DNA of 64,000 bases from Verrucomicrobiia bacterium (GTDB lineage Bacteria; Verrucomicrobiota; Verrucomicrobiia; Verrucomicrobiales; DEV007), in assembly GCA_030425385.1 (NCBI GenBank), contig JAUIAH010000001.1, positions 434,001 through 498,000 of the forward strand, read 5' to 3'. This document shows, piece after piece, positions 1 through 64,000 of this stretch (positions within the stretch are counted from its first letter, which is position 1; each line of letters begins with the position of its first letter). Below the pieces are notes generated by a model. The model was not told where the DNA came from. It worked only from the letters and a program-made list of their open reading frames with translations, and did no database searches. The position numbers and the translations under genes are program-made.

Positions 1-2
1 GT

Positions 3-506
3 GACGATGTGTGTTCTGCCAAAGCCTACGCCCTTCAGAATTTCCCGGGCCAGGAACGCGCGGCCTTGCATTACTACAATCGGGCTGTCGAGTTGAATCC
101 GCACGATGCGAGCTCCCTCATTGAGCGGGCGGAATTCCTCATCAATCAGCCGCAATTGATGATCAACCCGAAGGATGTGCCAGCAGATGCCGAGGTGGAT
201 GCCGCCCTTATGGGAGAACTCATCGCCAAACAGTTTGGGCCTGTTTCCAAGACTTTGGAGGCCGATTTGACGAGAGCATTGGCGATTGAGGAATCGGATC
301 AGGCTTACTTTCTTCGGGGTTCCCTTCGCGGTTCAGCCCTTCGGGACTACCAGGGCGCAATAGCCGATCTGAGCAAGGCGATCACTCTCAACCCTCTGGA
401 GATGACGTATTACGAGGCGCGGGCCTCGGTCCATGAGGTGTTTGGGCATGATGAATTGGCGCAGAAGGATCGCGATCGCGTTTCGAACTTCTCCGAATTG
501 GATTGA
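3..506 (+). CDS. TPR-repeat protein, 5' end outside the window
   Basis: The reading frame is open to the left edge, so only the C-terminal ~168 residues are visible. Tetratricopeptide-like units are seen: AALHYYNRAVELNPHDASS near the start, then a pair around DLTRALAIEESDQAYFLRG and AIADLSKAITLNPLEMTYY. TPRs are protein-interaction scaffolds, and nothing here points to an enzymatic domain. A GTG at 9 could serve as a start, but the upstream codons (Asp-Asp) continue the frame and no ribosome binding site can be judged, so I treat the gene as partial. It ends 7 bp before the convergent rpe gene. The specific role is unknown. Confidence 0.75.
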   Translation, partial: DDVCSAKAYALQNFPGQERAALHYYNRAVELNPHDASSLIERAEFLINQPQLMINPKDVPADAEVDAALMGELIAKQFGPVSKTLEADLTRALAIEESDQAYFLRGSLRGSALRDYQGAIADLSKAITLNPLEMTYYEARASVHEVFGHDELAQKDRDRVSNFSELD

Positions 507-513
507 GGAGAAA

Positions 514-1176
514 TCAGGCCTGGCGCAAAGCGGTGATGGCTGCGGCGCGATCAGGCGCTTTGAAGATGGTGGTTCCCGCCACCAAGACGTTGGCTCCGGC
601 CGCCGTCGCGTCCACGGCCGTCTCGGCATCAATGCCTCCATCCACTTCAATGTGATAGTGGAGGGATTCTTCCGCGCGTGTGGCGGCAGCGGTTTGAATT
701 GTAGGAAGCGTTTCGCGCATGAACGCCTGGCCACCAAATCCCGGGACCACGGTCATCACTAGCAGAAGATCGATAAGGTGGATGTGAGGCCTAACGGTTT
801 CCCAATCAGTGCTTGGGTTCATGGCTAGCCCTACTTTTAGATCGGCTTCGCGAATGGCACGTAGAGTGGCGGCCACATCGTGGTCCGCCTCCACATGCAC
901 GGTGATGCCATTGGCTCCTGCGTCCGCAAACCGACGCCAATAGTGGTCGGGCCGCGAGATCATGAGGTGGACGTCGAAGAAGAGTTGAGTGTGCGGTCGG
1001 AGTGCTTTCACGACACCGGGTCCGAAAGAGATATTGTCCACGAAATGGCCATCCATGACGTCAAGATGAAGCCAATCGCCGCCGGCTGCTGCGGCTGCTG
1101 CGGCTTCGGGACCGAATTGACTGTAATCAGCGGCCAGAATCGAAGGAGCGATGATGCGAGGAGGAACGGCATTCAT
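514..1176 (-). CDS. rpe: Ribulose-phosphate 3-epimerase
   Basis: The enzyme interconverts D-ribulose 5-phosphate and D-xylulose 5-phosphate in the cytosolic pentose phosphate pathway. About 220 residues, the normal family length. Family landmarks are all present: IIAPSILAADYSQFG at the N-terminus, the metal and catalytic site HLDVMDGHFVDNISFGP, the glycine-rich loop VVPGFGGQAF, and the second catalytic Asp in EVDGGIDAETA. I chose the ATG at 1176; an upstream TTG at 1194 would add six residues not expected in the family. An alanine run (AAAAAAAGGD) follows the first helix and is only a local oddity. It is the last gene of a leftward group with the M50-like protease and efp. Confidence 0.93.
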   Translation of the reverse strand: MNAVPPRIIAPSILAADYSQFGPEAAAAAAAGGDWLHLDVMDGHFVDNISFGPGVVKALRPHTQLFFDVHLMISRPDHYWRRFADAGANGITVHVEADHDVAATLRAIREADLKVGLAMNPSTDWETVRPHIHLIDLLLVMTVVPGFGGQAFMRETLPTIQTAAATRAEESLHYHIEVDGGIDAETAVDATAAGANVLVAGTTIFKAPDRAAAITALRQA

Positions 1177-1206
1177 GCCGTTAGAGTAGGCCAATGCGGC
1201 TCACAT

Positions 1207-2106
1207 TCACCAAATCAATCGTGCGATGCGCACGAGAGCGTCATTGATGAGATCGGTGGCATTGGCGAACCAGCTGAGGAGATAACTGCGGAAGGAGATG
1301 CTCTCGGATGCCCAGGTGAGGAGGGCCATCACGATAAGACTGTTTACCAGAAGGATGACCAGGAGGGAGAGAAGGGTCCCATTCATGCGTAAATCAGGCT
1401 GATCTCGGGTCAGCATGGACACTGTGTAATAGATGTGCATCGCCCAAGTGACTCCAATGAGGGTGTAGAGGAGATAGAGTGGTTGCACGAGCAGGCCAGC
1501 CAGCTGGAAGGTGGCGCCGAGATCGACGAGGAGGCCTGCCGCGAGGAAGCCAGAGGCGGCGAGCACGGTGTAGAAGGGGACGAAATAGGGTGATAGGGAA
1601 ATGAGCCAATTCGTCTTATCGGTGACGACATGGCCACCAGCGATGGAGACTCGGATATCGCCATAAACCTTTCCACCGCAGAGGTAGATGAAGACCACAT
1701 GGGTGAGTTCGTGGCCGAAGACATAAAGATAGAGGAGCGTGTCACTGAATCCCCATAGGAGGAGGGGTAGGATGGCGACGCCGAGAGCAAAGAAATAGGC
1801 CGGAGCCGTCGTCCAGAAACGGTAATCCTGTACCAGACTGATACTTTGGATAAATGTCAGTGCAGTGACAACGAGTAGATACGTCAGCAAAGCACTGACG
1901 GCGAAACGGAATGCCGAGGGAAAGAATCCCTGCGCGGGCTCGGGAACGTTCTCGGTGGGAGCAGTCCGTTTCTTTCGCGCCGCTTTCTTGCGGGGAAGCG
2001 CCTTCTTCTTGGGAGCAGCGCGTTTCTTGGCCGCTCCCGTTCGTTTCTTCGCAGTGTGCGGTTGCCTGGGAGGAGCCTTGAGCGGTTGCTTGCGGCGAGT
2101 TGCCAT
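1207..2106 (-). CDS. Lysine-tailed membrane protein with HExxH (M50-like)
   Basis: Residues 1-50 form a very basic Lys/Ala/Pro tail (repeats such as KKRAAPKKKALPRKKAARKK) resembling histone H1-type or nucleic-acid-binding tails. About six hydrophobic segments follow. Near residue 131 the membrane region carries GHELTHVV, an HExxH zinc-protease signature, with Gly-rich sequence and NWLISLSPYFVPFY further on, as in M50/site-2-type peptidases where a second motif supplies the third ligand. I see no textbook NPDG motif, so the catalytic call is tentative. The tail should be cytoplasmic and may bind RNA, DNA or anionic lipid. It lies 11 bp downstream of efp, probably co-transcribed. Substrate unknown. 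Confidence 0.65.
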   Translation of the reverse strand: MATRRKQPLKAPPRQPHTAKKRTGAAKKRAAPKKKALPRKKAARKKRTAPTENVPEPAQGFFPSAFRFAVSALLTYLLVVTALTFIQSISLVQDYRFWTTAPAYFFALGVAILPLLLWGFSDTLLYLYVFGHELTHVVFIYLCGGKVYGDIRVSIAGGHVVTDKTNWLISLSPYFVPFYTVLAASGFLAAGLLVDLGATFQLAGLLVQPLYLLYTLIGVTWAMHIYYTVSMLTRDQPDLRMNGTLLSLLVILLVNSLIVMALLTWASESISFRSYLLSWFANATDLINDALVRIARLIW

Positions 2107-2117
2107 GGAGGCAGCTC

Positions 2118-2687
2118 CTATGCCCGACTCACATATTGGCCCGTGCGTGTGTCCACTTTCACGCGATCGCCCTCTTTAATAAATAGCGGTACCTGGATCT
2201 CTTTTCCGGTTTCCAAGGTTGCCGCTTTGGTGGGATTGTTAGCGGTATCACCCTTGATCCCCTCGGGGCTATTGGTGACTTCAAGCTCGACGGTGGGTGG
2301 AAGCTCCACGCTCACGGCTTTGCCTTCTACAAACAGCACTTCGCAGGCGAGGTTCTCGATGAGCATATCTTCGGAACCCTCTAACAGAGCGGCAGGAAGC
2401 TCCACCGTCTCGTAGGTTTGGGTATCCATGAAGAAGAAGCCCGAGGGATCACTGTAACTGAATTCGAGCTTCTGCCGATCCGTGTTGATGATCTCAACCT
2501 TCTCACTAGCAGCAAAGCGGAGATCTTTAGATTTGCCGGAAGCGAAGCTCCGCATGATCACCTGGACGAATCCAGCGCCCTTCCCAGGGGTTCGGTGCTC
2601 GACTTCCAAGAGGACCCCAGAGTCCCCTTTGTACTTGATAGCTTTTCCTCGGCGGAGATTGGTAGCGACAACGGTGACGACGGGCAT
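2118..2687 (-). CDS. efp: Elongation factor P
   Basis: EF-P binds ribosomes stalled at polyproline stretches and promotes peptide-bond formation. The 189-residue length and three-domain layout are typical: an N-terminal KOW-like domain (NLRRGKAIKYKGDSGVLLEV), then two OB folds. The modification loop reads HRTPGKGAGFVQ with lysine at position 36 at the tip, consistent with a lysine-modified rather than arginine-rhamnosylated EF-P. The end of domain III keeps the signature region with VDTRTGQYVSRA. A 16-bp near-palindrome sits just upstream (2704-2719). The downstream genes are the M50-like protease and rpe on the same strand. Confidence 0.95.
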   Translation of the reverse strand: MPVVTVVATNLRRGKAIKYKGDSGVLLEVEHRTPGKGAGFVQVIMRSFASGKSKDLRFAASEKVEIINTDRQKLEFSYSDPSGFFFMDTQTYETVELPAALLEGSEDMLIENLACEVLFVEGKAVSVELPPTVELEVTNSPEGIKGDTANNPTKAATLETGKEIQVPLFIKEGDRVKVDTRTGQYVSRA

Positions 2688-2703
2688 GAGAATAACGATC
2701 AGT

Positions 2704-2719
2704 TAGGGGTGAACCCCTA
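2704..2719. promoter_or_regulatory. Short hairpin between HTH gene and efp
   Basis: TAGGGGT and ACCCCTA form a perfect 7-bp inverted repeat separated by GA. It lies 17 bp upstream of the efp start and 44 bp downstream of the HTH gene stop. It could be a small terminator stem (no convincing T tract) or an operator. Function is inference only. Confidence 0.4.
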
Positions 2720-2762
2720 GAGAGGAAACCGCCACTTCAAAAGGAGAATCTTTCGAAATCCG

Positions 2763-3146
2763 CTACTCGCCCTCTTTCTGAAAGATCGCCGTGCCGGTGT
2801 CGGCCTGCAACTCATGCAATTCGAGCAGTTGTTGGGCAATGATGGCTCGGAGCCGCTTGTTCTCGTGTATCAGGCGCTCCAACTCGGAATTTGCGGTGCT
2901 CGGAGAGGGTGGGGCGACCTGTCGATTGCCTGGGATCGTGGCAGGCGTTTCCGATGATGAGGAAGCGCCATCGAACTGAAGACCCAGGAAGCGCTCCAAG
3001 ACTTTGCTTTCGATCCGCCATCGACCACCGATCTGAATTCCAGGAATGCGGCCTTCGCGCAGGTGTTGGTAGAGGGTCGGCCGGGGGATATTCAAGTAGT
3101 CGGCCGCTTGAGAAACAGTGAGAAGTCCAAGTGATTTCGTTTCCAT
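2763..3146 (-). CDS. Excisionase-type HTH regulator with coiled-coil tail
   Basis: 127 residues. Residues 6-52 form a winged HTH of the excisionase/MerR-like (HTH_17) family: LLTVSQAADYLNIPRPTLYQ, then REGRIPGIQIGGRWRI, ending in a short wing. A low-complexity Ser/Pro linker follows, then a predicted coiled coil (residues ~85-115: LERLIHENKRLRAIIAQQLLEL) likely to mediate dimerisation. It is a close paralogue of the next gene (3168-3533); the two are tandem, separated by 21 bp. There is no integrase beside them, so a role as a chromosomal regulator or nucleoid-associated factor is more likely than recombination directionality. Targets unknown. Confidence 0.75.
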   Translation of the reverse strand: METKSLGLLTVSQAADYLNIPRPTLYQHLREGRIPGIQIGGRWRIESKVLERFLGLQFDGASSSSETPATIPGNRQVAPPSPSTANSELERLIHENKRLRAIIAQQLLELHELQADTGTAIFQKEGE

Positions 3147-3167
3147 GGTGGTTGATTTGGAAGTGGC

Positions 3168-3533
3168 TTACAGTTGTTCGCTGCGAAGGCGAGCGAGTTC
3201 CAAAAGCTGATCGGCCACCAGCACCCGCAAACGCGCATTCTCTTCGCGTAAAGCGGTGAGGCGGTCGTCGTTGTTCTCTCCCGAGGAGGGTGAGGCAGGC
3301 AACCCATCTGCCTCTCTGCTTACGTTCTGCATGATGGGTTCCCGAGACGGCGCAACCCCGCCTCGCTTCGCACTCCCGATGAATTGATTCAACTTATCCT
3401 GCTCGATGCGCCAGCGTCCCCCGATCTGGATGCCAGGGATGTGCCCCTCACGCAAATGCTGATACAGGGTTGGGCGTGGGACATTCAGATACTCAGCGGC
3501 CTCCGCGACGGTCATTAAACCAAGCTTCTTCAT
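3168..3533 (-). CDS. Paralogous excisionase-type HTH regulator
   Basis: 121 residues with the same architecture as its neighbour: HTH (LMTVAEAAEYLNVPRPTLYQ, HIPGIQIGGRWRI), a variable linker, and a C-terminal coiled coil (LREENARLRVLVADQLLELARL). The HTH halves are nearly identical between the two proteins while the linkers differ, indicating tandem duplication with conserved DNA specificity and possible heterodimers. This is the promoter-proximal copy. An 18-bp AT-rich palindrome lies 38-55 bp upstream of its start codon and is a good candidate for an autoregulatory operator. Confidence 0.75.
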   Translation of the reverse strand: MKKLGLMTVAEAAEYLNVPRPTLYQHLREGHIPGIQIGGRWRIEQDKLNQFIGSAKRGGVAPSREPIMQNVSREADGLPASPSSGENNDDRLTALREENARLRVLVADQLLELARLRSEQL

Positions 3534-3570
3534 TTACTCACGTTGGTAGCTTTTCGTTCTGAGATCAATG

Positions 3571-3588
3571 AAAATTACCACTAATTTT
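3571..3588. promoter_or_regulatory. AT-rich palindrome upstream of the HTH pair
   Basis: AAAATTA and TAATTTT are perfect 7-bp inverted arms separated by CCAC. The site lies 38-55 bp before the 3168-3533 gene, in a promoter position for the tandem HTH genes, and is far more AT-rich than its surroundings. Inferred to be an operator for these regulators. Confidence 0.45.
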
Positions 3589-3684
3589 AGACGTTTCCGT
3601 ATTTCCCGCTCTATGGAGATGATGTCCAGCCCTTCCATAACCGGGATCACGAAGAGGCCATACAGGGGTTCTTCCGAGCGATAA

Positions 3685-3716
3685 TCCTATCATTGATTGT
3701 GAGTATAATGATAGGA
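3685..3716. promoter_or_regulatory. 10-bp inverted repeat downstream of the DUF1802 gene
   Basis: TCCTATCATT (3685-3694) and AATGATAGGA (3707-3716) are perfect inverted arms with a 12-nt loop. The site is 20 bp past the DUF1802 stop codon. It could be a transcription terminator for that leftward gene, though no strong T run follows, or a second regulator site in the 200-bp region before the HTH pair. The rest of 3534-3735 shows no gene. Confidence 0.4.
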
Positions 3717-3735
3717 CGTTGAGGTAGGAGGCTAA

Positions 3736-4320
3736 CTAAAACTCGTTTAAAGTGCTTTCAAACAGTGTGTTGTCAATTTCACTAAGGACGGATGAGAAAG
3801 CTTCATCCGTAAGCGCTGGTGCTCCGATGAGAGGCGATTCCATGGTGAGTTGGACCCATGAGCGGCATCCGCCATAGCGTTTCTCGAACGGAATCACGTG
3901 AGTGGGCTCCATTTGAAAGGCGCGCACGACAGCTAGATGAAGCGCTGGCGCCTCGCCGTAGGTGAACCGTTCTTTCAAAACCTCTGGTTTCCAGATGTGG
4001 AAGCGCTCCAACCGCTCCACGTCAGCCCAGGCCGTCAAAACGGCATAGCGCTCGACTCTACAGAATGCGCCCAGATGCACGTCCGTCCTTTCTGCTGGTT
4101 CTTCGACAGGCGACGCGACCTGATGACGGATGCCTTCATACTGAGCGTGGAAGAAAGTCGGGAAGAGGACGAATTCTTTGTGTTGAAAGGCAAATCCTTG
4201 GCGTCCCTCGGCGATGCCGCCCTTGCGTAGAATGAGGGTCTGTTGTCCTGAGGCGAGGGCTTCGCAGATCACATGCCACTCTTTGAAGGCGATGAATGGT
4301 GGGAGAATGGTTGTCGACAT
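3736..4320 (-). CDS. DUF1802 family protein
   Basis: About 194 residues, matching the DUF1802 family: the N-terminal block [39 protein letters not shown], then [17 protein letters not shown] are its hallmark. No biochemical function is established for the family that I can name. A TTG at 4335 could add five residues; I chose the ATG at 4320 because the conserved region begins shortly after it. It is divergent from mnmG, and the parS-like site at 4364 lies in the shared upstream region. Confidence 0.75.
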
Positions 4321-4363
4321 CTTTGGGTGCGACAATCCTTCCAGGAGTTAGGGTGTGCAAGTG

Positions 4364-4379
4364 TGTTCCACGTGGAACA
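4364..4379. other. parS centromere site (ParB-binding palindrome)
   Basis: TGTTCCACGTGGAACA is a perfect 16-bp palindrome that fits the bacterial chromosomal parS consensus (TGTTNCACGTGNAACA). ParB binds such sites near the replication origin, where gidA/mnmG commonly lies. It sits 20 bp before the mnmG start codon, between divergent genes. Seen directly in the sequence; function follows from knowledge of the consensus. Confidence 0.8.
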
Positions 4380-4398
4380 GGGACACTCATTCGATCAC

Positions 4399-6267
4399 AT
4401 GTTTACCTATCCCAAAGTCTATGATGTCCTGGTCGTCGGGGCTGGCCATGCCGGTACTGAGGCCGCGCTCGCTGCGGCTCGATTGGGCTGTGAGACCGCC
4501 ATCCTCACGCAGAATCTCGACACCATCGGTCAAATGTCCTGCAACCCGGCAATTGGAGGTTTAGCCAAGGGCCACATGGTTCGCGAGATCGATGCTTTGG
4601 GTGGCATCATGGGGAGAAATATCGACGCAACGGGGATCCAGTTTCGCATGCTCAACGCTGCCAAGGGCCCGAGTGTCCGTGCTCCCCGGGCGCAGGCCGA
4701 TAAGAAGTCGTATCAATTTCGACTTAAGTGGATCTTGGAGTCGACCGACCACTTGGATCTTCATCAAGGCAATGTCTCGGCTTTGGTGGTCGAGGGCGAT
4801 GCGGTGAAGGGTATCGAGACATCCTTGGGTCTCCGGATTCGTGCTCAAAAGGTGATCATCACGACCGGCACTTTCATGCGCGGTCTTCTTCATGTCGGGA
4901 TGCAGAATCAGAAAGGCGGTCGCATGGGAGACGCACTCTCAACGCTTAGTGATCATTTGAAACATCTCGGGTTCGCTGTCGATCGTTTCAAAACGGGCAC
5001 GCCTTGCCGGCTTCACGGTCGCTCTATCGACTTCTCCAAGTGTGAGCGCCAAGACGGGGATGCCGACGCTCCCCGCTTCAGTTACGTGCCAGAAGAGATA
5101 TCCCCAGGCTCCAATGACATCCATACCTTGAATCGGTGGGAAGATCCCATGTTCCACATGGAACAAATCCCGTGCTGGACCACCTACACCAATGAGAAGA
5201 CCCACGATATCATTCGAGCCAATCTGGACCAGTCGCCTATGTATGCGGGTCGGATCGAAGGGATCGGTCCGCGGTATTGTCCCTCGATCGAAGATAAAGT
5301 TGTCCGGTTTGCCGATAAGAACCGCCACCAGCTCTTTCTTGAGCCGGAGGGACGGCACACGCACGAGTTCTATGTCAATGGTGTCTCGACGAGCCTTCCT
5401 TATGACGTGCAATTGGCCTTCATTCAATCGGTGCCCGGCCTTGAAAAGGCGGTGATGCTTCGACCTGGGTATGCCGTGGAATACGACTATTGCCCTCCAA
5501 CGCAGTTGCATCCGACCCTGGAGACGAAACATGTGCAGGGTCTCTACTTCGCCGGACAGATCAATGGGACTTCTGGGTATGAGGAAGCTGCCGCACAAGG
5601 GATGATGGCAGGCATCAACGCCGGGCTTAAAGCACGGGGCGATACGGAACCCTTCGTGTTGAATCGCGATGAGGCCTACATCGGCGTCATGATTGATGAT
5701 CTCGTGTCAAAGGGCGTGATTGAGCCGTATCGGATGTTCACGAGCCGCGCGGAATACCGCTTGCTCCTCCGACAGGACAACGCGGATCTTCGCCTGACAG
5801 GGAAAGCGCGTTTGAGGTCCGGGCTGATTTCCCCAGCACGTCTCGAAGCCTTTGAAGCAAAGCAAGCAGCCCTTGAGAAGCTCCATGCCCTCGCCAAGAA
5901 GACCGTTCACGAAGGCGTTTCATTGGAGAAATGGTTTCGACAGTCCGATCACGCCTTTCATCAGCTTCCAGATGATCTTTTGAGAGAAGCAACGCAGGAG
6001 GTGTGGGCCTTGTTGGAGACGGATCTCAAATACGCGGGCTACTTGAGTCGGCAGCAAGACATGGTTGCCAGGACCAAGAAGCTCGAGAATGTCCGCCTCC
6101 CTGAAGCGATAGACTATCGCGGTATCAGTGGTCTCAAGAAAGAGGCTCAAGAGCGGTTGCAAGAGATCCAACCGGGGACCTTGGGCCAAGCGGGACGCGT
6201 GAGCGGCGTGACGCCTGCCGATGTCAGTGTCATTGCGGTGTGGATGGAGAAACGCCGTCAGCGGTGA
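4399..6267 (+). CDS. mnmG: tRNA uridine-5-carboxymethylaminomethyl modification enzyme MnmG
   Basis: FAD-dependent partner of MnmE that installs the carboxymethylaminomethyl group at U34 of certain tRNAs in the cytosol. About 622 residues, normal for the family. The FAD-binding dinucleotide motif is [42 protein letters not shown] and [11 protein letters not shown] are conserved blocks; the C-terminal helical domain contains [21 protein letters not shown]. The frame opens at 4273, but the ATG at 4399 gives the canonical N-terminus and leaves the parS site outside the gene. A second parS-like site lies inside the coding region. The 3' end overlaps the convergent DUF3592 gene by 10 bp. Confidence 0.96.
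5150..5165. other. Second parS-like site inside mnmG
   Basis: TGTTCCACATGGAACA differs from the perfect site at 4364 by one central base (CACATG for CACGTG) and is otherwise palindromic. Two near-identical 16-mers within 0.8 kb are very unlikely by chance. Intragenic parS sites are known in other bacteria. ParB affinity of this variant is unknown. Confidence 0.6.
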
Positions 6268-6752
6268 CGGCGACGGATGGCCACGAGGCACATGCCCAAG
6301 CCCGCGACGGCAAAGAGCCCTGGAAACCAGAGGGTGTAACCCGGCGCCTTGGTCGGCTTCTTGAGAAGAGCTTCACGGGGATCGTCTGGGTTCACAAAGC
6401 AGACGGTGTTCTTACCCACAGCGTAGTTTGCCTGCCGCCGCTCGATGCGGCGACGATGGCGGCTGTTCTTGGCGAGATCGGTGTAGCGGGTGGAAACGAA
6501 GGGCTCTCCCTGCCATAGGTAGCGATAACGGACGCGGAAAGCGTAGCGATCGGGCTCTCCACCAGGCTGGGATTCCGTCTCAATCCAGGAAGCCAAGACT
6601 GTGGCTGGTGCCTCTACCCAAAGATCATAGGTCTTCGCCGCCAGGTAGCCTCTCCATAAGAGGAGGCAGAAACTGAGTCCTAAGACTAGGAGGGAAACGC
6701 CTAACAAGAGAAGTAAGCCAGAGCGTCGATTTCTGGGCATTCCTTCCACCAT
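6258..6752 (-). CDS. DUF3592-type membrane protein
   Basis: 164 residues: an N-terminal transmembrane segment ([20 protein letters not shown]), an extracytoplasmic domain of ~85 residues, then a C-terminal segment ([19 protein letters not shown]) and a basic end. The central domain has the DUF3592 pattern: [28 protein letters not shown], and [20 protein letters not shown], where a cysteine-containing CFVNPDDP turn is typical. Function unknown; the family often sits in signalling or stress contexts. ATGs at 6752 and 6740 are both possible starts. Likely co-transcribed with the upstream YpfJ-type gene (21 bp gap). Confidence 0.7.
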
Positions 6753-6773
6753 GTCTAACGCAACACGAAAGGC

Positions 6774-7664
6774 CTACAAAGACTCGTAAGCACCCTCGAA
6801 GGGATTGTGGGCATTGGGATCGCCCGAACGCAGGCCTTTAGTGAACCACCGCACCCGTTGCTCCGCGCTGCCATGAGTGAAGGCCTCGGGAACGACACGA
6901 CCGGTGGCTTGGCGCTGAATGGTGTCATCTCCCACCGCGATGGCGGCTTGGATGCCCTCCTCAATATCACCTCGCTGCAGCACATCAAATTGCTGCTGCG
7001 TGTGATGCGCCCAGACGCCTGCAAGGTAGTCGGCCTGGAGCTCCTGCCGGACTGAAAGACGGTTGTATTGCTGCTTCGAAATCCGATTGCGCTGTGATTG
7101 CACCAGGCGTGAGATTCCGAGGAGATTCTGGATGTGATGCCCGACTTCGTGGGCGATGACATACGCCTGGGCGAAGTCGCCCGGCGCATTGAATTTCTGC
7201 TCAAGCTCATTGAAGAATGCCAAGTCAATGTAGACTTGATTGTCACCTGGACAGTAGAAGGGACCCATCGCCGAGTCGCCAGTGCCACACGCAGTGGGCG
7301 TGCTGCCAGAGAAGAGAACGAGCGTGGGATACTCATATTGCGGCCGTGCACCTTCGTAGCGCTGGGCCAATTGCGGGTAGAGCCGTTGCCAAACGTCCTC
7401 GGTGAAGGCGAGAACCGTTTTAGTGAATGCCGCCAATTCTTCTTCTTCCGGCGTTGGCACGTAATCGCCGCCGCCGCCCGAGGATGCCTGCTGCGCAGCG
7501 GGCTGCGCCACTTGCTGGAACATTTGGAAAAGGGGGCTGTCCTTGAAGAACATCCCAAGGATCAACATGAGGATCCCAAGGAATCCGCCTCCGATGGCCA
7601 TTCGGCGGCGTTGACCTCGGCGGTCGTCAATGTTCCGGCTCTGTCGTGCATTCTTCCAGCGCAT
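6774..7664 (-). CDS. YpfJ-type neutral zinc metallopeptidase
   Basis: 296 residues matching the YpfJ/Zn_peptidase (PF04228) family. A basic N-terminus (RRGQRRRMAIGG) precedes one membrane anchor (FLGILMLILGMFF). The periplasmic domain contains TACGTGDSAMGPFYCPGDNQVYID and the zinc site AYVIAHEVGHHIQNLLG, with QELQADYLAGVWA supplying the downstream acidic residue and HGSAEQRVRWFTKGL near the end. Family substrates are not established. The Gly-rich SSGGGGDY stretch is a linker after the membrane segment. Confidence 0.9.
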   Translation of the reverse strand: MRWKNARQSRNIDDRRGQRRRMAIGGGFLGILMLILGMFFKDSPLFQMFQQVAQPAAQQASSGGGGDYVPTPEEEELAAFTKTVLAFTEDVWQRLYPQLAQRYEGARPQYEYPTLVLFSGSTPTACGTGDSAMGPFYCPGDNQVYIDLAFFNELEQKFNAPGDFAQAYVIAHEVGHHIQNLLGISRLVQSQRNRISKQQYNRLSVRQELQADYLAGVWAHHTQQQFDVLQRGDIEEGIQAAIAVGDDTIQRQATGRVVPEAFTHGSAEQRVRWFTKGLRSGDPNAHNPFEGAYESL

Positions 7665-7727
7665 GTTGTGGTGGGGTAAGGAATTGGTGCCCCATGATCT
7701 GTCGGCCCTCGCAAATGTCCAGAGAAG

Positions 7728-10700
7728 ATGGATCGACGCCCGTTCGCTTCCCGCTACAGTGTCCTGGTGAAGTGCTTCTCCTTCTTCCTGCTACTCGTCA
7801 GCACGGCGGTTTCGCAAACATGGCAACCGATTGATGTACCAGGTGATTGGGAATCGCAGATCGGCCCGCACGACGGCTTTGCGTGGTACCGGTGCCTCAT
7901 TCAGGTGCCTGCGGATTGGGAAGGAAGTCGCCTTCTGCTGACCATTCGCGCCACAGACAACGTCGATGAGGCCTATTTCAATGGCGACAAGGTCGGAGCC
8001 AATGGCTCCTTGCCACCGCTCTATCACCAGCCCTCCAGCGATGTGCGCCGTCCCGCCGTCATCGATCCCGATCAGATCCGCTTTGGTGATTGGAACCTCG
8101 TCGCCTTTCGCGTCTACGATCACGGAGGCCAGGGCGGTCTCACCGAAGGTCCCATTCAACTTAGTCGACTCCATGACGCCATCGATCTCGGTGGGACGTG
8201 GGATTTCATCAAGGGTGATCGCCAAGAATACGCTCACTGGCCTCACAAAGATGTTACTAGCAAAGCGACACTGGCGTTCATCGATGACTATCAGAAACGC
8301 CATTCTAACAAACCGGCAGGACATTTAGGTGTGGTCCCAGCCGATAAGGAAAGTAGGGAGCGGGACCTCGCCTTGGTGCGCGAGCGATTCGAGGGTAATG
8401 CCAATGTCCATTCTAACATCGACGGCAAGGGTGATCCTCTTCCCCCAGAGCAAGCGCTCGCCGCCCTGTCGCCAGGCACCGATTTCGTGATCGATTCCGT
8501 GCTGCACGAGCCGGAGATCACGCAGCCACTCTACGTGGAATTTGACGCCCGCGGACGTCTTTGGGTGTGCCAATACATCCAGTATCCCAAGCCCGCCGGT
8601 CTCGAGGTGCTCACCTGGGACAATCATCTGCGCACCGTCTTTGATCGCGTGCCCCCTCCCCCACCCTATGATCATCCCGATACCCGGCGATTCCGTGGCC
8701 GCGACAAGATCACCATTCACGAAGACACCGATGGCGATGGCACCTTCGATCACCACAAGGTCTTTGTAGACGGACTCAACATCGTCACCGCCACCTGTCA
8801 GGGCCACGGTGGCGTGTGGGTCATGAACCCGCCCTATTTGTTGTTCTACCCTGACCAAGATCAGGACGATGCTCCCGATGGTCCGCCCACTGTGCATCTC
8901 GCTGGGTTCGGCTTGGAAGACACGCATTCGGTGGCCAATTCTCTGAAATGGGGCCCGGATGGATGGCTTTATGGTGCCACCGGCAGCACGGTCACCGCGC
9001 GGATCCGTGTGGCGTCCCGCCCAGAGGACCCCCCCCACGCGTTCTTCGGTCAGAATATCTGGCGATACCATCCCAAGACCCACGCCTTTGAACTCTTCGC
9101 CGAAGGCGGCTGGAACACCTTCGGCGTGGATTTCGATGCCAAAGGACGCCTCTTCTCAGGAACCAATGGGAGCATGCAAGCCGTCCATTTCGTCCAGGGC
9201 GGCTACTACCAGAAGAGCTTTGGAAAGCACGGTCCCCACACGAATCCCCATGCCTTCGACTACTTCCACGGCATCCCAATTGAGGGGAAACACCCACGCC
9301 TCGTGCAGCAATGGGTCCCTTACCACGGCGGTGCCTTCCCTGGCCATGAAGGGCATTTCATCGGCGTCAATTGCCTTGCGAATGAAGTCCCTATCATTCA
9401 GACATTTCCTAACGGAAGCACCTATACAAGTAAAGTGATAGAACCAGCGATCACCTCTGCCGATGTCTGGTTCCGCCCCGTACACCTCACCACCGGACCA
9501 GATGGGCATGTCTACGTCTCCGATTTCTACGATGCACGCATCACGCACGTTGATCCGCGTGACAACTGGGATCGAGCACATGGTCGGATCTATCGCCTAC
9601 GCCACCGGAGGGGAAAACGTTACGCGCCGCTGGGCAACCTCCACCAGGCGGACCTTGGAACCCTGCTCGAACTCCTCGATCATCCCAATCAATGGCAGCG
9701 CTGGACCGCCCGCCGCGTGCTTGTCGAACGCCAAGATCCCTTTGCCGTGCCCGAACTTCTCGAGCGCCTCCGTCAACCGGGCCAAGGCGCTTTGGAAGCC
9801 CTCTGGACCCTTCATGGCCTCCACAAACTCGACGAAACCACCGCTCTCGAGGGTCTCCGTCATGATGATGTCCACCTCCGCCTATGGACCATTCGCCTCC
9901 TTGGCGATCGTCGGGAAACGCTCTCTCCCGCCCTCTTCGATGCCGTCCAAGATCTGGCCACCGATTCCGACCCCCAACTCATTTCCCAGCTTGCCGCCAC
10001 CCTCCAACGCCTGCCCCGACACCAGGCCCTCTCCATCCTCGATCGCCTTCTTCAAACCGGGAGATTCACGAGCGATCCCTTCATCCCGTCCCAACTCTGG
10101 TGGGCGCTCGAGAGCCAACTCGGAGCCGATCCTGCTGCCGTGCTCTCACAAATACCCCTTTCAACCTATCAAAGTCCCATTGGAGAAACCAAGCTCGTCA
10201 CGTTACTAGGACGTCGCCTCGGAGCCGATCCCTCTCCGGAGAATCTGCGCGCCGTGGCCACACTCATCACTCGGCTCCCGCGCGCCCTCGCCCTCCACAC
10301 AATCCGTGGGCTCGAAACCAGCCTCCAAGGTATCACCCTCGCCAGCATTCCGGAATCCCTCGGGAAAGCCCTCGCCCAACTCGCCACGCAAGGTGATCCC
10401 GAAATCGACCTCCTCCGCTTCGGCCTCCGCCTCCACGACGCTTTCTCTCTCGACCAGGCACTCAAGATCGTCACCTCCTCCGATCTTTATCCGGTGGAAA
10501 CCAGGGTGGCCCTCATCCAAGCGCTCGCCGATACCCAGACGGATCTCACCGCACCGCTCCTCCGATGGCTTGAGAAGGATCCCCATCCCGCCGTTCACCG
10601 CGCCGTCATCAACGCCCTCCGTCGGGTGGATGATCCGAGAATTCCCTCAAAACTCATCACCCAGGCCGCCTCTCACAAAGACCCTAACGTGCGGGCACTC

Positions 10701-11348
10701 GCACTGAATGTCCTCGCGGGGCGTCCCGACTGGGCAAGCATCTTGTTAGACAACGTTCCACACACGCTATCAAGAGAAGCGGTTTCCATCGATCACCTCC
10801 TCGTCATCCAGCGCCACAACGACGCGGACCTCATAGCACGCATCGAAACGCTGTGGGGCACCCTTCGTCAGCCAGAAGAGGAGAAGAAGAAACGCATCGC
10901 CGAAACCCTCGACACTGTCCGAAACGATCCTGGCGATCCGCAAGCCGGCCAAGCACTCTACACGCAGCTCTGCGCCACCTGCCACAAGCTCTTCGATCAA
11001 GGTGCCGCCATTGGTCCCGAACTCACCGGCTACGAACGCAGCAACCTCGAATTCCTCGTCACCGCCATCATCGACCCCAACCTCGGTGTCCGCGAAGAGT
11101 ATGAACTTACCACCATCACTCTCCGGCCCAAGAACGAAGGCAGCCCACCCACCATCCTCTCCGGCTTCGTCAAAGCCCTCACAGAGACGCAACTCACTCT
11201 CCAGGACCTCACCGGCCAAAGCACCACCATCGCCACTCAAGACATCCTCACAAAGCAGAACTCCCCCGTTTCCATCATGCCTGAAGGCTTGTTAGAAACC
11301 CTCACAAAAGCCCAAATTCGACATCTTTTCGCATATTTGCAGAAGTAG
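7728..11348 (+). CDS. PVC-type haem-binding CxxCH protein with propeller and HEAT repeats
   Basis: 1206-residue secreted protein with a signal peptide (CFSFFLLLVSTAVSQ). Residues ~30-145 resemble a sugar-binding jelly-roll as in GH2 or sialate esterases (DWEGSRLLLTIRATDNVDEAYFNG). Residues ~265-650 form the glucose/sorbosone dehydrogenase-like beta-propeller seen in PVC 'membrane-bound dehydrogenase' proteins (LWVCQYIQYPKP, HEDTDGDGTFD, GPDGWLYGATGS). Residues ~650-1010 are HEAT-like helices. The C-terminus carries one haem site, CATCHKLFDQGAAIGPELTG, near residue 1083. This layout is characteristic of Verrucomicrobiota and Planctomycetes and probably acts in periplasmic carbohydrate oxidation. 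Substrate unknown. Confidence 0.88.
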   Translation: MDRRPFASRYSVLVKCFSFFLLLVSTAVSQTWQPIDVPGDWESQIGPHDGFAWYRCLIQVPADWEGSRLLLTIRATDNVDEAYFNGDKVGANGSLPPLYHQPSSDVRRPAVIDPDQIRFGDWNLVAFRVYDHGGQGGLTEGPIQLSRLHDAIDLGGTWDFIKGDRQEYAHWPHKDVTSKATLAFIDDYQKRHSNKPAGHLGVVPADKESRERDLALVRERFEGNANVHSNIDGKGDPLPPEQALAALSPGTDFVIDSVLHEPEITQPLYVEFDARGRLWVCQYIQYPKPAGLEVLTWDNHLRTVFDRVPPPPPYDHPDTRRFRGRDKITIHEDTDGDGTFDHHKVFVDGLNIVTATCQGHGGVWVMNPPYLLFYPDQDQDDAPDGPPTVHLAGFGLEDTHSVANSLKWGPDGWLYGATGSTVTARIRVASRPEDPPHAFFGQNIWRYHPKTHAFELFAEGGWNTFGVDFDAKGRLFSGTNGSMQAVHFVQGGYYQKSFGKHGPHTNPHAFDYFHGIPIEGKHPRLVQQWVPYHGGAFPGHEGHFIGVNCLANEVPIIQTFPNGSTYTSKVIEPAITSADVWFRPVHLTTGPDGHVYVSDFYDARITHVDPRDNWDRAHGRIYRLRHRRGKRYAPLGNLHQADLGTLLELLDHPNQWQRWTARRVLVERQDPFAVPELLERLRQPGQGALEALWTLHGLHKLDETTALEGLRHDDVHLRLWTIRLLGDRRETLSPALFDAVQDLATDSDPQLISQLAATLQRLPRHQALSILDRLLQTGRFTSDPFIPSQLWWALESQLGADPAAVLSQIPLSTYQSPIGETKLVTLLGRRLGADPSPENLRAVATLITRLPRALALHTIRGLETSLQGITLASIPESLGKALAQLATQGDPEIDLLRFGLRLHDAFSLDQALKIVTSSDLYPVETRVALIQALADTQTDLTAPLLRWLEKDPHPAVHRAVINALRRVDDPRIPSKLITQAASHKDPNVRALALNVLAGRPDWASILLDNVPHTLSREAVSIDHLLVIQRHNDADLIARIETLWGTLRQPEEEKKKRIAETLDTVRNDPGDPQAGQALYTQLCATCHKLFDQGAAIGPELTGYERSNLEFLVTAIIDPNLGVREEYELTTITLRPKNEGSPPTILSGFVKALTETQLTLQDLTGQSTTIATQDILTKQNSPVSIMPEGLLETLTKAQIRHLFAYLQK

Positions 11349-11405
11349 TTAGAGCACTATCATTTGAAAGGATGCAAGGATTGCATGCGGTCTATGAGAT
11401 TGACA

Positions 11406-13937
11406 TTAATCGGTCACTTCAGTGAAGCGAATGAAGAGGCGGACGGGAGCGGGTGTGGGCATGGGGATGGTGACGGTGCGATTGATGACGTTAGGAGAGA
11501 CGATGATTCCAGTGGGGCTGAAGTTGTCAGGAGTGGGTCCCGTTTCGACCTCCCAGCTGAGGCCGCTCTTGCCCCCAATGTTCACGACAAGATCGCCATT
11601 GTTGTTGAATCGATTGATGCTGGAAGAGAAGACGGTGTCTTGATCAAGCAGGCCTTGAACGGCTCCTGGGGTGGTGCGCCAACGGATCTCATTGCCGGGG
11701 AGGACCACGCGTTGAGGGCCAGGCGCATTGTTCGCATCGCGCGGGTCTCCGAGACGCTCCTGCAGCGTGCTGCCAAGTTGGGCGTCATTCATGAGCGGCC
11801 GCGTGCGGATGCGATTGCCCCATTTGGCGAGTGGCGCGTAACGAAAGACCACATTGCGCTGGGCGACCGGGACCAGGTCTTCATTGACGTCGGGGGCATC
11901 TGTCCAATTGCCCACGGTGGGAAGCAAGGTGGGATTGGCCCCTGAGAAATTGAGATCACGGTCCATGGGGCGAATGTTGAGAGAATCATTGATGGTGTTT
12001 TCGTGGAAGAGGCAGTGCTCGATGCGGAGGGTTGCGAAGGCTTCGGCTCCTATGGCGCCCTGGTCCGAATTGTTTCCGATGAACGTGCAGTGCTCGATGA
12101 CTGGCTGACCACCGCGGAAGTAGAGGGCTCCGCCATAGAGGCGTGCACGATTGCCAATAAACGTACAACGCCGAAAGGTGCTCGTGGCAGTCGCGGCGTA
12201 GACGGCCCCGCCACTGGCAAAGACACCGTCGCCAGCAAAGTTTGAAGACGGGGCGTTATTGTTGATAAAGAGCGCATTCCATACCGTGGTGTTTCCATTC
12301 GCATGAATGGCCCCGCCGCCAAAAGAGAGGGTGTTGGAGGCGCGGACCTGCAGACAATTCTCCATTTCTGTCTCGTTGAGAAACAGCCGACCGGAACTCG
12401 GCACATTGATGGCACCGGTGGAGGCCGTTTGATTGTCTTTGAAGAGACAACGGTGAAAGGCGGCGTCGCCGATCACGTCTACCACGCTCTTGGCGTTGGT
12501 CGCCTGTCCACGGATGATATCCGAGAACTCACATTGATCGAATGACGCGGTGGCGGACGCGCCGACGGAGATCAAGGTGATGTCATTCGCCGTGGTGATT
12601 GGATTGCGGAAACCCGAGGCATCAATGTTATAGTTCCGCTCCCCTGCGAAAGTGAGCGTGCTGGTGAGATTGATCGAATTGGCGGTGAGGGGTATGGAGA
12701 AAGTGATGTGGTTGGTGGGGTCGGTGGCGGCCGCCACGGCGGCGGCGAAACTCCCGGCACCGGTGGCGTTGGTATTGGTGACGAGGATGCTGCCTTCGGG
12801 ATTGGTCTCCACCGCGCCGATGTCCATGACGTTGCCCGTATTGTTGGATGGCGTGGTGGCGTTGCGAGCGAACCCGCGGCCATCGGTCTGCACCTGAGGC
12901 ACAGCGCGACTAGCATTGCCGCCATTGATGGCAGGCGAGCCGCGCAATGGGAAACAGGAGAGCAATGGTCCGCCGTAGCGCCCTAGGCGAGACATGTTGG
13001 TGATGGGACTGATGATGTCTTCCGCATGATCGAGCACGGGTGAAGCGGCATCGCTGAGGTTGTAGCCGAGGGAATCGCCTCCAAGCGTGGCGGTTGATTG
13101 GAGGGACAAGAGCTGGTCGCTACTCGCATTCACCCCTTCGATGGCATTGCGGGCAAAGAGATTGCCCTCAAGCTGCATGCTCGGGGGCCCGGATAAGGGA
13201 AGGGCGGTATTGTCGACAAAGGTGTTATAGGCAAAGAGCGATTCAGCCACCAGGGTGCTGACCCCCACAACGGGTGAAAGGCCACCATTCTCCGCAAAGG
13301 TGCAATTGCGCACGAGCAAGGGGCTGGAGGTGACGCGTGAGGCATTGATTGCCCGCTCATGGAAGGCAAAGAGACACGCATAGATGTCTGCTAAGGACGC
13401 TTCGCTCACACTGAGCCCGAGGCCGTTCCTCTGGAAATCGCACTCGAATGCAGTGAGAGCGACGTTGGAAAGGGCGGTTACTCCGGTGGCCGTCTCATGG
13501 CATGCGACATTCACCAGACTCATGCTGCCTCCGAAGACCACAATGCCCGTGTGCAGGCGATCTCGTCCCTCAAATTTGAGATGGCGCAGCGTGACGGTGC
13601 GGGAGCGGGAATCGATCAAACTGATGGCCGCAGTCAAATCTGGGTTGGCGGTGATGGTTGCTTGGAAATGGTTGTCTGTCGGATCGCCATCAATGGTGAT
13701 CCGCCCACCCGTACCGCGGATCTCAAGCCTGGAATCGAGCTCGATCGGACCCAAGAACGAGGGGACTTCGATCGTTCCCTCAAGATTCCCAAGGTCGCGG
13801 ATGGCTTCTCTAAGTGAGATGGCGGCTCCAGAAGGCGTGTCGAACTCGTCGTTGGGCGTGTTCACCGTGATGGTCATGGCCGGTGCCTGGATGAGCAAGA
13901 TGGGGACGGCAAGGGTGCAAAGGAGAAGGGGCTTCAT
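11406..13937 (-). CDS. Secreted right-handed parallel beta-helix protein
   Basis: About 843 residues with a signal peptide (MKPLLLCTLAVPILLIQAPA) beginning at the ATG at 13937; an ATG at 13955 would add six residues. The start of the mature protein, ITVNTPNDEFDTPS followed by AISLREAIRDL, is the CSLREA-type motif that opens polymorphic outer-membrane/beta-helix proteins. Long runs of short Asn/Gly-rich beta strands follow (NCTFAENGG, RCTFIGNRARLYGGALYF, HCTFIGNNSDQGAIGAEAF). There is no catalytic signature and no obvious anchor at the C-terminus. Likely an extracellular adhesin or glycan-interacting surface protein. Divergent from the ECF sigma factor gene. Confidence 0.8.
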   Translation of the reverse strand: MKPLLLCTLAVPILLIQAPAMTITVNTPNDEFDTPSGAAISLREAIRDLGNLEGTIEVPSFLGPIELDSRLEIRGTGGRITIDGDPTDNHFQATITANPDLTAAISLIDSRSRTVTLRHLKFEGRDRLHTGIVVFGGSMSLVNVACHETATGVTALSNVALTAFECDFQRNGLGLSVSEASLADIYACLFAFHERAINASRVTSSPLLVRNCTFAENGGLSPVVGVSTLVAESLFAYNTFVDNTALPLSGPPSMQLEGNLFARNAIEGVNASSDQLLSLQSTATLGGDSLGYNLSDAASPVLDHAEDIISPITNMSRLGRYGGPLLSCFPLRGSPAINGGNASRAVPQVQTDGRGFARNATTPSNNTGNVMDIGAVETNPEGSILVTNTNATGAGSFAAAVAAATDPTNHITFSIPLTANSINLTSTLTFAGERNYNIDASGFRNPITTANDITLISVGASATASFDQCEFSDIIRGQATNAKSVVDVIGDAAFHRCLFKDNQTASTGAINVPSSGRLFLNETEMENCLQVRASNTLSFGGGAIHANGNTTVWNALFINNNAPSSNFAGDGVFASGGAVYAATATSTFRRCTFIGNRARLYGGALYFRGGQPVIEHCTFIGNNSDQGAIGAEAFATLRIEHCLFHENTINDSLNIRPMDRDLNFSGANPTLLPTVGNWTDAPDVNEDLVPVAQRNVVFRYAPLAKWGNRIRTRPLMNDAQLGSTLQERLGDPRDANNAPGPQRVVLPGNEIRWRTTPGAVQGLLDQDTVFSSSINRFNNNGDLVVNIGGKSGLSWEVETGPTPDNFSPTGIIVSPNVINRTVTIPMPTPAPVRLFIRFTEVTD

Positions 13938-14043
13938 ACCCGGTTCTCTGGACATTGCTGGTCCGATGTTTCGTGAAAAGTGATGGCATTTCCGGATTTT
14001 TTAAGAGCGCCAAGCCGGATGGGGAGGAAACTGATCGCAAGCC

Positions 14044-14766
14044 ATGACTGACGACCGCTCTCTGAACCATTTCCCGCAAACGCGGTGGAGTCTGGTCGAA
14101 CGGAGTGGCGATGGGGATGCTCTCAACGATCTCTGTGCGCTGTACTGGCGTCCTGTTTACGGATATCTCCGGCGCCGAGGATTCGGCCCTGCTGATGCGG
14201 AGGATCTGACCCAATCATTCTTTGCCTCCGTCGTGGCGGATGACACCCTGACCCGCGTGTGCCCTGAGAAGGGTCGGTTCCGCTCGTTCCTTCTCGGAGC
14301 TCTGAAACGCCACGTGAGTCACCATCAACGGCATGTGGGTCGGCTGAAACGGGGTGGTCAGTTTGAACATCTTCCCTTGGCGACCAACGACATGGATTTC
14401 AATGATGCTGAAGCGCGGTATGCGGCGGAACCGGTCGATGTCCTCACCGCCGAGAATATCTTCGAGCGCCGATGGGTGGTAGAATTGCTAGAGCGTGCGG
14501 GGAGACGGCTGCGGCGAGACTATGAAGCGACGGGCAAGGGACGCGAACATGATCTCTTGCAAGCGGCACTCGGCACGCAGCAACCAATGCTGGATCTCTC
14601 TATCATTGGTAAAGAGCTCGGGCTCAAGGAGGCGTCCGTCCGCGTGTTGATTCATCGATTGAGGCGGAACTTTCGCGCGGCTTTTCGTGATGAGATTGCG
14701 CTCACTGTCAGTGATGAGGATGATGTGGAAGAGGAATTTCAACGCTTGTTGAGCATCTTCTCCTAG
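14044..14766 (+). CDS. ECF-type RNA polymerase sigma factor
   Basis: 240 residues. N-terminal region 2 reads FPQTRWSLVERSGDGDALND, LYWRPVYGYLRRRGFGPADAEDLTQSFF, with the DAEDLTQ motif of sigma-70 region 2; the C-terminal region 4 HTH is around LDLSIIGKELGLKEASVRVLIHRLRRNFRAA. The TRWSLV opening and the immediate coupling to a Ser/Thr kinase are typical of the kinase-associated ECF group in Planctomycetes and Verrucomicrobia. The kinase begins 6 bp after this gene, so they form an operon; the kinase or its WD40 domain plausibly controls sigma activity in place of an anti-sigma factor. Confidence 0.92.
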   Translation: MTDDRSLNHFPQTRWSLVERSGDGDALNDLCALYWRPVYGYLRRRGFGPADAEDLTQSFFASVVADDTLTRVCPEKGRFRSFLLGALKRHVSHHQRHVGRLKRGGQFEHLPLATNDMDFNDAEARYAAEPVDVLTAENIFERRWVVELLERAGRRLRRDYEATGKGREHDLLQAALGTQQPMLDLSIIGKELGLKEASVRVLIHRLRRNFRAAFRDEIALTVSDEDDVEEEFQRLLSIFS

Positions 14767-14772
14767 TTAGCC

Positions 14773-16824
14773 ATGCCTAGTCCTGGAGAAACCTGCTCTC
14801 ATTGTGGCGAAACGCTCGTCGCCCTGGTGCCTAACAAGGTCTGCCCAAGTTGCACCTTGGGTTGGCTAGCTGAGGGTGAGACGGATCGCCCACGGGTGCC
14901 TGGGCTCACAGTGCACGAAGAGGTGGGCGAGGGAGGCTTTGGCATCGTGTATCGAGCCACGGAAACCGATGGTGATCGACGTGAAGTGGCGCTGAAATGT
15001 CTCAAGCCTGGTCTGGATACGCGGGCCATCTTGCAGCGCTTTGCCGTTGAGCAGCATGCGCTTGCAAAGCTTCGTCACCCTCACATTGCCCAATTCTATG
15101 CGGCAGGGCGGACGGCCTCCGGTTACCCCTGGTTCACCATGGAGTATCTCGCTGGACCTCCGATTCATTTGGCGCTGCGTGGGCGCGATTGGCACCATAA
15201 GGGCACCTGTTTCTTGAAAGTGTGTGAGGCTATCACGTTTGCCCATGAGGCGGGCGTGCTGCATCGTGATCTCAAGCCGACCAATATTCTCACGACTCCT
15301 GGGGGGGAACCCAAGGTGATCGACTTTGGCATTGCTCGGGCGTTGGCGGCCGAGCCTGGAATGACCTGTTACACCGCCGATGAGATCACGGTAGGAACTC
15401 CCCATTATCAGGCTCCTGAGGACAAAGCGCTCATGGATGAACGGTCGGACGTCTTTGGCCTGGCTCGTACGTTTGTTGAGGTGCTAACAGAATCCCCACT
15501 TGAGGAGAGGGAGGCGCCCTTGAGAGATACCAAGGGAGTTCCCAATGATTTGGTTAGGATTCTAACAAAGGCGACCGCTGCCGATCCCAGCGCACGCTAC
15601 CCCACCGTGGCGGCATTCTCGGAAGATCTCCAGAGTGTCATGGCGGGCAAGCGGATCAAGGTTAGGAGGCGCACGCCTTGGAAACGTGCTGTCGTGATGG
15701 TCGTGATCGTGGCAGCCTTGGTGGTCTCCATGGTTTGGTCGGGGCGTTCCCCAGATCACCGATTGGAGGCTCGTGAGCCGGGTCTCGACCACGTTGTGAA
15801 GCTCTTCTCGTCCGGGGCTCCTTACGAAGTTCGAGTCAATGCCGAGGCGACGCGTGCCTTGGCCTTGTTTCGAGAGAATGGCCGGGCGATTCTGTTTGAG
15901 CCGCGTACGGGTCGCGAGATTTCTTGGGTGGCCGGGCTCCCAGAGGGGCTCGGTGATGGCTGCTTTAGTGAAGATGGCCAACGCTTTCTGGTTACCCTCT
16001 CTGACGGACATTTCCAATGGTACTCTGCCGCGGACGGCAGCGCCCTGAGCGCAAAGATTGATGGGACGCCGCGTCGCCCCGTTTGGCTGAATTCGATCCG
16101 TCATGGCACGATTGCGGGTGAGACAAAGCCTACTGTCCTTATCAGCAATACCGATCATCATCTGATGGCCTATACGGAGGAAGGGGCGCTTCGCTGGGAA
16201 GTGCCGCTGTTGCGAGAACCCTATGCGAAAGCGGTCGATCCCACGCACAGAATTGTCGTGGTTGGGGCAGGGGATGGTCGCCTGCAATGGATCGATCTCC
16301 AGACTCAAGATCAGAAAGTGCTAGAAGGCCATACCAGCCCTGCCTTTCGCGCCGTGTGGAGTTCTGATAGTCAATACTTCGCTACGGCGAGTGATGATGG
16401 CACTTGTCGGCTGTGGGGTGCTGAAGGCGAGTTACAATGGATCGGCCGACATGGGGCCGTGTGCCGACAGGTTGCTTTCGGAACGGCCAACAAGCGCGTG
16501 GCCTCTGTGAGTTGGGACGGAACCGCGCGCGTGTGGGACACGACCACTGGCGAGCTGATCACTACCTTTTCACACGACGAGCCGTGCACCACGCTAGCAT
16601 TCGCACCGGATGGACAACATCTCCTCACGGGAAGCACTGATGGATTCCTGCGCGTGTGGGATTTGCATTCGGAGGAGATGGTAGCCGCCTTTCGTTGCGG
16701 GGCCAAAGTTCAACACGTGACGATCGTCACGACCCAAGTCCAGAACCCGATCGTCATCGCCCTTACCTGGGAGCCGGCCGTTGAAGTGATTCCCTGGACG
16801 CGCGTTTATTTCCCATCGAAGTAA
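14773..16824 (+). CDS. Membrane Ser/Thr protein kinase with WD40 sensor domain
   Basis: 683 residues. A zinc ribbon opens the protein (CSHCGETL and CPSCTLGWL). The kinase domain spans ~45-295: glycine loop GEGGFGIVYRA, VALKCLKPG lysine, catalytic loop HRDLKPTNIL near 163, DFGIARAL near 183, and GTPHYQAPE. A single transmembrane segment (AVVMVVIVAALVVSMVW) lies near 306-324, so the ~350-residue C-terminal part is extracytoplasmic. It contains WD40-like blades (SDDGTCRLWG, SWDGTARVWDTTTGEL, STDGFLRVWDL). Probably phosphorylates the co-encoded sigma factor in response to an envelope signal. Compared with most bacterial Hanks kinases, the N-terminal zinc ribbon is the extra element. Confidence 0.92.
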   Translation: MPSPGETCSHCGETLVALVPNKVCPSCTLGWLAEGETDRPRVPGLTVHEEVGEGGFGIVYRATETDGDRREVALKCLKPGLDTRAILQRFAVEQHALAKLRHPHIAQFYAAGRTASGYPWFTMEYLAGPPIHLALRGRDWHHKGTCFLKVCEAITFAHEAGVLHRDLKPTNILTTPGGEPKVIDFGIARALAAEPGMTCYTADEITVGTPHYQAPEDKALMDERSDVFGLARTFVEVLTESPLEEREAPLRDTKGVPNDLVRILTKATAADPSARYPTVAAFSEDLQSVMAGKRIKVRRRTPWKRAVVMVVIVAALVVSMVWSGRSPDHRLEAREPGLDHVVKLFSSGAPYEVRVNAEATRALALFRENGRAILFEPRTGREISWVAGLPEGLGDGCFSEDGQRFLVTLSDGHFQWYSAADGSALSAKIDGTPRRPVWLNSIRHGTIAGETKPTVLISNTDHHLMAYTEEGALRWEVPLLREPYAKAVDPTHRIVVVGAGDGRLQWIDLQTQDQKVLEGHTSPAFRAVWSSDSQYFATASDDGTCRLWGAEGELQWIGRHGAVCRQVAFGTANKRVASVSWDGTARVWDTTTGELITTFSHDEPCTTLAFAPDGQHLLTGSTDGFLRVWDLHSEEMVAAFRCGAKVQHVTIVTTQVQNPIVIALTWEPAVEVIPWTRVYFPSK

Positions 16825-16877
16825 GCCTCCTGACAAGCGGCCTCTTTCTTTCTAGGAATGTGGCCTTAGGTTGCGGA

Positions 16878-17378
16878 ATGCAGCGGGGTGCGCCTATTCC
16901 TGATTCCTATTGGCTTCACGAGAAACTGCTGGCTGGCGAATACCCAGCGGCCAAGGACCTCTCGGCGGCCAGAGAGAAAGTCGCTCGCATGATCGAGGCT
17001 GGAATCACCTCGTTTGTTGACCTCACGGAGGCGGGGGAACGCGGTCTTCGACCTTACGCGTCTCTCCTGCCATCCACGGCCACTCACCACCGGTTTCCAA
17101 TTCCGGACCTTGGGGTTCCGTCAGTGCCGGCCATGCGCCAGATCCTCACGGCGATGGACCGCATGATGGGCTCTGGCGAGGTGGTCTATGTCCACTGTTG
17201 GGGTGGCATTGGGCGCACGGGAACCGTTGTCGGCTGCTATCTTGTCGACCATGGCATGTCGGGTGACGACGCGATCGCCCATATCGCGCAATTGCGCGAT
17301 GGCACACCAGATGGCTATCGACATTCTCCGGAGACGCGGCAGCAATGCGCGTTTGTCCGATCGTGGACACCGGCGTGA
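16878..17378 (+). CDS. Protein tyrosine/dual-specificity phosphatase
   Basis: About 166 residues. The cysteine-phosphatase P-loop is VHCWGGIGRTGT (CX5R) with the nucleophile near residue 106; a general-acid region lies in HHRFPIPDLGVPSVP and the N-terminus has DSYWLHEKLLAGEYP, as in CDKN3/KAP-like bacterial phosphatases. The frame opens with GTG at 16860, but I prefer the ATG at 16878. It begins ~50 bp after the kinase gene on the same strand, so kinase and phosphatase may form an opposing pair. The substrate is inferred, not shown. Confidence 0.85.
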   Translation: MQRGAPIPDSYWLHEKLLAGEYPAAKDLSAAREKVARMIEAGITSFVDLTEAGERGLRPYASLLPSTATHHRFPIPDLGVPSVPAMRQILTAMDRMMGSGEVVYVHCWGGIGRTGTVVGCYLVDHGMSGDDAIAHIAQLRDGTPDGYRHSPETRQQCAFVRSWTPA

Positions 17379-17387
17379 CTCACCGGC

Positions 17388-17603
17388 CTAGTCTTTGCGA
17401 GCCGATTCGCCACAATGACAGCCATCGTGACCACAGGGTTCCCCGTGGGGATGCCCTTCGGCACAGGCCTCGCTACAGTAGGCCACGTCGCCAACGACAA
17501 AAGCACTTTCGGCGTCTGTGACCGTGCATTCGCAGTCGGGACACGCACAGCGTGAATTGGTGGCTGTGCTTGGTTCGGATTGGGTGGGTGAGGTAATAGA
17601 CAT
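17388..17603 (-). CDS. SmtA-type bacterial metallothionein
   Basis: 71 residues. The metal-binding core follows the cyanobacterial SmtA pattern: CACPDCEC near the start, YCSEACAEGHP in the middle, and CGHDGCHC at the end, giving nine cysteines plus histidines for a Zn/Cd cluster. The cytosolic role is metal buffering and detoxification. The frame extends to 17702, but only the ATG at 17603 gives a normal N-terminus. No SmtB/ArsR regulator is adjacent and I could not recognise a Zur or SmtB operator upstream. It converges with the phosphatase gene 9 bp away. Confidence 0.9.
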   Translation of the reverse strand: MSITSPTQSEPSTATNSRCACPDCECTVTDAESAFVVGDVAYCSEACAEGHPHGEPCGHDGCHCGESARKD

Positions 17604-17655
17604 GTGGGTAGATGCGAGATGAATGTGAAGGAATGATCTGATGCGATTGGTTAGG

Positions 17656-17913
17656 TTAGAAGATCCAAAGAACGCCTTTAACCAAGGCCGCGAGGATACC
17701 AAGAATGCCGAGACCGATGGCGACGAAGCTCACCACACCGCCGCGTCTCGACGGGGCAAAGGCTAGGATGATACCAAATGTGCCACTAACAATGGCAAGA
17801 ATGGCAAGGAGTAATCCCACGACGGCACCGGCGGCCAAGCTGGTGAACCCGGCGATAACCGCCATGATAGATGGGATGCTGAAGTTGGGCGAGTATTCTG
17901 TGGTAGTAGTCAT
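17656..17913 (-). CDS. Small hydrophobic membrane protein (DUF4190-like)
   Basis: 85 residues with two to three transmembrane segments: IPSIMAVIAGFTSLAAGAVVG, LLLAILAIVSGTFGIILAFAP, then GVVSFVAIGLGILGILAALV. The repeated small-residue helices and the APSRRGG turn resemble DUF4190-type proteins. Function is unknown. It lies upstream of the metallothionein gene on the same strand. The 260 bp to the next gene on the right (17914-18176) show no gene I can support. Confidence 0.6.
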   Translation of the reverse strand: MTTTTEYSPNFSIPSIMAVIAGFTSLAAGAVVGLLLAILAIVSGTFGIILAFAPSRRGGVVSFVAIGLGILGILAALVKGVLWIF

Positions 17914-18176
17914 GGCCTTCTCCCTATTGCACGAAAGGGGCCAGAAAGGGTCTGAGACTCACCTCGTTGAGAGTCAGGGAGTTGTCGATCCCGATAGAGC
18001 GGCATTCCATCATTGAGAAGGGCGGATTGCACGAAGAAAGTCATGCACCTTGCATGTTCTTGATCTTGTAAGAGCCAACGGATGAAACATGTTAGGGGGC
18101 TTAACCAACTCACCGTGAGGCGATTAGAGGAAATAGTCATTATGTGGCATCCCATGTGCGTCTCTCCATCGGCGTT

Positions 18177-18554
18177 ATGTTAATGAATACTGCCGTTTAT
18201 GTTACCACTGAAGCAGCCGAAGACGCTGTGCGATTACTTGCAGACCAAGGCATCGCCTCGGACGCCCATGAAGAGCCTGCCAATGCAGGGACGCTGGGGG
18301 TCCTTCGTGTGGGCGATCATGACGTGGCCGCCGCCGTGGAGATCTTGACCAAAAGCCCAGGCATGGCGGCTATCCGCTGTCCCGAATGTGGTAGTCTTCA
18401 TGTGGCCTACCCCAACCAACCAGATGCCTCCCCCACAGCTGCTCTCGCCGCAAAGATTGCCGAGACTCTCCACCTATCCGAGCGCAATTTCTTCTGCCAC
18501 GAGTGCCAATACGAATGGGCGGAAGATCAAGGGGCACTCGTCGCCGCCACCTAA
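18177..18554 (+). CDS. DUF2007-like protein with zinc ribbon
   Basis: About 125 residues from the ATG at 18177; the frame opens at 18144. The N-terminal half (TAVYVTTEAAEDAVRLLADQGI, then GVLRVGDHDVAAAVEIL) matches the DUF2007 'putative prokaryotic signal transducing protein' fold. The C-terminal half has a split zinc ribbon, CPECGS and CHECQYEW, separated by ~45 residues. No enzymatic site is seen. The next 200 bp (18555-18758) contain no supported gene. Confidence 0.65.
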   Translation: MLMNTAVYVTTEAAEDAVRLLADQGIASDAHEEPANAGTLGVLRVGDHDVAAAVEILTKSPGMAAIRCPECGSLHVAYPNQPDASPTAALAAKIAETLHLSERNFFCHECQYEWAEDQGALVAAT

Positions 18555-18758
18555 CATGTTCGCGAAACGCCTTTGAAGTCGACCAAGCAGTGTCGGGCTC
18601 AATGAAGTGCTCGCTAAAGCCAATTGCCCGCCCCAGCATCGTCTTGATCCAAGTCGACGATGTTTGGGGAAGGGCGCTGGTCGCTTCGAAGTCAATTTCC
18701 TGTCGGCGGCCATCGCCAAGCATTTGCCAAAAGAACTAGCGTACGCCTATCTTAACTC

Positions 18759-19337
18759 ATGTCTGTCGCCGCAGAACCCACCGATCAGTGCATCGTCCTA
18801 GAGGGCATTTCCTGGGAAGGCTACGTGCAGTTCGATGAAATGCTTGGGGAGTCGCGCAGCGTACGGCTGAAGTTTGCAAACGATCGCCTCGAAATCATGT
18901 CCCCGTCTCGTCGTCACGAACACATCAAAAGTAATATCGGGTGCATGATTGAACTCTTCTGCCGCCGGGAAAGGATCTTCTTTCAAACGGAAGGCTCTGC
19001 GACGCTCCGACGCGAAGGGAAGCGTGGCGGCGAGCCGGACGAATCCTACAATTTCAGGAAAGGGAGCGATGAGGCCGAGCTTGTCATCGAAACGGCGTTG
19101 ACGAGCGGCGGTATCGATAGGCTTGATTTCTATCGTGGTCTGGCCATGCCGGAAGTGTGGATCTGGGAAAATGAATGCTTGGCAGTCTATCAATGGAACG
19201 ATGGTGATTATGTGAGAAGCGAACAAAGCCGATTGCTCCCAGCGCTCGATCTCTCAATAGTGGCGCAGTTTGCCGATCACCCCTACACTTCGGAGGTCCT
19301 CGACCGCTTCGAGGCTGCTCTTGAGAGCAAACACTAG
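18759..19337 (+). CDS. Uma2-family (DUF820) putative endonuclease
   Basis: 192 residues of the Uma2/DUF820 family, a PD-(D/E)XK-type nuclease fold abundant in Cyanobacteria and PVC bacteria. Seen here: LEIMSPSRRHEHIKSNIGCMIELF near the N-terminus, GGEPDESYNF as the likely acidic motif, and LVIETALTSGGIDRLDFYRGLAMPEVWIWEN as the conserved VIE-x-K-like block, although the usual lysine is not obvious. Cellular role unknown. A second Uma2 gene lies 0.5 kb away (19854). The 3' end overlaps the convergent thioesterase gene by 4 bp. Confidence 0.8.
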   Translation: MSVAAEPTDQCIVLEGISWEGYVQFDEMLGESRSVRLKFANDRLEIMSPSRRHEHIKSNIGCMIELFCRRERIFFQTEGSATLRREGKRGGEPDESYNFRKGSDEAELVIETALTSGGIDRLDFYRGLAMPEVWIWENECLAVYQWNDGDYVRSEQSRLLPALDLSIVAQFADHPYTSEVLDRFEAALESKH

Positions 19338-19768
19338 CCCTTGGGGCGATAGAGATTTGGGAAGTCGCGTCGCCACTCGGTTGGCAAGCGTGCGGGCTTG
19401 CCTTCTGGCATTTGCACCAAGGCGAGGCATTGTCGACAGGTGATAAGGAGGTTTTCTGGAGTGTCTCGGAGGTGAATCTCAAAGGCGCACCAGAAGCGGG
19501 TGCGATTGAAATACTCCAGTCCTCCGCGAACGACGAGATGATCCCCTAAAGTCGCCGGCTTGCGGTAATCAATCTCCGTGCGCGTGACGACGGGAAACAA
19601 TTGCGTGGCTGCCATTTCCTTCAAAGCCATTCCTAACAGGCCTGCCAAACGCGTGCGGGCCGTCTCGATAAAACGGAGATACGCGATATTGTGCACGACC
19701 CCACCGAGGTCCGTGTCAAAGAACATCACTTCTTCTTCGGTCTTGATCGTGGGGCCTGATGGTTCCAT
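19334..19768 (-). CDS. YbgC/4-hydroxybenzoyl-CoA-type acyl-CoA thioesterase
   Basis: 144 residues with a single hotdog fold. The diagnostic block is FFDTDLGGVVHNIAYLRFIE followed by TART, containing the catalytic Asp and helix of YbgC/FadM-type thioesterases; TEIDYRKPATLGDHLVV and NRTRFWCAFEI are the central strands. Such enzymes hydrolyse short or medium acyl-CoAs in the cytosol. No Tol-Pal genes are adjacent, so the classic ybgC linkage is absent. Confidence 0.85.
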   Translation of the reverse strand: MEPSGPTIKTEEEVMFFDTDLGGVVHNIAYLRFIETARTRLAGLLGMALKEMAATQLFPVVTRTEIDYRKPATLGDHLVVRGGLEYFNRTRFWCAFEIHLRDTPENLLITCRQCLALVQMPEGKPARLPTEWRRDFPNLYRPKG

Positions 19769-19853
19769 GAGATGACGATCTCATCTACGATACGATTCCT
19801 GCACGGTGTCAATGCCGGATTGCATCCCATGGAATCTGCCCGTAGCGTGTCGA

Positions 19854-20426
19854 ATGTCGGCAGTGGCCCTTCCTGAACAGTTTCTCACCGCGGAGCGCTA
19901 CCTGGAACGCGAGCGCGTCGCGGAGACTCGTAGCGAATATGTGAATGGCCTCGTCTACGCCATGGCGGGAGGCACCCGGTCTCATGCGCTCCTCAGCGCC
20001 AATGTGCTGCGCTTGGTTGGGAACCAACTCGTTGGTCGTCCATGCGAAGCTTATGGTTCTGACATGAAGGTGCGCATTGAGAAAGCAAACGTCTTTCGCT
20101 ATCCCGATCTCTCGGCACTTTGTGGACCCACTCTCACCTACGACGAACACGACGATGTGATTTGTAATCCCAGTGTGATTGTGGAAGTCCTCTCCAAGTC
20201 GACTGAAGCGTATGACCGTGGCGACAAATTTGCGCTCTATCGGCTGATCGATTCCCTCGTCGAGTATGTGCTTGTTAGCCAGGACAAGATCGAGGTGGAA
20301 GTCCATCGGCGCCTTGGGCCCGGCAAATGGGAATCGACTTTGTACAATGCGAAGGAGGATGCTTTCGAACTTCCCTCCATTCAGTGCACCGTAGCGCTTC
20401 GCGATCTTTACGATAAGGTGTTGTGA
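19854..20426 (+). CDS. Uma2-family (DUF820) putative endonuclease
   Basis: About 190 residues from the ATG at 19854; GTG 19806 and ATG 19812 would lengthen it. A more canonical member than the 18759 gene: FLTAERYLERERVAETRSEY, YGSDMKVRIEKANVFRYPDL (PD motif), and CNPSVIVEVLSKSTEAYDRG (VEV-x-S) with DKFALYRLIDSLVEYVLVSQ. These are the PD, ExK-like and helix regions of the PD-(D/E)XK fold. Role unknown. The next gene starts with a GTG overlapping this stop codon by 4 bp, suggesting co-translation. Confidence 0.85.
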   Translation: MSAVALPEQFLTAERYLERERVAETRSEYVNGLVYAMAGGTRSHALLSANVLRLVGNQLVGRPCEAYGSDMKVRIEKANVFRYPDLSALCGPTLTYDEHDDVICNPSVIVEVLSKSTEAYDRGDKFALYRLIDSLVEYVLVSQDKIEVEVHRRLGPGKWESTLYNAKEDAFELPSIQCTVALRDLYDKVL

Positions 20427-23290
20427 AACGACGCATTAATGGATGGATGGCACTAGCGATCATGGTAGCATGGTCGGCTTGGATAACGAGAGGCTTTGGT
20501 GAGGATCGGATCGTCACCAATACCCTTGATAGTGGTACGGGTTCGCTTCGCGAGGCGATTCAGTTTGCGAATGCCAACGCTGAGACCCGAATTCTCTTTA
20601 ATATCCCTACCAGTGATCCTAACTATCACGCTACCGAAGGAATCTGGGTGATCCAACCTCGGACCGCGCTTCCTGACCTGATGCGCGGCACCGTGATTGA
20701 CGGATCCAGTCAACCGGGAGATACCAATCCCTTTGGGCCTGAGATTGTCCTCAATGGTTCGCTTATTATCGCTTACGAAAGTGGCTTCCTTGTCGAGGCT
20801 GCGGACAGCGTCATTCACCACTTTGTTATTCAGAGTTTTCCCGCCGATGGAGTGACGTTGTCAGGAAATCACGTCACCGGTTGCCACATCTCCGGTTGCT
20901 ACATTGGAACAGATCATCTCGGAACAACCTCCATTCCTAATGGGGGTGCCGGTGTTCAGATCCTCAACGGAGCCCAGGAGAATACCATTGGCGGTGAAGC
21001 TACGAGCGACATGAATGTGATTTCCGGCAATGGTTCCAACGGCATCGTCCTTGATGGAGCCAACAATGCTGTGGTCGGAAACTATGTGGGAGTCGACCGT
21101 TCTGGTTTGGTAGCCATTCCAAATGGAGGCCAAGGCATTGCGATCCGTGAGAATGGCAGCCAAGTGGGTCGCGCGAGCGCTGCGTTGCCCAATATCATTG
21201 CGGGAAACTCTAAACAGGGAATCCTCCTCCAAAAGTTCGTCAATGGACCCGTGACGGATACGAAGATCGTGAGGACTTATATTGGTCTTGGAAGTGATGG
21301 AAATACACTCATTCCCAACCAATTGACAGCCGTTCTCCTGGAGACGCTCTGTCAGCGAATTACGATTGGGGGCGCTTCCGAGGCAGAACGAAACCTGATT
21401 GCCGGAAGTCCCAACGCGGGAATTGTGGTCTCCCGCCCGAGTACAGAGATCCTGATCCAAGGAAACCATATCGGGCTGGATCACACTGGCTCTTTAGCCC
21501 GACCCAATCAACACGGAATCGATCTGAGAAATGCACGAAATGCGCGCGTCTTGGGGAATGTGATTTCTGGGAATCATCAATACGGCATCGCCTGCGGCGC
21601 GCGTCTTGTCTTCTCCGCCACAGATAATCTCAATATCCCCAACAATAATGTGATTGCTGGCAATATCATTGGGTTGAACGCAGCGGGTCTTGCTGCCGTG
21701 CCCAATGGCCGCACTGGGATAGCCATCTATCATTTGAGTTGGGGAAATACCATCGGCGGCCCAAATGCCGAGGATCGCAACGTGATTGCTGGTAATGGAA
21801 ATTGGGGTGTTCACATAGGGGGGCCATTCAATGATCTTGGTCCCGCAGGTTCAGGAAGGACAGGATCCAACAAAGTCTATGGCAACTGGATTGGGACTCC
21901 GGCGGCCGGTAGTGCCTCCGTTGGAAACGCCTGGGGTGGTGTGGCGATCGAAGAATCTACCAACAATGACGTTGGGGGACCTGAGGCAGGCATGCGCAAC
22001 GTGATATCGGGAAATGCCACCCAAGGCATTGCCATCTTTGGCTTAGGAGCGGCGAATAACCGCATTCAGGGAAACTACATTGGATTGACGCCTGATGGCC
22101 TCGCTATCCTACCAACCACCTCCTCGCAGAATTCGCTTTGGAGTGGAGCTGGCATCAATATTTGGAATGGTGCGCAAGATAACTTCATCGGCGGAACGGC
22201 ACCCGGGCAGGGAAACTATATTTCCGGCAATATGGGCTCTGCGATCACTCTTAGCGATAACGGTACGACGGGACACTTCATTTATGGTAATACGATAGGT
22301 CTCCTGATCAATAGGCAGGCGGCAGGCAATGGGCGTGTTGGCATCGCCTTGTGGGATCACGCTAGCAACAATGCTATTGGTGGAACCGTCAGTGGCACAG
22401 GCAACACGATTTGTCATCATGCAGACGCCGCCATCACCATGGCAAACACGGGGACAACGAACAATCCCATCCTCGGAAACGCTATCTTTGCGAACGATAC
22501 GAATCCTGATCACGTCCCCGTGAAGTTATTCTGGAACGCTGAGACGGGCCCTGGACTCATCGATGGCTTGGACAACGACTTTGGTCCCAACGGTTTGCAG
22601 AATGCTCCAGTCCTTCAATTTGCGAGCGTCCAGGCCGATGGATTGACCGTGACGGGAACACTCTTCACTGCTCCCAATCAGAGCTTCCGCGTGGAGTGTT
22701 TCGCTTCACCGATGATGCATCCTTCAGGATATGGCGAGGGTCAATATCTCGTGGGCGTGATTTCAAATGTCGTGACCAATGCGGACGGGCAGGCCACCTT
22801 TACTGAAACCTTCCCATCTTATGTCGGCTCCGATTGGCACATTACGGCGACAACGACTTCTAGTAGTCTGAATACATCTGAGTTCTCTCAGGCCGTGCCT
22901 GTCGATATGGATGATATGGATGGAGATGGCATGCCCAAGGATTATGAACATCAACATGGATTTGACCCGGAATTTGCTGATGGGGCCGAAGATGCAGACG
23001 GCGATGGGCGCTCGAATCTCACCGAAATGCGTTTGGGAAGTGATCCACGAACGTATTCCGAGCCGGTTACGCCCGAGCTCACCTCTCCAAACGCCAACAC
23101 GATTCAGGTTCGGTTCACCACCACATTAAACCGACGCTATCGCCTGGAACGCAGTCCGGGGTTGGGATCCGGAGCCGTGTGGATGCCCCTGATGGATCAT
23201 CTCTTTGGCAATGGACAAGCAATGACGATCACAGATCCTGATGCGCAAGGGGCGATCCGCTATTTCTATCGACTGGTTCATCTTCCTTAG
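20423..23290 (+). CDS. Large secreted beta-helix protein with calcium-type repeats
   Basis: 955 residues, GTG start overlapping the upstream Uma2 stop. A signal peptide (MALAIMVAWSAWITRGFG) is followed by the CSLREA-like opening TNTLDSGTGSLREAIQFANA. Residues ~80-720 are parallel beta-helix coils built on recurring NVISGN/GNYIG/AIPNGG motifs spaced ~25-50 residues. Near residue ~830 come acidic DxDxDG loops (DMDDMDGDGMPKDYE, DADGDGRSNLTE) of the thrombospondin type-3/dockerin calcium-binding kind, and a final beta domain. Probably an extracellular adhesive or matrix protein. No sorting domain was recognised. Confidence 0.82.
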   Translation: MKRRINGWMALAIMVAWSAWITRGFGEDRIVTNTLDSGTGSLREAIQFANANAETRILFNIPTSDPNYHATEGIWVIQPRTALPDLMRGTVIDGSSQPGDTNPFGPEIVLNGSLIIAYESGFLVEAADSVIHHFVIQSFPADGVTLSGNHVTGCHISGCYIGTDHLGTTSIPNGGAGVQILNGAQENTIGGEATSDMNVISGNGSNGIVLDGANNAVVGNYVGVDRSGLVAIPNGGQGIAIRENGSQVGRASAALPNIIAGNSKQGILLQKFVNGPVTDTKIVRTYIGLGSDGNTLIPNQLTAVLLETLCQRITIGGASEAERNLIAGSPNAGIVVSRPSTEILIQGNHIGLDHTGSLARPNQHGIDLRNARNARVLGNVISGNHQYGIACGARLVFSATDNLNIPNNNVIAGNIIGLNAAGLAAVPNGRTGIAIYHLSWGNTIGGPNAEDRNVIAGNGNWGVHIGGPFNDLGPAGSGRTGSNKVYGNWIGTPAAGSASVGNAWGGVAIEESTNNDVGGPEAGMRNVISGNATQGIAIFGLGAANNRIQGNYIGLTPDGLAILPTTSSQNSLWSGAGINIWNGAQDNFIGGTAPGQGNYISGNMGSAITLSDNGTTGHFIYGNTIGLLINRQAAGNGRVGIALWDHASNNAIGGTVSGTGNTICHHADAAITMANTGTTNNPILGNAIFANDTNPDHVPVKLFWNAETGPGLIDGLDNDFGPNGLQNAPVLQFASVQADGLTVTGTLFTAPNQSFRVECFASPMMHPSGYGEGQYLVGVISNVVTNADGQATFTETFPSYVGSDWHITATTTSSSLNTSEFSQAVPVDMDDMDGDGMPKDYEHQHGFDPEFADGAEDADGDGRSNLTEMRLGSDPRTYSEPVTPELTSPNANTIQVRFTTTLNRRYRLERSPGLGSGAVWMPLMDHLFGNGQAMTITDPDAQGAIRYFYRLVHLP

Positions 23291-23406
23291 GAAGGAGGAA
23301 TTAGGAAGATTCACGAGTCTCGCCGTTCCTTAGTATTCGAATGGGAGGATCCCACTCCAAAGGGTTGCCTGGCCTTCGCTGAGTGGATTACAATCAGCCG
23401 TCGCCT

Positions 23407-26400
23407 ATGAAAACGATTCGTCTCTTCATCAGTTCTCCTGGAGATGTGGCTCAGGAGCGTGAAATTTGTCGCCGAGCTTTGGTCCGATTGAATCGTGAAT
23501 TCCATGGCCGGGCGCAGCTCGACGGCTATTTCTGGGAATATGAACCCATGGAGATCACGAGAGACTATCAGGAACAGATCCCGCCCCCTTCGAGTTTCGA
23601 TATCTTTGTCTGCATCCTTTGGTCACGCCTGGGTTCGCGCCTGCATTCACGCTATCAATTGCCGGATGGACGCCCCTGCCGTTCCGGGACGGAATTTGAG
23701 TTTGTCGACGCCATCGAAGGACGGAAACGCAGTGATGATGGCACGCCGGATATCCTCGTTTGGGTCAATAAGACGCAGCCTTTGATTCCGTTAGAGCCGG
23801 AGAAAGATTACGAGCAGCGGATTGAACAGTGGCGCCTCTTGAAATCGTTCTTGGCGGAATGGACCCGCTGCGATGACGAGGGCGTCTTCACCGGCGCGGT
23901 GAATAGCTATCGCAGCCTCGATAAGTTTGAAGAGCTTTTCGAAGTTAAGCTGCGAAAGCTGGTCGAGCGCCGGCTGGGATCGGCTCTCCAACCAGGTGAA
24001 CTGCCGCCGATTCAATGGACCCACGGAAGTCCCTATCGCGGCTTGGAAGCATTTGGCAAAGAACACGCCGAGGTCTTCTTTGGTCGGACGGCAGCGATCG
24101 AAAGCGTGCTCAATGCGGTGCGTCGACAAGGTGAAGACGCGCGCGGCTTCGTCCTCGTGCTCGGGGCCAGTGGCTCTGGCAAAAGCTCACTCGTGAGTGC
24201 GGGCGTCCTCCCGATGTTGACCACGCCTGGTGTGATTGAGGGCATCGGTCTCTGGCGAGAGGCGACCTTCCGCCCTGGTCTCAATGAAGACGTTTTGTTA
24301 GGATTGGCAAGAGCATTGTTAGGGCCTGATGCCTTGCCCGAGCTTGCAGACCCAGAGGAGTCGGATCCCGCGAAAGGGCTCGCGGAGCGCTTCAAGGCCG
24401 TACCTGAAAGCGCTGCCGAGAGCGTCCGATTGGTTCTCAATGAAGCGGCGCGGGCCTTTCAGGCGGATCGAGAGCGACGTCTACGGGAGCGTGTCCTGCA
24501 ATTGGAAGCAGCCGGTCGGGTGGAAGATGCTGAGGCGATTTCAAAGCGCATCGGAAAAGGGAAACCGCCGCGGGCGCGTCTCGTGCTGGTCCTGGATCAA
24601 TTGGAGGAACTGTTCACCGGCGCGATCGCAGATGATGATCGCAAAGCGTTGATTGCTATTCTGGAGGCGCTCAGTGCGGGTGGCCGCGTCGTTGTCCTCG
24701 CCAGTCTCCGTAGCGATTTCTATCATTTATTCCAAGAGACGCCGGGCATGCTGGCCTTGGCAGGTGAGCATGGCAAGGTCGACGTGTTGCCGCCCGACGC
24801 GCACGAGATTGGGCAAATCATCCGGGAGCCAGCACGGATGGCCGGATTGGTCTTTGAGAAGGACGCGAGCTCGGGCGCCACGCTCGATGAGGTCTTGCGC
24901 GATGCCGCGCTCGATCATCCAGAGGCATTGCCTTTGCTCGAGCATGCGTTAGATCAATTGTATGCCTGTCAGGCGAAGCGTGACGATCGTACCCTGCGAT
25001 TTGAGGATTATGAAGCGATTGGGAAATTAGACGGTGCCCTGGCCCGCCACGCCGATTCCGTTTTCCAATCTGTTAGTGCCGCGGCGCAGTCGGCTTTCGA
25101 TCAGGTCTTCCGCGGATTGGTGACCTTGGGTCGAGAGGATCGCATCCCTGTGCGCCGCACGGCACGTCGCGCCGCCCTTTCGAAGCCACCCGCGGCCGAT
25201 GAACTGGTCACCGCCTTGATTGATCAACGCCTCCTGACGACAGGGCAAACGGCGGAAGGGGAGCCGGTCGTTTCCGTGGCCCACGAAGCGCTGCTCCGCG
25301 TCTGGGATCGGGCTCGGACGTGGATTGATGCCAACGAAGATTTCCTCGCCGTGCGTGCTCGCGTAGGTGATGCCTGCACGGAATGGGAGAATGCCGGCGA
25401 GGACACCAGTTTCCTGCTCCAGCCCGGTCGCCAACTTGTGGATGCTGAAGACGCGCTGACCCGGCACGCAGGTGCCTTCGAGCCGAAGGAACGTGCCTTT
25501 GTGAAAGCGTCACGCGAGCGGGCCGAGCGTACCGAGCGCCGTCGCAAACGCGTCCGCCAAGGAGTCATGGCTGGTATGGCCGGACTGACGGGCCTGGCCG
25601 TCTTTGGCTTCTTCCAGGCCGAAACCAAACGGAAAGAAGCGGAAGCCGCCGTGCAGCGGGAGACGGAAGCCTTGGGTCGAGCAAAGAGGACCTCTGGCGC
25701 TGCGGCAGGATTTCTTGAGACCCTGTTAGGAGAGACCGACTGGGTCGGCCGTCTTCAACAGAATAACGCGGCGCTTTCATTAGAGTTTCTGCTAGAATCG
25801 GATGCCTTCATGACCGCCTTGCTCGTGGAAGATCTGGACGAAGATCTGTTAGACAAGAAGACCCGAGCCCAGTCCGCATCGGTCCAGTCGCTCTTCCGCC
25901 AAGGGGACCGCGAAGGCGCACTCCAGGCTCTCGAAGCATCCCAAGAGACCCTCGAGCAACTGGAGTCACGTCTCCCTGATAATGTGGTCATCCAGGCGAA
26001 TCTGGCCAATCACCGTTACGTGCGGGGCAAGCTTTTCCAAGACATGCAGAAGCTTGCAGAAGCTGCCTCCAGTTATCAGGAAGGTCTCACATTGATCGAC
26101 AACATGGCGACATGGAAAGACCATGAGAGTGTGCGTGAAGCCTGGTATGGGCTGATGGACTCCATGAGTCGGGTGCAATCCATGCAGGGCGAATCCGAGG
26201 CGTCCGCCGAGACCTTTGGCAACCTTGACAATCAGATTCAGCAATGGGCTTCCGCAGGCGAGACCAAGGGGCACTGGTGGGAGCGAAGGATCCAATTGTG
26301 GGTCGATCGTTCTGAAGCCTTGTCCTTCCAAGGTGCCAATGAGCAAGCGGCAGAAGCGCTGGAGCGTGCTCAAATCATTGTGCGTGAGGCCATGACGGAA

Positions 26401-27201
26401 AACGCGCCATTTCTTGCCCTTCGGGTCGAGCGCTCGTGGGGCCAGTTGGAATCGTTTCGAGGTAACCACGCCAAGGCAGCGAATCACCTGAAGCGCTGGT
26501 TGGATGAAATTGAACCTGTCACGGACGCAGAACCGTTGGCATTGACGATGAATCGATTACATGTGGCGCGCCAATACCTCTCGGCCCTCACCCTGAGTCC
26601 GCAGCAGGAGGCGCTGGAGCCAGCCTCTCAGCAGGTATTGGATCTGGCCAATCGTATCATTGATCGAGACTCGCAAAGTGTCTCAACCATCGATCAATAC
26701 CGACAATCCCTATCGGCCATCGGTTATGCTCGCCAAGTTGATGAAGACTATGGGGAGGCGATCGACTTCTATCAATTGGCCCGCCAAGAAGCAGAGCGCT
26801 TGCAGGAGATGCAACCGGGAGGACGCTATCTCGCCACCATCCTTGAGCACGCTTATCAAGAAGCGTTCTGCTGGCTCCAAATGGCGAATCCAAAACAGGC
26901 GGAAGCGGTGATTTCCCATGCGTGGCCTCACGTCGAGACTCTCATCCGTGAAGTAGAGGAAGCGAATCATCCGGAAGCCGTGGGCTGGCGTCGCAACATC
27001 ATCCACATGAGCCTCACTGGGTCCGACGCTCTCGCCGAGAGCGATCCCGTAGAGGCGAGCCGCCGGCAGGCACTCGCGATCGAACTTTCAAAAGGTGACC
27101 AAATCTTCGACCCGATGCGTCCTGCATGGATCAAGCGACTGCAAGCGCTACGACAATACGCCGAACCCTCACTACCAGAAGAGGGCGAAATCCAATTCTA
27201 G
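23407..27201 (+). CDS. DUF4062-STAND NTPase with membrane segment and TPR repeats
   Basis: 1264 residues from the ATG at 23407; a GTG at 23383 is possible. Residues 1-115 are a DUF4062 domain (TIRLFISSPGDVAQEREICR, FDIFVCILWSRLGSRLHS), related to TIR/SEFIR-like signalling folds. Residues ~205-590 are an nSTAND1-type NTPase: Walker A GASGSGKSSL near 254, Walker B LVLVLDQLEELF near 395, and a winged-helix region with SVAHEALLRVWDRARTWI. A hydrophobic segment lies near 718, and residues ~830-1250 are TPR-like helices that could sense a ligand. Such NLR-like proteins act in bacterial signalling and anti-phage defence. No effector gene is adjacent; the DUF4062 domain may be the effector. Confidence 0.88.
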   Translation: MKTIRLFISSPGDVAQEREICRRALVRLNREFHGRAQLDGYFWEYEPMEITRDYQEQIPPPSSFDIFVCILWSRLGSRLHSRYQLPDGRPCRSGTEFEFVDAIEGRKRSDDGTPDILVWVNKTQPLIPLEPEKDYEQRIEQWRLLKSFLAEWTRCDDEGVFTGAVNSYRSLDKFEELFEVKLRKLVERRLGSALQPGELPPIQWTHGSPYRGLEAFGKEHAEVFFGRTAAIESVLNAVRRQGEDARGFVLVLGASGSGKSSLVSAGVLPMLTTPGVIEGIGLWREATFRPGLNEDVLLGLARALLGPDALPELADPEESDPAKGLAERFKAVPESAAESVRLVLNEAARAFQADRERRLRERVLQLEAAGRVEDAEAISKRIGKGKPPRARLVLVLDQLEELFTGAIADDDRKALIAILEALSAGGRVVVLASLRSDFYHLFQETPGMLALAGEHGKVDVLPPDAHEIGQIIREPARMAGLVFEKDASSGATLDEVLRDAALDHPEALPLLEHALDQLYACQAKRDDRTLRFEDYEAIGKLDGALARHADSVFQSVSAAAQSAFDQVFRGLVTLGREDRIPVRRTARRAALSKPPAADELVTALIDQRLLTTGQTAEGEPVVSVAHEALLRVWDRARTWIDANEDFLAVRARVGDACTEWENAGEDTSFLLQPGRQLVDAEDALTRHAGAFEPKERAFVKASRERAERTERRRKRVRQGVMAGMAGLTGLAVFGFFQAETKRKEAEAAVQRETEALGRAKRTSGAAAGFLETLLGETDWVGRLQQNNAALSLEFLLESDAFMTALLVEDLDEDLLDKKTRAQSASVQSLFRQGDREGALQALEASQETLEQLESRLPDNVVIQANLANHRYVRGKLFQDMQKLAEAASSYQEGLTLIDNMATWKDHESVREAWYGLMDSMSRVQSMQGESEASAETFGNLDNQIQQWASAGETKGHWWERRIQLWVDRSEALSFQGANEQAAEALERAQIIVREAMTENAPFLALRVERSWGQLESFRGNHAKAANHLKRWLDEIEPVTDAEPLALTMNRLHVARQYLSALTLSPQQEALEPASQQVLDLANRIIDRDSQSVSTIDQYRQSLSAIGYARQVDEDYGEAIDFYQLARQEAERLQEMQPGGRYLATILEHAYQEAFCWLQMANPKQAEAVISHAWPHVETLIREVEEANHPEAVGWRRNIIHMSLTGSDALAESDPVEASRRQALAIELSKGDQIFDPMRPAWIKRLQALRQYAEPSLPEEGEIQF

Positions 27202-27340
27202 GAGGCATGTGAATAGGCCATTGGATCCTTGAGTAGTCGCGGCACTAGCGTTCATGCACCGCGTCTGAGATTGCGATGTCTCAGGATGTTTGCATGCAGT
27301 TCTGGATGTGTCTGGACAAGTAGAATTCAATTCGTTCCAC

Positions 27341-27673
27341 ATGCATGCTATCGTCGAAATCCTTGTGTTGGCATTGGGGGGATTACTTTGCTGGACCGTC
27401 AATCGCCTATTAAAAGTTCGACGAATTCGAGAGGGCGTCGTGTTAGAAGCGACTATCACTTCCACGGAGCCAGTTGACCGACCAGCTATTGGTGACATAG
27501 GTGCTGCTGCCTGTGATCTAAAACTTTATGGGCAGGTGGAGATCCATGGAGAACGACTGGAGGCGAGATCGGTCTCTGGATTCGTGTCCCAAGGTGCGAG
27601 GGTTCGCGTGGTAGAGATTGAAAGGGATTGCGTGGTCGTTGAGCAATGCCCGGCTTTGGCGCATACGCCATAA
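27341..27673 (+). CDS. Short NfeD-like protein
   Basis: About 110 residues from the ATG at 27341. One N-terminal transmembrane segment (IVEILVLALGGLLCWTV) is followed by a basic linker, then a small beta domain: GDIGAAACDLKLYGQVEIHG, LEARSVSGFVSQGARVRVVE, CVVVEQ. This matches the OB-fold C-terminus of NfeD (G-x-V-x-I-x-G ... A-x-S ... I-x-x-G-x-x-V-x-V). NfeD proteins usually partner with SPFH/stomatin proteins in membrane-domain maintenance; no such gene is adjacent. The gaps on both sides (27202-27340 and 27674-27769) hold nothing I can support. Confidence 0.65.
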   Translation: MHAIVEILVLALGGLLCWTVNRLLKVRRIREGVVLEATITSTEPVDRPAIGDIGAAACDLKLYGQVEIHGERLEARSVSGFVSQGARVRVVEIERDCVVVEQCPALAHTP

Positions 27674-27769
27674 CGAGGGTCGCAATCCATCGAAACGGCT
27701 GAAAGAAGCCTGTGAACGCTGCAAAAAAGCTCTGGCGATCGAGAACGGCTGCCTTGCTGGGCGATTAGA

Positions 27770-29038
27770 CTAGCGTTGGTCTTGTTGGTAGACCTTGCGC
27801 ACTTCGTCTGCGAGGATGGCGATCCCTTCTTGCACGACTTTGGGGTCTTGGGAATAGGTCATGCGGATGCATTCGTGGGCGTGTGGATGGGATTCGGCGA
27901 GGCCGAAGAAGAAGTAATGTCCGGGAATGATGAGCACGCGGCGCGCTTTGAGGCGTTCGTAGAGCTGTTTGCTAGTGATCGGAAGTTTGGGAAATCGCAG
28001 CCAGAGGAAGAGGGCGCCTTCCGGGCGATGGATGTTGACGGGAGTCTCGCCGAAGGCCTCGCGTACCCAGCGGACGGCTTCCTGCGCGCGCGTCTGATAG
28101 TAAGGGCGGACAATCCCCTCACAGAGATCGAACAGTTGGCGATTCTCAAAGAGTTCGCGGACGAGGTACTGGCCCACGTTGTTATTTGCGAGGCTGAGAA
28201 CGCAATTGGCGGCACTGAGTGCCTGAATGATCTCAGGTGGGCCAGCGACAAAGGCCGTGCGGGTGCCGGGGAGTCCCAGTTTGGATAGACTGAGCGTGAG
28301 GATGGTGTGGGGCGTCCATAACGGGGTGACTTCTTCGAAGATGATGTTAGGAAAGGGTGCCCCGTAGGCGTTGTCGATGATGAGCGGCACGTCGTGTTCG
28401 GCGGCGAGTGATGCCAGGTGGTCCATCTCGGCATCGGTGAGGACATTGCCGGTGGGGTTGGTGGGTCGCGAAACGCAAAGCGCGCCGATGCTGTCATCGA
28501 TCGTGAGACGATCGAAGTCGATCCGGTACTTGAAGAAGCCGTCGGTCTCGTCGTGATCCACGCGGGGAGGGATTGTTGTGAAGATGTCAGGGTGAAGGCC
28601 TTGATTGGCGTAACCGATGTATTCCGGAGCAAGGGGGAAGAGGATGCGTTTGATGGAACCATCCGTTTGTGGGCCGGCGAGGAGATTGAAGAGCAGGAAG
28701 AACGCTGTCTGGCCGCCGCCGGTCACGGCGAGATTCTCCGGACCGATGTCCCAACCGAAGCGCTCCTGGAGCAGTCCTGCGAGGGCGTCGAGGGTCTTGG
28801 CGTTCCCTGCGGGTGGATCGTAGATGCTCACCATGCGATCGAACTCTGGACCTGCGGCGATCGCCTGCATCCGTTGACGGAACACCTCCACCACTTCTGG
28901 AATGATAGCGGGATTGCCCCCGCCCATCATGAGCATGTTTCCCTGGGCCATGGCGACCCCAAGGTCATCCATGAGTTCGACAATCCCGCTGTGGGGTCCG
29001 AGCTGTTGACCAAATTGTGAGATTGCGAACGTTCCCAT
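27770..29038 (-). CDS. avtA: Valine-pyruvate aminotransferase
   Basis: PLP enzyme that transfers the amino group between valine and pyruvate, contributing to alanine and branched-chain amino acid balance in the cytosol. About 422 residues and strongly similar by eye to E. coli AvtA throughout: MLMMGGGNPAIIPEV, FPLAPEYIGYANQGL, CVSRPTNPTGNVLTDAEMD, VPLIIDNAYGAPFPNIIF, and the PLP lysine block LTLSLSKLGLPGTR near residue 250. The end carries EGALFLWLRFPKLPITSKQL and LIIPGHYFFFGL. The ATG at 29038 gives the family start; the frame extends to 29047. Confidence 0.93.
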   Translation of the reverse strand: MGTFAISQFGQQLGPHSGIVELMDDLGVAMAQGNMLMMGGGNPAIIPEVVEVFRQRMQAIAAGPEFDRMVSIYDPPAGNAKTLDALAGLLQERFGWDIGPENLAVTGGGQTAFFLLFNLLAGPQTDGSIKRILFPLAPEYIGYANQGLHPDIFTTIPPRVDHDETDGFFKYRIDFDRLTIDDSIGALCVSRPTNPTGNVLTDAEMDHLASLAAEHDVPLIIDNAYGAPFPNIIFEEVTPLWTPHTILTLSLSKLGLPGTRTAFVAGPPEIIQALSAANCVLSLANNNVGQYLVRELFENRQLFDLCEGIVRPYYQTRAQEAVRWVREAFGETPVNIHRPEGALFLWLRFPKLPITSKQLYERLKARRVLIIPGHYFFFGLAESHPHAHECIRMTYSQDPKVVQEGIAILADEVRKVYQQDQR

Positions 29039-29151
29039 GATTACCAATTGATACGGCAGCCATTGCCTTGTTCCAACCTTCTTGGCAAGGCTTTGGTGGG
29101 CGATCCGGGATCCGTGAGCGGGCGAACGGAGTGCCCTGTCAGAATCAAACG

Positions 29152-29784
29152 CTACAGATCACGCCAGCCGAACGGTTTGGGGCCGGGCTTCTCAAGAGGT
29201 GTGGTGCGGGGTGCCTTTGCGGGAAGGGTCTCTTCAAAGGTGGGCAGGGGAGCGGCGAGGACCTGGGTCCAGTAGCCGTTGACATAACCGAATCCAACGT
29301 GGACGGCGCGGGGATTGAGCAGGTTCTTGCGGTGCCCAGGGCTTTTCGTCCATCCGTTGACGGCGTGGCTGGGTTCGAGAATGGCATGATCGATGACCGG
29401 CGCTTGGAGACTGGGTCCGAAGACATTCTCGGCAGCGAGTTTGGCTTTGTAGCCGGCCTTGCGGACGCGCTTGAGAATGCTGTTCGTGCCGCCTGGTTCA
29501 TGATGGCCCAGGTAGCGATGCTTAGCCATGACCGCGGAGTGGCGTTGAGCTGCTCGATCAAGGGCACGGTCGCGCTGGAGCGGTGCGAGACCGTGTTGGC
29601 GGCGAAAGGAATTGGTGAGAATGAGTGCCTGATGACCGTAACGAGCCGATTGAGAGGCGGTGGGCTGATTCCGCTCGGGAATGGCTGGTTGGCGGGCCTT
29701 TCCCGAGTAAGTCGCGTGATGGCTGCAACTGGCGGCAAGAATGAGTGTCAGAATGGCGAGTACGGGGCGTGGGGAGGCGAACAT
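29152..29784 (-). CDS. CAP-domain (SCP-like) lipoprotein
   Basis: 210 residues. The N-terminus (VLAILTLILAASC) is a lipoprotein signal with a lipobox LAAS|C, so the protein should be anchored in the outer or inner membrane facing the periplasm. The CAP domain covers ~50-185: ILTNSFRRQHGLAPLQRDRA, RYLGHHEPGG, AENVFGPS, and the signature SHAVNGWTKSPGHRKNLLNP, which retains the His/Glu residues of the family cavity. Bacterial CAP proteins have no single established activity. It lies upstream of avtA on the same strand with a 113-bp gap, too far to be sure of an operon. Confidence 0.85.
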   Translation of the reverse strand: MFASPRPVLAILTLILAASCSHHATYSGKARQPAIPERNQPTASQSARYGHQALILTNSFRRQHGLAPLQRDRALDRAAQRHSAVMAKHRYLGHHEPGGTNSILKRVRKAGYKAKLAAENVFGPSLQAPVIDHAILEPSHAVNGWTKSPGHRKNLLNPRAVHVGFGYVNGYWTQVLAAPLPTFEETLPAKAPRTTPLEKPGPKPFGWRDL

Positions 29785-29864
29785 GAGAACAGCTGATATG
29801 GAAGTTATGGATAATACTTCCGATTTCGAATTCGTCTTTCACTTTCTTGTCCTAAGCTCGGTGC

Positions 29865-31796
29865 GTGAGTCTTAGCGCCCTCGATTGGTCTGTCATTGTT
29901 GTCTATCTTGTCTTCGCCCTCGGCGTCGGAGTCTACTATGCGAAGCGAGCGAGTCGGAGTGCAGAGGAATACTACCTAGCGGGCCGCACCTTGCCTTGGT
30001 GGGTGTTAGGGACGTCGATGGTGGCTACGACCTTTGCGGCGGACACCCCATTGGCCATCACCGAGTACCTGCGGGTCAACGGTATTTGGGAGAATTGGTT
30101 CTGGTGGAATTGGCTCATGAGTAGTCTGTTAGGAGTGTTTCTCTTCTCCCGTCTGTGGCGTCGGTCAGGCGTGCTGACGGACAATGAGATCCTTGAATTG
30201 CGTTACACGGGGAAACCGGCGGCCTTTCTCCGTGGCTACAAAGCGATCCACTTCGGGATCATCTTTAATCTGATTGTGATGGGGTGGGTGTTAGAAAGTA
30301 TGAGTTCGGTTCTGGCGGTGACGATGGGGTTGGAGCGCGACACAGCGATGTGGTCGCTGGTGGTGATTGCCTTGGTCTATTCGCTTCTGTCAGGGTTCTG
30401 GGGCGTGGTCGTTACCGATGTCGTGCAGTTTGGTATCGCCATGATAGGTGCGGTGATCTTAGCAATCCTCGCCCTGCAACATGTCGGCGGTATGGGGAGC
30501 TTGTTAGAGCAACTCGGTGAGGCCAAGGAGGCACGTGCGCCTCTTCTTGAGCAATTGGAAACCCTGGAAGATTCCGGAACGGATCTTTCGACAAATGCCG
30601 AGGCGCTCCGGTTGCAAGAGGAACTGAAGCAGTTACCGCCCGTCAATGAGAACACTCTCGATCTCTTTCCCTCCCCGCCCCAAGGCGATGTGAGCCTTGG
30701 TGACTTTCTCTTGTCTCCTTTCTTCAATGTCTTGGTCCTCATCTTGATCATGCCTTGGAATCATCACGGCACCGATGGGAGCGGCTATATCATTCAGCGC
30801 ATGATGTCGGCGAAGAACGAACGCCACGCCTTGTTAGGCACGTTGTGGTACAATCTCGCCAACTACGCCATCCGCGTGTGGCCATGGATCATTGTCGCCA
30901 TGGTATCTTTGGTACTGCACACGGATCTGGCAAACTACACCGATATCGCGGGCAATGAGCTGAAGGAGAAAGCGGGTTACCCGCTCGTCATGCAGGACGT
31001 GCTTGGACCAGGCTTGATTGGCTTGCTGATCGTGAGTTTCCTCGCCGCGTTCATGTCGACCATCGATAGTCACCTCAACTGGGGGTCATCATATTTGGTC
31101 AACGATGTCTACAAACGCTTCTGGGTGCCTAACAAAGAGGCGCGCCACTACGTCTTGGCCGGGCGAGTCATCACCGTAGGTCTGATGCTGATCGCGGCCC
31201 TGCTTTCCGGGCAGATTGGTAGCGTGAGTAAGGCATGGTCCTTTGTCTGGGCCATGGGTGCCGGGATTGGTCTGGTCCTCATTCTCCGCTGGTTCTGGTG
31301 GCGCGTGAATGCCTGGTCGGAAATCACCGCGCTGGCGACCTCATTTGTCATCGCCACGGTCTTCCATCTCATCGCTTATCGGCAAGCGAGCGCTAATCCT
31401 GACGTGCCGTATGAACTCTTTGAGACCTTGCCCGTCTTCTTTGGCGTGGAATGGAAATTTCATCTGCAATTGCTCGTGATCGTTCCCATTTGTCTAGTTG
31501 CCTGGCTCACGGTGACCTTTCTCACCGCTCCCGTGCCCGAGGAGAGATTGCGCGCCTTCTACAAGCGCGTGCAGCCCGGCGGCTTCTGGGGTCCCTACAA
31601 AGAAGCGAACGCATCGCTGGAACCCGTTTCCAAAGGCTTGTTCTGGAATTTCCTCGGCGGTCTCCTCTTCATCTACGGGGCCACCTTCGGGATTGGATAT
31701 TTCGTTCTGTTAGAAGCCGGGAAGGGAATCCTATGCACGGTCCTCTCCCTTGTCGGATTTGCCATCATCTGGCATAGCTGTCTGAAACGTCTATGA
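29865..31796 (+). CDS. Sodium/solute symporter (SSS family)
   Basis: 643 residues, GTG start. About 13-14 transmembrane helices with SSS landmarks: VYLVFALGVGVYYAKRASRS, EEYYLAGRTLPWWVLGTSMV, TTFAADTPLAITEYLR, and SFLAAFMSTIDSHLNWGSSY, the sodium-site helix. A large charged loop (~residues 205-285) separates helices 6 and 7 and is longer than in PutP/vSGLT. This subfamily is common in PVC and Bacteroidetes, often for sugars or organic acids; the substrate cannot be read from sequence. The stop overlaps the start of the ACT-domain gene by 4 bp (ATGA), so translation is coupled. Confidence 0.9.
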   Translation: MSLSALDWSVIVVYLVFALGVGVYYAKRASRSAEEYYLAGRTLPWWVLGTSMVATTFAADTPLAITEYLRVNGIWENWFWWNWLMSSLLGVFLFSRLWRRSGVLTDNEILELRYTGKPAAFLRGYKAIHFGIIFNLIVMGWVLESMSSVLAVTMGLERDTAMWSLVVIALVYSLLSGFWGVVVTDVVQFGIAMIGAVILAILALQHVGGMGSLLEQLGEAKEARAPLLEQLETLEDSGTDLSTNAEALRLQEELKQLPPVNENTLDLFPSPPQGDVSLGDFLLSPFFNVLVLILIMPWNHHGTDGSGYIIQRMMSAKNERHALLGTLWYNLANYAIRVWPWIIVAMVSLVLHTDLANYTDIAGNELKEKAGYPLVMQDVLGPGLIGLLIVSFLAAFMSTIDSHLNWGSSYLVNDVYKRFWVPNKEARHYVLAGRVITVGLMLIAALLSGQIGSVSKAWSFVWAMGAGIGLVLILRWFWWRVNAWSEITALATSFVIATVFHLIAYRQASANPDVPYELFETLPVFFGVEWKFHLQLLVIVPICLVAWLTVTFLTAPVPEERLRAFYKRVQPGGFWGPYKEANASLEPVSKGLFWNFLGGLLFIYGATFGIGYFVLLEAGKGILCTVLSLVGFAIIWHSCLKRL

Positions 31797-32314
31797 ATAC
31801 GAACACGTCTCTCGTGCTCACAGTGATCGGCGAGGATCGCCCTGGATTGGTGGAAAGCCTCGCCGCCCTGGTGGCGGATCATTCGGGGAATTGGTTGGAA
31901 AGCCGCATGGCGCGCTTGGCTGGCCAGTTTGCAGGGATCCTTCATGTAGAGGTGCCAGCGGAGCATCGCGCTGCGCTCGGCCAAGCGCTCAAAGCCCTGG
32001 ACGCGCGCGGTCTCAAGGTGACGGTGACCAATCAGGGCACCGCCGAGCCCGAGGCCCCTTCGCAGACCGTTCGTATGGAATTGGTGGGTCATGATCGCCC
32101 CGGCATTGTGCGCCAGATTTCACGCGTCATCGCCGCGCATGGCGTCAATGTGCAAGAGATCGAGACCTGCACGGAAAGCGCTCCGATGACGGGTGACAGT
32201 CTCTTTCGCGCCCGTGCTCGACTGCACGTGCCTTCCAGTGTGGATCTGTCAGACCTCCAGGAAGAATTGGAGAAAGTCAGCCATGATTTGATGGTGGATC
32301 TGGTCTTTAGTTAG
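31793..32314 (+). CDS. Double ACT-domain protein, GcvR-like
   Basis: 173 residues made of two ACT domains: residues 1-80 (LVLTVIGEDRPGLVESLAAL) and ~92-173 (VRMELVGHDRPGIVRQISRV with HGVNVQEIETCTES). The arrangement matches GcvR, the ACT-domain regulator that acts by protein contact with GcvA in E. coli, but no GcvA or glycine-cleavage gene is present. ACT domains bind small ligands, commonly amino acids. Start overlaps the symporter stop and the SDR gene follows after 5 bp, so a ligand-sensing role for this transport operon is plausible but inferred. Confidence 0.85.
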   Translation: MNTNTSLVLTVIGEDRPGLVESLAALVADHSGNWLESRMARLAGQFAGILHVEVPAEHRAALGQALKALDARGLKVTVTNQGTAEPEAPSQTVRMELVGHDRPGIVRQISRVIAAHGVNVQEIETCTESAPMTGDSLFRARARLHVPSSVDLSDLQEELEKVSHDLMVDLVFS

Positions 32315-32319
32315 GCTCT

Positions 32320-33048
32320 ATGGGGCAAACAATACTCATCACGGGGGCTAATGGCGGTCTCGGCATCGCCTTGGCGCACACGTTCCTCCAGGCAGATCCA
32401 GGGAATCGCGTGTGGTTAGGCGTGCATCGACGCCGCGATCAAGCCGAGAAGCTCATCGAGGACTACTCGGGGCGGTGTTGGATCGTGCCGCTGGACGTCA
32501 CGGACGCCTCCCAGTGGCAACGGGCGATGGAGCTTCTTGCCGAGCTTGAGCAAATTCCAGACGTCCTCATCAATAACGCGGGCTTTCACAAGGATGGGCT
32601 GCTCGCCATGATGCCCACAGACGATTGGCACGATGTCATTCGGACGAATCTTGATGCCGTCTACCTCGGCTGCCGCGCCGTCATTCGCCCCATGATGGGT
32701 CAACGTTATGGGCGGATCATCAACATCGCCTCTTTGAGTGCTTTGTTAGCTCCGAAAGGACAGACCAACTACGCCGCGGCCAAGGCCGGCGTCGTGGCCC
32801 TCACGCAAAGCCTGGCCAAAGAAACCGCCCGCAGCGGGATCACCGTCAATGCCCTCTGTCCTGGCTATGTCGATACCGAAGCTTTGGCGGATCTTACTCC
32901 GGAAGCGCGCCAAGCCCTTCTCGCGCAAATCCCCATGCGACGCCTGGGCAAGCCAGAGGAAGTTGCCGCCGCCGCCCTCTTCCTCGCCAGTCCAGACGCG
33001 GCCTATATCACAGGAAGCGTTCTCAAGATCGATGGCGGGATCTTCTAG
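32320..33048 (+). CDS. Short-chain dehydrogenase/reductase, FabG-like
   Basis: 242 residues of the classical SDR fold. Cofactor motif ILITGANGGLGIALA, NNAG motif in DVLINNAGFHKDG, catalytic Ser in NIASLSALLAPKGQ near 138 and YAAAK with Tyr ~150 and Lys ~154; the C-terminus SPDAAYITGSVLKIDGGIF is typical of 3-oxoacyl-ACP reductases. It may act in fatty-acid-like reduction or on the symporter's substrate. The missing fab cluster and the tight linkage to a symporter and ACT protein favour the latter, without proof. The 196 bp downstream (33049-33244) show no gene. Confidence 0.88.
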   Translation: MGQTILITGANGGLGIALAHTFLQADPGNRVWLGVHRRRDQAEKLIEDYSGRCWIVPLDVTDASQWQRAMELLAELEQIPDVLINNAGFHKDGLLAMMPTDDWHDVIRTNLDAVYLGCRAVIRPMMGQRYGRIINIASLSALLAPKGQTNYAAAKAGVVALTQSLAKETARSGITVNALCPGYVDTEALADLTPEARQALLAQIPMRRLGKPEEVAAAALFLASPDAAYITGSVLKIDGGIF

Positions 33049-33244
33049 CTCTAACGCACATCCCATGAAAGGTTTCGTTAGCGAATTACCCGTCGCCGGG
33101 TGTCTGCCGAGCAGGGACTCGAGGAACGAGGCGAGGGGAAGTAAGAAGGATGAAGTGAAGGGCCAGGCAGCGGTTCTTGGGCGCCAGATGGATTGATGAT
33201 TGTTGCCCCTTATTGGATTCGGATTCGCCAAGGGTGACCCACGA

Positions 33245-34630
33245 TCAAGCGCCATAGAGCTGATCCAGATCCACGCAGCGGACACCTTCGCGCTCGTGCT
33301 GCGTTGATTTCAAGCGTGTGAAGAGAATGGGTGCCAATGTGTGACCGTCAGGGTTGGGGTAAGCGGCGAGCTTGTCCTTGCTTTCGCGAATGACCGCGGA
33401 CCAAGACCTGATGGTACCCCATTTGCATTCGCCAAGATCGATCCAGCCATCGTCGCGAACGCTGACCAGGTCGATTTGCACTTGCTTGTCCCAGTACTCG
33501 CCGATCTCATGCGCGGCGTCGATGCCCCAGTGTAGATAGAGCTGCGGAAGCGCTTCGCGGCAGAGTGCCTCGAAGCGCTCGCCATAGTAGCTTTCGATAT
33601 GGGGTTTGATCGCCTTGTCATAAGCTTGTGGCGGCTTGAGGGTGACAAATTTGCTAAGCTGTGGGAACCCGAAGCGAAACCAGAAACGCAACAGGGGATC
33701 CATCAAGGCGTACCGTACGGATTGGACGGAGGGGCGTCGGCTCGTCAGTGGATAGCGCTTCGTGACGTATCCCAGCTCAATGAGCACGTTCAGGTAATAA
33801 GCAATGTTTCCGTGAGGGATACCGGTCTGTTGCGCCAAAGTCTTGGCGGCTTGAGCGCCGCCTGCGAGGGCCATGAGGAGCGCGTGGTAGCGCTCGACCT
33901 CGCGCAGTTCCTCACGAATGAGGAAGTCGGCTTCGCGGTAGAGAGGGGCGTGAGGCGTGAGAAAGAGTGCCTGAATGTTAGAAGAGACTGACTGTCTGCG
34001 ATCGAATAGGCTGAGATAATAGGGGATACCGCCGCAAAGAGCCCAGACCCGCGCTTGGTCGGCAAGGCTATAGTTCGGATGAAAGGCGGCGGCCTCGCGG
34101 AAGCCAAAGGGCTGGAGAAGGATCTGTCCGGTGCGTCGACCAAAGAGCGGGCTCTTCTTTCCAAGCACTTCCCTTTCCATGAAGCCAATGTAAGAGCCGC
34201 ATAGAATGAGCAGCACCTTGTGAGAGCGTTTCCACTCGCGGTCCCAAAGTTCTTGAATGATCGATGGCAACTCTGGACTTGCCGCAGCAATCCATTGGAA
34301 CTCATCGAGGACCAGAACGAACTTCTGCTTCTCTGGAGCACGTGCGACCACGTATTGGAGCGCCTTCTTCCAGCCGACGTCACCGAGTTCTGCTAGGAGA
34401 GGTTCCTCGAGAACGTCGGCTGCGATTTCCAGGAACTCCCTTATCTGAAAGTTCGTTGAGGCTTCTTTGCCGTGGAAGAAGACGCTGGGCTTGTTCTTGG
34501 TGAAATGGACGAGGAGTTCCGTCTTGCCCACGCGTCGCCGGCCATAGATTGGGAGAAAGCCGCTGCTCGAGGCGTGGTAGGCGTGGTTCAGAGTCTCAAG
34601 TTCAGCCGTTCGGCCAACAAAGGCTTCCAT
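33245..34630 (-). CDS. STAND-like ATPase with C-terminal DUF234 nuclease-like domain
   Basis: 461 residues of the archaeal-type ATPase family found across bacteria. N-terminal FVGRTAELETLNHAYH precedes Walker A IYGRRRVGKTELLVHF; Walker B is VLVLDEFQWIA; the sensor region is LLILCGSYIGFMER. A winged helix follows (LAQQTGIPHGNIAYYLNVLI) and the C-terminal DUF234 region has RFWFRFGFPQLS and a PD-(D/E)XK-like motif around QVQIDLVSVRDDGWIDLGECKWG (D, E-x-K). Function of the family is unsettled; mobile-element and defence associations are reported. Divergent from the repeat-preceded cytochrome gene. Confidence 0.85.
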   Translation of the reverse strand: MEAFVGRTAELETLNHAYHASSSGFLPIYGRRRVGKTELLVHFTKNKPSVFFHGKEASTNFQIREFLEIAADVLEEPLLAELGDVGWKKALQYVVARAPEKQKFVLVLDEFQWIAAASPELPSIIQELWDREWKRSHKVLLILCGSYIGFMEREVLGKKSPLFGRRTGQILLQPFGFREAAAFHPNYSLADQARVWALCGGIPYYLSLFDRRQSVSSNIQALFLTPHAPLYREADFLIREELREVERYHALLMALAGGAQAAKTLAQQTGIPHGNIAYYLNVLIELGYVTKRYPLTSRRPSVQSVRYALMDPLLRFWFRFGFPQLSKFVTLKPPQAYDKAIKPHIESYYGERFEALCREALPQLYLHWGIDAAHEIGEYWDKQVQIDLVSVRDDGWIDLGECKWGTIRSWSAVIRESKDKLAAYPNPDGHTLAPILFTRLKSTQHEREGVRCVDLDQLYGA

Positions 34631-34656
34631 GGGAAAATATGGTAGCGGTCCGACTC

Positions 34657-34716
34657 TGAGTCAAGTCTCAATGAGTCAAGTCTCAATGAGTCAAGTCTCA
34701 ATGAGTCAAGTCTCAA
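34657..34716. repeat. Four perfect 15-bp tandem repeats
   Basis: The unit TGAGTCAAGTCTCAA occurs four times without mismatch, followed by a TGAG start of a fifth. It lies between the divergent ATPase (start 34630) and the cytochrome gene (start 34884), within the ATPase promoter region. The length is a multiple of three so an open frame runs through it, but it is not expected to be coding. Perfect identity indicates recent expansion by slippage. Confidence 0.85.
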
Positions 34717-34883
34717 TGAGGAACTGCCACCCAGGCGGCAAGCCGCGATCCTCCCCTACATCGGTGATCGCTTCTAGCGTCCAACGCAAATCATGCACAA
34801 CGTTCCGCAAGATTTGCGCGGTGGTCGCCTCCACCTGGCAGAGCTTTCGGCGGCGTGGTCACCCCAACTATTCGCGACATTTC

Positions 34884-36191
34884 ATGATCATGGCAGGGCT
34901 GCAGCGAGGCGGGCTTCTAGCCTTCGCAGGGATGTGCCTTGTCGGCAGCTGTGTGGCGCAGTTCTATGAAGAGGGGCCGTTCTTTTATTCAGATTCCGAG
35001 GCCCAAGACCCAACCGCCATCCTGGTCGAGAAGGTTCAACGGGGCGAGGTGACGCTGGATGAATCCAGCGATCAGGCTTTTCTAACCGATTTCTTAGGCA
35101 AGCTGGGTGTGCCGGTGGCGTCCCAAGTGTTGGTCTATTCCAAGACGAGTTTCCAGAATAGTCGCATTCTCCCTAGCCGCCCACGTGCCCTCTATTTCTC
35201 GGAGGAGCATTACATCGGGTGGGTGCAGGGCGGCGACATCGAGGTGATCTCCATCGATCCGGCCTTGGGTCCAATCTTCTATGTCCTGAGTATCCCCCGG
35301 CCGCCCCAGCAGAAACTAACGTTGTTCCGGTCTAACGAATGTCTGAATTGCCACGGAGGCTCACGGACAGCAGGTGTGCCGGGGATGCTCGTGCGTTCGG
35401 TTCATGCGGACACCGGTGGGTTTCCTTTGCTAGGGGCGGGCACGTTCCTTACCGATCACGCAAGCCCTTTGTCAGAGCGTTGGGGTGGGTGGTATGTCAC
35501 AGGGGAGCATGATGGGGAAAGGCACATGGGAAATCTGCTCAATGAGGAGGCGGAACGCGGGAAAGCGATCGTGGTGCGCGATCACGGGAAACTGAAGACA
35601 CTGGATCACGTGATCACTACGCATCCGTATCTGACGAACACGAGCGATATCGTGGCCTTGATGGTCTTGGAACACCAGATCATGGCGCATAACATGATCA
35701 CCCAATCGCATTACAATGTCAGGCGTTGGCTGCATTATGACCGGGTCTTGAATCAAGAGCTGGAAGGCGAGCATGAGGGGTTGCGCGAGACCACAGCGAA
35801 CTTGATCAATGGTCAGGTGGATCGGCTTCTCAAGGTGATGCTGTTTCAAGATGAGGTCGCCCTGGAAGGGTGGGGGGTGGAAGGGGGTGAGGCCTTTCAA
35901 GCAGCCTTCACTGCCCACGCCCTCAAGGCGTCAAATGGGCGATCGCTCAAGGATTTCCACCTGTTAGGGCGGCTCTTTCGACATCGCTTGAGTTATATGA
36001 TCTATTCGCAATCCTTTGCCCACCTCCCTGAGGTCTTTCGAGAGCGTTTCTATGCGAAACTGCATGCGATTCTCACAAGCGCGGAGCCGCCAGAAGCATA
36101 CGCCTATTTGAAAACGAAAGAACGGGGACGGATCCTCAAGATTCTCATGGAGACCAAGCCGGACTTCGCCAAGATCTATGAAGGAAACTGA
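34884..36191 (+). CDS. Secreted c-type cytochrome-domain protein
   Basis: About 435 residues from the ATG at 34884. The frame runs upstream through the 15-bp repeats to 34629, but the signal peptide (GGLLAFAGMCLVGSCVAQF) fixes the true start near 34884-34890. One haem-binding CxxCH lies near residue 152: FRSNECLNCHGGSRTAGVPG. Conserved surroundings GMLVRSVHADTGGFPLLGAG and ERWGGWYVTGEH are recurrent in PVC and related bacteria but have no assigned activity. The periplasmic location and single haem suggest electron transfer. The NnrS-like gene starts 14 bp before its stop, so the two are translationally coupled. Confidence 0.8.
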   Translation: MIMAGLQRGGLLAFAGMCLVGSCVAQFYEEGPFFYSDSEAQDPTAILVEKVQRGEVTLDESSDQAFLTDFLGKLGVPVASQVLVYSKTSFQNSRILPSRPRALYFSEEHYIGWVQGGDIEVISIDPALGPIFYVLSIPRPPQQKLTLFRSNECLNCHGGSRTAGVPGMLVRSVHADTGGFPLLGAGTFLTDHASPLSERWGGWYVTGEHDGERHMGNLLNEEAERGKAIVVRDHGKLKTLDHVITTHPYLTNTSDIVALMVLEHQIMAHNMITQSHYNVRRWLHYDRVLNQELEGEHEGLRETTANLINGQVDRLLKVMLFQDEVALEGWGVEGGEAFQAAFTAHALKASNGRSLKDFHLLGRLFRHRLSYMIYSQSFAHLPEVFRERFYAKLHAILTSAEPPEAYAYLKTKERGRILKILMETKPDFAKIYEGN

Positions 36192-37362
36192 GCCGTCGTG
36201 TCGCTTTGCTCGCACGCCAGATACCGGCTCGACTTTGCGTCAGGAGCCCTTTCGCCTCTTCTTTCCATTCGGTTTGGTAGCGAGCGTCTTGGGAGTTCTG
36301 CTATGGCCCTTGCTCTATGCGGGGTGGATTCCATACTATCCTCATGAGGCGCACGCGCGTCTGATGATCGAAGGGTTTGTAGGATGCTTCGCCATGGGGT
36401 TCTTGGCCACGGCGTTTCCGAAGATGATTGAAAGTCCGCCCCTGATCTGGGCAGAATTGATTGGCCTCCTTGTCCTGATGACCGGCGCGGTGACTTGTCA
36501 TGCGTTCGGCAAGATAGGAGCTGGGGATACTTGCTTCCTCTTCGCGTGGATCCTTCTAGCCAAGAGCCTGGGCGCGCGCTTGCTCTTCTTACGTCGCGAC
36601 CTGCCGCCTCCGGGCTTTGTTCTGGCGGGATTAGGCATTCTGTCAGGAGTGATTGGTGTTTCCATGCTTTTGATAGGGCGCCTGATTGGGATGGAGGACT
36701 TCGTCAGGGAATTGGCGCTGCTCCTCCTGTACGAGGGCTTCATTCTCTTGCCTATCTTGGGAATTGGCGGATTCCTTTTCCCCCGCTTCCTGCAAGACTC
36801 GGTACGAGCGGTGAATGGATCGTGGGCGGCCTCCGCCTGGATCCACCTGGCTATTGGCACGGCTGTGTTAGGAACCATGGTGCCGCAGGCGGGTGGAGCC
36901 ACCTTCTGGGCACCCATCGCTCGCGGCCTCTTGGTAGCAGGATTTCTCGGCTGGCAAACGACCCTTTGGAGGCGTGGATCTCAGACCGGCACTCTTTCCT
37001 GGATGCTCCTCATGGCAGTGACGTTGTTAGTGGTCGGCCTGTTGATCTCAGGAAGTACGGTCGCCTTTCGCGTGGCGGTGAAGCATGTCCTCTTCGTGGG
37101 TGGATTCGGCCTACTGATCCTCACTGTCGCCACGCGTGTGATCTGGGGACACGGAGGGCGGATCCACCTGGCTACAGGAAAGCGGAAGATCTTGCGTGCC
37201 ATTCTCATCTTGATCCTTCTCGGAATGGCGACACGCGTTGTCGCCGATATAATCCCGAAGATTCGTGTCAGTCACCACATCTACGCGTCCCTCAGCTGGG
37301 TGGCCGCGTCGGCAATCTGGGCGTGGGCGGTGTGGCGAGCGCCCGACAAGCCTAACTGTTAG
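36178..37362 (+). CDS. NnrS family membrane protein
   Basis: 394 residues, ~12 hydrophobic helices. NnrS hallmarks: PFRLFFPFGLVASVLGVLLW at the N-terminus, HEAHARLMIEGFVGCFAMGFLATAFPK, ILGIGGFLFPRF, and a C-terminal histidine-bearing loop VIWGHGGRIH. NnrS proteins are haem-copper membrane proteins linked to nitric-oxide stress and denitrification. Overlaps the cytochrome gene by 14 bp. The end of this gene (37326-37343) shares an exact 18-bp stretch with 44611-44628, beyond the RHS region. An RHS fragment begins in frame immediately after its stop codon. Confidence 0.88.
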   Translation: MKETEPSCRFARTPDTGSTLRQEPFRLFFPFGLVASVLGVLLWPLLYAGWIPYYPHEAHARLMIEGFVGCFAMGFLATAFPKMIESPPLIWAELIGLLVLMTGAVTCHAFGKIGAGDTCFLFAWILLAKSLGARLLFLRRDLPPPGFVLAGLGILSGVIGVSMLLIGRLIGMEDFVRELALLLLYEGFILLPILGIGGFLFPRFLQDSVRAVNGSWAASAWIHLAIGTAVLGTMVPQAGGATFWAPIARGLLVAGFLGWQTTLWRRGSQTGTLSWMLLMAVTLLVVGLLISGSTVAFRVAVKHVLFVGGFGLLILTVATRVIWGHGGRIHLATGKRKILRAILILILLGMATRVVADIIPKIRVSHHIYASLSWVAASAIWAWAVWRAPDKPNC

Positions 37363-37527
<165 letters not shown>

Positions 37528-37663
37528 AAGATAAAGGGACCCGCGTAGAATCAAAGGGACAGCAAGTAGGAACAAAGGGACAGCAAGTAGGAACAAAGGG
37601 ACAGCAAGTAGGAACAAAGGGACAGCAAGTAGGAACAAAGGGACAGTACCTCATTCGCAATAA
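37528..37663. repeat. GGGACAG minisatellite array inside RHS sequence
   Basis: Four perfect 21-bp units occupy 37553-37636; each is AAAGGGACAGCA plus AGTAGGAAC. Degenerate partial units flank them (37532-37552, 37637-37648). The array separates two stretches of RHS coding sequence. Spacers are absent and units abut, so this is not a CRISPR array. Related GGGACAG units recur at 39830-40260 and 44224-44500. Confidence 0.85.
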
Positions 37664-37777
37664 ACAAAATACGACTACCTGGAAAACTCCACGACCGACC
37701 GCCTCCACAAAACCCGCGCCCCCATCATCAAGGAAACGGAATGGACCTACGAACCCGGCCGTGATACCATCACCAGC

Positions 37778-39226
37778 GTGACCAACCGCGTCGGCTTCCA
37801 CCTCGATCAGCAGATCTCGCAATACCGTTACGAGAACAACGCCGACGCCCAACGCACCGCCCGTACCAGCAGGCAAGCAGGTCAAGAATGGACGGACCAC
37901 TTCACCTACGACCCCGACACCGGAGGCATCACCGCCAGCAACCCAGACACCAAAGAGCGAGAGCCCGAGGCCTACGCGTATGACAAAATAGGCAACCGCC
38001 TAGAAGCAACCCAAGGCACCAAAACCACCAAATACAAAGCCAACGCCCTCAACCAATACAGCTCCATCTTTCAGCCCTCATCTCAAATCTCTCACGCGCC
38101 AGCGCACGATGCTGACGGAAACCAAACCCACGAGGGCAACCGAACCTACTCCTGGGACGGAGAAAACCGCCTCATCGCCATCCAAGAAGGCAGCTCCCTC
38201 ATCGCACGATACACCTACGACCACCAAAGCCGCCGAATCGCCCGCTGGGTTAACGACGGCACCGAGGAGCGCTACCTCTACGACTGCTGGAACCTCATCG
38301 CCGTCTATCAAAAAGGCGAAACCAAACCAGTGGGAACCTACACCTGGGGCAAAGACCTCAGTGGAAGCCTACAAGGTGCCGGAGGCGTCGGCGGCCTTCT
38401 CTTCGCCCAAACCCAAGGCGAAAAGCCAAATACCTGGATCTACCACTACGACGCCAATGGCAACATCACCCAAGTCACGGATCCAAGAGGCAACCTCCTA
38501 GAACAAAACACCTACGACGCCTTCGGTAACCCTACCACAGAGTCTCATATTCCCAACCGCTACCGCTTCAGCACGAAACCACAGGATAGTGAATCGGGAT
38601 CCAACTACTACGGCTACAGATACTACAATCCAGTTTATGGTAGATGGCTTTCCAGAGATCCTATAAGTGAGTTTGGAGGAATTAATCTTAATATGTTTGT
38701 GAGAAATGAATCCCTGACTCTGGTAGATCGTCTTGGATTGAGGCATGTTGAATGCGTCTCTACAAATAGGAGATTTGCTGATGCGGATGAATGGAAAATT
38801 ATAAGTATGGATCCGGAAGTTGAAGATGCAGATGCGACCGTTTCTTGGGTGACTGGTGCAGAGGATGTTGAGTGGAGGGCGAACTTAAAGGTTGACTGCT
38901 TCTGTGCGTGCTTCAACTCTCTTGGCGGGCCGATGGTCGGCACATTCAGGGAGAAAAATATTGATGCTCGACGCTCATTTGAAGAGTCCAACCTTATTTT
39001 CGGCCTTACTGATCGTTTCGAGGTTCGCTCAACAGATCCCGCGGGAGCAATTGGAGATCTTGTCCACAGAGGAATTAAAGTTATTGATAAGTTGATCCCA
39101 GATGTCCCTCTGAATTTTAATTGGACCGATCTTGAGGTTGCAGTTTACAACTCGGGCACAAATCCATCTACAGTCGATGACGGAGAATGGGAAGGGGCTC
39201 ACCCTTGTGATCAGTTCGAGCAATAG
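37778..39226 (+). CDS. 5'-truncated RHS protein with variable C-terminal domain
   Basis: 482 residues from the GTG at 37778; the frame is open from 37664, immediately after the repeat array, so the N-terminus is lost. YD/RHS repeats are clear (FTYDPDTGGITAS, YDHQSRRIARW, YHYDANGNITQVTDPRGN) and end in the RHS core signature YYGYRYYNPVYGRWLSRDPI, EFGGINLNMFVRNES, then VDRLGL. The ~155 residues after VDRLGL are an unrecognised, lower-GC domain, the position where polymorphic toxins are encoded (CFCACFNSLGGPM, DLVHRGIKVIDKLIPDVPLN). No signal or secretion domain remains, so the locus may be a cassette left from a larger RHS gene. Confidence 0.75.
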   Translation: MTNRVGFHLDQQISQYRYENNADAQRTARTSRQAGQEWTDHFTYDPDTGGITASNPDTKEREPEAYAYDKIGNRLEATQGTKTTKYKANALNQYSSIFQPSSQISHAPAHDADGNQTHEGNRTYSWDGENRLIAIQEGSSLIARYTYDHQSRRIARWVNDGTEERYLYDCWNLIAVYQKGETKPVGTYTWGKDLSGSLQGAGGVGGLLFAQTQGEKPNTWIYHYDANGNITQVTDPRGNLLEQNTYDAFGNPTTESHIPNRYRFSTKPQDSESGSNYYGYRYYNPVYGRWLSRDPISEFGGINLNMFVRNESLTLVDRLGLRHVECVSTNRRFADADEWKIISMDPEVEDADATVSWVTGAEDVEWRANLKVDCFCACFNSLGGPMVGTFREKNIDARRSFEESNLIFGLTDRFEVRSTDPAGAIGDLVHRGIKVIDKLIPDVPLNFNWTDLEVAVYNSGTNPSTVDDGEWEGAHPCDQFEQ

Positions 39227-39270
39227 TGATCCATAGATCAAAATAGAATTCCGGATGGGCTAACTGAGAC

Positions 39271-39663
39271 ATGATTAAGAACCGAAGTGCTACGTTGTTC
39301 GTAATTTTGACGATTGCCTTTTTATCGCTGACAAGCTGGATTTCGTTCTCTCTTGGGAAGAGACATCAAAAGCATCGTGAAATTTGTAACTGGATATACA
39401 ACATTGCTCTTAGTGAGGTGCAAGGTGAAGCCAAAGGTGAGGCTCGGCGCCAACAGATTGTGATGCACTTTCTGTTGGGCGGCCTGTACGATGTAGAGCG
39501 GATGCCTATTTGGGTGAAAAAGTTGTCTCGGTCTCCTCATCCTTTTTCAAATGAAGATAAAAAAATAGTTAAAGCCGTCATATTGCGGGCATTCGAGGCG
39601 GCGAAAGTGGACTATCGTGGTGATTTGGATCATGTTCTCAATGAATCCTTCACCGCACGGTGA
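39271..39663 (+). CDS. Hypothetical single-pass membrane protein, possible immunity protein
   Basis: 130 residues. An N-terminal membrane segment (ATLFVILTIAFLSLTSWISF) is followed by a charged helical domain (NWIYNIALSEVQGEAKGEAR). It starts 44 bp after the RHS stop, on the same strand, and has the same lowered GC content as the RHS C-terminus. That position and composition fit an immunity gene for an RHS toxin tip. I do not recognise the family, so the role is inference from context. Confidence 0.5.
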   Translation: MIKNRSATLFVILTIAFLSLTSWISFSLGKRHQKHREICNWIYNIALSEVQGEAKGEARRQQIVMHFLLGGLYDVERMPIWVKKLSRSPHPFSNEDKKIVKAVILRAFEAAKVDYRGDLDHVLNESFTAR

Positions 39664-39756
39664 GAGGGCGGGCGCTTCAATGCCGTCTCTACTGTCTCTA
39701 ATCGTTTCGGGTGGAATATTGGGGTGGAAGTCTGAAATTCGAGCAAATATGGCAAA

Positions 39757-40262
39757 GGGAAAGGACCTTAATCCTGATGGCCTTGACGACTTCGCGCGCT
39801 CAACGGAGAGGGATCGAGAATGGCGATGGACAGCATGTAGGGACAGCATGTAGGGACAGCATGTAGGGACAGTAGGAACGAGGGGACAGAGCGGGACAGG
39901 ACCATCAGAGGAAGGGACAAAAGGGACAGGACCTTAGTCGCAATGACCTTGACGACCTCGCCCGCCCCACCGGCTTCCAAATCGGCACCCCCAACAGGGA
40001 CAGAGAACAACGGAACAGCGGGACAGGACCTTAGTCGTACTTGACCAAAACTACGGGACAGGACCTTAATCGTAATGGCCTTGACGACCTCGCCCGCCCC
40101 GTCGGCTTCCAAATAGGCACCCCCGAAGACCCCAACCAAGACTACGAAGTCCGCTACGGCTACGACCACGTCAACCGACTCAGCAGTGTCGCCGCTCAAG
40201 GCTACTTGGTTAATAGAGGGACAGAACCCTGGTTGTAATGGCCTTAGAGGGACAGAATGGCC
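39757..40262. repeat. Mosaic of GGGACAG repeats and RHS fragments
   Basis: Three perfect 13-bp units (ACAGCATGTAGGG) occupy 39830-39868, then irregular GGGACAG units. RHS fragments begin immediately after GGGACAG at ~39923 and ~40053: each reads G-Q-D-L-(N/S)-R-N-x-LDDLAR-P-x-GFQIGTP. The longer one (40053-40200) continues with PNQDYEVRYGYDHVNRLSSV. A similar GGACCTTAATC block lies at 39766. No intact gene is present in 39664-40327. Confidence 0.75.
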
Positions 40263-40327
40263 TTGTAGGCACCATTCATGTTTACCAATAGAGCTGGATG
40301 ACGGTGACTCTCCTGCGATCCCCTACT

Positions 40328-40753
40328 TTAAACGGGGTTGATGACCTTGACGTGAGGGAACCGGCTGAAATCCGTGTCGTTGCTATAAATGACGAGTCCG
40401 AAATCAGCCGCGAGAGCGGCGATGTGTGCATCTGTCGTCAGATTCCCACCGGTTGCTCCTGCGGTGAGCATGATTTTTAGATTGTCCCAATGGGTATTCG
40501 CAGGGCTGATCATCTCAACGTTTGGCTGGGCGAGCCAGCCATCGACGACGTTGAGCGCTTGCTCCAGTGTTAGTGGGGATCTGAATACTCTTGAGTGAGT
40601 GGAGAGGCGAATGAATCCAAGGATCACGACATGCCCGAGGCGAACGGGCCGAGTGCTGGACAGCACGCCATCCCACCATTCCTTGGCTGCAGCGTGCTGT
40701 GAGTAAGAAGTGAACGTCGCGTAGAGCAGAAGGTTGACGTCGGGACAGGTCAT
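40328..40753 (-). CDS. VapC-type PIN-domain toxin
   Basis: 141 residues. The PIN acidic triad is seen as DVNLLLYA at residues 5-12, a central region SPLTLEQALNVVDGWL, and TTDAHIAALAADFG with YSNDTDFSRFPHVKVINP at the end. VapC toxins are Mg2+-dependent RNases acting on tRNA or rRNA. The TACPDVN-like opening resembles the TA-system VapC group with DVNVLLY. Its ATG overlaps the antitoxin stop by 4 bp, the usual vapBC arrangement. Confidence 0.85.
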   Translation of the reverse strand: MTCPDVNLLLYATFTSYSQHAAAKEWWDGVLSSTRPVRLGHVVILGFIRLSTHSRVFRSPLTLEQALNVVDGWLAQPNVEMISPANTHWDNLKIMLTAGATGGNLTTDAHIAALAADFGLVIYSNDTDFSRFPHVKVINPV

Positions 40754-40998
40754 GGCCGATGCGCCTCAACCTCGAGTTCGTCCACAAGCTGGTTCATTCG
40801 TCTGGGATCGATGCCGGGCATGAGTTCCGAATCGAATACCGGCCCGGCGTAAGGTCGGGGCTTTGGTGCTTCTTTGGCCGTCTGCAAACCAAGACGCAAT
40901 AGTTGGTTGATCGCCTCTCGGAGGCTCATGTTCTTACGGCTTCGGTGAACCTCGATCGATTGGGCCAAATCGTCGTCAATGGAAAGCGTTGTTCTCAT
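40750..40998 (-). CDS. VapB-type ribbon-helix-helix antitoxin
   Basis: 82 residues from the ATG at 40998; the frame extends to 41031. The N-terminal MRTTLSIDDDLAQSIEVHRS and MSLREAINQLLRLGL form a ribbon-helix-helix DNA-binding unit, and the C-terminal Pro-rich tail (PRPYAGPVFDSELMPGIDPR) is the likely toxin-binding segment. It should neutralise the co-encoded VapC and repress its own promoter through the palindrome at 41010-41030. Confidence 0.85.
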   Translation of the reverse strand: MRTTLSIDDDLAQSIEVHRSRKNMSLREAINQLLRLGLQTAKEAPKPRPYAGPVFDSELMPGIDPRRMNQLVDELEVEAHRP

Positions 40999-41009
40999 GG
41001 CCCAAACTA

Positions 41010-41030
41010 TGACATCAACGCGTGATGTCA
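41010..41030. promoter_or_regulatory. VapB operator palindrome
   Basis: TGACATCA and TGATGTCA are perfect 8-bp inverted arms separated by ACGCG, 12-32 bp upstream of the antitoxin ATG. Position and symmetry fit a ribbon-helix-helix antitoxin operator. Inferred. Confidence 0.65.
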
Positions 41031-41209
41031 AGCGGCATCAAATCGTTCTATCGCAGCATCAAGGATCTTCGTATTGCCCTTCTCCTCAGCGATCCCGATC
41101 GGGCGCTTGCCACCGAATGTCACGGCCGTGTCTGCTCCGGCATTGATCTGCAGCCGACAGGCCCCGAATAGGAGAAGTGGTTCATTCAGCCGTGTCGGTG
41201 GTGTTGTTC
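41028..41209 (-). pseudogene. Ankyrin-repeat C-terminal scrap
   Basis: On the minus strand an open frame without a start codon reads LLLFGACRLQINAGADTAVT then KRPIGIAEEKGNTKILDAAI and stops at 41028-41030. This is the pattern of a terminal ankyrin repeat (NAGAD, P-I-x-I-A-x-x-x-G-N-x-x-I-x-x-x). No upstream ankyrin sequence is attached; it abuts the 41210 gene, so it is a remnant. Confidence 0.5.
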
Positions 41210-42196
41210 CTAATCGAAATCGCCTAGCACAGTGATACGCAGTGCTTCATCTGAGATCGTTTCCGCCCATTCTCGAGCGGTGTCTGGGTCTGCCTTTTGG
41301 GCTTGGCGAGCAAAGGCAGCTACGGCTTGATCGCGCCAAGGGGCATCGGAGTCCTGTTCGTTCAACCATTGCGCCGTGTGGTTGTAGTGGCTGCTGGCCC
41401 AACGATCAATGAAGCTCATGATGTTTTGAGAGACATCGTCTTCGGGACTGATCTTAATCAACCAATCGGCTAGAGCGGCACTATCTTCTTGAGTGCCTTC
41501 AAGCCGAGCATTGAGGATAAAGTTGAGCGCAACGGTCGAACGTTCCTCGGGATCGCTAGATTGTGAGGATCGTGCAACAAGTGTCTGCGCAGCTTCTGTT
41601 CGACCGGTCAGGGCGAGAGACGAAACCGTCGAACGGAGGCCTTCGAGGCGCAATTGGGAATCTGGTTCCCTCACAAGGGCCTCTGTAAAGCGAGTGAGTT
41701 CTGTGCTGTCCAAGAACTGGGCGACTCGGAAGAAGAGAGCGTCACTGGAGCCGTCGCCGTTCGCGCGACTTGCCTTCAAATGTGATAGAGCCTGCTCTGG
41801 ATGGTTGGCGGCGATGCCCGCTAGCAGGGCACCGAGAAAGTGGCCCGGTGTGAACTCCATTGCGCTGTTCGACTGGAGGTGTTGGCCGTCCTCCTCGAAC
41901 CACTTCAATGCGGCTGCCGGATCGTTCTTAGCCCAAGCGAACAACGAGCGCACGATCTCAGCGTGGTCGCCGCCCTGAAGTGCGGAAGCGATACCGCTTG
42001 CCTGCTCGGAATCTCGTAGCAGAGCTTCTGTTAGTGAATGGGGTTCACTAGCATCCTCCACCATGGACTCTGGTGCGGCCATCGCGATCAACTCCTGACT
42101 GGCAGTGATTTCATTTCGTAGTGCCCGATTCTTCGTCCAAAGCCATGCCGCGACGATGAGCAAGAACAGCAAGACAAGGGGAAACGCGCGAATCAT
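41210..42196 (-). CDS. Membrane-anchored protein with DPxxAxxW-type helical repeats
   Basis: 328 residues from the ATG at 42196; the frame extends to 42310 inside the upstream gene. One N-terminal membrane anchor (AFPLVLLFLLIVAAWLW) is followed by a coiled stretch and repeated helical pairs marked by NDPAAALKWFEEDG, NHPEQALSHLKAS and DPDTAREWAETI. The same repeat style occurs in the extracytoplasmic half of the upstream sigma-fusion protein, 4 bp away. Proteins of this type are numerous in Verrucomicrobiota but have no assigned function. A role as partner or sensor for the sigma-fusion protein is inferred. Confidence 0.65.
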   Translation of the reverse strand: MIRAFPLVLLFLLIVAAWLWTKNRALRNEITASQELIAMAAPESMVEDASEPHSLTEALLRDSEQASGIASALQGGDHAEIVRSLFAWAKNDPAAALKWFEEDGQHLQSNSAMEFTPGHFLGALLAGIAANHPEQALSHLKASRANGDGSSDALFFRVAQFLDSTELTRFTEALVREPDSQLRLEGLRSTVSSLALTGRTEAAQTLVARSSQSSDPEERSTVALNFILNARLEGTQEDSAALADWLIKISPEDDVSQNIMSFIDRWASSHYNHTAQWLNEQDSDAPWRDQAVAAFARQAQKADPDTAREWAETISDEALRITVLGDFD

Positions 42197-42200
42197 TCGT

Positions 42201-44045
42201 TTAACGAGTAAGGAGATCTTGGTTCTGTTCCTCCCAGGCCTGGGCACCGCGTTGATCAAAGATCCGCCACCGATCAACCACCTGCCGCAGTTCTTCAGTA
42301 GTCGATCCATCGCCGGGAAGCAGCGCCATGTTCTGTGCCATCCACTCGGCGATTTGCTGAGCTTGATTATGATCGCGAAGAGCTTCCTGGCTCAGCGCCC
42401 GCAACATGGTTTGCCCATGACTGCCACCACCGGGCAAGTTGTCGAGAAACTCCCAGGCTGCCGTGGGTGATTCGGTTTCGATCTGAGCGCGAGCGTGGAA
42501 AAGGATGGCGTGATTCTGAAGGGGGACATCGCTTTCTAACGCATTGATCAAAGCGGCTCGCTGGACAGGATCGTTGAGGGCGAAAGCAATCCGATAGAGA
42601 CCGCGTTCCGCGGATCTTGACGGGAGCTGCCGCAAATAATCGACCGCTGCGTTCATATCTGTCTGAGCGATTCCGGCCACGAGCGTTCCGAGTGCATCTT
42701 CTGCATTTCCGGATTCCCGCGAACCTTTGGGATCGAGTGCTCCGCTTTCGAGCCGATCTTGGTACCATGCCAGGGCTCCGTCAGGATCTTGTTTGCCAAA
42801 CTCTTCAAGCGCTGCCCCCAAGCGATAGAAGTCAATCCTCGGATCATCAAGAATGGCATCCGCGCACCCAGCGGGGTCACGGGCATCGGCGAACATCACG
42901 AGTGTGGTGCCAACTTCTTGCACCATCCGTTTGCTTCCACCAGCCGCTTCGAGCTCGTCAAGAGCAGCCCTAAGACTTTCACCAGTCAACTCTCGCTGTG
43001 AATCAAACTGCTTAAGCTTTTGCCAGAACAGCTGGCGCGCGGCGTTCCCACCAAACCGCGTCTTATCGAAGGCGTCGATGAGGTCTTCCCAATCGATCAA
43101 GCGATCCTGATCTGTCATCGCGAGTGTCGAAATGCCAGTGTTCACATTCGCGAGGATTGATCTTGGCGCTGGATTCTCTTTCGTGAGCTGCGCAAGCTTG
43201 GATTCGAGGCGCTCATGTTCGGTTCCCAGTGCCGAGTGCGTCTTCCACTGCCACCCGACGGTACCCAAAGCGATAAGAAGAGTCGCCCCTACGGTGATTG
43301 GTTTGATGTTAGCCATGGTAAACAGGGAATTGGTGATGATGGAGATCGTAGAAAGGCGGGGGGCTGCAACCAGCGCATGAGCGGCAACGGTTGCCGCCGC
43401 CGCAGCGGAAGGTTTGGACAGCTCAATGCCAAGGCCGACAGAGATCACGGCAACACGGAGTGAATGCCCACTGGTTTGCAGGACGGCAGCGAGTCGATCG
43501 AGTGCCCGCGATAGGTGCTTTCGGGCGGCATCTTCCGTCTGGTTCATGGTGGCAGCGATCTGTCGAAACTTTTGTTTCTGAAAGAAGCGTTTAAGAATCA
43601 CCTCGCGATCACTCGTTCGGAGTTTCTCTAGCGCTTCATCCAAGTGGGGCAGAGCTGCCTGCCAAGCTGCCTGATCGACATTAGAGAGATGGTTCACAGG
43701 CATGGCGCTCGTCACTTGAGATTCACTCGCGAAGGCATTTAGATGTCGTCGCCGTCGGTATTCAGACCGCAGTGCTTTCTTTGATTCCAGCCGAGTGGTT
43801 TGCATCAACCAGCCGCCGAGTCGTTTCTGTTTGGAGAGGCGATGCGCTTTTCGAGCTAGAACCGCAAAGGCATTCTGAGTCACCTCTTCTGCGAGTTCAG
43901 CGTTGCTGGTCGAGCGGCGGGCGACGCCATCAACAAGATCGAGGTAACGGGCAACGATTTGTTCGAAAGCGGTCTCATCGCCGTTGGTGGCATAACATTG
44001 AAGCAATTCCTGATCGCTCGGAGGGACTGGTGGGGCAGCTTTCAA
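42201..44045 (-). CDS. ECF sigma factor fused to membrane segment and repeat domain
   Basis: 614 residues. Residues 1-190 are an ECF sigma factor: region 2 DETAFEQIVARYLDLVDGVA, AELAEEVTQNAFAVLARKA, and region 4 LRTSDREVILKRFFQKQKFR, QIAATMNQTEDAARKHLSRA. After a hydrophobic Ala-rich stretch (SAAAAATVAAHALVA) comes a clear membrane segment (ITVGATLLIALGTVGW, ~residue 255). The remaining ~340 residues should be extracytoplasmic and contain repeats such as DPDGALAWYQDRLES and SPTAAWEFLDNLP. A tethered sigma factor would need release or cytoplasmic exposure to act. It is followed by the repeat-bearing 41210 gene after 4 bp. Confidence 0.85.
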   Translation of the reverse strand: MKAAPPVPPSDQELLQCYATNGDETAFEQIVARYLDLVDGVARRSTSNAELAEEVTQNAFAVLARKAHRLSKQKRLGGWLMQTTRLESKKALRSEYRRRRHLNAFASESQVTSAMPVNHLSNVDQAAWQAALPHLDEALEKLRTSDREVILKRFFQKQKFRQIAATMNQTEDAARKHLSRALDRLAAVLQTSGHSLRVAVISVGLGIELSKPSAAAAATVAAHALVAAPRLSTISIITNSLFTMANIKPITVGATLLIALGTVGWQWKTHSALGTEHERLESKLAQLTKENPAPRSILANVNTGISTLAMTDQDRLIDWEDLIDAFDKTRFGGNAARQLFWQKLKQFDSQRELTGESLRAALDELEAAGGSKRMVQEVGTTLVMFADARDPAGCADAILDDPRIDFYRLGAALEEFGKQDPDGALAWYQDRLESGALDPKGSRESGNAEDALGTLVAGIAQTDMNAAVDYLRQLPSRSAERGLYRIAFALNDPVQRAALINALESDVPLQNHAILFHARAQIETESPTAAWEFLDNLPGGGSHGQTMLRALSQEALRDHNQAQQIAEWMAQNMALLPGDGSTTEELRQVVDRWRIFDQRGAQAWEEQNQDLLTR

Positions 44046-44077
44046 ATCTTCAATGGTAACGCTCCCGGTCGCGCAAG

Positions 44078-44131
44078 AACCGGACAGATTTCTGTATGAT
44101 GAGGAAATATTTCTCCGGATTCTGTCCGGTT
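44078..44131. promoter_or_regulatory. 11-bp inverted repeat between sigma genes
   Basis: AACCGGACAGA (44078-44088) and TCTGTCCGGTT (44121-44131) are perfect inverted arms 32 nt apart, between the leftward sigma-fusion gene and the rightward truncated sigma gene. The symmetric placement suits divergent promoter elements or a regulator site. Both arms contain GGACAG, the core of the nearby repeats. Confidence 0.5.
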
Positions 44132-44159
44132 TCAGAGATTTCCGGCATGGTATGGGTGA

Positions 44160-44249
44160 ATGAACGATGCCTGGTCAGAACTGAAAGCCTATGCCGAGCA
44201 CGGTGATCAAGCTGCCTTTGCCAAAGGGACAGGACGTCAATCGGAATAA
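44160..44249 (+). pseudogene. Sigma-factor gene truncated at codon 21
   Basis: An ATG at 44160 begins WSELKAYAEHGDQAAFA, the unmistakable opening of an ECF sigma factor (compare DETAFEQIVARY in the neighbour). At codon 22 the sequence runs into a GGGACAGG repeat unit and ends in a stop at 44247-44249 after nine unrelated residues. No sigma sequence resumes beyond the repeat/RHS block before ppk2. I read it as a sigma gene cut off by repeat insertion with loss of the remainder. Confidence 0.6.
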
Positions 44250-44515
44250 TAAAGGGACAGGACCTTAGTCGGAATGGCCTTATAACGGGACAGGACCTTA
44301 GTCGGAATGGCCTTGACAACCTCGCGCGCCCAATGGACTTCCAAATCGGCACCCTAGCCGACCCCGGCCAAGACTACGAAGTCCGCTACAGCTACAACCA
44401 CGCCAACCGCGTCGCGGCTCAAGGCTACTGGTTCGAATACGACTACCTACCTACCTCCCTAGAAAACTCCGCAGGAGATCGAGGGACAGGTTCTGCGACT
44501 CGGCAAGTATCACGC
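44222..44515. repeat. GGGACAGG repeats and RHS fragment
   Basis: Three GGGACAGGACNTNANTCGGAAT units lie at 44226-44310, each followed by a GGCCTTA or TAATAA end, then an RHS fragment (44289-44470) reading LARPMDFQIGTLADPGQDYE, VRYSYNHANRVAAQGY, FEYDYLPTSLENS. A last GAGGGACAGG lies near 44480. The layout repeats that at 40053-40200. The stretch 44516-44665 up to ppk2 holds no gene I can support. Confidence 0.7.
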
Positions 44516-44665
44516 TAGTTGACGGGATGCTGAGCCCTTAGGCCAGCGCTTACTTGGGGTCGAGTAATCCGCGGCAGTGTCATCGGCGAAGGTGAGCGCC
44601 GTGATCCGGCGGCGGTGTGGCGAGCGCCTAAAGACTGCGTCCGATGGATTGTGAAATCGTCTTAG

Positions 44666-45634
44666 TCAAAGATCAACTACGTGTTCCTGGCGCTGTTCAT
44701 CGCGCTCGTAGACCTGGGCGGCAGTGCCCACAATCAAGGGATCCGGGTCTCCAATCAACGAGGTGTCCTTGTCAGGATAATCCAGGGCATTGAGGAAATA
44801 CCGCATGCAGTTGATGCGCGCGCGTTTCTTGTCGTCGGATTTGATGACGGTCCAGGGCGCATCGGCGGTGTCCGTGTAGAAGAACATCGATTTCTTTGCA
44901 TCGGTATAGTCATCCCATTTGTGCAGCGATTCGAGATCGATGGGGCTAAGTTTCCATTGCTTGAGCGGATCAACCTTGCGGGCGTGGAATCGGCGCAATT
45001 GTTCTAGCCGACTAACGGAGAACCAGAATTTGAATAGCCGAATCCCGCTATTCACAAACATGCGTTCCAGGGAGGGGCATTGGCGGAGGAACTCCAGGTA
45101 TTCTCGAGAATCGCAGAATCCCATCACGCGCTCGACACCGGCGCGATTGTACCACGAGCGATCGAAGAAAGTCATCTCACCTTCCGTGGGCAGGTGCTTG
45201 ATGTAACGCTGGAAATACCATTCGCCGCGTTCGCGATCCGTGGGCTTCTCCAGGGCAACGACATGGGCGGCCCGTGGGTTGAGGTGCTCCATGAATCGCT
45301 TGATGGTACCGCCTTTGCCGGCGGCATCGCGCCCTTCGAAGAGACATACAATGCGTTCGCCTCGCAGTTTCACCCAGTTCTGGACCTTTAAGAGTTCGGA
45401 CTGGAGCTGAAGCTTGATTCTCTCATAATGCGCTAACGGCATCTTTTCCCGATAGGGATAAATGCCACGCTCGTGGTTGACCTTGAGCGTTTCCGAGTTG
45501 CTGAGTCCCTTTCCAGAGCGTTGCGATTCTAACAACTGCTCCAGATCACCGTAGTTGGCGCCATCGGTGTCTGCGTTATTGATCTCGGCAAGGGAGGAGG
45601 ACAGGTCAATGCTAGGAGAAGCTTCAGTTGGCAT
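44666..45634 (-). CDS. ppk2: Polyphosphate kinase 2
   Basis: 322 residues. PPK2 uses polyphosphate to phosphorylate nucleoside mono- or diphosphates. The Walker A motif is FEGRDAAGKGGTIKRF at ~100-114, the lid and Walker B region FFDRSWYNRAGVERVMGF follows at ~156, and the conserved KFWFSVSRLEQLRRFHAR and SPIDLESLHKWDDYTDAK blocks are present. The single-domain length and a ~60-residue N-terminal extension fit class I PPK2 (NDP kinase type), though class cannot be proved by eye. No ppk1 is nearby. Confidence 0.92.
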   Translation of the reverse strand: MPTEASPSIDLSSSLAEINNADTDGANYGDLEQLLESQRSGKGLSNSETLKVNHERGIYPYREKMPLAHYERIKLQLQSELLKVQNWVKLRGERIVCLFEGRDAAGKGGTIKRFMEHLNPRAAHVVALEKPTDRERGEWYFQRYIKHLPTEGEMTFFDRSWYNRAGVERVMGFCDSREYLEFLRQCPSLERMFVNSGIRLFKFWFSVSRLEQLRRFHARKVDPLKQWKLSPIDLESLHKWDDYTDAKKSMFFYTDTADAPWTVIKSDDKKRARINCMRYFLNALDYPDKDTSLIGDPDPLIVGTAAQVYERDEQRQEHVVDL

Positions 45635-45665
45635 GGCGGCGATGGATAAGCAGATAAGTGTAGAG

Positions 45666-46724
45666 TTAGAGTTTGACCCAATCTTTGAGATGAGCGTGTT
45701 CGAAGATCATTTCATTCTGGATCTTGAGATCTTGACCCATGCCCGCTTCTCGAGCGCGTCGATACATGGCGAAGGCAATGGCCACATCGGCATAGGCCAG
45801 GCCCACGGCGTTGAAGTAGGTGCGTTCTTCATCCTTCTCACGCCCAGCGAGCTTCCCACTTAATAGATCGACCAGATTGCCATGGATATCAGTGTCGGCA
45901 AGTTCGCCGTCTTGATACATTCTGCTGAGTGTCTGGGTGCGATGTTTCACCGTTTCCCAATCATCACAGACAATCTTATCACATTGTTTGGCGACTGCGT
46001 ATTCATCTTCCCACCCACCCACGTGGCTATAGAAGGCGCCAGCCTTCATCCATGCAGCTTTGAGCAAAGGCGCTTGGGCACTGGTGGCGGTGACGATCAC
46101 ATCCGCGTCGGAGACGGCAGCTTCGAGATCACTTTGAGTTCCTTCAAAGCGCATGTCGGCGAGGATCGGCCCCATTTCGTTGATAAACTGAGCCTCCTCC
46201 GCAGGGTCCTTGGCGGCGACCCGACAGACTTCAAGAGAAGGCAGGGCGGTCTTCATGGCAATGAGGTGCATCTTGGCCTGCTCGCCCGCACCGATGAATC
46301 CGATGGCCTTTGAATCTGATCGTGCCAAGTGCCTTGCGGCCAGACCGCCCATGGCGCCGACACGCATGTTAGAGCATAGCGTTCCCTCCATGAAAGCGAT
46401 TGGGAAACCGTGCTCGATTTCTGAGAGGATGATGACTGCTGACAGATTCTGGATCCCATATTTCACAGGATTGGGCGGAAAGACGGAGACCCATTTCACC
46501 CCGCAGACTTTGTCTTTCACGAAGGTGGCCGGGAGGCAGTTGATGCGTTCCTGGGTGTCGTCATTGAAGATTTGCACGATCTTCTCTGGGAATAGGACGT
46601 CGCCGTTTTGGAATGCCAGCATAGCGGATTCGGCCGCGTCCATGGCCATGCGAATATCAAGACAACCGGCGCCCAGGAGATCCTCCTGGGAATAGTATTG
46701 GCAGTGGATCTCGTGATTACCCAT
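45666..46724 (-). CDS. Ornithine cyclodeaminase/mu-crystallin family protein
   Basis: 352 residues from the ATG at 46724; the frame opens at 46835 inside the divergent upstream region. The NAD-binding fold is around AIGFIGAGEQAKMHLIAMKT, with the substrate region VKWVSVFPPNP, and VSDADVIVTATSAQAPLLKA in the dinucleotide domain. The start YYSQEDLLGAGCLDIRMAMD resembles the branch annotated as 'tyramine oxidase subunit B', but actual activity in this family ranges over imine and amino-acid dehydrogenases, so I leave the substrate open. Confidence 0.85.
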   Translation of the reverse strand: MGNHEIHCQYYSQEDLLGAGCLDIRMAMDAAESAMLAFQNGDVLFPEKIVQIFNDDTQERINCLPATFVKDKVCGVKWVSVFPPNPVKYGIQNLSAVIILSEIEHGFPIAFMEGTLCSNMRVGAMGGLAARHLARSDSKAIGFIGAGEQAKMHLIAMKTALPSLEVCRVAAKDPAEEAQFINEMGPILADMRFEGTQSDLEAAVSDADVIVTATSAQAPLLKAAWMKAGAFYSHVGGWEDEYAVAKQCDKIVCDDWETVKHRTQTLSRMYQDGELADTDIHGNLVDLLSGKLAGREKDEERTYFNAVGLAYADVAIAFAMYRRAREAGMGQDLKIQNEMIFEHAHLKDWVKL

Positions 46725-46945
46725 GACGCAGGCTACGATCTTCCCGGGAGGCCGCTTCGCAGATCTTGTTGGTGTGGGCTCGCTTCTTGAACTCGTGCTG
46801 GCGATTCGCAGCGGGCAAACTTCTGCTCTGGACATGGGAAAAAGTGCTTGGCAAAGCGCTTTGGCTGCACAACTTTGGCCGCTCTCCAGAAACCAGGGTC
46901 ATTTCCCAACGATGCCCCGAATCCTGGAGGCACACCTCACAAACC

Positions 46946-47245
46946 ATGGCCGTAGCAATTAGACTCCGCAGAGAAGGAAACCGGAACCGGGCATTCTACC
47001 GTATCGTCGTGGCCGATAGCCGCGCCCGCCGTGATGGCCGTTTCATCGACACCATCGGCACCTACAACCCCAACGAATCGGGGACGAATTTCCAACTCGA
47101 TCTGAGCAAAGCCGAAGACTGGATTTCCAAGGGCGCCCAGCCCTCAGACACCGTCCGCAGCCTCATCAAGAAAGCGCGTCGCGGCGAAGGCACGGCCCCG
47201 GCTCAGGATGCACCGACCGAAGCGACGGCAGAGGCGGAGAGCTAA
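46946..47245 (+). CDS. rpsP: 30S ribosomal protein S16
   Basis: 99 residues. [40 protein letters not shown] and NPNES are the S16 hallmark, followed by [20 protein letters not shown]. The C-terminal tail after ~85 is an Ala/Glu/Pro-rich extension as in other Verrucomicrobia. The frame opens 180 bp earlier, but only the ATG at 46946 gives the family start. khpA follows after 24 bp, the usual rpsP-khpA pairing. Confidence 0.96.
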
Positions 47246-47269
47246 GAATCCCCTTTCTTCTTCCCAACC

Positions 47270-47569
47270 ATGGATGCAGCGACGGCCCTTCGCGAATTTC
47301 TGGAATACATCATCGGGCAACTGATCGATCAGCCAGAAGCGGGTGCCATTGCGCATGAGCTTTCAGAGGATGGGAAACAGCATCATTTCCGCGTGACCTT
47401 GAGCGAGGACGATGTGGGCATGATCATTGGCAAAGGGGGACACACGGTCACGGCCATGCGGAATCTCCTCAATGCCGCCGCCGCGCGGGATGGCCAGCGC
47501 GTCACGTTGAAAGTGACGGGGCCGATGGACTACCAACACCCCGAGGATGAAGAAGGAGACGACGCGTAG
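47270..47569 (+). CDS. khpA: KH-domain RNA-binding protein KhpA
   Basis: 99 residues. N-terminal LREFLEYIIGQLIDQPEAGA precedes a single KH domain with the GxxG loop in VGMIIGKGGHTVTAMRNLLN and a final acidic tail (HPEDEEGDDA). KhpA/YlqC-type proteins bind RNA, often with KhpB, and affect cell division and small-RNA biology in Gram-positives. Downstream of rpsP by 24 bp, and 12 bp before the antiporter gene. Confidence 0.93.
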   Translation: MDAATALREFLEYIIGQLIDQPEAGAIAHELSEDGKQHHFRVTLSEDDVGMIIGKGGHTVTAMRNLLNAAAARDGQRVTLKVTGPMDYQHPEDEEGDDA

Positions 47570-47581
47570 GCCGCCTCCGCT

Positions 47582-48652
47582 ATGATTCTTCAACTCGCGC
47601 TTCTCATTTGCGGTCTCGCATTGCTCTCATTCGGAGCGGAATGGCTGGTGGGTGGGAGTTCGCGTCTTGCGCTGAAATACGGCATTTCTCCGCTGATCGT
47701 CGCCCTGACCATTGTCGCCTTTGGCACCAGCAGCCCGGAGCTCGTCGTCTGCCTGACCAAGCAACTCACGGAAGCGGATCCCATCGTTGCCGGAGGCTTT
47801 GTCTTTGGGAACGTCATCGGTTCTAACATCTTTAATATCGCGCTCATCCTGGCGGTCGGGGCCTTGATTCGGCCCATCATGATCTCGCGCCAGATCATTC
47901 TGCGCGAAGCTCCTATCCTGATCGTGGCCACTCTGATGCTCGTGTGGTTCATGCTAGACCAGCAGATCACGGTGTTGGAAGGCGGCCTTCTCTTCACAGG
48001 CTTGCTGGCTTTTCTCATCTTCTCAGGAGTCACTTCCGTCCGGCAAATGGCACGAAGTCGTGAGCAAGGCCCCAATCCTGAGCAGGCTGAAGAATTGGCA
48101 GACGCTCAGCGGGCCTCCAATCTCTGGCTGATCGCACTTATTCTGGCTGGCATTCTTGGATTAGCGTTAGGTTCGCATCTCCTGGTGGGCAGTGCCGAGA
48201 AGATCGCCCTCATGCTCGGCGTTCCTGAGGCCCTTGTGAGTCTCACGCTGGTCGCCTTTGGCACCAGTGTGCCTGAATTGGCCACCGTGGTGGCGGCGGC
48301 TCGTCGCAATGCTGGCGATATGATCACCGGGAATGTGATTGGCTCGAACATCTTTAATATTCTCGCCATCGTGGGCATTACCGCCATGGCCAAACCGATC
48401 GTCTACAGCACTCAAGAAGTGACAATGGTAGAAATCGGTTACATGACGGCGCTTGCCATCCTCCTGTTTCCCTTTCTGCTCACGCGCAAGACCTTGGCGC
48501 GCTGGGAAGGCGCCATCCTCTTGGCTAGTTGTCTCCTCTATGTCGGGTATCTTTCGCAGCGCTTGCCCGATAAACTTCCCATAGAGGAATCCGAGGCCGC
48601 CCATGTGCAAAGCATCCGTCCCGCCCTTGCGGAACCACCAATGCCCTTCTAA
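47582..48652 (+). CDS. Calcium/sodium antiporter (CaCA family, YrbG-like)
   Basis: 356 residues with two inverted halves, each carrying an alpha-repeat: IVAFGTSSPELVVCLTKQ with GNVIGSNIFNIALILAVGA, and LVAFGTSVPELATVVAAARR with GNVIGSNIFNILAIVGI. About ten transmembrane helices. The conserved acidic residues of the repeats bind cation. Probable function is Na+ or H+-coupled Ca2+ extrusion at the inner membrane. Short spacing to khpA upstream and hldD downstream (9 bp) suggests one transcript. Confidence 0.93.
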   Translation: MILQLALLICGLALLSFGAEWLVGGSSRLALKYGISPLIVALTIVAFGTSSPELVVCLTKQLTEADPIVAGGFVFGNVIGSNIFNIALILAVGALIRPIMISRQIILREAPILIVATLMLVWFMLDQQITVLEGGLLFTGLLAFLIFSGVTSVRQMARSREQGPNPEQAEELADAQRASNLWLIALILAGILGLALGSHLLVGSAEKIALMLGVPEALVSLTLVAFGTSVPELATVVAAARRNAGDMITGNVIGSNIFNILAIVGITAMAKPIVYSTQEVTMVEIGYMTALAILLFPFLLTRKTLARWEGAILLASCLLYVGYLSQRLPDKLPIEESEAAHVQSIRPALAEPPMPF

Positions 48653-48661
48653 AGTTGGCGC

Positions 48662-49696
48662 ATGGCATACGACAATAAACGGCGCTACATCGTCACGGGC
48701 GGAGCGGGCATGATTGGCAGCGCCATCGTGTGGGCATTGAACAACCGCGGAGTGGATAATATCCTCGTAGTGGATCGGTTAGGGACCGATGAGAAATGGC
48801 GCAACTTGGTGCCTCTGCAGTATGCCGATTACATGGATGCCGATGAGTTTCTCAAGGTGACTCAAACGAAGGGTGATACGTTGGGATCTGTCGGGGCTGT
48901 GTTTCACATGGGGGCCTGTTCTTCCACGACGGAGAAGGATGCCAAGTATCTGATGGACAACAACTTCGCCTACACGCGTGACATCGCACAGTGGGCTGTT
49001 TCGCGCCGTTTCCGCTTTGTTTACGCGTCTTCTGCCGCCACGTATGGTGATGGTTCCGAGGGCATGAGCGATCAAACGGAAGCGCTCTATGCGTATCGTC
49101 CCCTTAATATGTATGGGTATTCGAAGCATCTCTTCGACTGCTATGCCATTCAGAAAGGTATCAGCCGAGGCATCGTTGGCCTGAAGTTCTTCAATATCTT
49201 TGGCCCTAACGAACATCACAAAGGCGACATGCGCAGCGTGGTGAACAAAGGATTCTATCAGATTCTTCAAACGGGTCGGCTTCAGCTTTTCAAGAGCTAT
49301 CATCCCGATTTCGCCGATGGAGAGCAGAAGCGTGACTTCCTCTATGTGAAGGATGCTGCCGAGATGGCACTCCATCTAGCAGAATTGCCTTTGGCGGGCG
49401 GTCTCTTCAACATTGGTTCCGGCGTGGCTTCGACCTGGCTTGACCTGGCCCACGCCTTGTTTGCGGCCATGGGACGCCCGAGTCAGATTGATATGGTGGA
49501 CATGCCAGAGCATCTCCGTGGCAAGTATCAATACTTCACTCAGGCGGAGATGGAGCGGTTCCAATCTACCAATTACCCGGAAGTGATCACGCCTCTCCGC
49601 GAGGCTGTGCGTGATTACGTGCAGACCTACCTCATGCCCGGGAAGTTTCTCGGTGATGAGCCCTGGGATGAAGATGAAGAAGAGGCGGCGGGCTAG
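48662..49696 (+). CDS. hldD: ADP-L-glycero-D-manno-heptose 6-epimerase
   Basis: 344 residues of the extended SDR fold. NADP motif YIVTGGAGMIGSAIVWALN, the HldD signature FHMGACSSTTEKDAKYLMDN, catalytic YGYSKHLFD (Tyr ~153, Lys ~157), and FFNIFGPNEHHKGDMRSVV. HldD makes the ADP-heptose precursor of lipopolysaccharide inner core, implying a Gram-negative envelope with heptose-containing LPS. Other heptose genes are not in the window. Confidence 0.93.
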   Translation: MAYDNKRRYIVTGGAGMIGSAIVWALNNRGVDNILVVDRLGTDEKWRNLVPLQYADYMDADEFLKVTQTKGDTLGSVGAVFHMGACSSTTEKDAKYLMDNNFAYTRDIAQWAVSRRFRFVYASSAATYGDGSEGMSDQTEALYAYRPLNMYGYSKHLFDCYAIQKGISRGIVGLKFFNIFGPNEHHKGDMRSVVNKGFYQILQTGRLQLFKSYHPDFADGEQKRDFLYVKDAAEMALHLAELPLAGGLFNIGSGVASTWLDLAHALFAAMGRPSQIDMVDMPEHLRGKYQYFTQAEMERFQSTNYPEVITPLREAVRDYVQTYLMPGKFLGDEPWDEDEEEAAG

Positions 49697-49732
49697 TCGA
49701 CGCTTCCCTAACAGACCCGCGCGCCTCCTTTC

Positions 49733-50554
49733 TCACATGGCGTCGTATGCAGAGATGATCTTCTGCAGGTAGTCTCGCTGGTCCATTTCCCAGTAGCGTG
49801 AGGAGAAGATTTCCACTTCGTCGGGCCCGTCAAAACCCGTCGCCAAGACGGCATCACGGATGGCGCGCAGCGGGATGCAGCCTTCTCCCATCAGGCCCCG
49901 GTCTAACAAGAGATCTTCCGTAGGTGTCTTCCAATCGCAGATGTGAAAGGCATGGAGATTCCCGTGCTTTCCACAACGGGCAATCTCCTCTTCCAGATCA
50001 GGGTCCCACCAGAGATGGTAGACGTCCACGGCCACGCCGACCCAGGGTGAATCGAGCGCCTCTGCCATGTCATTGGCCTGCGCCAAGGTGTTCACCGCAG
50101 AGCGATCGCCCGCATACATGGGGTGGAGTGGCTCGATGGAAAGCTTCACCCCATGGCCCTCGGCGAAAGGCAGGAGCTGCGCAATGCCGTCTTGAATCTG
50201 TTTCCGTGAGGTGTCCAAGGATTGCCCCGGGTCCGCGCCGCAGACGAGCACGACGAGCGGCGCGCCCAAGGCAGCGGCCTGTTCGATGGCTTGCTTGTTG
50301 TCATCAATCGCATCAGTGCGTTTGTTAGGATCAATACTGGGAAAGAAGCCCCCTCGGCACAGCGAGGTGACGGAGAGGGGATGATCCTGCACCATCTTGA
50401 CCGCTTCTGAGAGCGGCAGATCGTCGAGGACGTTTCGCCAAATGGTGATGTGCCCAATGCCCGCGCGAGCGTATTCGGTACAGCATTCTTGCAACGACCA
50501 AGGTTTGGTCGTCATCGTATGCACGCAGAGTTTTGAGAGATCCATGGTGCTCAT
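49733..50554 (-). CDS. Sugar phosphate isomerase/epimerase-like TIM barrel
   Basis: 273 residues of the xylose-isomerase-like TIM-barrel family (AP_endonuc_2; IolE/Hyi-like). Barrel strands and metal-ligand segments are visible in VKLSIEPLHPMYAGDRSAVN (Glu), VGVAVDVYHLWWDPDLEEEI (Asp, His) and HAFHICDW, ending with GPDEVEIFSSRYWEMD (Glu). No catalytic specificity can be deduced. First gene (in this order) of the polysaccharide-use cluster and 12 bp from the GH88-like gene, likely in one leftward operon with it and the XRE-cupin gene. Confidence 0.8.
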   Translation of the reverse strand: MSTMDLSKLCVHTMTTKPWSLQECCTEYARAGIGHITIWRNVLDDLPLSEAVKMVQDHPLSVTSLCRGGFFPSIDPNKRTDAIDDNKQAIEQAAALGAPLVVLVCGADPGQSLDTSRKQIQDGIAQLLPFAEGHGVKLSIEPLHPMYAGDRSAVNTLAQANDMAEALDSPWVGVAVDVYHLWWDPDLEEEIARCGKHGNLHAFHICDWKTPTEDLLLDRGLMGEGCIPLRAIRDAVLATGFDGPDEVEIFSSRYWEMDQRDYLQKIISAYDAM

Positions 50555-50566
50555 GTGAGGGCAATA

Positions 50567-51946
50567 TTAACGCATGCAGTCGAAGTAACGATAGTAGGGC
50601 TTGTCCTGCGCCACGCGCTGCACATAAAGAGCGAGTTCGCGCAAATGGTAGTCTCCCCACATGCTCGATTCACCATTGGCGATCTTACTTCCCTCAGGGA
50701 CGTGATCCCATCCGTTAGGCTCGTGGTAGATGGAATGAAGGAGCAAGCCTTGATGATCGCTATCCGTGCTCAAGTAGGGTTCTTTCAACAAAGTACGCAA
50801 GACGGTGAGGCCAGCTTGCCAATAGCGCGTGCCTTCCGCGCCGAGATAACGTCCCAAGCGAAGCAGTCCTTGAGCACCAATCGCCGCCGCCGAACTATCA
50901 ATGGGTTCGTGATCATTGTATGGGTCGGAAGGACGCGTGAGGTAGTCGCCGAGGTGAACGAGTCCAGGCGCACCCGTGTCCCAATAGGGCACACCATCGG
51001 TGGGCGTGTGATCCAAATAGAAATCGCAGGTGGCACGTGCCGCCCTGACAAAAGTGCGCTTGACGTCATCCCAATCGAGTCGGCTGGAGCCCCGCTCCAA
51101 GGCGGCGGTGTCTAACTGATCGAGAAACTCCAATTCCTCTGCAAAGCCGCACATCGCCCAGGCCAGCCCGCGTGTCCAGGTGGTGAATCCGGTGTAACCC
51201 TGCTGGGAATTCGGGCACCGGAACGCCCCGTCATTGCGATTGAACACCGACTCATGGGCGGTGCGACCCCAAAGGTCATAGCGATCGCGCCCTTCCCCAT
51301 AGAAGACGGAATACTTGGCTGTGGCCAGCCCGTGCTGGATGGCGCGTTCTAACAAACAGATCTCCTTGTCCCCCTCGGCCATGGCTTGATGCCCGAGCAT
51401 CCAACTCACGACCAAGGCTCGGCAGGAGCGGATGGTGTCGACAAACAGCGAGTGGGGCCCATTGAAGGAATAGATGAAGCCGCCGTCGTCCGGGAGCGAG
51501 GTCCATCGATACGCCTGCACTGCTCCGGACACTTTCAGGGCCAATTCATAGAAATGCCGCTCCCATGCTTGGTAGGGCACCCGTCCCTCATGCATGAGCC
51601 GAAGCAGGTTGCCGTAGGTGCTGACATTATTAAAACCGTGATCATGCACGCCGAAGTGGCTGACATGGGGCGCCATCTTCTCCACGGTCATTTGCCTACC
51701 ATACTCGAGCAATTCCTCATCACCCGTGGCATCAAACTGGAGGATAGCCGACCCAAACTCAAAACCCTGCGTCCACTCCGTCCACCCTCGCGTCGTGTAG
51801 CGGCCGGCCGCCGTGAAGACTGGGCTCCCTTTGGCATGATCATAATGATCGCGAATCAAGCGGATCTTCTCGCCTGATAGTTGCCAGAAACGTTCCAGAT
51901 CTGCTAACAAATCTGCGGGCTTGAGGGTATCGTCAATGTGTGTCAT
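50567..51946 (-). CDS. GH88/GH105-like unsaturated glucuronyl hydrolase
   Basis: 459 residues from the ATG at 51946. An (alpha/alpha)6-barrel type protein with GH88 features: RGWTEWTQGFEFGSAILQFD, FGVHDHGFNNVSTYGNLLRL (Asp in the HDxGF-type motif), GFTTWTRGLAWAMCGFAEEL, PIDSSAAAIGAQGLLRLGRY and the end GESSMWGDYHLRELALYVQR. Such enzymes remove unsaturated uronic acids left by polysaccharide lyases. That fits the PL14-like lyase 5 kb away. No signal peptide is seen, so it should be cytoplasmic. Confidence 0.82.
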   Translation of the reverse strand: MTHIDDTLKPADLLADLERFWQLSGEKIRLIRDHYDHAKGSPVFTAAGRYTTRGWTEWTQGFEFGSAILQFDATGDEELLEYGRQMTVEKMAPHVSHFGVHDHGFNNVSTYGNLLRLMHEGRVPYQAWERHFYELALKVSGAVQAYRWTSLPDDGGFIYSFNGPHSLFVDTIRSCRALVVSWMLGHQAMAEGDKEICLLERAIQHGLATAKYSVFYGEGRDRYDLWGRTAHESVFNRNDGAFRCPNSQQGYTGFTTWTRGLAWAMCGFAEELEFLDQLDTAALERGSSRLDWDDVKRTFVRAARATCDFYLDHTPTDGVPYWDTGAPGLVHLGDYLTRPSDPYNDHEPIDSSAAAIGAQGLLRLGRYLGAEGTRYWQAGLTVLRTLLKEPYLSTDSDHQGLLLHSIYHEPNGWDHVPEGSKIANGESSMWGDYHLRELALYVQRVAQDKPYYRYFDCMR

Positions 51947-51947
51947 G

Positions 51948-52490
51948 TTAGAATCGATTAGGTTTCTTGAGATGAAGAAGGATGAAGACGGTGGCATCCA
52001 GCGCCTCGTAGGTGTGATCTTGGATGGCGTCGAACTGCACGCTCTCTCCTGAAGATAATGTCAGGGTTTGCTCGCCGATGGTCAGCCGGAGAGATCCATG
52101 AATGACCCAACAGGTTTCCAAATCATCTCCATGCACGTCAGGTCGGCTCAGCTTCGCACCCGCCTCCGCCTCCCCCAGAAAGCAATGGTGATTGGCATAG
52201 CGGATCCGATGAAAGAAGAAGCCACTCGTCTCATAGCCATCCGCCTTCTGCCGGTGCGCCAAGGGTGACTCTGCTAGTGCCAGCAAATCGGACGCGGCCA
52301 AACCAAAGGCCGCCGCCACCTTGGCGAGGGTCTCCAACTCCGCTGTCGATTGGTTCCGCTCCAATTTCGAAATCACCGGCACCGAGATACCACAACTCTC
52401 CGACAACTGCGCCAGCGTCTGTCCCGCCCGCTGCCGCAATCGGCGCACAACCGAGAAATCATAATGAGTGCTTGAAGAGCCTTTCGCCAC
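51948..52490 (-). CDS. XRE-family regulator with cupin sensor domain
   Basis: About 180 residues. N-terminal HTH: LRQRAGQTLAQLSESCGISV, PVISKLERNQSTAELETLAK; C-terminal cupin: LSRPDVHGDDLETCWVIHGS and LTLSSGESVQFDAIQDHTYE. Likely binds a small ligand, possibly a sugar, and controls the GH88-isomerase operon 1 bp downstream. The frame extends to a TTG at 52547, but I prefer the GTG at 52490 because a direct repeat that looks like an operator (52496-52512) would otherwise be inside the coding region. The start is uncertain. Confidence 0.8.
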   Translation of the reverse strand: MAKGSSSTHYDFSVVRRLRQRAGQTLAQLSESCGISVPVISKLERNQSTAELETLAKVAAAFGLAASDLLALAESPLAHRQKADGYETSGFFFHRIRYANHHCFLGEAEAGAKLSRPDVHGDDLETCWVIHGSLRLTIGEQTLTLSSGESVQFDAIQDHTYEALDATVFILLHLKKPNRF

Positions 52491-52495
52491 GCCCA

Positions 52496-52512
52496 GAACT
52501 TTCGCGAACTTT
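52496..52512. promoter_or_regulatory. Direct repeat GAACTTT x2, candidate XRE operator
   Basis: GAACTTT occurs twice with 10-bp periodicity (52496 and 52506, spacer CGC), creating a TTCGCGAA palindrome in the middle. It lies 6-22 bp upstream of the preferred XRE start and between that gene and the divergent polysaccharide-deacetylase-like gene. Regulatory role inferred. Confidence 0.4.
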
Positions 52513-52628
52513 AAACTTGGGTCAAGAAATGAAAGCCAGAGAAACAATCTCAGGAATCATGGATCGGCGACCAAACATACAGTGGAATTATGATCTGTCC
52601 GCTGGGTCTTATCCGTTATCATTCCCAG

Positions 52629-54065
52629 ATGCATGGGTCTGCTCTTACTCGACGGCGATTCCTCCAAACGAGTCTGGGTACTTCGTGTGGTGTAGGCTTG
52701 TTAGGACAACTTGTTGCCAATACGCCTCCGGACCTGGGCGAACGCCCGCGCCAAGACCTTGGCGTGACGGTGCTCAACCCGTGGGGCGGACGCGTGCCCG
52801 TGTCGTTCATCATTGATGATTCGACCTGCCTCGTGAACATGGCGCACTACGGTCTCCCCCAGTTCATGGAGGCGTGGTCAGGTCACCGGAGACGCTACGC
52901 CAAGGTGGAATGGAAACAGTGGCCTCGAGAAATTCCTGACACTTTCGTCCATCGATTTGGATCCTGGTGTCGGGAACATGGCGTGAAGGGCAAGTACAGC
53001 GTGGTGCCTTATCCTGCTTGCGTCGGATGGATTGATCGCGCCATGCCCGGGTGGAGCCGCGACGAACTCCGCGCGAGTTTGAAGCTTGTGAGGGAGTTCA
53101 TGGTGCCTGACTGGGACATCCATCCAGAGATGATCTCGCACACTCGGGTCATCGACCTCCAGACGGGGCGCCCCATGGCGCAACGGCCCGATGGCAGCTA
53201 TTGGATGGAGAATGGTGGCTGGACGGGCGAGCGCAGTGTGGATGAAATTGCCCACTACATCGCCTACGCCTTGCGACTCTTACAGAATGTCGACCTTCCT
53301 TGTGAGGGCTTTACCACGCCGGGTGGCTTTGGAAATCCGCGCCAAGACCGTCTCGCTCTAGCAGGCATGCAAGCGGTGCAAGATGTGTTTGCTCCCGAAG
53401 TTCCGCACTATTTCAAATACGTCGTGGATCAAGGCACGGAGACGCAGCCGAGAGTGGAGTGCGTGCGTGGTTTGACCACCGATCGCCCGGAATGCATCGT
53501 CAATGTGGTTTCGTGCACGGGCGATTGGTTCGGGGGGTGGACGGGAATCGATCACGGTGAGGAGGCGGCAGGAATGGATCGCCTGATCACGGCTGATGGT
53601 TTGGGTGGGCGTCTGCCAGAAGTGATCCGTGCCGGGGCTCCTGCCGCCATGCTCTGTCACTGGCCGGGCATGTATTGCAATGGAACCGAAGTGGGTTACC
53701 GCATCTTTCAAGGAGCCGTGAAACGCCTCCACGAACACTTTGGCGAACGCGTGATCTGGATGAAAGTGAGTGAAATGGCCCGCTACTGGGCGGCCAGAGA
53801 ACTCACTTCCTGGCGCGTCACGGAAACCGGTAGCATTCATTTGCAGGCACCGTTTGCGGCCCCGGGATTCACCTTGCGACTGCAGCCACCGAGCGAGGAG
53901 TCCACGCCTCGACTCATCGGTGGCCAGGATCGGAAGACCATGACGCTAACAGCATCCACAAATGATGAGATTACTCTTCCAGCAGGAACCTGGCGTCGGA
54001 AGAAGGATGCCATCGAGCTCTGCATCGATCTCCCCAAAGGAATTTCTGAAATCGCTTGGAACTAA
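52629..54065 (+). CDS. Tat-exported polysaccharide-deacetylase-like protein
   Basis: 478 residues from the ATG at 52629. A twin-arginine-type signal (LTRRRFLQTSLGTSCGVGLL) leads to the periplasm. The catalytic-like domain opens with VPVSFIIDDSTCLVNMAHYG, where the DD pair fits the metal site of NodB-fold deacetylases; EMISHTRVIDLQTGRP and GFTTPGGFGNPRQD may be further motifs, and the C-terminal ~90 residues form a beta domain. Substrate unknown; the cluster context suggests a uronate-containing glycan. The last ~30 codons are duplicated at 55081-55170. Confidence 0.7.
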   Translation: MHGSALTRRRFLQTSLGTSCGVGLLGQLVANTPPDLGERPRQDLGVTVLNPWGGRVPVSFIIDDSTCLVNMAHYGLPQFMEAWSGHRRRYAKVEWKQWPREIPDTFVHRFGSWCREHGVKGKYSVVPYPACVGWIDRAMPGWSRDELRASLKLVREFMVPDWDIHPEMISHTRVIDLQTGRPMAQRPDGSYWMENGGWTGERSVDEIAHYIAYALRLLQNVDLPCEGFTTPGGFGNPRQDRLALAGMQAVQDVFAPEVPHYFKYVVDQGTETQPRVECVRGLTTDRPECIVNVVSCTGDWFGGWTGIDHGEEAAGMDRLITADGLGGRLPEVIRAGAPAAMLCHWPGMYCNGTEVGYRIFQGAVKRLHEHFGERVIWMKVSEMARYWAARELTSWRVTETGSIHLQAPFAAPGFTLRLQPPSEESTPRLIGGQDRKTMTLTASTNDEITLPAGTWRRKKDAIELCIDLPKGISEIAWN

Positions 54066-54110
54066 CAGAAAGACATGATCATGAAGCGGAGCTTATTCCT
54101 CGACGCCACC
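53976..54110 (+). repeat. Left copy of ~135-bp direct repeat
   Basis: Spans the last ~30 codons of the deacetylase-like gene, its stop codon, and sequence resembling the first codons of the lyase gene (an ATGATCATGAAGCG start). The matching copy is at 55081-55217. Differences are scattered single bases and one 2-bp indel, so the duplication is old enough to have diverged. The toxin-antitoxin cassette lies between the copies. Confidence 0.8.
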
Positions 54111-54184
54111 GAGCGGAAGGTCACGCGATCATCAGGGATCGAAAGGCCCCTTGGCCCGGTCCTTCCAGATCAGGATCCCTGCTA

Positions 54185-54213
54185 TTGACAGAGATGCTAG
54201 TATGTGTTACAAT
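54185..54213 (+). promoter_or_regulatory. Sigma-70-type promoter of the DUF433/DUF5615 cassette
   Basis: TTGACA (54185-54190), a 17-bp spacer, and TACAAT (54208-54213). The -35 is perfect and the -10 has one mismatch. It is 27 bp upstream of the antitoxin ATG and overlaps a 22-bp palindrome. Confidence 0.75.
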
Positions 54214-54227
54214 GTATACAAAGTAAC
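54206..54227. promoter_or_regulatory. Antitoxin operator overlapping the -10 box
   Basis: GTTAC and GTAAC arms flank a perfect TGTATACA core, giving 18 of 22 symmetric positions centred between 54216 and 54217. It covers the -10 element of the promoter, the expected site for autorepression by the ribbon-helix-helix antitoxin. Confidence 0.65.
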
Positions 54228-54240
54228 TGGAGATTGAATT

Positions 54241-54660
54241 ATGGCTTCCGCAGTCGTCACCGCACGCATTGATCCAGGGGACAAATCTCGCCTGGCACGC
54301 CATGCCCGTCGAGCGGGCCGGAGCGAGAGTGATCTTGTCGCTTCGTTCATCCACGAAGCCCTCGAACAGAAGGAGTTTGCCTTCATCGAGTTTAGGGATT
54401 CCCCGCTTGGCCGTCAGCCTTACCTCAAAGGAAGCCGGCTGGCCGTTTGGCAAGTGATGCATCTGGCCAAAGGCCATGATCACGATCCCGCCAAAGTCGC
54501 TGACTATTTCGAAAAGCCCCTCCCTTTCATTCAAGCCGCCTTCAACTATGCCGAAGCGCATCCCGAGGAGATTGCCCAGGCCATCGCCGATCATGAAGCG
54601 ATTGATTTCGAGCAGCTCAAGCGCACCCTGCCCGGGATTGAAAAGGTCAGCATCAGGTAG
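54241..54660 (+). CDS. DUF433 antitoxin with ribbon-helix-helix domain
   Basis: 139 residues. N-terminal RHH-like segment (SAVVTARIDPGDKSRLARHA, RRAGRSESDLVASFIHEALE) for DNA binding; C-terminal DUF433 (GSRLAVWQVMHLAKGHDHDP, KVADYFEKPLPFIQAAFNYA). DUF433 proteins are antitoxins usually paired with PIN-like DUF5615 toxins, exactly as here (next gene 2 bp downstream). A sigma-70 promoter and palindromic operator precede the gene. Confidence 0.85.
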   Translation: MASAVVTARIDPGDKSRLARHARRAGRSESDLVASFIHEALEQKEFAFIEFRDSPLGRQPYLKGSRLAVWQVMHLAKGHDHDPAKVADYFEKPLPFIQAAFNYAEAHPEEIAQAIADHEAIDFEQLKRTLPGIEKVSIR

Positions 54661-54662
54661 GC

Positions 54663-55043
54663 GTGCTCAAGTTCCTCTTAGACGAGCAGATTTCTCCAAA
54701 GGTAGCCAAGGCCATCGCCAGACTAGCACCCGAAATCACCGTGGAAGCGGTCACTGTCTGGCAAGACGGGATCTACCGTTCTCAACCAGACCCCATTGTT
54801 CTGGCGGCAGCCACCGAAGCCAACCTCACCCTGGTGACCTTCGACGTTTCAACGATCCCGCCGATCCTTCAAGAGTGGGCGGAGTCCGACCGTTCTCACC
54901 ATGGTGTCGTGTTTATCGATGAACGCACCATTGCTTCGAACGACTTTGGGGCGATTGCCCGTTCGCTTGTTAGGCTGCACAAGATGGCTGGCAATGAGGA
55001 GTGGATCGATCGGATTACCTTCATCGACAAGCCATCACTCTAG
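54663..55043 (+). CDS. DUF5615 PIN-like toxin
   Basis: 126 residues, GTG start 2 bp after the antitoxin stop. LKFLLDEQISPKVAKAIARL contains the first acidic residue of the PIN-like core; PDPIVLAAATEANLTLVTFD supplies the last. DUF5615 proteins are predicted RNases of toxin-antitoxin pairs. The whole cassette is flanked by the ~135-bp direct repeats. Confidence 0.85.
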   Translation: MLKFLLDEQISPKVAKAIARLAPEITVEAVTVWQDGIYRSQPDPIVLAAATEANLTLVTFDVSTIPPILQEWAESDRSHHGVVFIDERTIASNDFGAIARSLVRLHKMAGNEEWIDRITFIDKPSL

Positions 55044-55080
55044 CAGTTTGCTGCATGCTTCACGATTCCAAACTCCCAGC

Positions 55081-55217
55081 CTTCCAGCAGGAACCTGGCG
55101 TCGGAAGAAAGATGCCATCGAGCTCTGCATCGATCTCCCCAAAGGAAACTCTGAAATCGCTTGGAACTGACAGAAAGACACCATGATCATGAAACGGACC
55201 CCATTCCTCGCCGCCAT
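55081..55217 (+). repeat. Right copy of ~135-bp direct repeat
   Basis: Contains a detached copy of the deacetylase-like C-terminus (PAGTWRRK, AIELCIDLPKG) followed by the intact start of the lyase gene. It is homologous to 53976-54110 with an offset of 1105 bp. The lyase gene uses this right copy as its true 5' end. Confidence 0.8.
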
Positions 55218-57081
55218 CTATCTCCTCCTCGTTCAGGCATTCGCCGTGGAAACAAGCGTGGACACGCGGCAAGCCCTTACTCAGACCCTCACAAAAGCGC
55301 AGCCAGGTGACACCATCCGCATCGCGCCAGGCACCTACCCTGGTGGTTTGCGTTTCGAATCTCTCCACGGCACCGCGCAGGACCCCATCGTCATCACCGC
55401 CGTGGATCCAGAGAATCCGCCGACCTTCGAGGGTGGCAATTCCGCCTTTCAGTTCTCACAATGCGCGCATCTCGTGCTCCGCCACGTGCGGATTCGCCGC
55501 GCAACCGCCAATGGCCTCAACATCGACGATGGCGGACGCCCTGACACACGCACGCATCACATCACTCTGGAAGACCTCGCCATTCTCGAAACCGGGCCGA
55601 AAGGCAACCGCGATGGCATCAAGCTTTCCGGGCTGGATCATTTCACCGTGCGGCGCTGCACCATCCACGGGTGGGGAGGTTCCGCCATCGACCTCGTCGG
55701 GTGTCACCATGGCGTGATTGAACAATGTACCTTTGAAGGCAAGGAAGGTTTCACCCAATCCAATGCCGTGCAAATGAAAGGGGGCAGCAGTGATCTCCAG
55801 GTCCTGCGCAACACTTTCCGAGACGTCGGTCATCGGAGCATCAATATCGGCGGCCACACGGGACGCCCCTATTTCCGTCCTCAAGTCGACGACTACGAAG
55901 CCACCCGCATCGAGGTGGCAGGCAATACTTTCCATGGCAGCATGAGCCCCATTGTCTGGGCCACGGCCAAAGGCGGCCACGTCCATCACAACACCATTCT
56001 TTATCCCGAGAAGTGGGTGCTACGGATCTTGCAAGAGAACGCCGAGGAAGGCTTTGCCCCCTCACAAGGTGGTCAATTTGAGAACAATGTGATCGTCTGT
56101 GATGCCCGTGTTGTCATCCCCGTCAATATCGGTGGTGGCACGGCCCCTAGCACCTTCACCTTTCAGAATAACTACTGGCGCACGCAACACCGCCGTTTGC
56201 CCGACCTCCCTACCGAAGACCGACGAGGCCAGCACGAACAGGCTGACGGTGACGTCGACCTGGATGCTCTGCTCGCAGCACAACAAGCTCGCGGGCGCGG
56301 GGCTGCTGCCTACACGCTGCCCTCAGCACCGCTCTTCAAGTGCGATTTCGAATCGCCCCAATGGTATCAGGATTGGGATCTCGACGCCCCGCCACGCAAC
56401 ACTGATACCGTGGAGGACGATACCGATCGAGGGTTCACGGCCCGAGATGGCAAGGCCCTCCGCATTCGCGTGCAAGAAGGCGGTCATTATGGGACCAGCT
56501 TGCAATACCGCTTCGCCAAACAGTTAGGCGAGGAACCCGAAGCCATCATGTTCCAATACGACCTCCGTTTCGGGCGCGATTGGAAGCCGGAAAGAGGTGG
56601 CAAACTCCCAGGAATCGCCGGCACTTACGACAAGGCCGGTTGGGGTGGACGCCCCGCCGATGGCACCAATGGCTGGTCTGCGAGAGGCCTCTTTGAAGGC
56701 ATGCAAGACGGGCGAACACCCATCGGCTATTACTGCTACCACGCCGACATGAAGGGCAAATACGGCAGCCACTGGCGTTGGGAAACCGAAGGCGAAGACC
56801 GCGGCCAACTCGCCAACGAACGCTGGTACCGCATCACGCAATACGCTAAGATGAACACGCCAGGAAAGAACGACGGCATTCTGCAAGGCTGGGTCGATGG
56901 ACAACTCGCCTTCGATCGCCAAGACATCCGCATGCGCGACACCGATCAGCTCAAGATCGAAACCATCTGGCTCAACGTCTACTACGGCGGCAGTTGGCAA
57001 GCCGCGAGTGACTATCATTTGTATATCGACAATGTCCTCATCAGTCGTGAACACCCGGAGGCGTCGCCACATTTCCGATAG
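55183..57081 (+). CDS. Secreted beta-helix plus PL14-like polysaccharide lyase fusion
   Basis: 632 residues with a signal peptide (LAAIYLLLVQAFA). Residues ~25-390 form a right-handed parallel beta-helix (GDTIRIAPGTYPGGLRFESL, TLEDLAILETGPKGNRDGIK, GCHHGVIEQCTFEG), as in PL6/chondroitinase-B-like and other glycan-active proteins. Residues ~400-625 match polysaccharide lyase family 14 (alginate/glucuronan lyases): GGKLPGIAGTYDKAGWGG, YYCYHADMKGKYGSHWRWE, NERWYRITQYAKMNTPGKND, GILQGWVDGQL. The linkage with a GH88-like hydrolase supports action on uronic-acid polymers. The start region duplicates at 54075. Confidence 0.82.
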   Translation: MIMKRTPFLAAIYLLLVQAFAVETSVDTRQALTQTLTKAQPGDTIRIAPGTYPGGLRFESLHGTAQDPIVITAVDPENPPTFEGGNSAFQFSQCAHLVLRHVRIRRATANGLNIDDGGRPDTRTHHITLEDLAILETGPKGNRDGIKLSGLDHFTVRRCTIHGWGGSAIDLVGCHHGVIEQCTFEGKEGFTQSNAVQMKGGSSDLQVLRNTFRDVGHRSINIGGHTGRPYFRPQVDDYEATRIEVAGNTFHGSMSPIVWATAKGGHVHHNTILYPEKWVLRILQENAEEGFAPSQGGQFENNVIVCDARVVIPVNIGGGTAPSTFTFQNNYWRTQHRRLPDLPTEDRRGQHEQADGDVDLDALLAAQQARGRGAAAYTLPSAPLFKCDFESPQWYQDWDLDAPPRNTDTVEDDTDRGFTARDGKALRIRVQEGGHYGTSLQYRFAKQLGEEPEAIMFQYDLRFGRDWKPERGGKLPGIAGTYDKAGWGGRPADGTNGWSARGLFEGMQDGRTPIGYYCYHADMKGKYGSHWRWETEGEDRGQLANERWYRITQYAKMNTPGKNDGILQGWVDGQLAFDRQDIRMRDTDQLKIETIWLNVYYGGSWQAASDYHLYIDNVLISREHPEASPHFR

Positions 57082-57082
57082 G

Positions 57083-57367
57083 TTAGGAGAAGAGACATCG
57101 TTCGCCATCCACAAACCGCTGGTAGCGTTGTAGATAAGGCGTGCGGAATTGCATGCAAGTGATCTCCCACCAGGCGAAACGCCAGGTATCATCGTTCCAA
57201 ATCCCTGCGCCGGAAAGGTATCGGCCTTCGAAATGGGAATCGGTGAGGGATTCTACCCTGCCGAGAAAGAGATCCGGCTCCGCGGCCGTTTCGTTCTCGA
57301 TGATCATGAGTTCTCCGGGGTCGAGCCAGTACAGGAGAGCCTTGTACGATTGGCAGGCAGGCTTCAA
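57083..57367 (-). CDS. Conserved hypothetical, N-terminus possibly truncated
   Basis: 94 codons with TTG at 57367, or ~75 from the ATG at 57307. The sequence (MIIENETAAEPDLFLGRVES, GIWNDDTWRFAWWEITCMQF, YLQRYQRF) has the pattern of a small all-beta domain and reads as genuine protein. The similarity seems to continue before the ATG (LLYWLDPGEL), and the upstream side abuts the broken integrase at ~57365, so the original start may be lost. Family not recognised. Converges on the lyase stop, 1 bp away. Confidence 0.45.
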   Translation of the reverse strand: MKPACQSYKALLYWLDPGELMIIENETAAEPDLFLGRVESLTDSHFEGRYLSGAGIWNDDTWRFAWWEITCMQFRTPYLQRYQRFVDGERCLFS

Positions 57368-58310
57368 ATAGTGTATGTGACTCGACCTTCACGGCATACG
57401 TCAATGCCTTCCGTCTGATCGCTTCCAGGATTGCCGGGATCGACCATGAGCCAGGACTGACTGAGAAGTGGCAAGCCAAGGTGGATGCACTCAAGTTGGA
57501 AATCCTCACACCTTCTGCCATCCAGGCTTGGAAGAATGACGCCATCAAGGCGGCTGGCAAGGGTCCAGTGAAACAGCGGAAGGCCAAGAAGACAGTGAAT
57601 TCGACGATCCTCAATGTTCGATCGATCTTCGCCAAGAAGCACCTTCGCTTTGTCAAAGAGCGGCTCACTCTTCCTGATCCTCTACCCTTCGATGAGGTCA
57701 CTTTGGAGAAGCGTCAGTCATCACGGTATCAGTCCAAGATCGATGCGCCCGCGCTGATTGCAGCTACCCAAGAAGAGCTGGCATCTCGCACAGAGGAGCA
57801 GAAGATTCTTTTCCTGGCGCTCACGTGCGGTCTCAGGAAGGCTGAGATTGACGGTCTGGAGTGACGGCGTTCAACTTTGAAGGCGGCACGCTTCGCCTTG
57901 AGAATACGGAGCATCTCCAACTCAAATCTGAAGAGTCTGCGGACGAGATCGATCTTGATCCCGAGCTGATCACTCGCTTCATGGCGTGGAAGGAACTCAG
58001 TCGAAGAACCTTTGTGATCGAGTCCCGAGGCAACCGAACCGCTCGCACCTATCGGGCCGCATCCAAATTGGTCGCCTGACGCGCTGGCTTCGCTCTCACG
58101 GCATCGAAGCTCAGAAGCCGCTCCCCCCCTGCAAAACTCAGGAAAGAATGTGGCGCTCTCGTGAACGCTCGTGCGGGCATCTACGCGGCTTCCAGGTTCC
58201 TTAGGCACCGAGATATCACCGTGACCAGCCAGCACTACCTGGACAAGAAGGAGCGGATCACACCAGGCTTGGGAGGGCTGCTTGACGCTGAGAAGGTCGA
58301 AGCGATCTAA
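57365..58310 (+). pseudogene. Frameshifted tyrosine recombinase (integrase) remnant
   Basis: Recombinase sequence continues through at least three frames. Core-binding part: DSTFTAYVNAFRLIASRIAG and following (57379-57864); catalytic part: FLALTCGLRKAEIDGLE, where an Arg of the catalytic set appears, then a stop. It resumes in another frame (57861-58079: FNFEGGTLRLENTEHLQL, RFMAWKELSRRTFVIES), then WLRSHGIEAQ, then from 58128 LRKECGALVNARAGIYAASR and RHRDITVTSQHYL, the HxxR-like box and active-site Tyr. A run of seven C lies at one break. The N-terminal arm domain is missing. It sits downstream of the 3' end of a tRNA-Leu gene. Confidence 0.75.
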
Positions 58311-58372
58311 TGTCGCAAAGAGTTGCAACTCTGATCGGAGCCTGTCTACTCTCAACGAGCCCAATCATTTGA

Positions 58373-58603
58373 ATGAGTCAGTCCCATCTCAGCTCTCCAT
58401 CGACTTCCGAACCGGTAAGCCAACCGGAATCGTCAGGCGAGCAAGCTCAGCCTCTCAACGAGCAGCTTGCTCTGCCATTAACAGACGAAGAACGCGCGGC
58501 GTCTTGGAAATATCTCAGCACTCTCCACCGGGCGAACAGATTTCGCCTCATGTTTGGTCAGCCGCTTTTGACAGACGAGCCGACGACTGGGACGTCCCGC
58601 TAG
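58373..58603 (+). CDS. Small hypothetical ORF in the mobile-element remnant
   Basis: 76 codons. The C-terminal half (QLALPLTDEERAASWKYLST, LHRANRFRLMFGQPLLTDEP) has amphipathic, protein-like composition; the first 30 residues are Ser/Pro/Gln-rich. It overlaps the upstream extension of the kinase frame. No family recognised; could be a phage or plasmid accessory gene. Confidence 0.35.
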   Translation: MSQSHLSSPSTSEPVSQPESSGEQAQPLNEQLALPLTDEERAASWKYLSTLHRANRFRLMFGQPLLTDEPTTGTSR

Positions 58604-58662
58604 TTCCCCTCTCGCGATTTGGGATACATCACGACTCAGATGGCTTTTTAGAAGCTGACTAC

Positions 58663-59283
58663 ATGTTGCCGATGACGCCAGGTGCCGAGGCTTGTCCGTA
58701 TCTGGATCGTGATCACTTAGTCGTGTACAAATTGTTTGATTTGCGAATCAACGGTTCGCTCGGCAAGAAACTGATCATTGAACATGATACAGACGGTGGC
58801 TTCGAGGTGAAGGACGACTGTCCCGCAACGCTGTTAGATACCATACAGAAACTTGCGTTGCTGAACGATGCGGGAGGCTTACCCACCGAGATTGTAGGCT
58901 TATCAGATGATGGCAACTATTTGATTGCGAAACAGCCGCTTGCACATCCATACGAGGAAGGAACTTTTCGCAAGGCGCGGGAAGAGGCACTAAATGAAAT
59001 GAAATGCGCAATTCCACCAGGTTCAGGGCTTCGGAAGTTGTTAGGCGTTGTGCACTGGGAAGATAGAAGTTGGATCGTCGGAGATTTCCATGAGCGCAAC
59101 ATAATGGTTGATTTCGATCGGACTCCAACAGTGATCGATGCACTCGTTGGATCTATTCCGCCCAGAGCCCAAGAACAAAACTCTTGGCTACAGGCGGCTT
59201 CGGCTGAAGCGGAAGAATGGCAGAAGAGCGGCGAGAAACCGGTGCGGAAAACCTTCGATGATGTGCTTGATAATGAACTCTAA
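58663..59283 (+). CDS. Polyvalent-protein-type kinase domain
   Basis: About 206 residues from the ATG at 58663; the frame is open from 58282, so the protein may be longer or the fragment of a larger polyvalent protein. Kinase-like landmarks: HLVVYKLFDLRINGSLGKKL with the Lys, TIQKLALLNDAGGLPTEIVG, then VGDFHERNIMVDFDRTPTVI (H-x-x-N loop and V-I-D as the DFG equivalent). This resembles Kinase-PolyVal domains of phages and integrative elements. The catalytic set looks incomplete, and activity is uncertain. Confidence 0.6.
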   Translation: MLPMTPGAEACPYLDRDHLVVYKLFDLRINGSLGKKLIIEHDTDGGFEVKDDCPATLLDTIQKLALLNDAGGLPTEIVGLSDDGNYLIAKQPLAHPYEEGTFRKAREEALNEMKCAIPPGSGLRKLLGVVHWEDRSWIVGDFHERNIMVDFDRTPTVIDALVGSIPPRAQEQNSWLQAASAEAEEWQKSGEKPVRKTFDDVLDNEL

Positions 59284-59532
59284 CAGGAAATAGCCAGCCC
59301 TATCAGGCAAGATGGGCAGGTGAGCACTATTACTTTCGTTGTGGAGACTCTTTCCGGCGTGCTGTTCGGGCAATGTTAAGAGAACTGTTCTATCCAGTTT
59401 CCGGGTCTCGGCTAGTTCCCAGCTTCAGTTTTGAGCAGAGAAACTGGGAGATGAGAAAGGGAGTTTCCGCTCGCCCATCAACTCGCAACCGACCGACCTA
59501 TAAAGTAGGTAGTAAGATACGGAGGTTTTGAA

Positions 59533-59649
59533 GTGTCATTTCGGATGAAGCACTTTGATGATGGCGACTTCGAGAGGGCCGCCTATCATCTTCTAAATGT
59601 TGGAAGCGATCTCCAGCTTTTTCGGGAAGGAAAGCAACCAACAGGCTAA
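59533..59649 (+). CDS. 39-codon ORF with strong ribosome binding site
   Basis: GTG at 59533 preceded by TACGGAGG (59517-59524) at good spacing. The translation SFRMKHFDDGDFERAAYHLL, NVGSDLQLFREGKQPTG is charged and plausible as a small cytosolic protein. It stops 4 bp before the next small ORF, so the two may be a bicistron. Too short for confident homology by eye. The upstream stretch 59284-59516 holds no supported gene. Confidence 0.4.
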   Translation: MSFRMKHFDDGDFERAAYHLLNVGSDLQLFREGKQPTG

Positions 59650-59653
59650 CGCC

Positions 59654-59833
59654 ATGGCACTCAAGGCTGAAACCGTCTGTCTTCTCGATGCCGCGCTGCG
59701 TTATCAGGATGAGACGGGCACGAAGCCAGAGACCCTAGCGCTGAGATTATGCTTTGGGGGAAAGGCGGTGAAGACGAGTTGGATCGATGGTGTCAGAAGT
59801 AACTGGGTTGGGGCAATGATGGGCAATCCCTGA
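59654..59833 (+). CDS. Small hypothetical ORF
   Basis: 59 codons from the ATG at 59654. The opening MALKAETVCLLDAALRYQDE followed by TGTKPETLALRL is alpha-helical and protein-like, while the end (SWIDGVRSNWVGAMM) is less convincing. It lies 4 bp after the previous small ORF. Probably a remnant gene of the integrated element. Confidence 0.35.
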   Translation: MALKAETVCLLDAALRYQDETGTKPETLALRLCFGGKAVKTSWIDGVRSNWVGAMMGNP

Positions 59834-60185
59834 CCTATCCTATCCTAGCCCGCCAATTCACCCCGAGCATGATCCTGAAGCACTCAGAACGAAGACACTC
59901 CATGCCGTGGGCTTCACCTGCGAAAGTGATAGGGCCGATATGGCGTTGTTGTTCGGGCATCGAAACAATGTCAGTACAGCTTCTTGCCGTCTATAATTCC
60001 TTTGCCGTCGGAATTGGTTTTCAGGCCTTGGTCTCGTTATCGACTGCTAGAAACTACCAGGCAACCCAGGCGTTGAATTGCCTCTCGGAATCTGAAATGT
60101 GGGAACGGGATGGGAACGAACGTCAATCGAATCGGTAATTGTGTCAGAATTCGAATCTGCGTAACCAATTGATTGCAAACGACGT
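59834..60185. other. Intergenic stretch between remnant and tRNA
   Basis: No supported gene. One frame near 59910-59970 reads ADMALLFGHRNNVS, which loosely resembles the end of a recombinase or phage protein but has no start and ends quickly. The last bases flank the tRNA-Leu 3' end and may have held an attachment site. Confidence 0.4.
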
Positions 60186-60268
60186 GCTCACGAGAGGAGT
60201 CGAACCTCCACGTCCTTGCGGACACTAGAACCTGAATCTAGCGCGTCTACCAATTCCGCCACGTGAGC
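60186..60268 (-). tRNA. tRNA-Leu (anticodon CAG)
   Basis: 83 nt on the minus strand. Acceptor stem GCTCACG pairs with CGTGAGC; the D arm has TGGCGGAATTGGTAGACGC; the anticodon stem CTAGA/TCTAG holds the loop TTCAGGT, giving CAG; a variable arm (GTCCGCAAGGAC) and T arm GGAGGTTCGACTCC complete a class II Leu tRNA. CCA is not encoded. The 3' end faces the integrase remnant. Confidence 0.95.
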
Positions 60269-60389
60269 TTACGCGTTGGTGTGGGGTAATTCCCATGGAA
60301 TGGGGCAGGGCTCAACTCAAATCTTTCTCTCTGGAAGGGATGCCGCTGGTTTCTTTGAACCTCTTTCTCTTGTGGTGGTCCGAGAAGGC

Positions 60390-60824
60390 ATGGTTGAGGA
60401 TGTTTCTTACTCTGATGGGGATCGCTTGCCGATGGCGTTGAAGGCGGTGATCGCTCTGTTCTTGCTGCATGGGACGCTTGCGCTGATGGCGGTTCTGATG
60501 GCTTACGCCAGGGAGATGCCGACGTGGCATTGGGGCGTGGGTAGTTTAGCCATCGGTGTTGGGTTGTGGCTGCGTGTCTCCTGGGCGCGGATGGTGGCGA
60601 TTGTTCTGACGATTGCCTTGGCGGTGGTGTGTCTGGTCTTTGCGGCGATGGTGGTGAACGGGGTGCCTGCGTCGATCACGTGGTTTGGATTTGCGGCTGC
60701 TGAGGTTTCCCGTGTGCAGTCATTGTTGGGCCTGGCTGTGGTGATTGTGGTGATGGCTTGGCAGTTGGAAGTCCTGACGCGTCCGGCGGTGGCACATTGG
60801 TTTGCGCCGCGGGTGAGGGCTTAG
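60390..60824 (+). CDS. Hypothetical four-helix membrane protein
   Basis: About 144 residues from the ATG at 60390; the frame is open from 60276, and an ATG at 60432 is another possible start. Four hydrophobic segments: ALKAVIALFLLHGTLALMAV, HWGVGSLAIGVGLWLRV, ARMVAIVLTIALAVVCLVFA, and LLGLAVVIVVMAWQLEVL. No motif is recognised. It lies between the tRNA and the PSD1 gene. Confidence 0.55.
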   Translation: MVEDVSYSDGDRLPMALKAVIALFLLHGTLALMAVLMAYAREMPTWHWGVGSLAIGVGLWLRVSWARMVAIVLTIALAVVCLVFAAMVVNGVPASITWFGFAAAEVSRVQSLLGLAVVIVVMAWQLEVLTRPAVAHWFAPRVRA

Positions 60825-60896
60825 CCTTGCCGCCCTGTTGGCGCGCGACTCTTTGGTCAGCAGGCGGTTTCTGACTTGTCCGGGTCACTTCTCGTT

Positions 60897-63500
<2,604 letters not shown>

Positions 63501-63525
63501 GTGTGAAACGGATTTGCCTTCTAAC

Positions 63526-64000
63526 ATGAACACGCCTCTTTGTTCCCGTCGACACGTCTTGCAATCGTCCTCATTTGGGCTCGGTGCGGTGGCGGCCTCG
63601 TGGCTTTTGAATCAGGACGGTCTCTTGGCTGCGGAGGCGCCGGTGGCGCGGAAGCCTCTCCTGGAGCCGGAAACGCACGATCTCCTTCCCAAGACGGCGG
63701 CGAGTCCGCCTCAAGCGAAGGCGATGATTTCCATGTTCATGTTAGGCGGGCCGAGCCAGATCGATTTGTTTGATCCGAAGCCGGAATTGATCAAGCACCA
63801 CGGCAAGACTTTTGGCGGGGACATCAAGTTCGATAATCCTGCTCAGGCGAGTCGAGAAATCATGGGGCCCGCCTGGAAATACAGGGCTCACGGGCAGTGT
63901 GGGATGGAGCTGTCCGAGTTGCTTCCGCACTTGGGGAAGATCGCGGATGAGATCACCTTGATTCGGTCGATGCACACCGGGGCGAATAATCATTTGCCCT
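63526..64000 (+). CDS. DUF1501 family protein, 3' end outside the window
   Basis: 158 codons are visible, open to the right edge, starting at the ATG at 63526, 25 bp after the PSD1 stop. A Tat-like signal (SRRHVLQSSSFGLGAVAASW) is followed by the conserved KAMISMFMLGGPSQIDLFDP, KPELIKHHGKTFGGDIKF, GQCGMELSELLPHLGKIAD and LIRSMHTGANNH. DUF1501 is related to alkaline phosphatase/sulfatase-like folds. It is the standard downstream partner of the PSD1 protein and is likely co-transcribed with it. Confidence 0.9.
   Translation, partial: MNTPLCSRRHVLQSSSFGLGAVAASWLLNQDGLLAAEAPVARKPLLEPETHDLLPKTAASPPQAKAMISMFMLGGPSQIDLFDPKPELIKHHGKTFGGDIKFDNPAQASREIMGPAWKYRAHGQCGMELSELLPHLGKIADEITLIRSMHTGANNHLP

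Follow-up and report, generated by a model that had tools for sequence, protein, structure and literature searches.

How an ECF sigma factor can be controlled when the same polypeptide carries a membrane helix and a further domain is the question raised by two adjacent genes in a 64,000-nucleotide stretch (the window) of the Verrucomicrobiia bacterium assembly GCA_030425385.1 (contig JAUIAH010000001.1, positions 434,001 to 498,000). Sigma factors are usually pictured as soluble proteins held by separate anti-sigma factors. An earlier sequence-only reading of the window had proposed that this one is covalently fixed in the membrane. The first gene, termed here the fusion, has the following parts:

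42201..44045 (-), fusion gene of 614 codons: ECF sigma, linker, membrane helix, helical C-terminal domain
43755..43955 (-), sigma region 2 (residues 31-97; PF04542 Sigma70_r2, 2.4e-9, above cut-off)
43491..43643 (-), sigma region 4 (residues 135-185; PF08281 r4_2, 3e-8, above cut-off)
43317..43484 (-), conserved linker (residues 188-243), from an alignment of 21 fusions and column conservation over 49 fusions
43314..43316 (-), ATG of Met244, opening the membrane helix; candidate internal translation start
43239..43301 (-), predicted membrane helix (residues 249-269), from Kyte-Doolittle and family hydropathy and a single-sequence AlphaFold model of low confidence there
42411..43046 (-), predicted alpha-solenoid of the presumed extracytoplasmic domain (residues 334-545; AlphaFold, single sequence)

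The fusion frame (44045..42201, minus strand) begins at a TTG and runs uninterrupted over 614 codons to a stop at 42201-42203. Upstream of the TTG there are 43 more open codons, with no ATG, GTG or TTG among them. The protein scores 65.3 bits against TIGR02937 (ECF sigma factors; cut-off 42.9) and belongs to that family, while its 52.1 bits against TIGR02989, a sigma subfamily of Rhodopirellula and Verrucomicrobium, lie below the curated cut-off of 124.55. The anatomy and its recurrence across a family bear out the proposal that an ECF sigma factor, a transmembrane helix and a further domain share one chain. A frameshift artefact, which the sequence-only reading had itself named as a possible undoing, is rejected as the source of the fusion because dozens of relatives have the same build and codon-position GC differs little between the sigma and C-terminal parts. 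In the same genome, TIGR02598 (Verru_Chthon cassette protein), which we take to be typical of Verrucomicrobiota, is matched at 100.1 bits against a cut-off of 51.4, and it is matched in 0 of 14 control genomes.

The architecture is far from unique to this locus. The window's own genome holds at least 71 sigma region-4 matches, a lower bound as 150 of 205 candidates were scored. These include 27 in open frames of at least 372 aa (25 loci plus the window), of which 23 are counted as clean fusions. Those set aside are L038, which has many membrane helices, L055, whose build is unclear, L056, which no sigma profile matches, and L049, whose sigma part is broken over two frames and which nonetheless figures in the distance pairs and the superfamily search described below. 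The survey of the architecture that had been called for covered 49 mutually related fusions of the same build: 23 from the own genome, 12 on 11 loci of near genomes and 14 on 13 loci of far genomes, the last two groups being a non-random sample picked from the better matches among the best 33-34 candidates scored per genome. A profile built from own and near sequences recovers 10 of the 23 own fusions and two sigma-less genes (again among the best 33-34 candidates per genome), and its independent finds are the 8 further genomes among 145 (own included). A search of genome contigs with the whole fusion gave one match, at the level of the sigma factor (25% identity), in a Fimbriimonadales MAG. 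To judge from these sequences, the fused sigma factor with its partner is a unit, usually of two genes, that has been strongly multiplied in this Verrucomicrobiota lineage. In this bacterium the fused form appears to be a main expanded signalling format: one genome has 23 clean copies by this count, and 19 of these have a co-directional gene close by.

Between sigma region 4 and the membrane helix lies a linker of about 55 residues with the family consensus xLxxRGVxxSxAALAxxL...AxPxxL. A profile of linker and helix, run on the own genome with 33 of 67 candidates scored, placed none of its 12 matches in short ECF frames. The linker, with or without the helix, could be a built-in anti-sigma segment. 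Hydropathy gives this copy a weak helix (its highest Kyte-Doolittle mean over 19 residues is 1.46), and the AlphaFold model draws it at residues 249-269 with a pLDDT of about 40, which carries little weight. Across the family, a hydrophobic segment in residues 186-363 reaches at least 1.4 in 47 of 49 fusions and at least 1.6 in 43, with exactly one segment of at least 1.6 after the sigma part in 40. The charges beside the helix point elsewhere: over 37 sequences, with the helix mis-centred in some, lysines and arginines sum to 44 on the sigma side and 60 on the other, which gives no support to a topology with the sigma factor inside. Some 340 extracytoplasmic residues had been proposed. About 345 residues do follow the helix, and their position outside the cytoplasm, which the charges do not favour, is presumed.

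These C-terminal residues are only partly modelled as an alpha-solenoid. The single-sequence model of the whole fusion is poor (mean pLDDT 51.9), with blocks at 58-88 over residues 331-540 and the last block at 52. The second gene of the pair, termed the partner, comprises:

41210..42196 (-), partner gene, 328 aa: N-terminal anchor and helical repeats, with no sigma domain
42131..42196 (-), predicted membrane anchor (residues 1-22; Kyte-Doolittle 2.43 over residues 1-19, model helix 5-39)
41225..42037 (-), predicted alpha-solenoid (residues 54-324; AlphaFold, single sequence, mean pLDDT 75.1 for the whole protein)

Its ATG (42194-42196) lies on the same strand, 4 bp behind the stop of the fusion, as had been stated. 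The sequence-only reading had assigned the same DPxxAxxW-like repeats to both proteins. This is right in kind, with one strict motif in the C-terminal part of the fusion and two in the partner, but the two do not detect each other directly at E 0.01. Their kinship is drawn through relatives, since one fused protein (G003:C615, locus L057) matches both. Neither C-terminal domain matches a Pfam or NCBIfam extension family above cut-off, and a Pfam scan of seven proteins of this type found nothing above cut-off beyond the sigma part. A Foldseek search of the partner model against the PDB returned nothing at E 0.001 or better, and VIA-align returned generic helical-repeat matches, the best being a designed protein-crystal chain at a Z of 10.8, which falls short of the value of about 13 below which repeat proteins call for caution. 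No fold family is therefore claimed for the partner.

A co-directional gene lies within 100 bp behind 37 of the 49 fusions (19 of 23 in the own genome), with a 4-bp overlap in 13 cases. There is none behind the other 12, although for at least L032 and one L095 frame the sequence stretch ended there. The neighbours of short ECFs served as controls: 20 loci were fetched, 18 gave a sigma frame and 16 of these had a gene within 100 bp. The controls are confined to the own genome, the fusions are spread over several, and gene starts were chosen mechanically by script. The first membrane helix begins at or before residue 40 in 32 of 37 fusion neighbours (18 of 19 own) and in 2 of 16 control neighbours, which indicates that the partner is not a conventional anti-sigma factor. 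Where a helix is present (33 of 37 and 12 of 16), its median start is residue 7 against 78.5 (Mann-Whitney p 3e-6). By phmmer, at E 0.01 per query and uncorrected for about 100 queries, one repeat superfamily joins 39 of 49 C-terminal domains, 27 of 37 partners and none of 16 control neighbours; the control neighbour on L121 and a gene on L036 are one and the same, and this is the only link that L121 has in that search. The remaining 10 of 37 partners have no phmmer link to the superfamily. By eye, L047 among these is lipoprotein-like and L054 resembles a secreted redox protein.

Heptad periodicity behind the membrane helix exceeds that of shuffles in the fusions (z 3.85, n=49, a count that includes stretches still within mis-centred helices) and in the partners (z 3.1, n=32), with a z of -0.2 in control stretches (n=45). 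Distances between sigma factors correlate with those between partners (0.39 over 28 pairs, permutation p 2e-4). Co-inheritance of sigma factor and partner, judged in this way, is uneven, at 0.93 in 8 near pairs and 0.08 in both the 13 own and the 7 far pairs. Operons longer than two genes are possible, because the next frame after the partner (mechanical frames) runs in the same direction and is no more than 100 bp away in 12 of 38 listed units. Recurrence across the family, together with the anchor at residues 1-22 of the 328-aa partner, upholds the idea of a co-encoded membrane partner.

Activation of a tethered ECF sigma factor by proteolysis, which the sequence-only reading had suggested, has an experimental precedent in IutY, and release of this kind is proposed for ECF52. 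The periplasmic domain of IutY is of the FecR type. IutY of Pseudomonas putida (ECF243) is a sigma/anti-sigma hybrid of 374 aa, freed by Prc and RseP, within a cell-surface signalling system that includes the receptor IutA (PMC5411451). Like the fusion, it combines an ECF sigma, a single membrane helix and a further domain, periplasmic in IutY, within one polypeptide; the fusion differs in its 614 aa, its helical solenoid, the absence of a FecR match and the anchored gene product beside it that has no sigma domain. ECF52 (SCO4117 of Streptomyces coelicolor) is likewise a sigma factor extended by a membrane region and a domain outside the cytoplasm. It is probably a fused sigma/anti-sigma factor, with proteolytic release proposed. 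It differs in a zinc finger, a proline-rich stretch, a carbohydrate-binding domain and a restriction to Actinobacteria, and no such domains were matched here.

Long extensions are also described for ECF57, with WD40-like repeats in some members and two conserved cysteines linking sigma2 and sigma4, and for ECF42, with a TPR extension and a YCII-domain neighbour (PMC8999054). Some ECFs of Tuwongella immobilis are recovered in Triton or SDS fractions (PMC8567305). ECF57 and other planctomycete WD40 ECFs resemble the present family in their many paralogues, long C-terminal extensions and PVC lineage, and ECF42 does so in its helical-repeat extension. The fusion differs from ECF57 in having helical repeats and a single cysteine in residues 1-192 (C17), and from ECF42 in having a membrane helix. 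Among the Pfam matches of the fusion to E 1 there is no FecR domain as in ECF243/IutY, no zinc finger between sigma factor and helix as in ECF52, no WD40 family as in ECF57 and no TPR profile as in ECF42, a statement limited by the fact that HMMER discards most matches above E 0.1.

ToxR with ToxS is a tethered activator with a co-encoded anchored guard; TcpP and ToxR are activators of another fold and not sigma factors. TcpH is described as a single-pass partner that controls TcpP proteolysis (PMC11323476). The likeness to the present pair would be that such a partner governs the proteolysis of a transcription protein held in the membrane. What is new here is that the sigma receptor is expanded and in most cases lies beside a sigma-less neighbour, a variant of a known theme since IutY and ECF52 precede it. 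A literature search that covered few subscription papers found none that deals with membrane-fused ECFs in Verrucomicrobiota or with internal translation starts within their genes; absence from the literature is not claimed.

The fused proteins look like receptors acting directly on transcription. Taking the observed domain order, gene arrangement, recurrence and common repeat superfamily as its ground, the preferred reading, to which we give an even chance, is of a latent tethered sigma factor released by proteolysis, with the partner as co-sensor or guard. The first protein would be a single-pass sigma receptor (cytoplasmic ECF sigma, linker, one helix, outer helical-repeat sensor), and the gene immediately downstream would supply a separately anchored, sigma-less protein built of similar repeats. 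The sigma factor would stay latent while tethered. A ligand on the solenoids, or loss of the partner, would expose the receptor to a site-1 cut, and a site-2 cut (RseP/M50-type) would then free the sigma factor for RNA polymerase. Contacts along helix, juxtamembrane coil and solenoid may join the partner to the receptor, and the partner would in this way control access of the protease, a role like that of TcpH towards TcpP and of ToxS towards ToxR. Candidates for the site-2 protease are present in the own genome, which says little as each of the 14 control genomes also has M50 proteases. If right, this reading would describe a class of transmembrane signalling in an understudied phylum that is hardly visible to domain databases.

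An ordinary sigma/anti-sigma pair, with the partner as anti-sigma factor and the fused part incidental, would suit the location directly behind the sigma gene, which is typical of anti-sigma genes. It is very improbable: the partner's helix occupies residues 1-22 with no cytoplasmic stretch before it, most short-ECF neighbours differ in this respect, and the sole anti-sigma family match is at E 0.044 (13.8 of 100 bits). A canonical anti-sigma neighbour is rejected on this anatomy. The claim of a logic different from that of sigma/anti-sigma pairs holds only in part, IutY and putatively ECF52 being fused sigma/anti-sigma factors, and linker plus helix could form a fused anti-sigma here too. The tethered sigma factor might also act unreleased, a signal-driven receptor/partner rearrangement freeing it at the membrane, where it would recruit RNA polymerase in the manner of ToxR/CadC-type membrane activators. 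The linker of about 55 residues and the ToxS-like anchored partner would permit this, which we consider unlikely since IutY, the closest worked-out sigma factor of such a build, requires Prc and RseP, and sigma factors usually leave RNA polymerase after initiation, a poor fit with tethering. Less likely still is a cytoplasmic C-terminal domain whose hydrophobic stretch only touches the membrane and whose solenoid regulates by binding proteins, in the manner of the extensions of ECF42 (TPR) or ECF57 (WD40). The weak helix of this copy (1.46), the opposed charge bias (44 against 60) and the frequency with which helical-repeat scaffolds bind proteins would fit this reading; the clear hydrophobic segment at the same place in 43 of 49 relatives, the partner's strong N-terminal anchor and the lack of TPR or WD40 matches to E 1 argue against it.

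The ATG of Met244 raises the further question of whether one frame yields two products. A methionine opens the helix in 39 of 49 fusions, against 36 of 69 other membrane helices (p 0.003; control helices from 167 mechanical frames, incompletely checked as genes) and 27% of random zones; by strict alignment column it is present in 25 of 49. These ATGs have a start-like second residue and mRNA structure that is low beyond synonymous-codon expectation, and a free-standing gene begins at the equivalent position. The folding effect has a z of 0.72 downstream of the ATG and 0.40 upstream (p 0.056, not significant alone). At the ATG it is weakest in the own genome (0.49, n=14), with 0.99 in near (n=12) and 0.92 in far fusions (n=13). 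Ten fusions with no ATG also have some central rise (z 0.60). Shine-Dalgarno matches of at least 4 are rarer at helix-start ATGs (6 of 39) than at other internal methionines (138 of 550), a test that does not discriminate here because downstream gene starts are not enriched either (8 of 37).

Initiation at the candidate start Met244, giving a tethered sigma factor and a sigma-less anchored sensor from one frame, is put forward tentatively. The proportion of subunits with and without a sigma domain would then be determined by translation, the second gene would add another sigma-less subunit, and the result would be a receptor array with the transcription factor on some members only. The signature, if real, would make translational control of receptor composition directly testable. 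At least as likely, and itself about evenly balanced, is that the ATG is a scar: sigma-linker genes would repeatedly have captured free-standing sensor genes, leaving the old start unused. Free-standing relatives do exist in the genome (L123, L124), the former with another kind of outer domain, as expected under exchange of outer parts. The C-terminal domains are diverse, and the signal is clearer downstream than upstream of the ATG. Against a scar stand a correlation between sigma and C-terminal distances (r 0.43) and a linker common to distant families, which suggest that these parts have been inherited together for long, a time in which an unused start would be expected to decay. In a subset of 30 fusions with less than 50% nucleotide identity around the ATG, the folding effect is kept (z 0.70, p 4e-4).

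The sequence-only reading had described an ECF sigma factor, a membrane helix and a further domain in one frame, with the next gene 4 bases away, and the intact 614-codon frame confirms this arrangement.

44045..42201, minus strand: fusion gene, a single open frame of 614 codons
42196..41210, minus strand: partner gene, a single open frame of 328 codons, 4 bases from the fusion gene

In the fusion, sigma-70 regions 2 and 4 both exceed their Pfam cut-offs, and the ECF superfamily score is 65.3 bits (cut-off 42.9). A linker of ~55 residues follows sigma4 and leads to a hydrophobic stretch at about residues 245-267 (best 19-residue Kyte-Doolittle mean 1.46). The last ~345 residues gave no Pfam or NCBIfam match above cut-off, and neither database assigned a family to the partner, which carries a strong N-terminal anchor (Kyte-Doolittle 2.43, residues 1-19). 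Single-sequence AlphaFold models the partner as a helical solenoid after the N-terminal helix (mean pLDDT 75); the fusion model is of useful confidence only in part of the C-terminal domain (334-545), likewise a solenoid. Structure searches with the partner model returned generic helical repeats only. The nearest co-directional frame behind the partner is 456 bases off. Upstream of the fusion start by ~35-84 bases lies an inverted repeat (44080-44129, ccggacag...ctgtccgg), possibly an operator, terminator or insertion scar. An ATG-led stretch of ~22 residues (44160-44230, plus strand; MNDAWSELKAYAEHGDQAAFAK...), running divergently from the fusion gene, resembles by eye the N-terminus of another ECF sigma and is broken off by the short repeat gggacaggac...tcggaat.

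The fusion belongs to a large family. Its own genome holds at least 71 Sigma70_r4_2 matches (150 of 205 candidates scored), 27 of them in open frames of at least 372 aa. Relatives of the fusion protein occur in 35 of 38 genomes, its own included; among the best 34 candidates each, G000 (its own genome), G003, G011 and G026 gave 33, 34, 33 and 25 matches, and outside these four many weak matches are sigma-only. All 27 long own-genome frames were retrieved, together with near and more distant relatives; with 4 own frames left out, this gave 49 fusions (23 own, 12 near, 14 far). Across 145 genomes of the phylum, a linker and membrane-helix profile picked out 8 more, of which seven belong to a single family within the same class and the eighth lies outside that class. 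Variants were also seen: a tandem pair of sigma-membrane fusions, separated by 126 bp, from a distant relative (L095, G132:C1:90000-95500); a same-family fusion with its sigma part over two frames and an intervening stop, either a sequencing error or a decaying copy (L049, G000:C73:8500-17000); and a polytopic sigma fusion of other build, in which about six hydrophobic segments, rather than one, come after the ECF sigma frame (L038, G000:C55:234000-242500).

The neighbour belongs to the same unit as the fusion. Of the 49 fusions, 37 (19/23 in the own genome) are followed within 100 bp by a co-directional gene, 13 of the 37 with a 4-bp overlap, and a further such frame stands first and within 100 bp behind the partner in 12 of the 38 units listed. 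These neighbours are not conventional anti-sigmas, because their first membrane helix begins at or before residue 40 in 32 of 37 (own genome 18/19), unlike the 16 control genes that follow short ECFs in the own genome, where so early a helix occurs in only 2/16. The control median is residue 78.5 among the 12/16 with a helix found, as is usual for an anti-sigma that carries a cytoplasmic domain. By phmmer, one repeat superfamily joins 39/49 fusion C-terminal domains and 27/37 neighbours, and none of the 16 controls. The other 10 neighbours showed no link to it; by eye, one is lipoprotein-like and one resembles a secreted redox protein. The window's fusion C-terminal part and partner have no direct link at E 0.01; both match one fused protein from G003:C615 (L057). 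Two short ECFs of the own genome (L116, L119) are followed by very large, mutually related anti-sigma-like genes (727 and 935 aa).

An ATG lies inside the 16-residue zone where the membrane helix begins in 39/49 fusions, compared with a Met in 27% of random zones and 36/69 zones at other membrane helices of the same loci. The following residue is S, N, K, T or A in 29/39, against 158/550 other internal Mets (p 2e-8); for ATG starts of downstream genes the count is 28/44. The 39-nt mRNA window at this ATG is nearly unstructured (mean -3.5 kcal/mol; downstream-gene starts -5.0, n=57), with about -7 to -12 kcal/mol from 12 codons outward in both directions. It has less structure than expected from synonymous-codon shuffles (mean z ~+0.8; own 0.49, near 0.99, far 0.92), an effect that persists in 30 fusions of <50% identity and is not seen at 69 control membrane helices (mean z -0.11 vs +0.64 in the 49 fusions with the same centring, p 7e-6). 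The window's Met244 gives -1.1 kcal/mol and z 1.29. No Shine-Dalgarno signal was found at helix-start ATGs or at downstream-gene starts.

The ATG may possibly be a working internal start yielding a sigma-less sensor; it is at least as likely to be the scar of repeated gene capture. A free-standing 318-aa gene of the own genome (L123) begins, by eye, at the Met equivalent to Met244, its helix region matching the profile. It shares the window's TTACC-ATG, its open frame exceeds the protein by only 6 codons, and the outer domain differs in kind. Another free-standing relative (L124) retains the end of the linker and has repeats, with no sigma match within its 4-kb stretch.

Sigma must act inside, and a single membrane helix would then place the solenoid outside; this topology was not confirmed by the charge bias around the helix. 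Heptad periodicity behind the helix, present in fusions and partners, suggests that the two may pair. By analogy, sigma would be latent while tethered and freed by cutting, as with IutY. The partner could act as a co-sensor or guard, in the manner of ToxS. TcpH serves as a further model for such a guard (PMC11323476). IutY, the nearest experimental precedent for such release, is a sigma/anti-sigma hybrid of 374 residues, from which Prc and RseP cuts yield a ~23 kDa sigma fragment (PMC5411451). A working mode like that of IutY is proposed for ECF52 (PMC5826349; PMC8999054). The tested hallmarks of ECF42, ECF52, ECF57 and the IutY type were absent from the window fusion. Each element is already known on its own: tethered ECFs, C-terminal extensions, and expansion in PVC lineages. 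The combination of a solenoid receptor, a sigma-less anchored neighbour and a large paralogous expansion was not found in the open-access literature searched, which cannot prove novelty; the system is filed as a variant of 'membrane-tethered ECF sigma factor'.

Two further loci of the window were annotated.

40328-41031, minus strand: PIN-domain protein (PF01850, 1.1e-7) and the 93-aa gene upstream of it
37778-39226, plus strand: RHS-repeat protein, 482 aa (PF05593, 6e-13)

The 93-aa gene, which overlaps the PIN-domain gene by 4 bp, reads like a ribbon-helix-helix antitoxin, though it has no Pfam match; the two are likely a VapBC-type pair.
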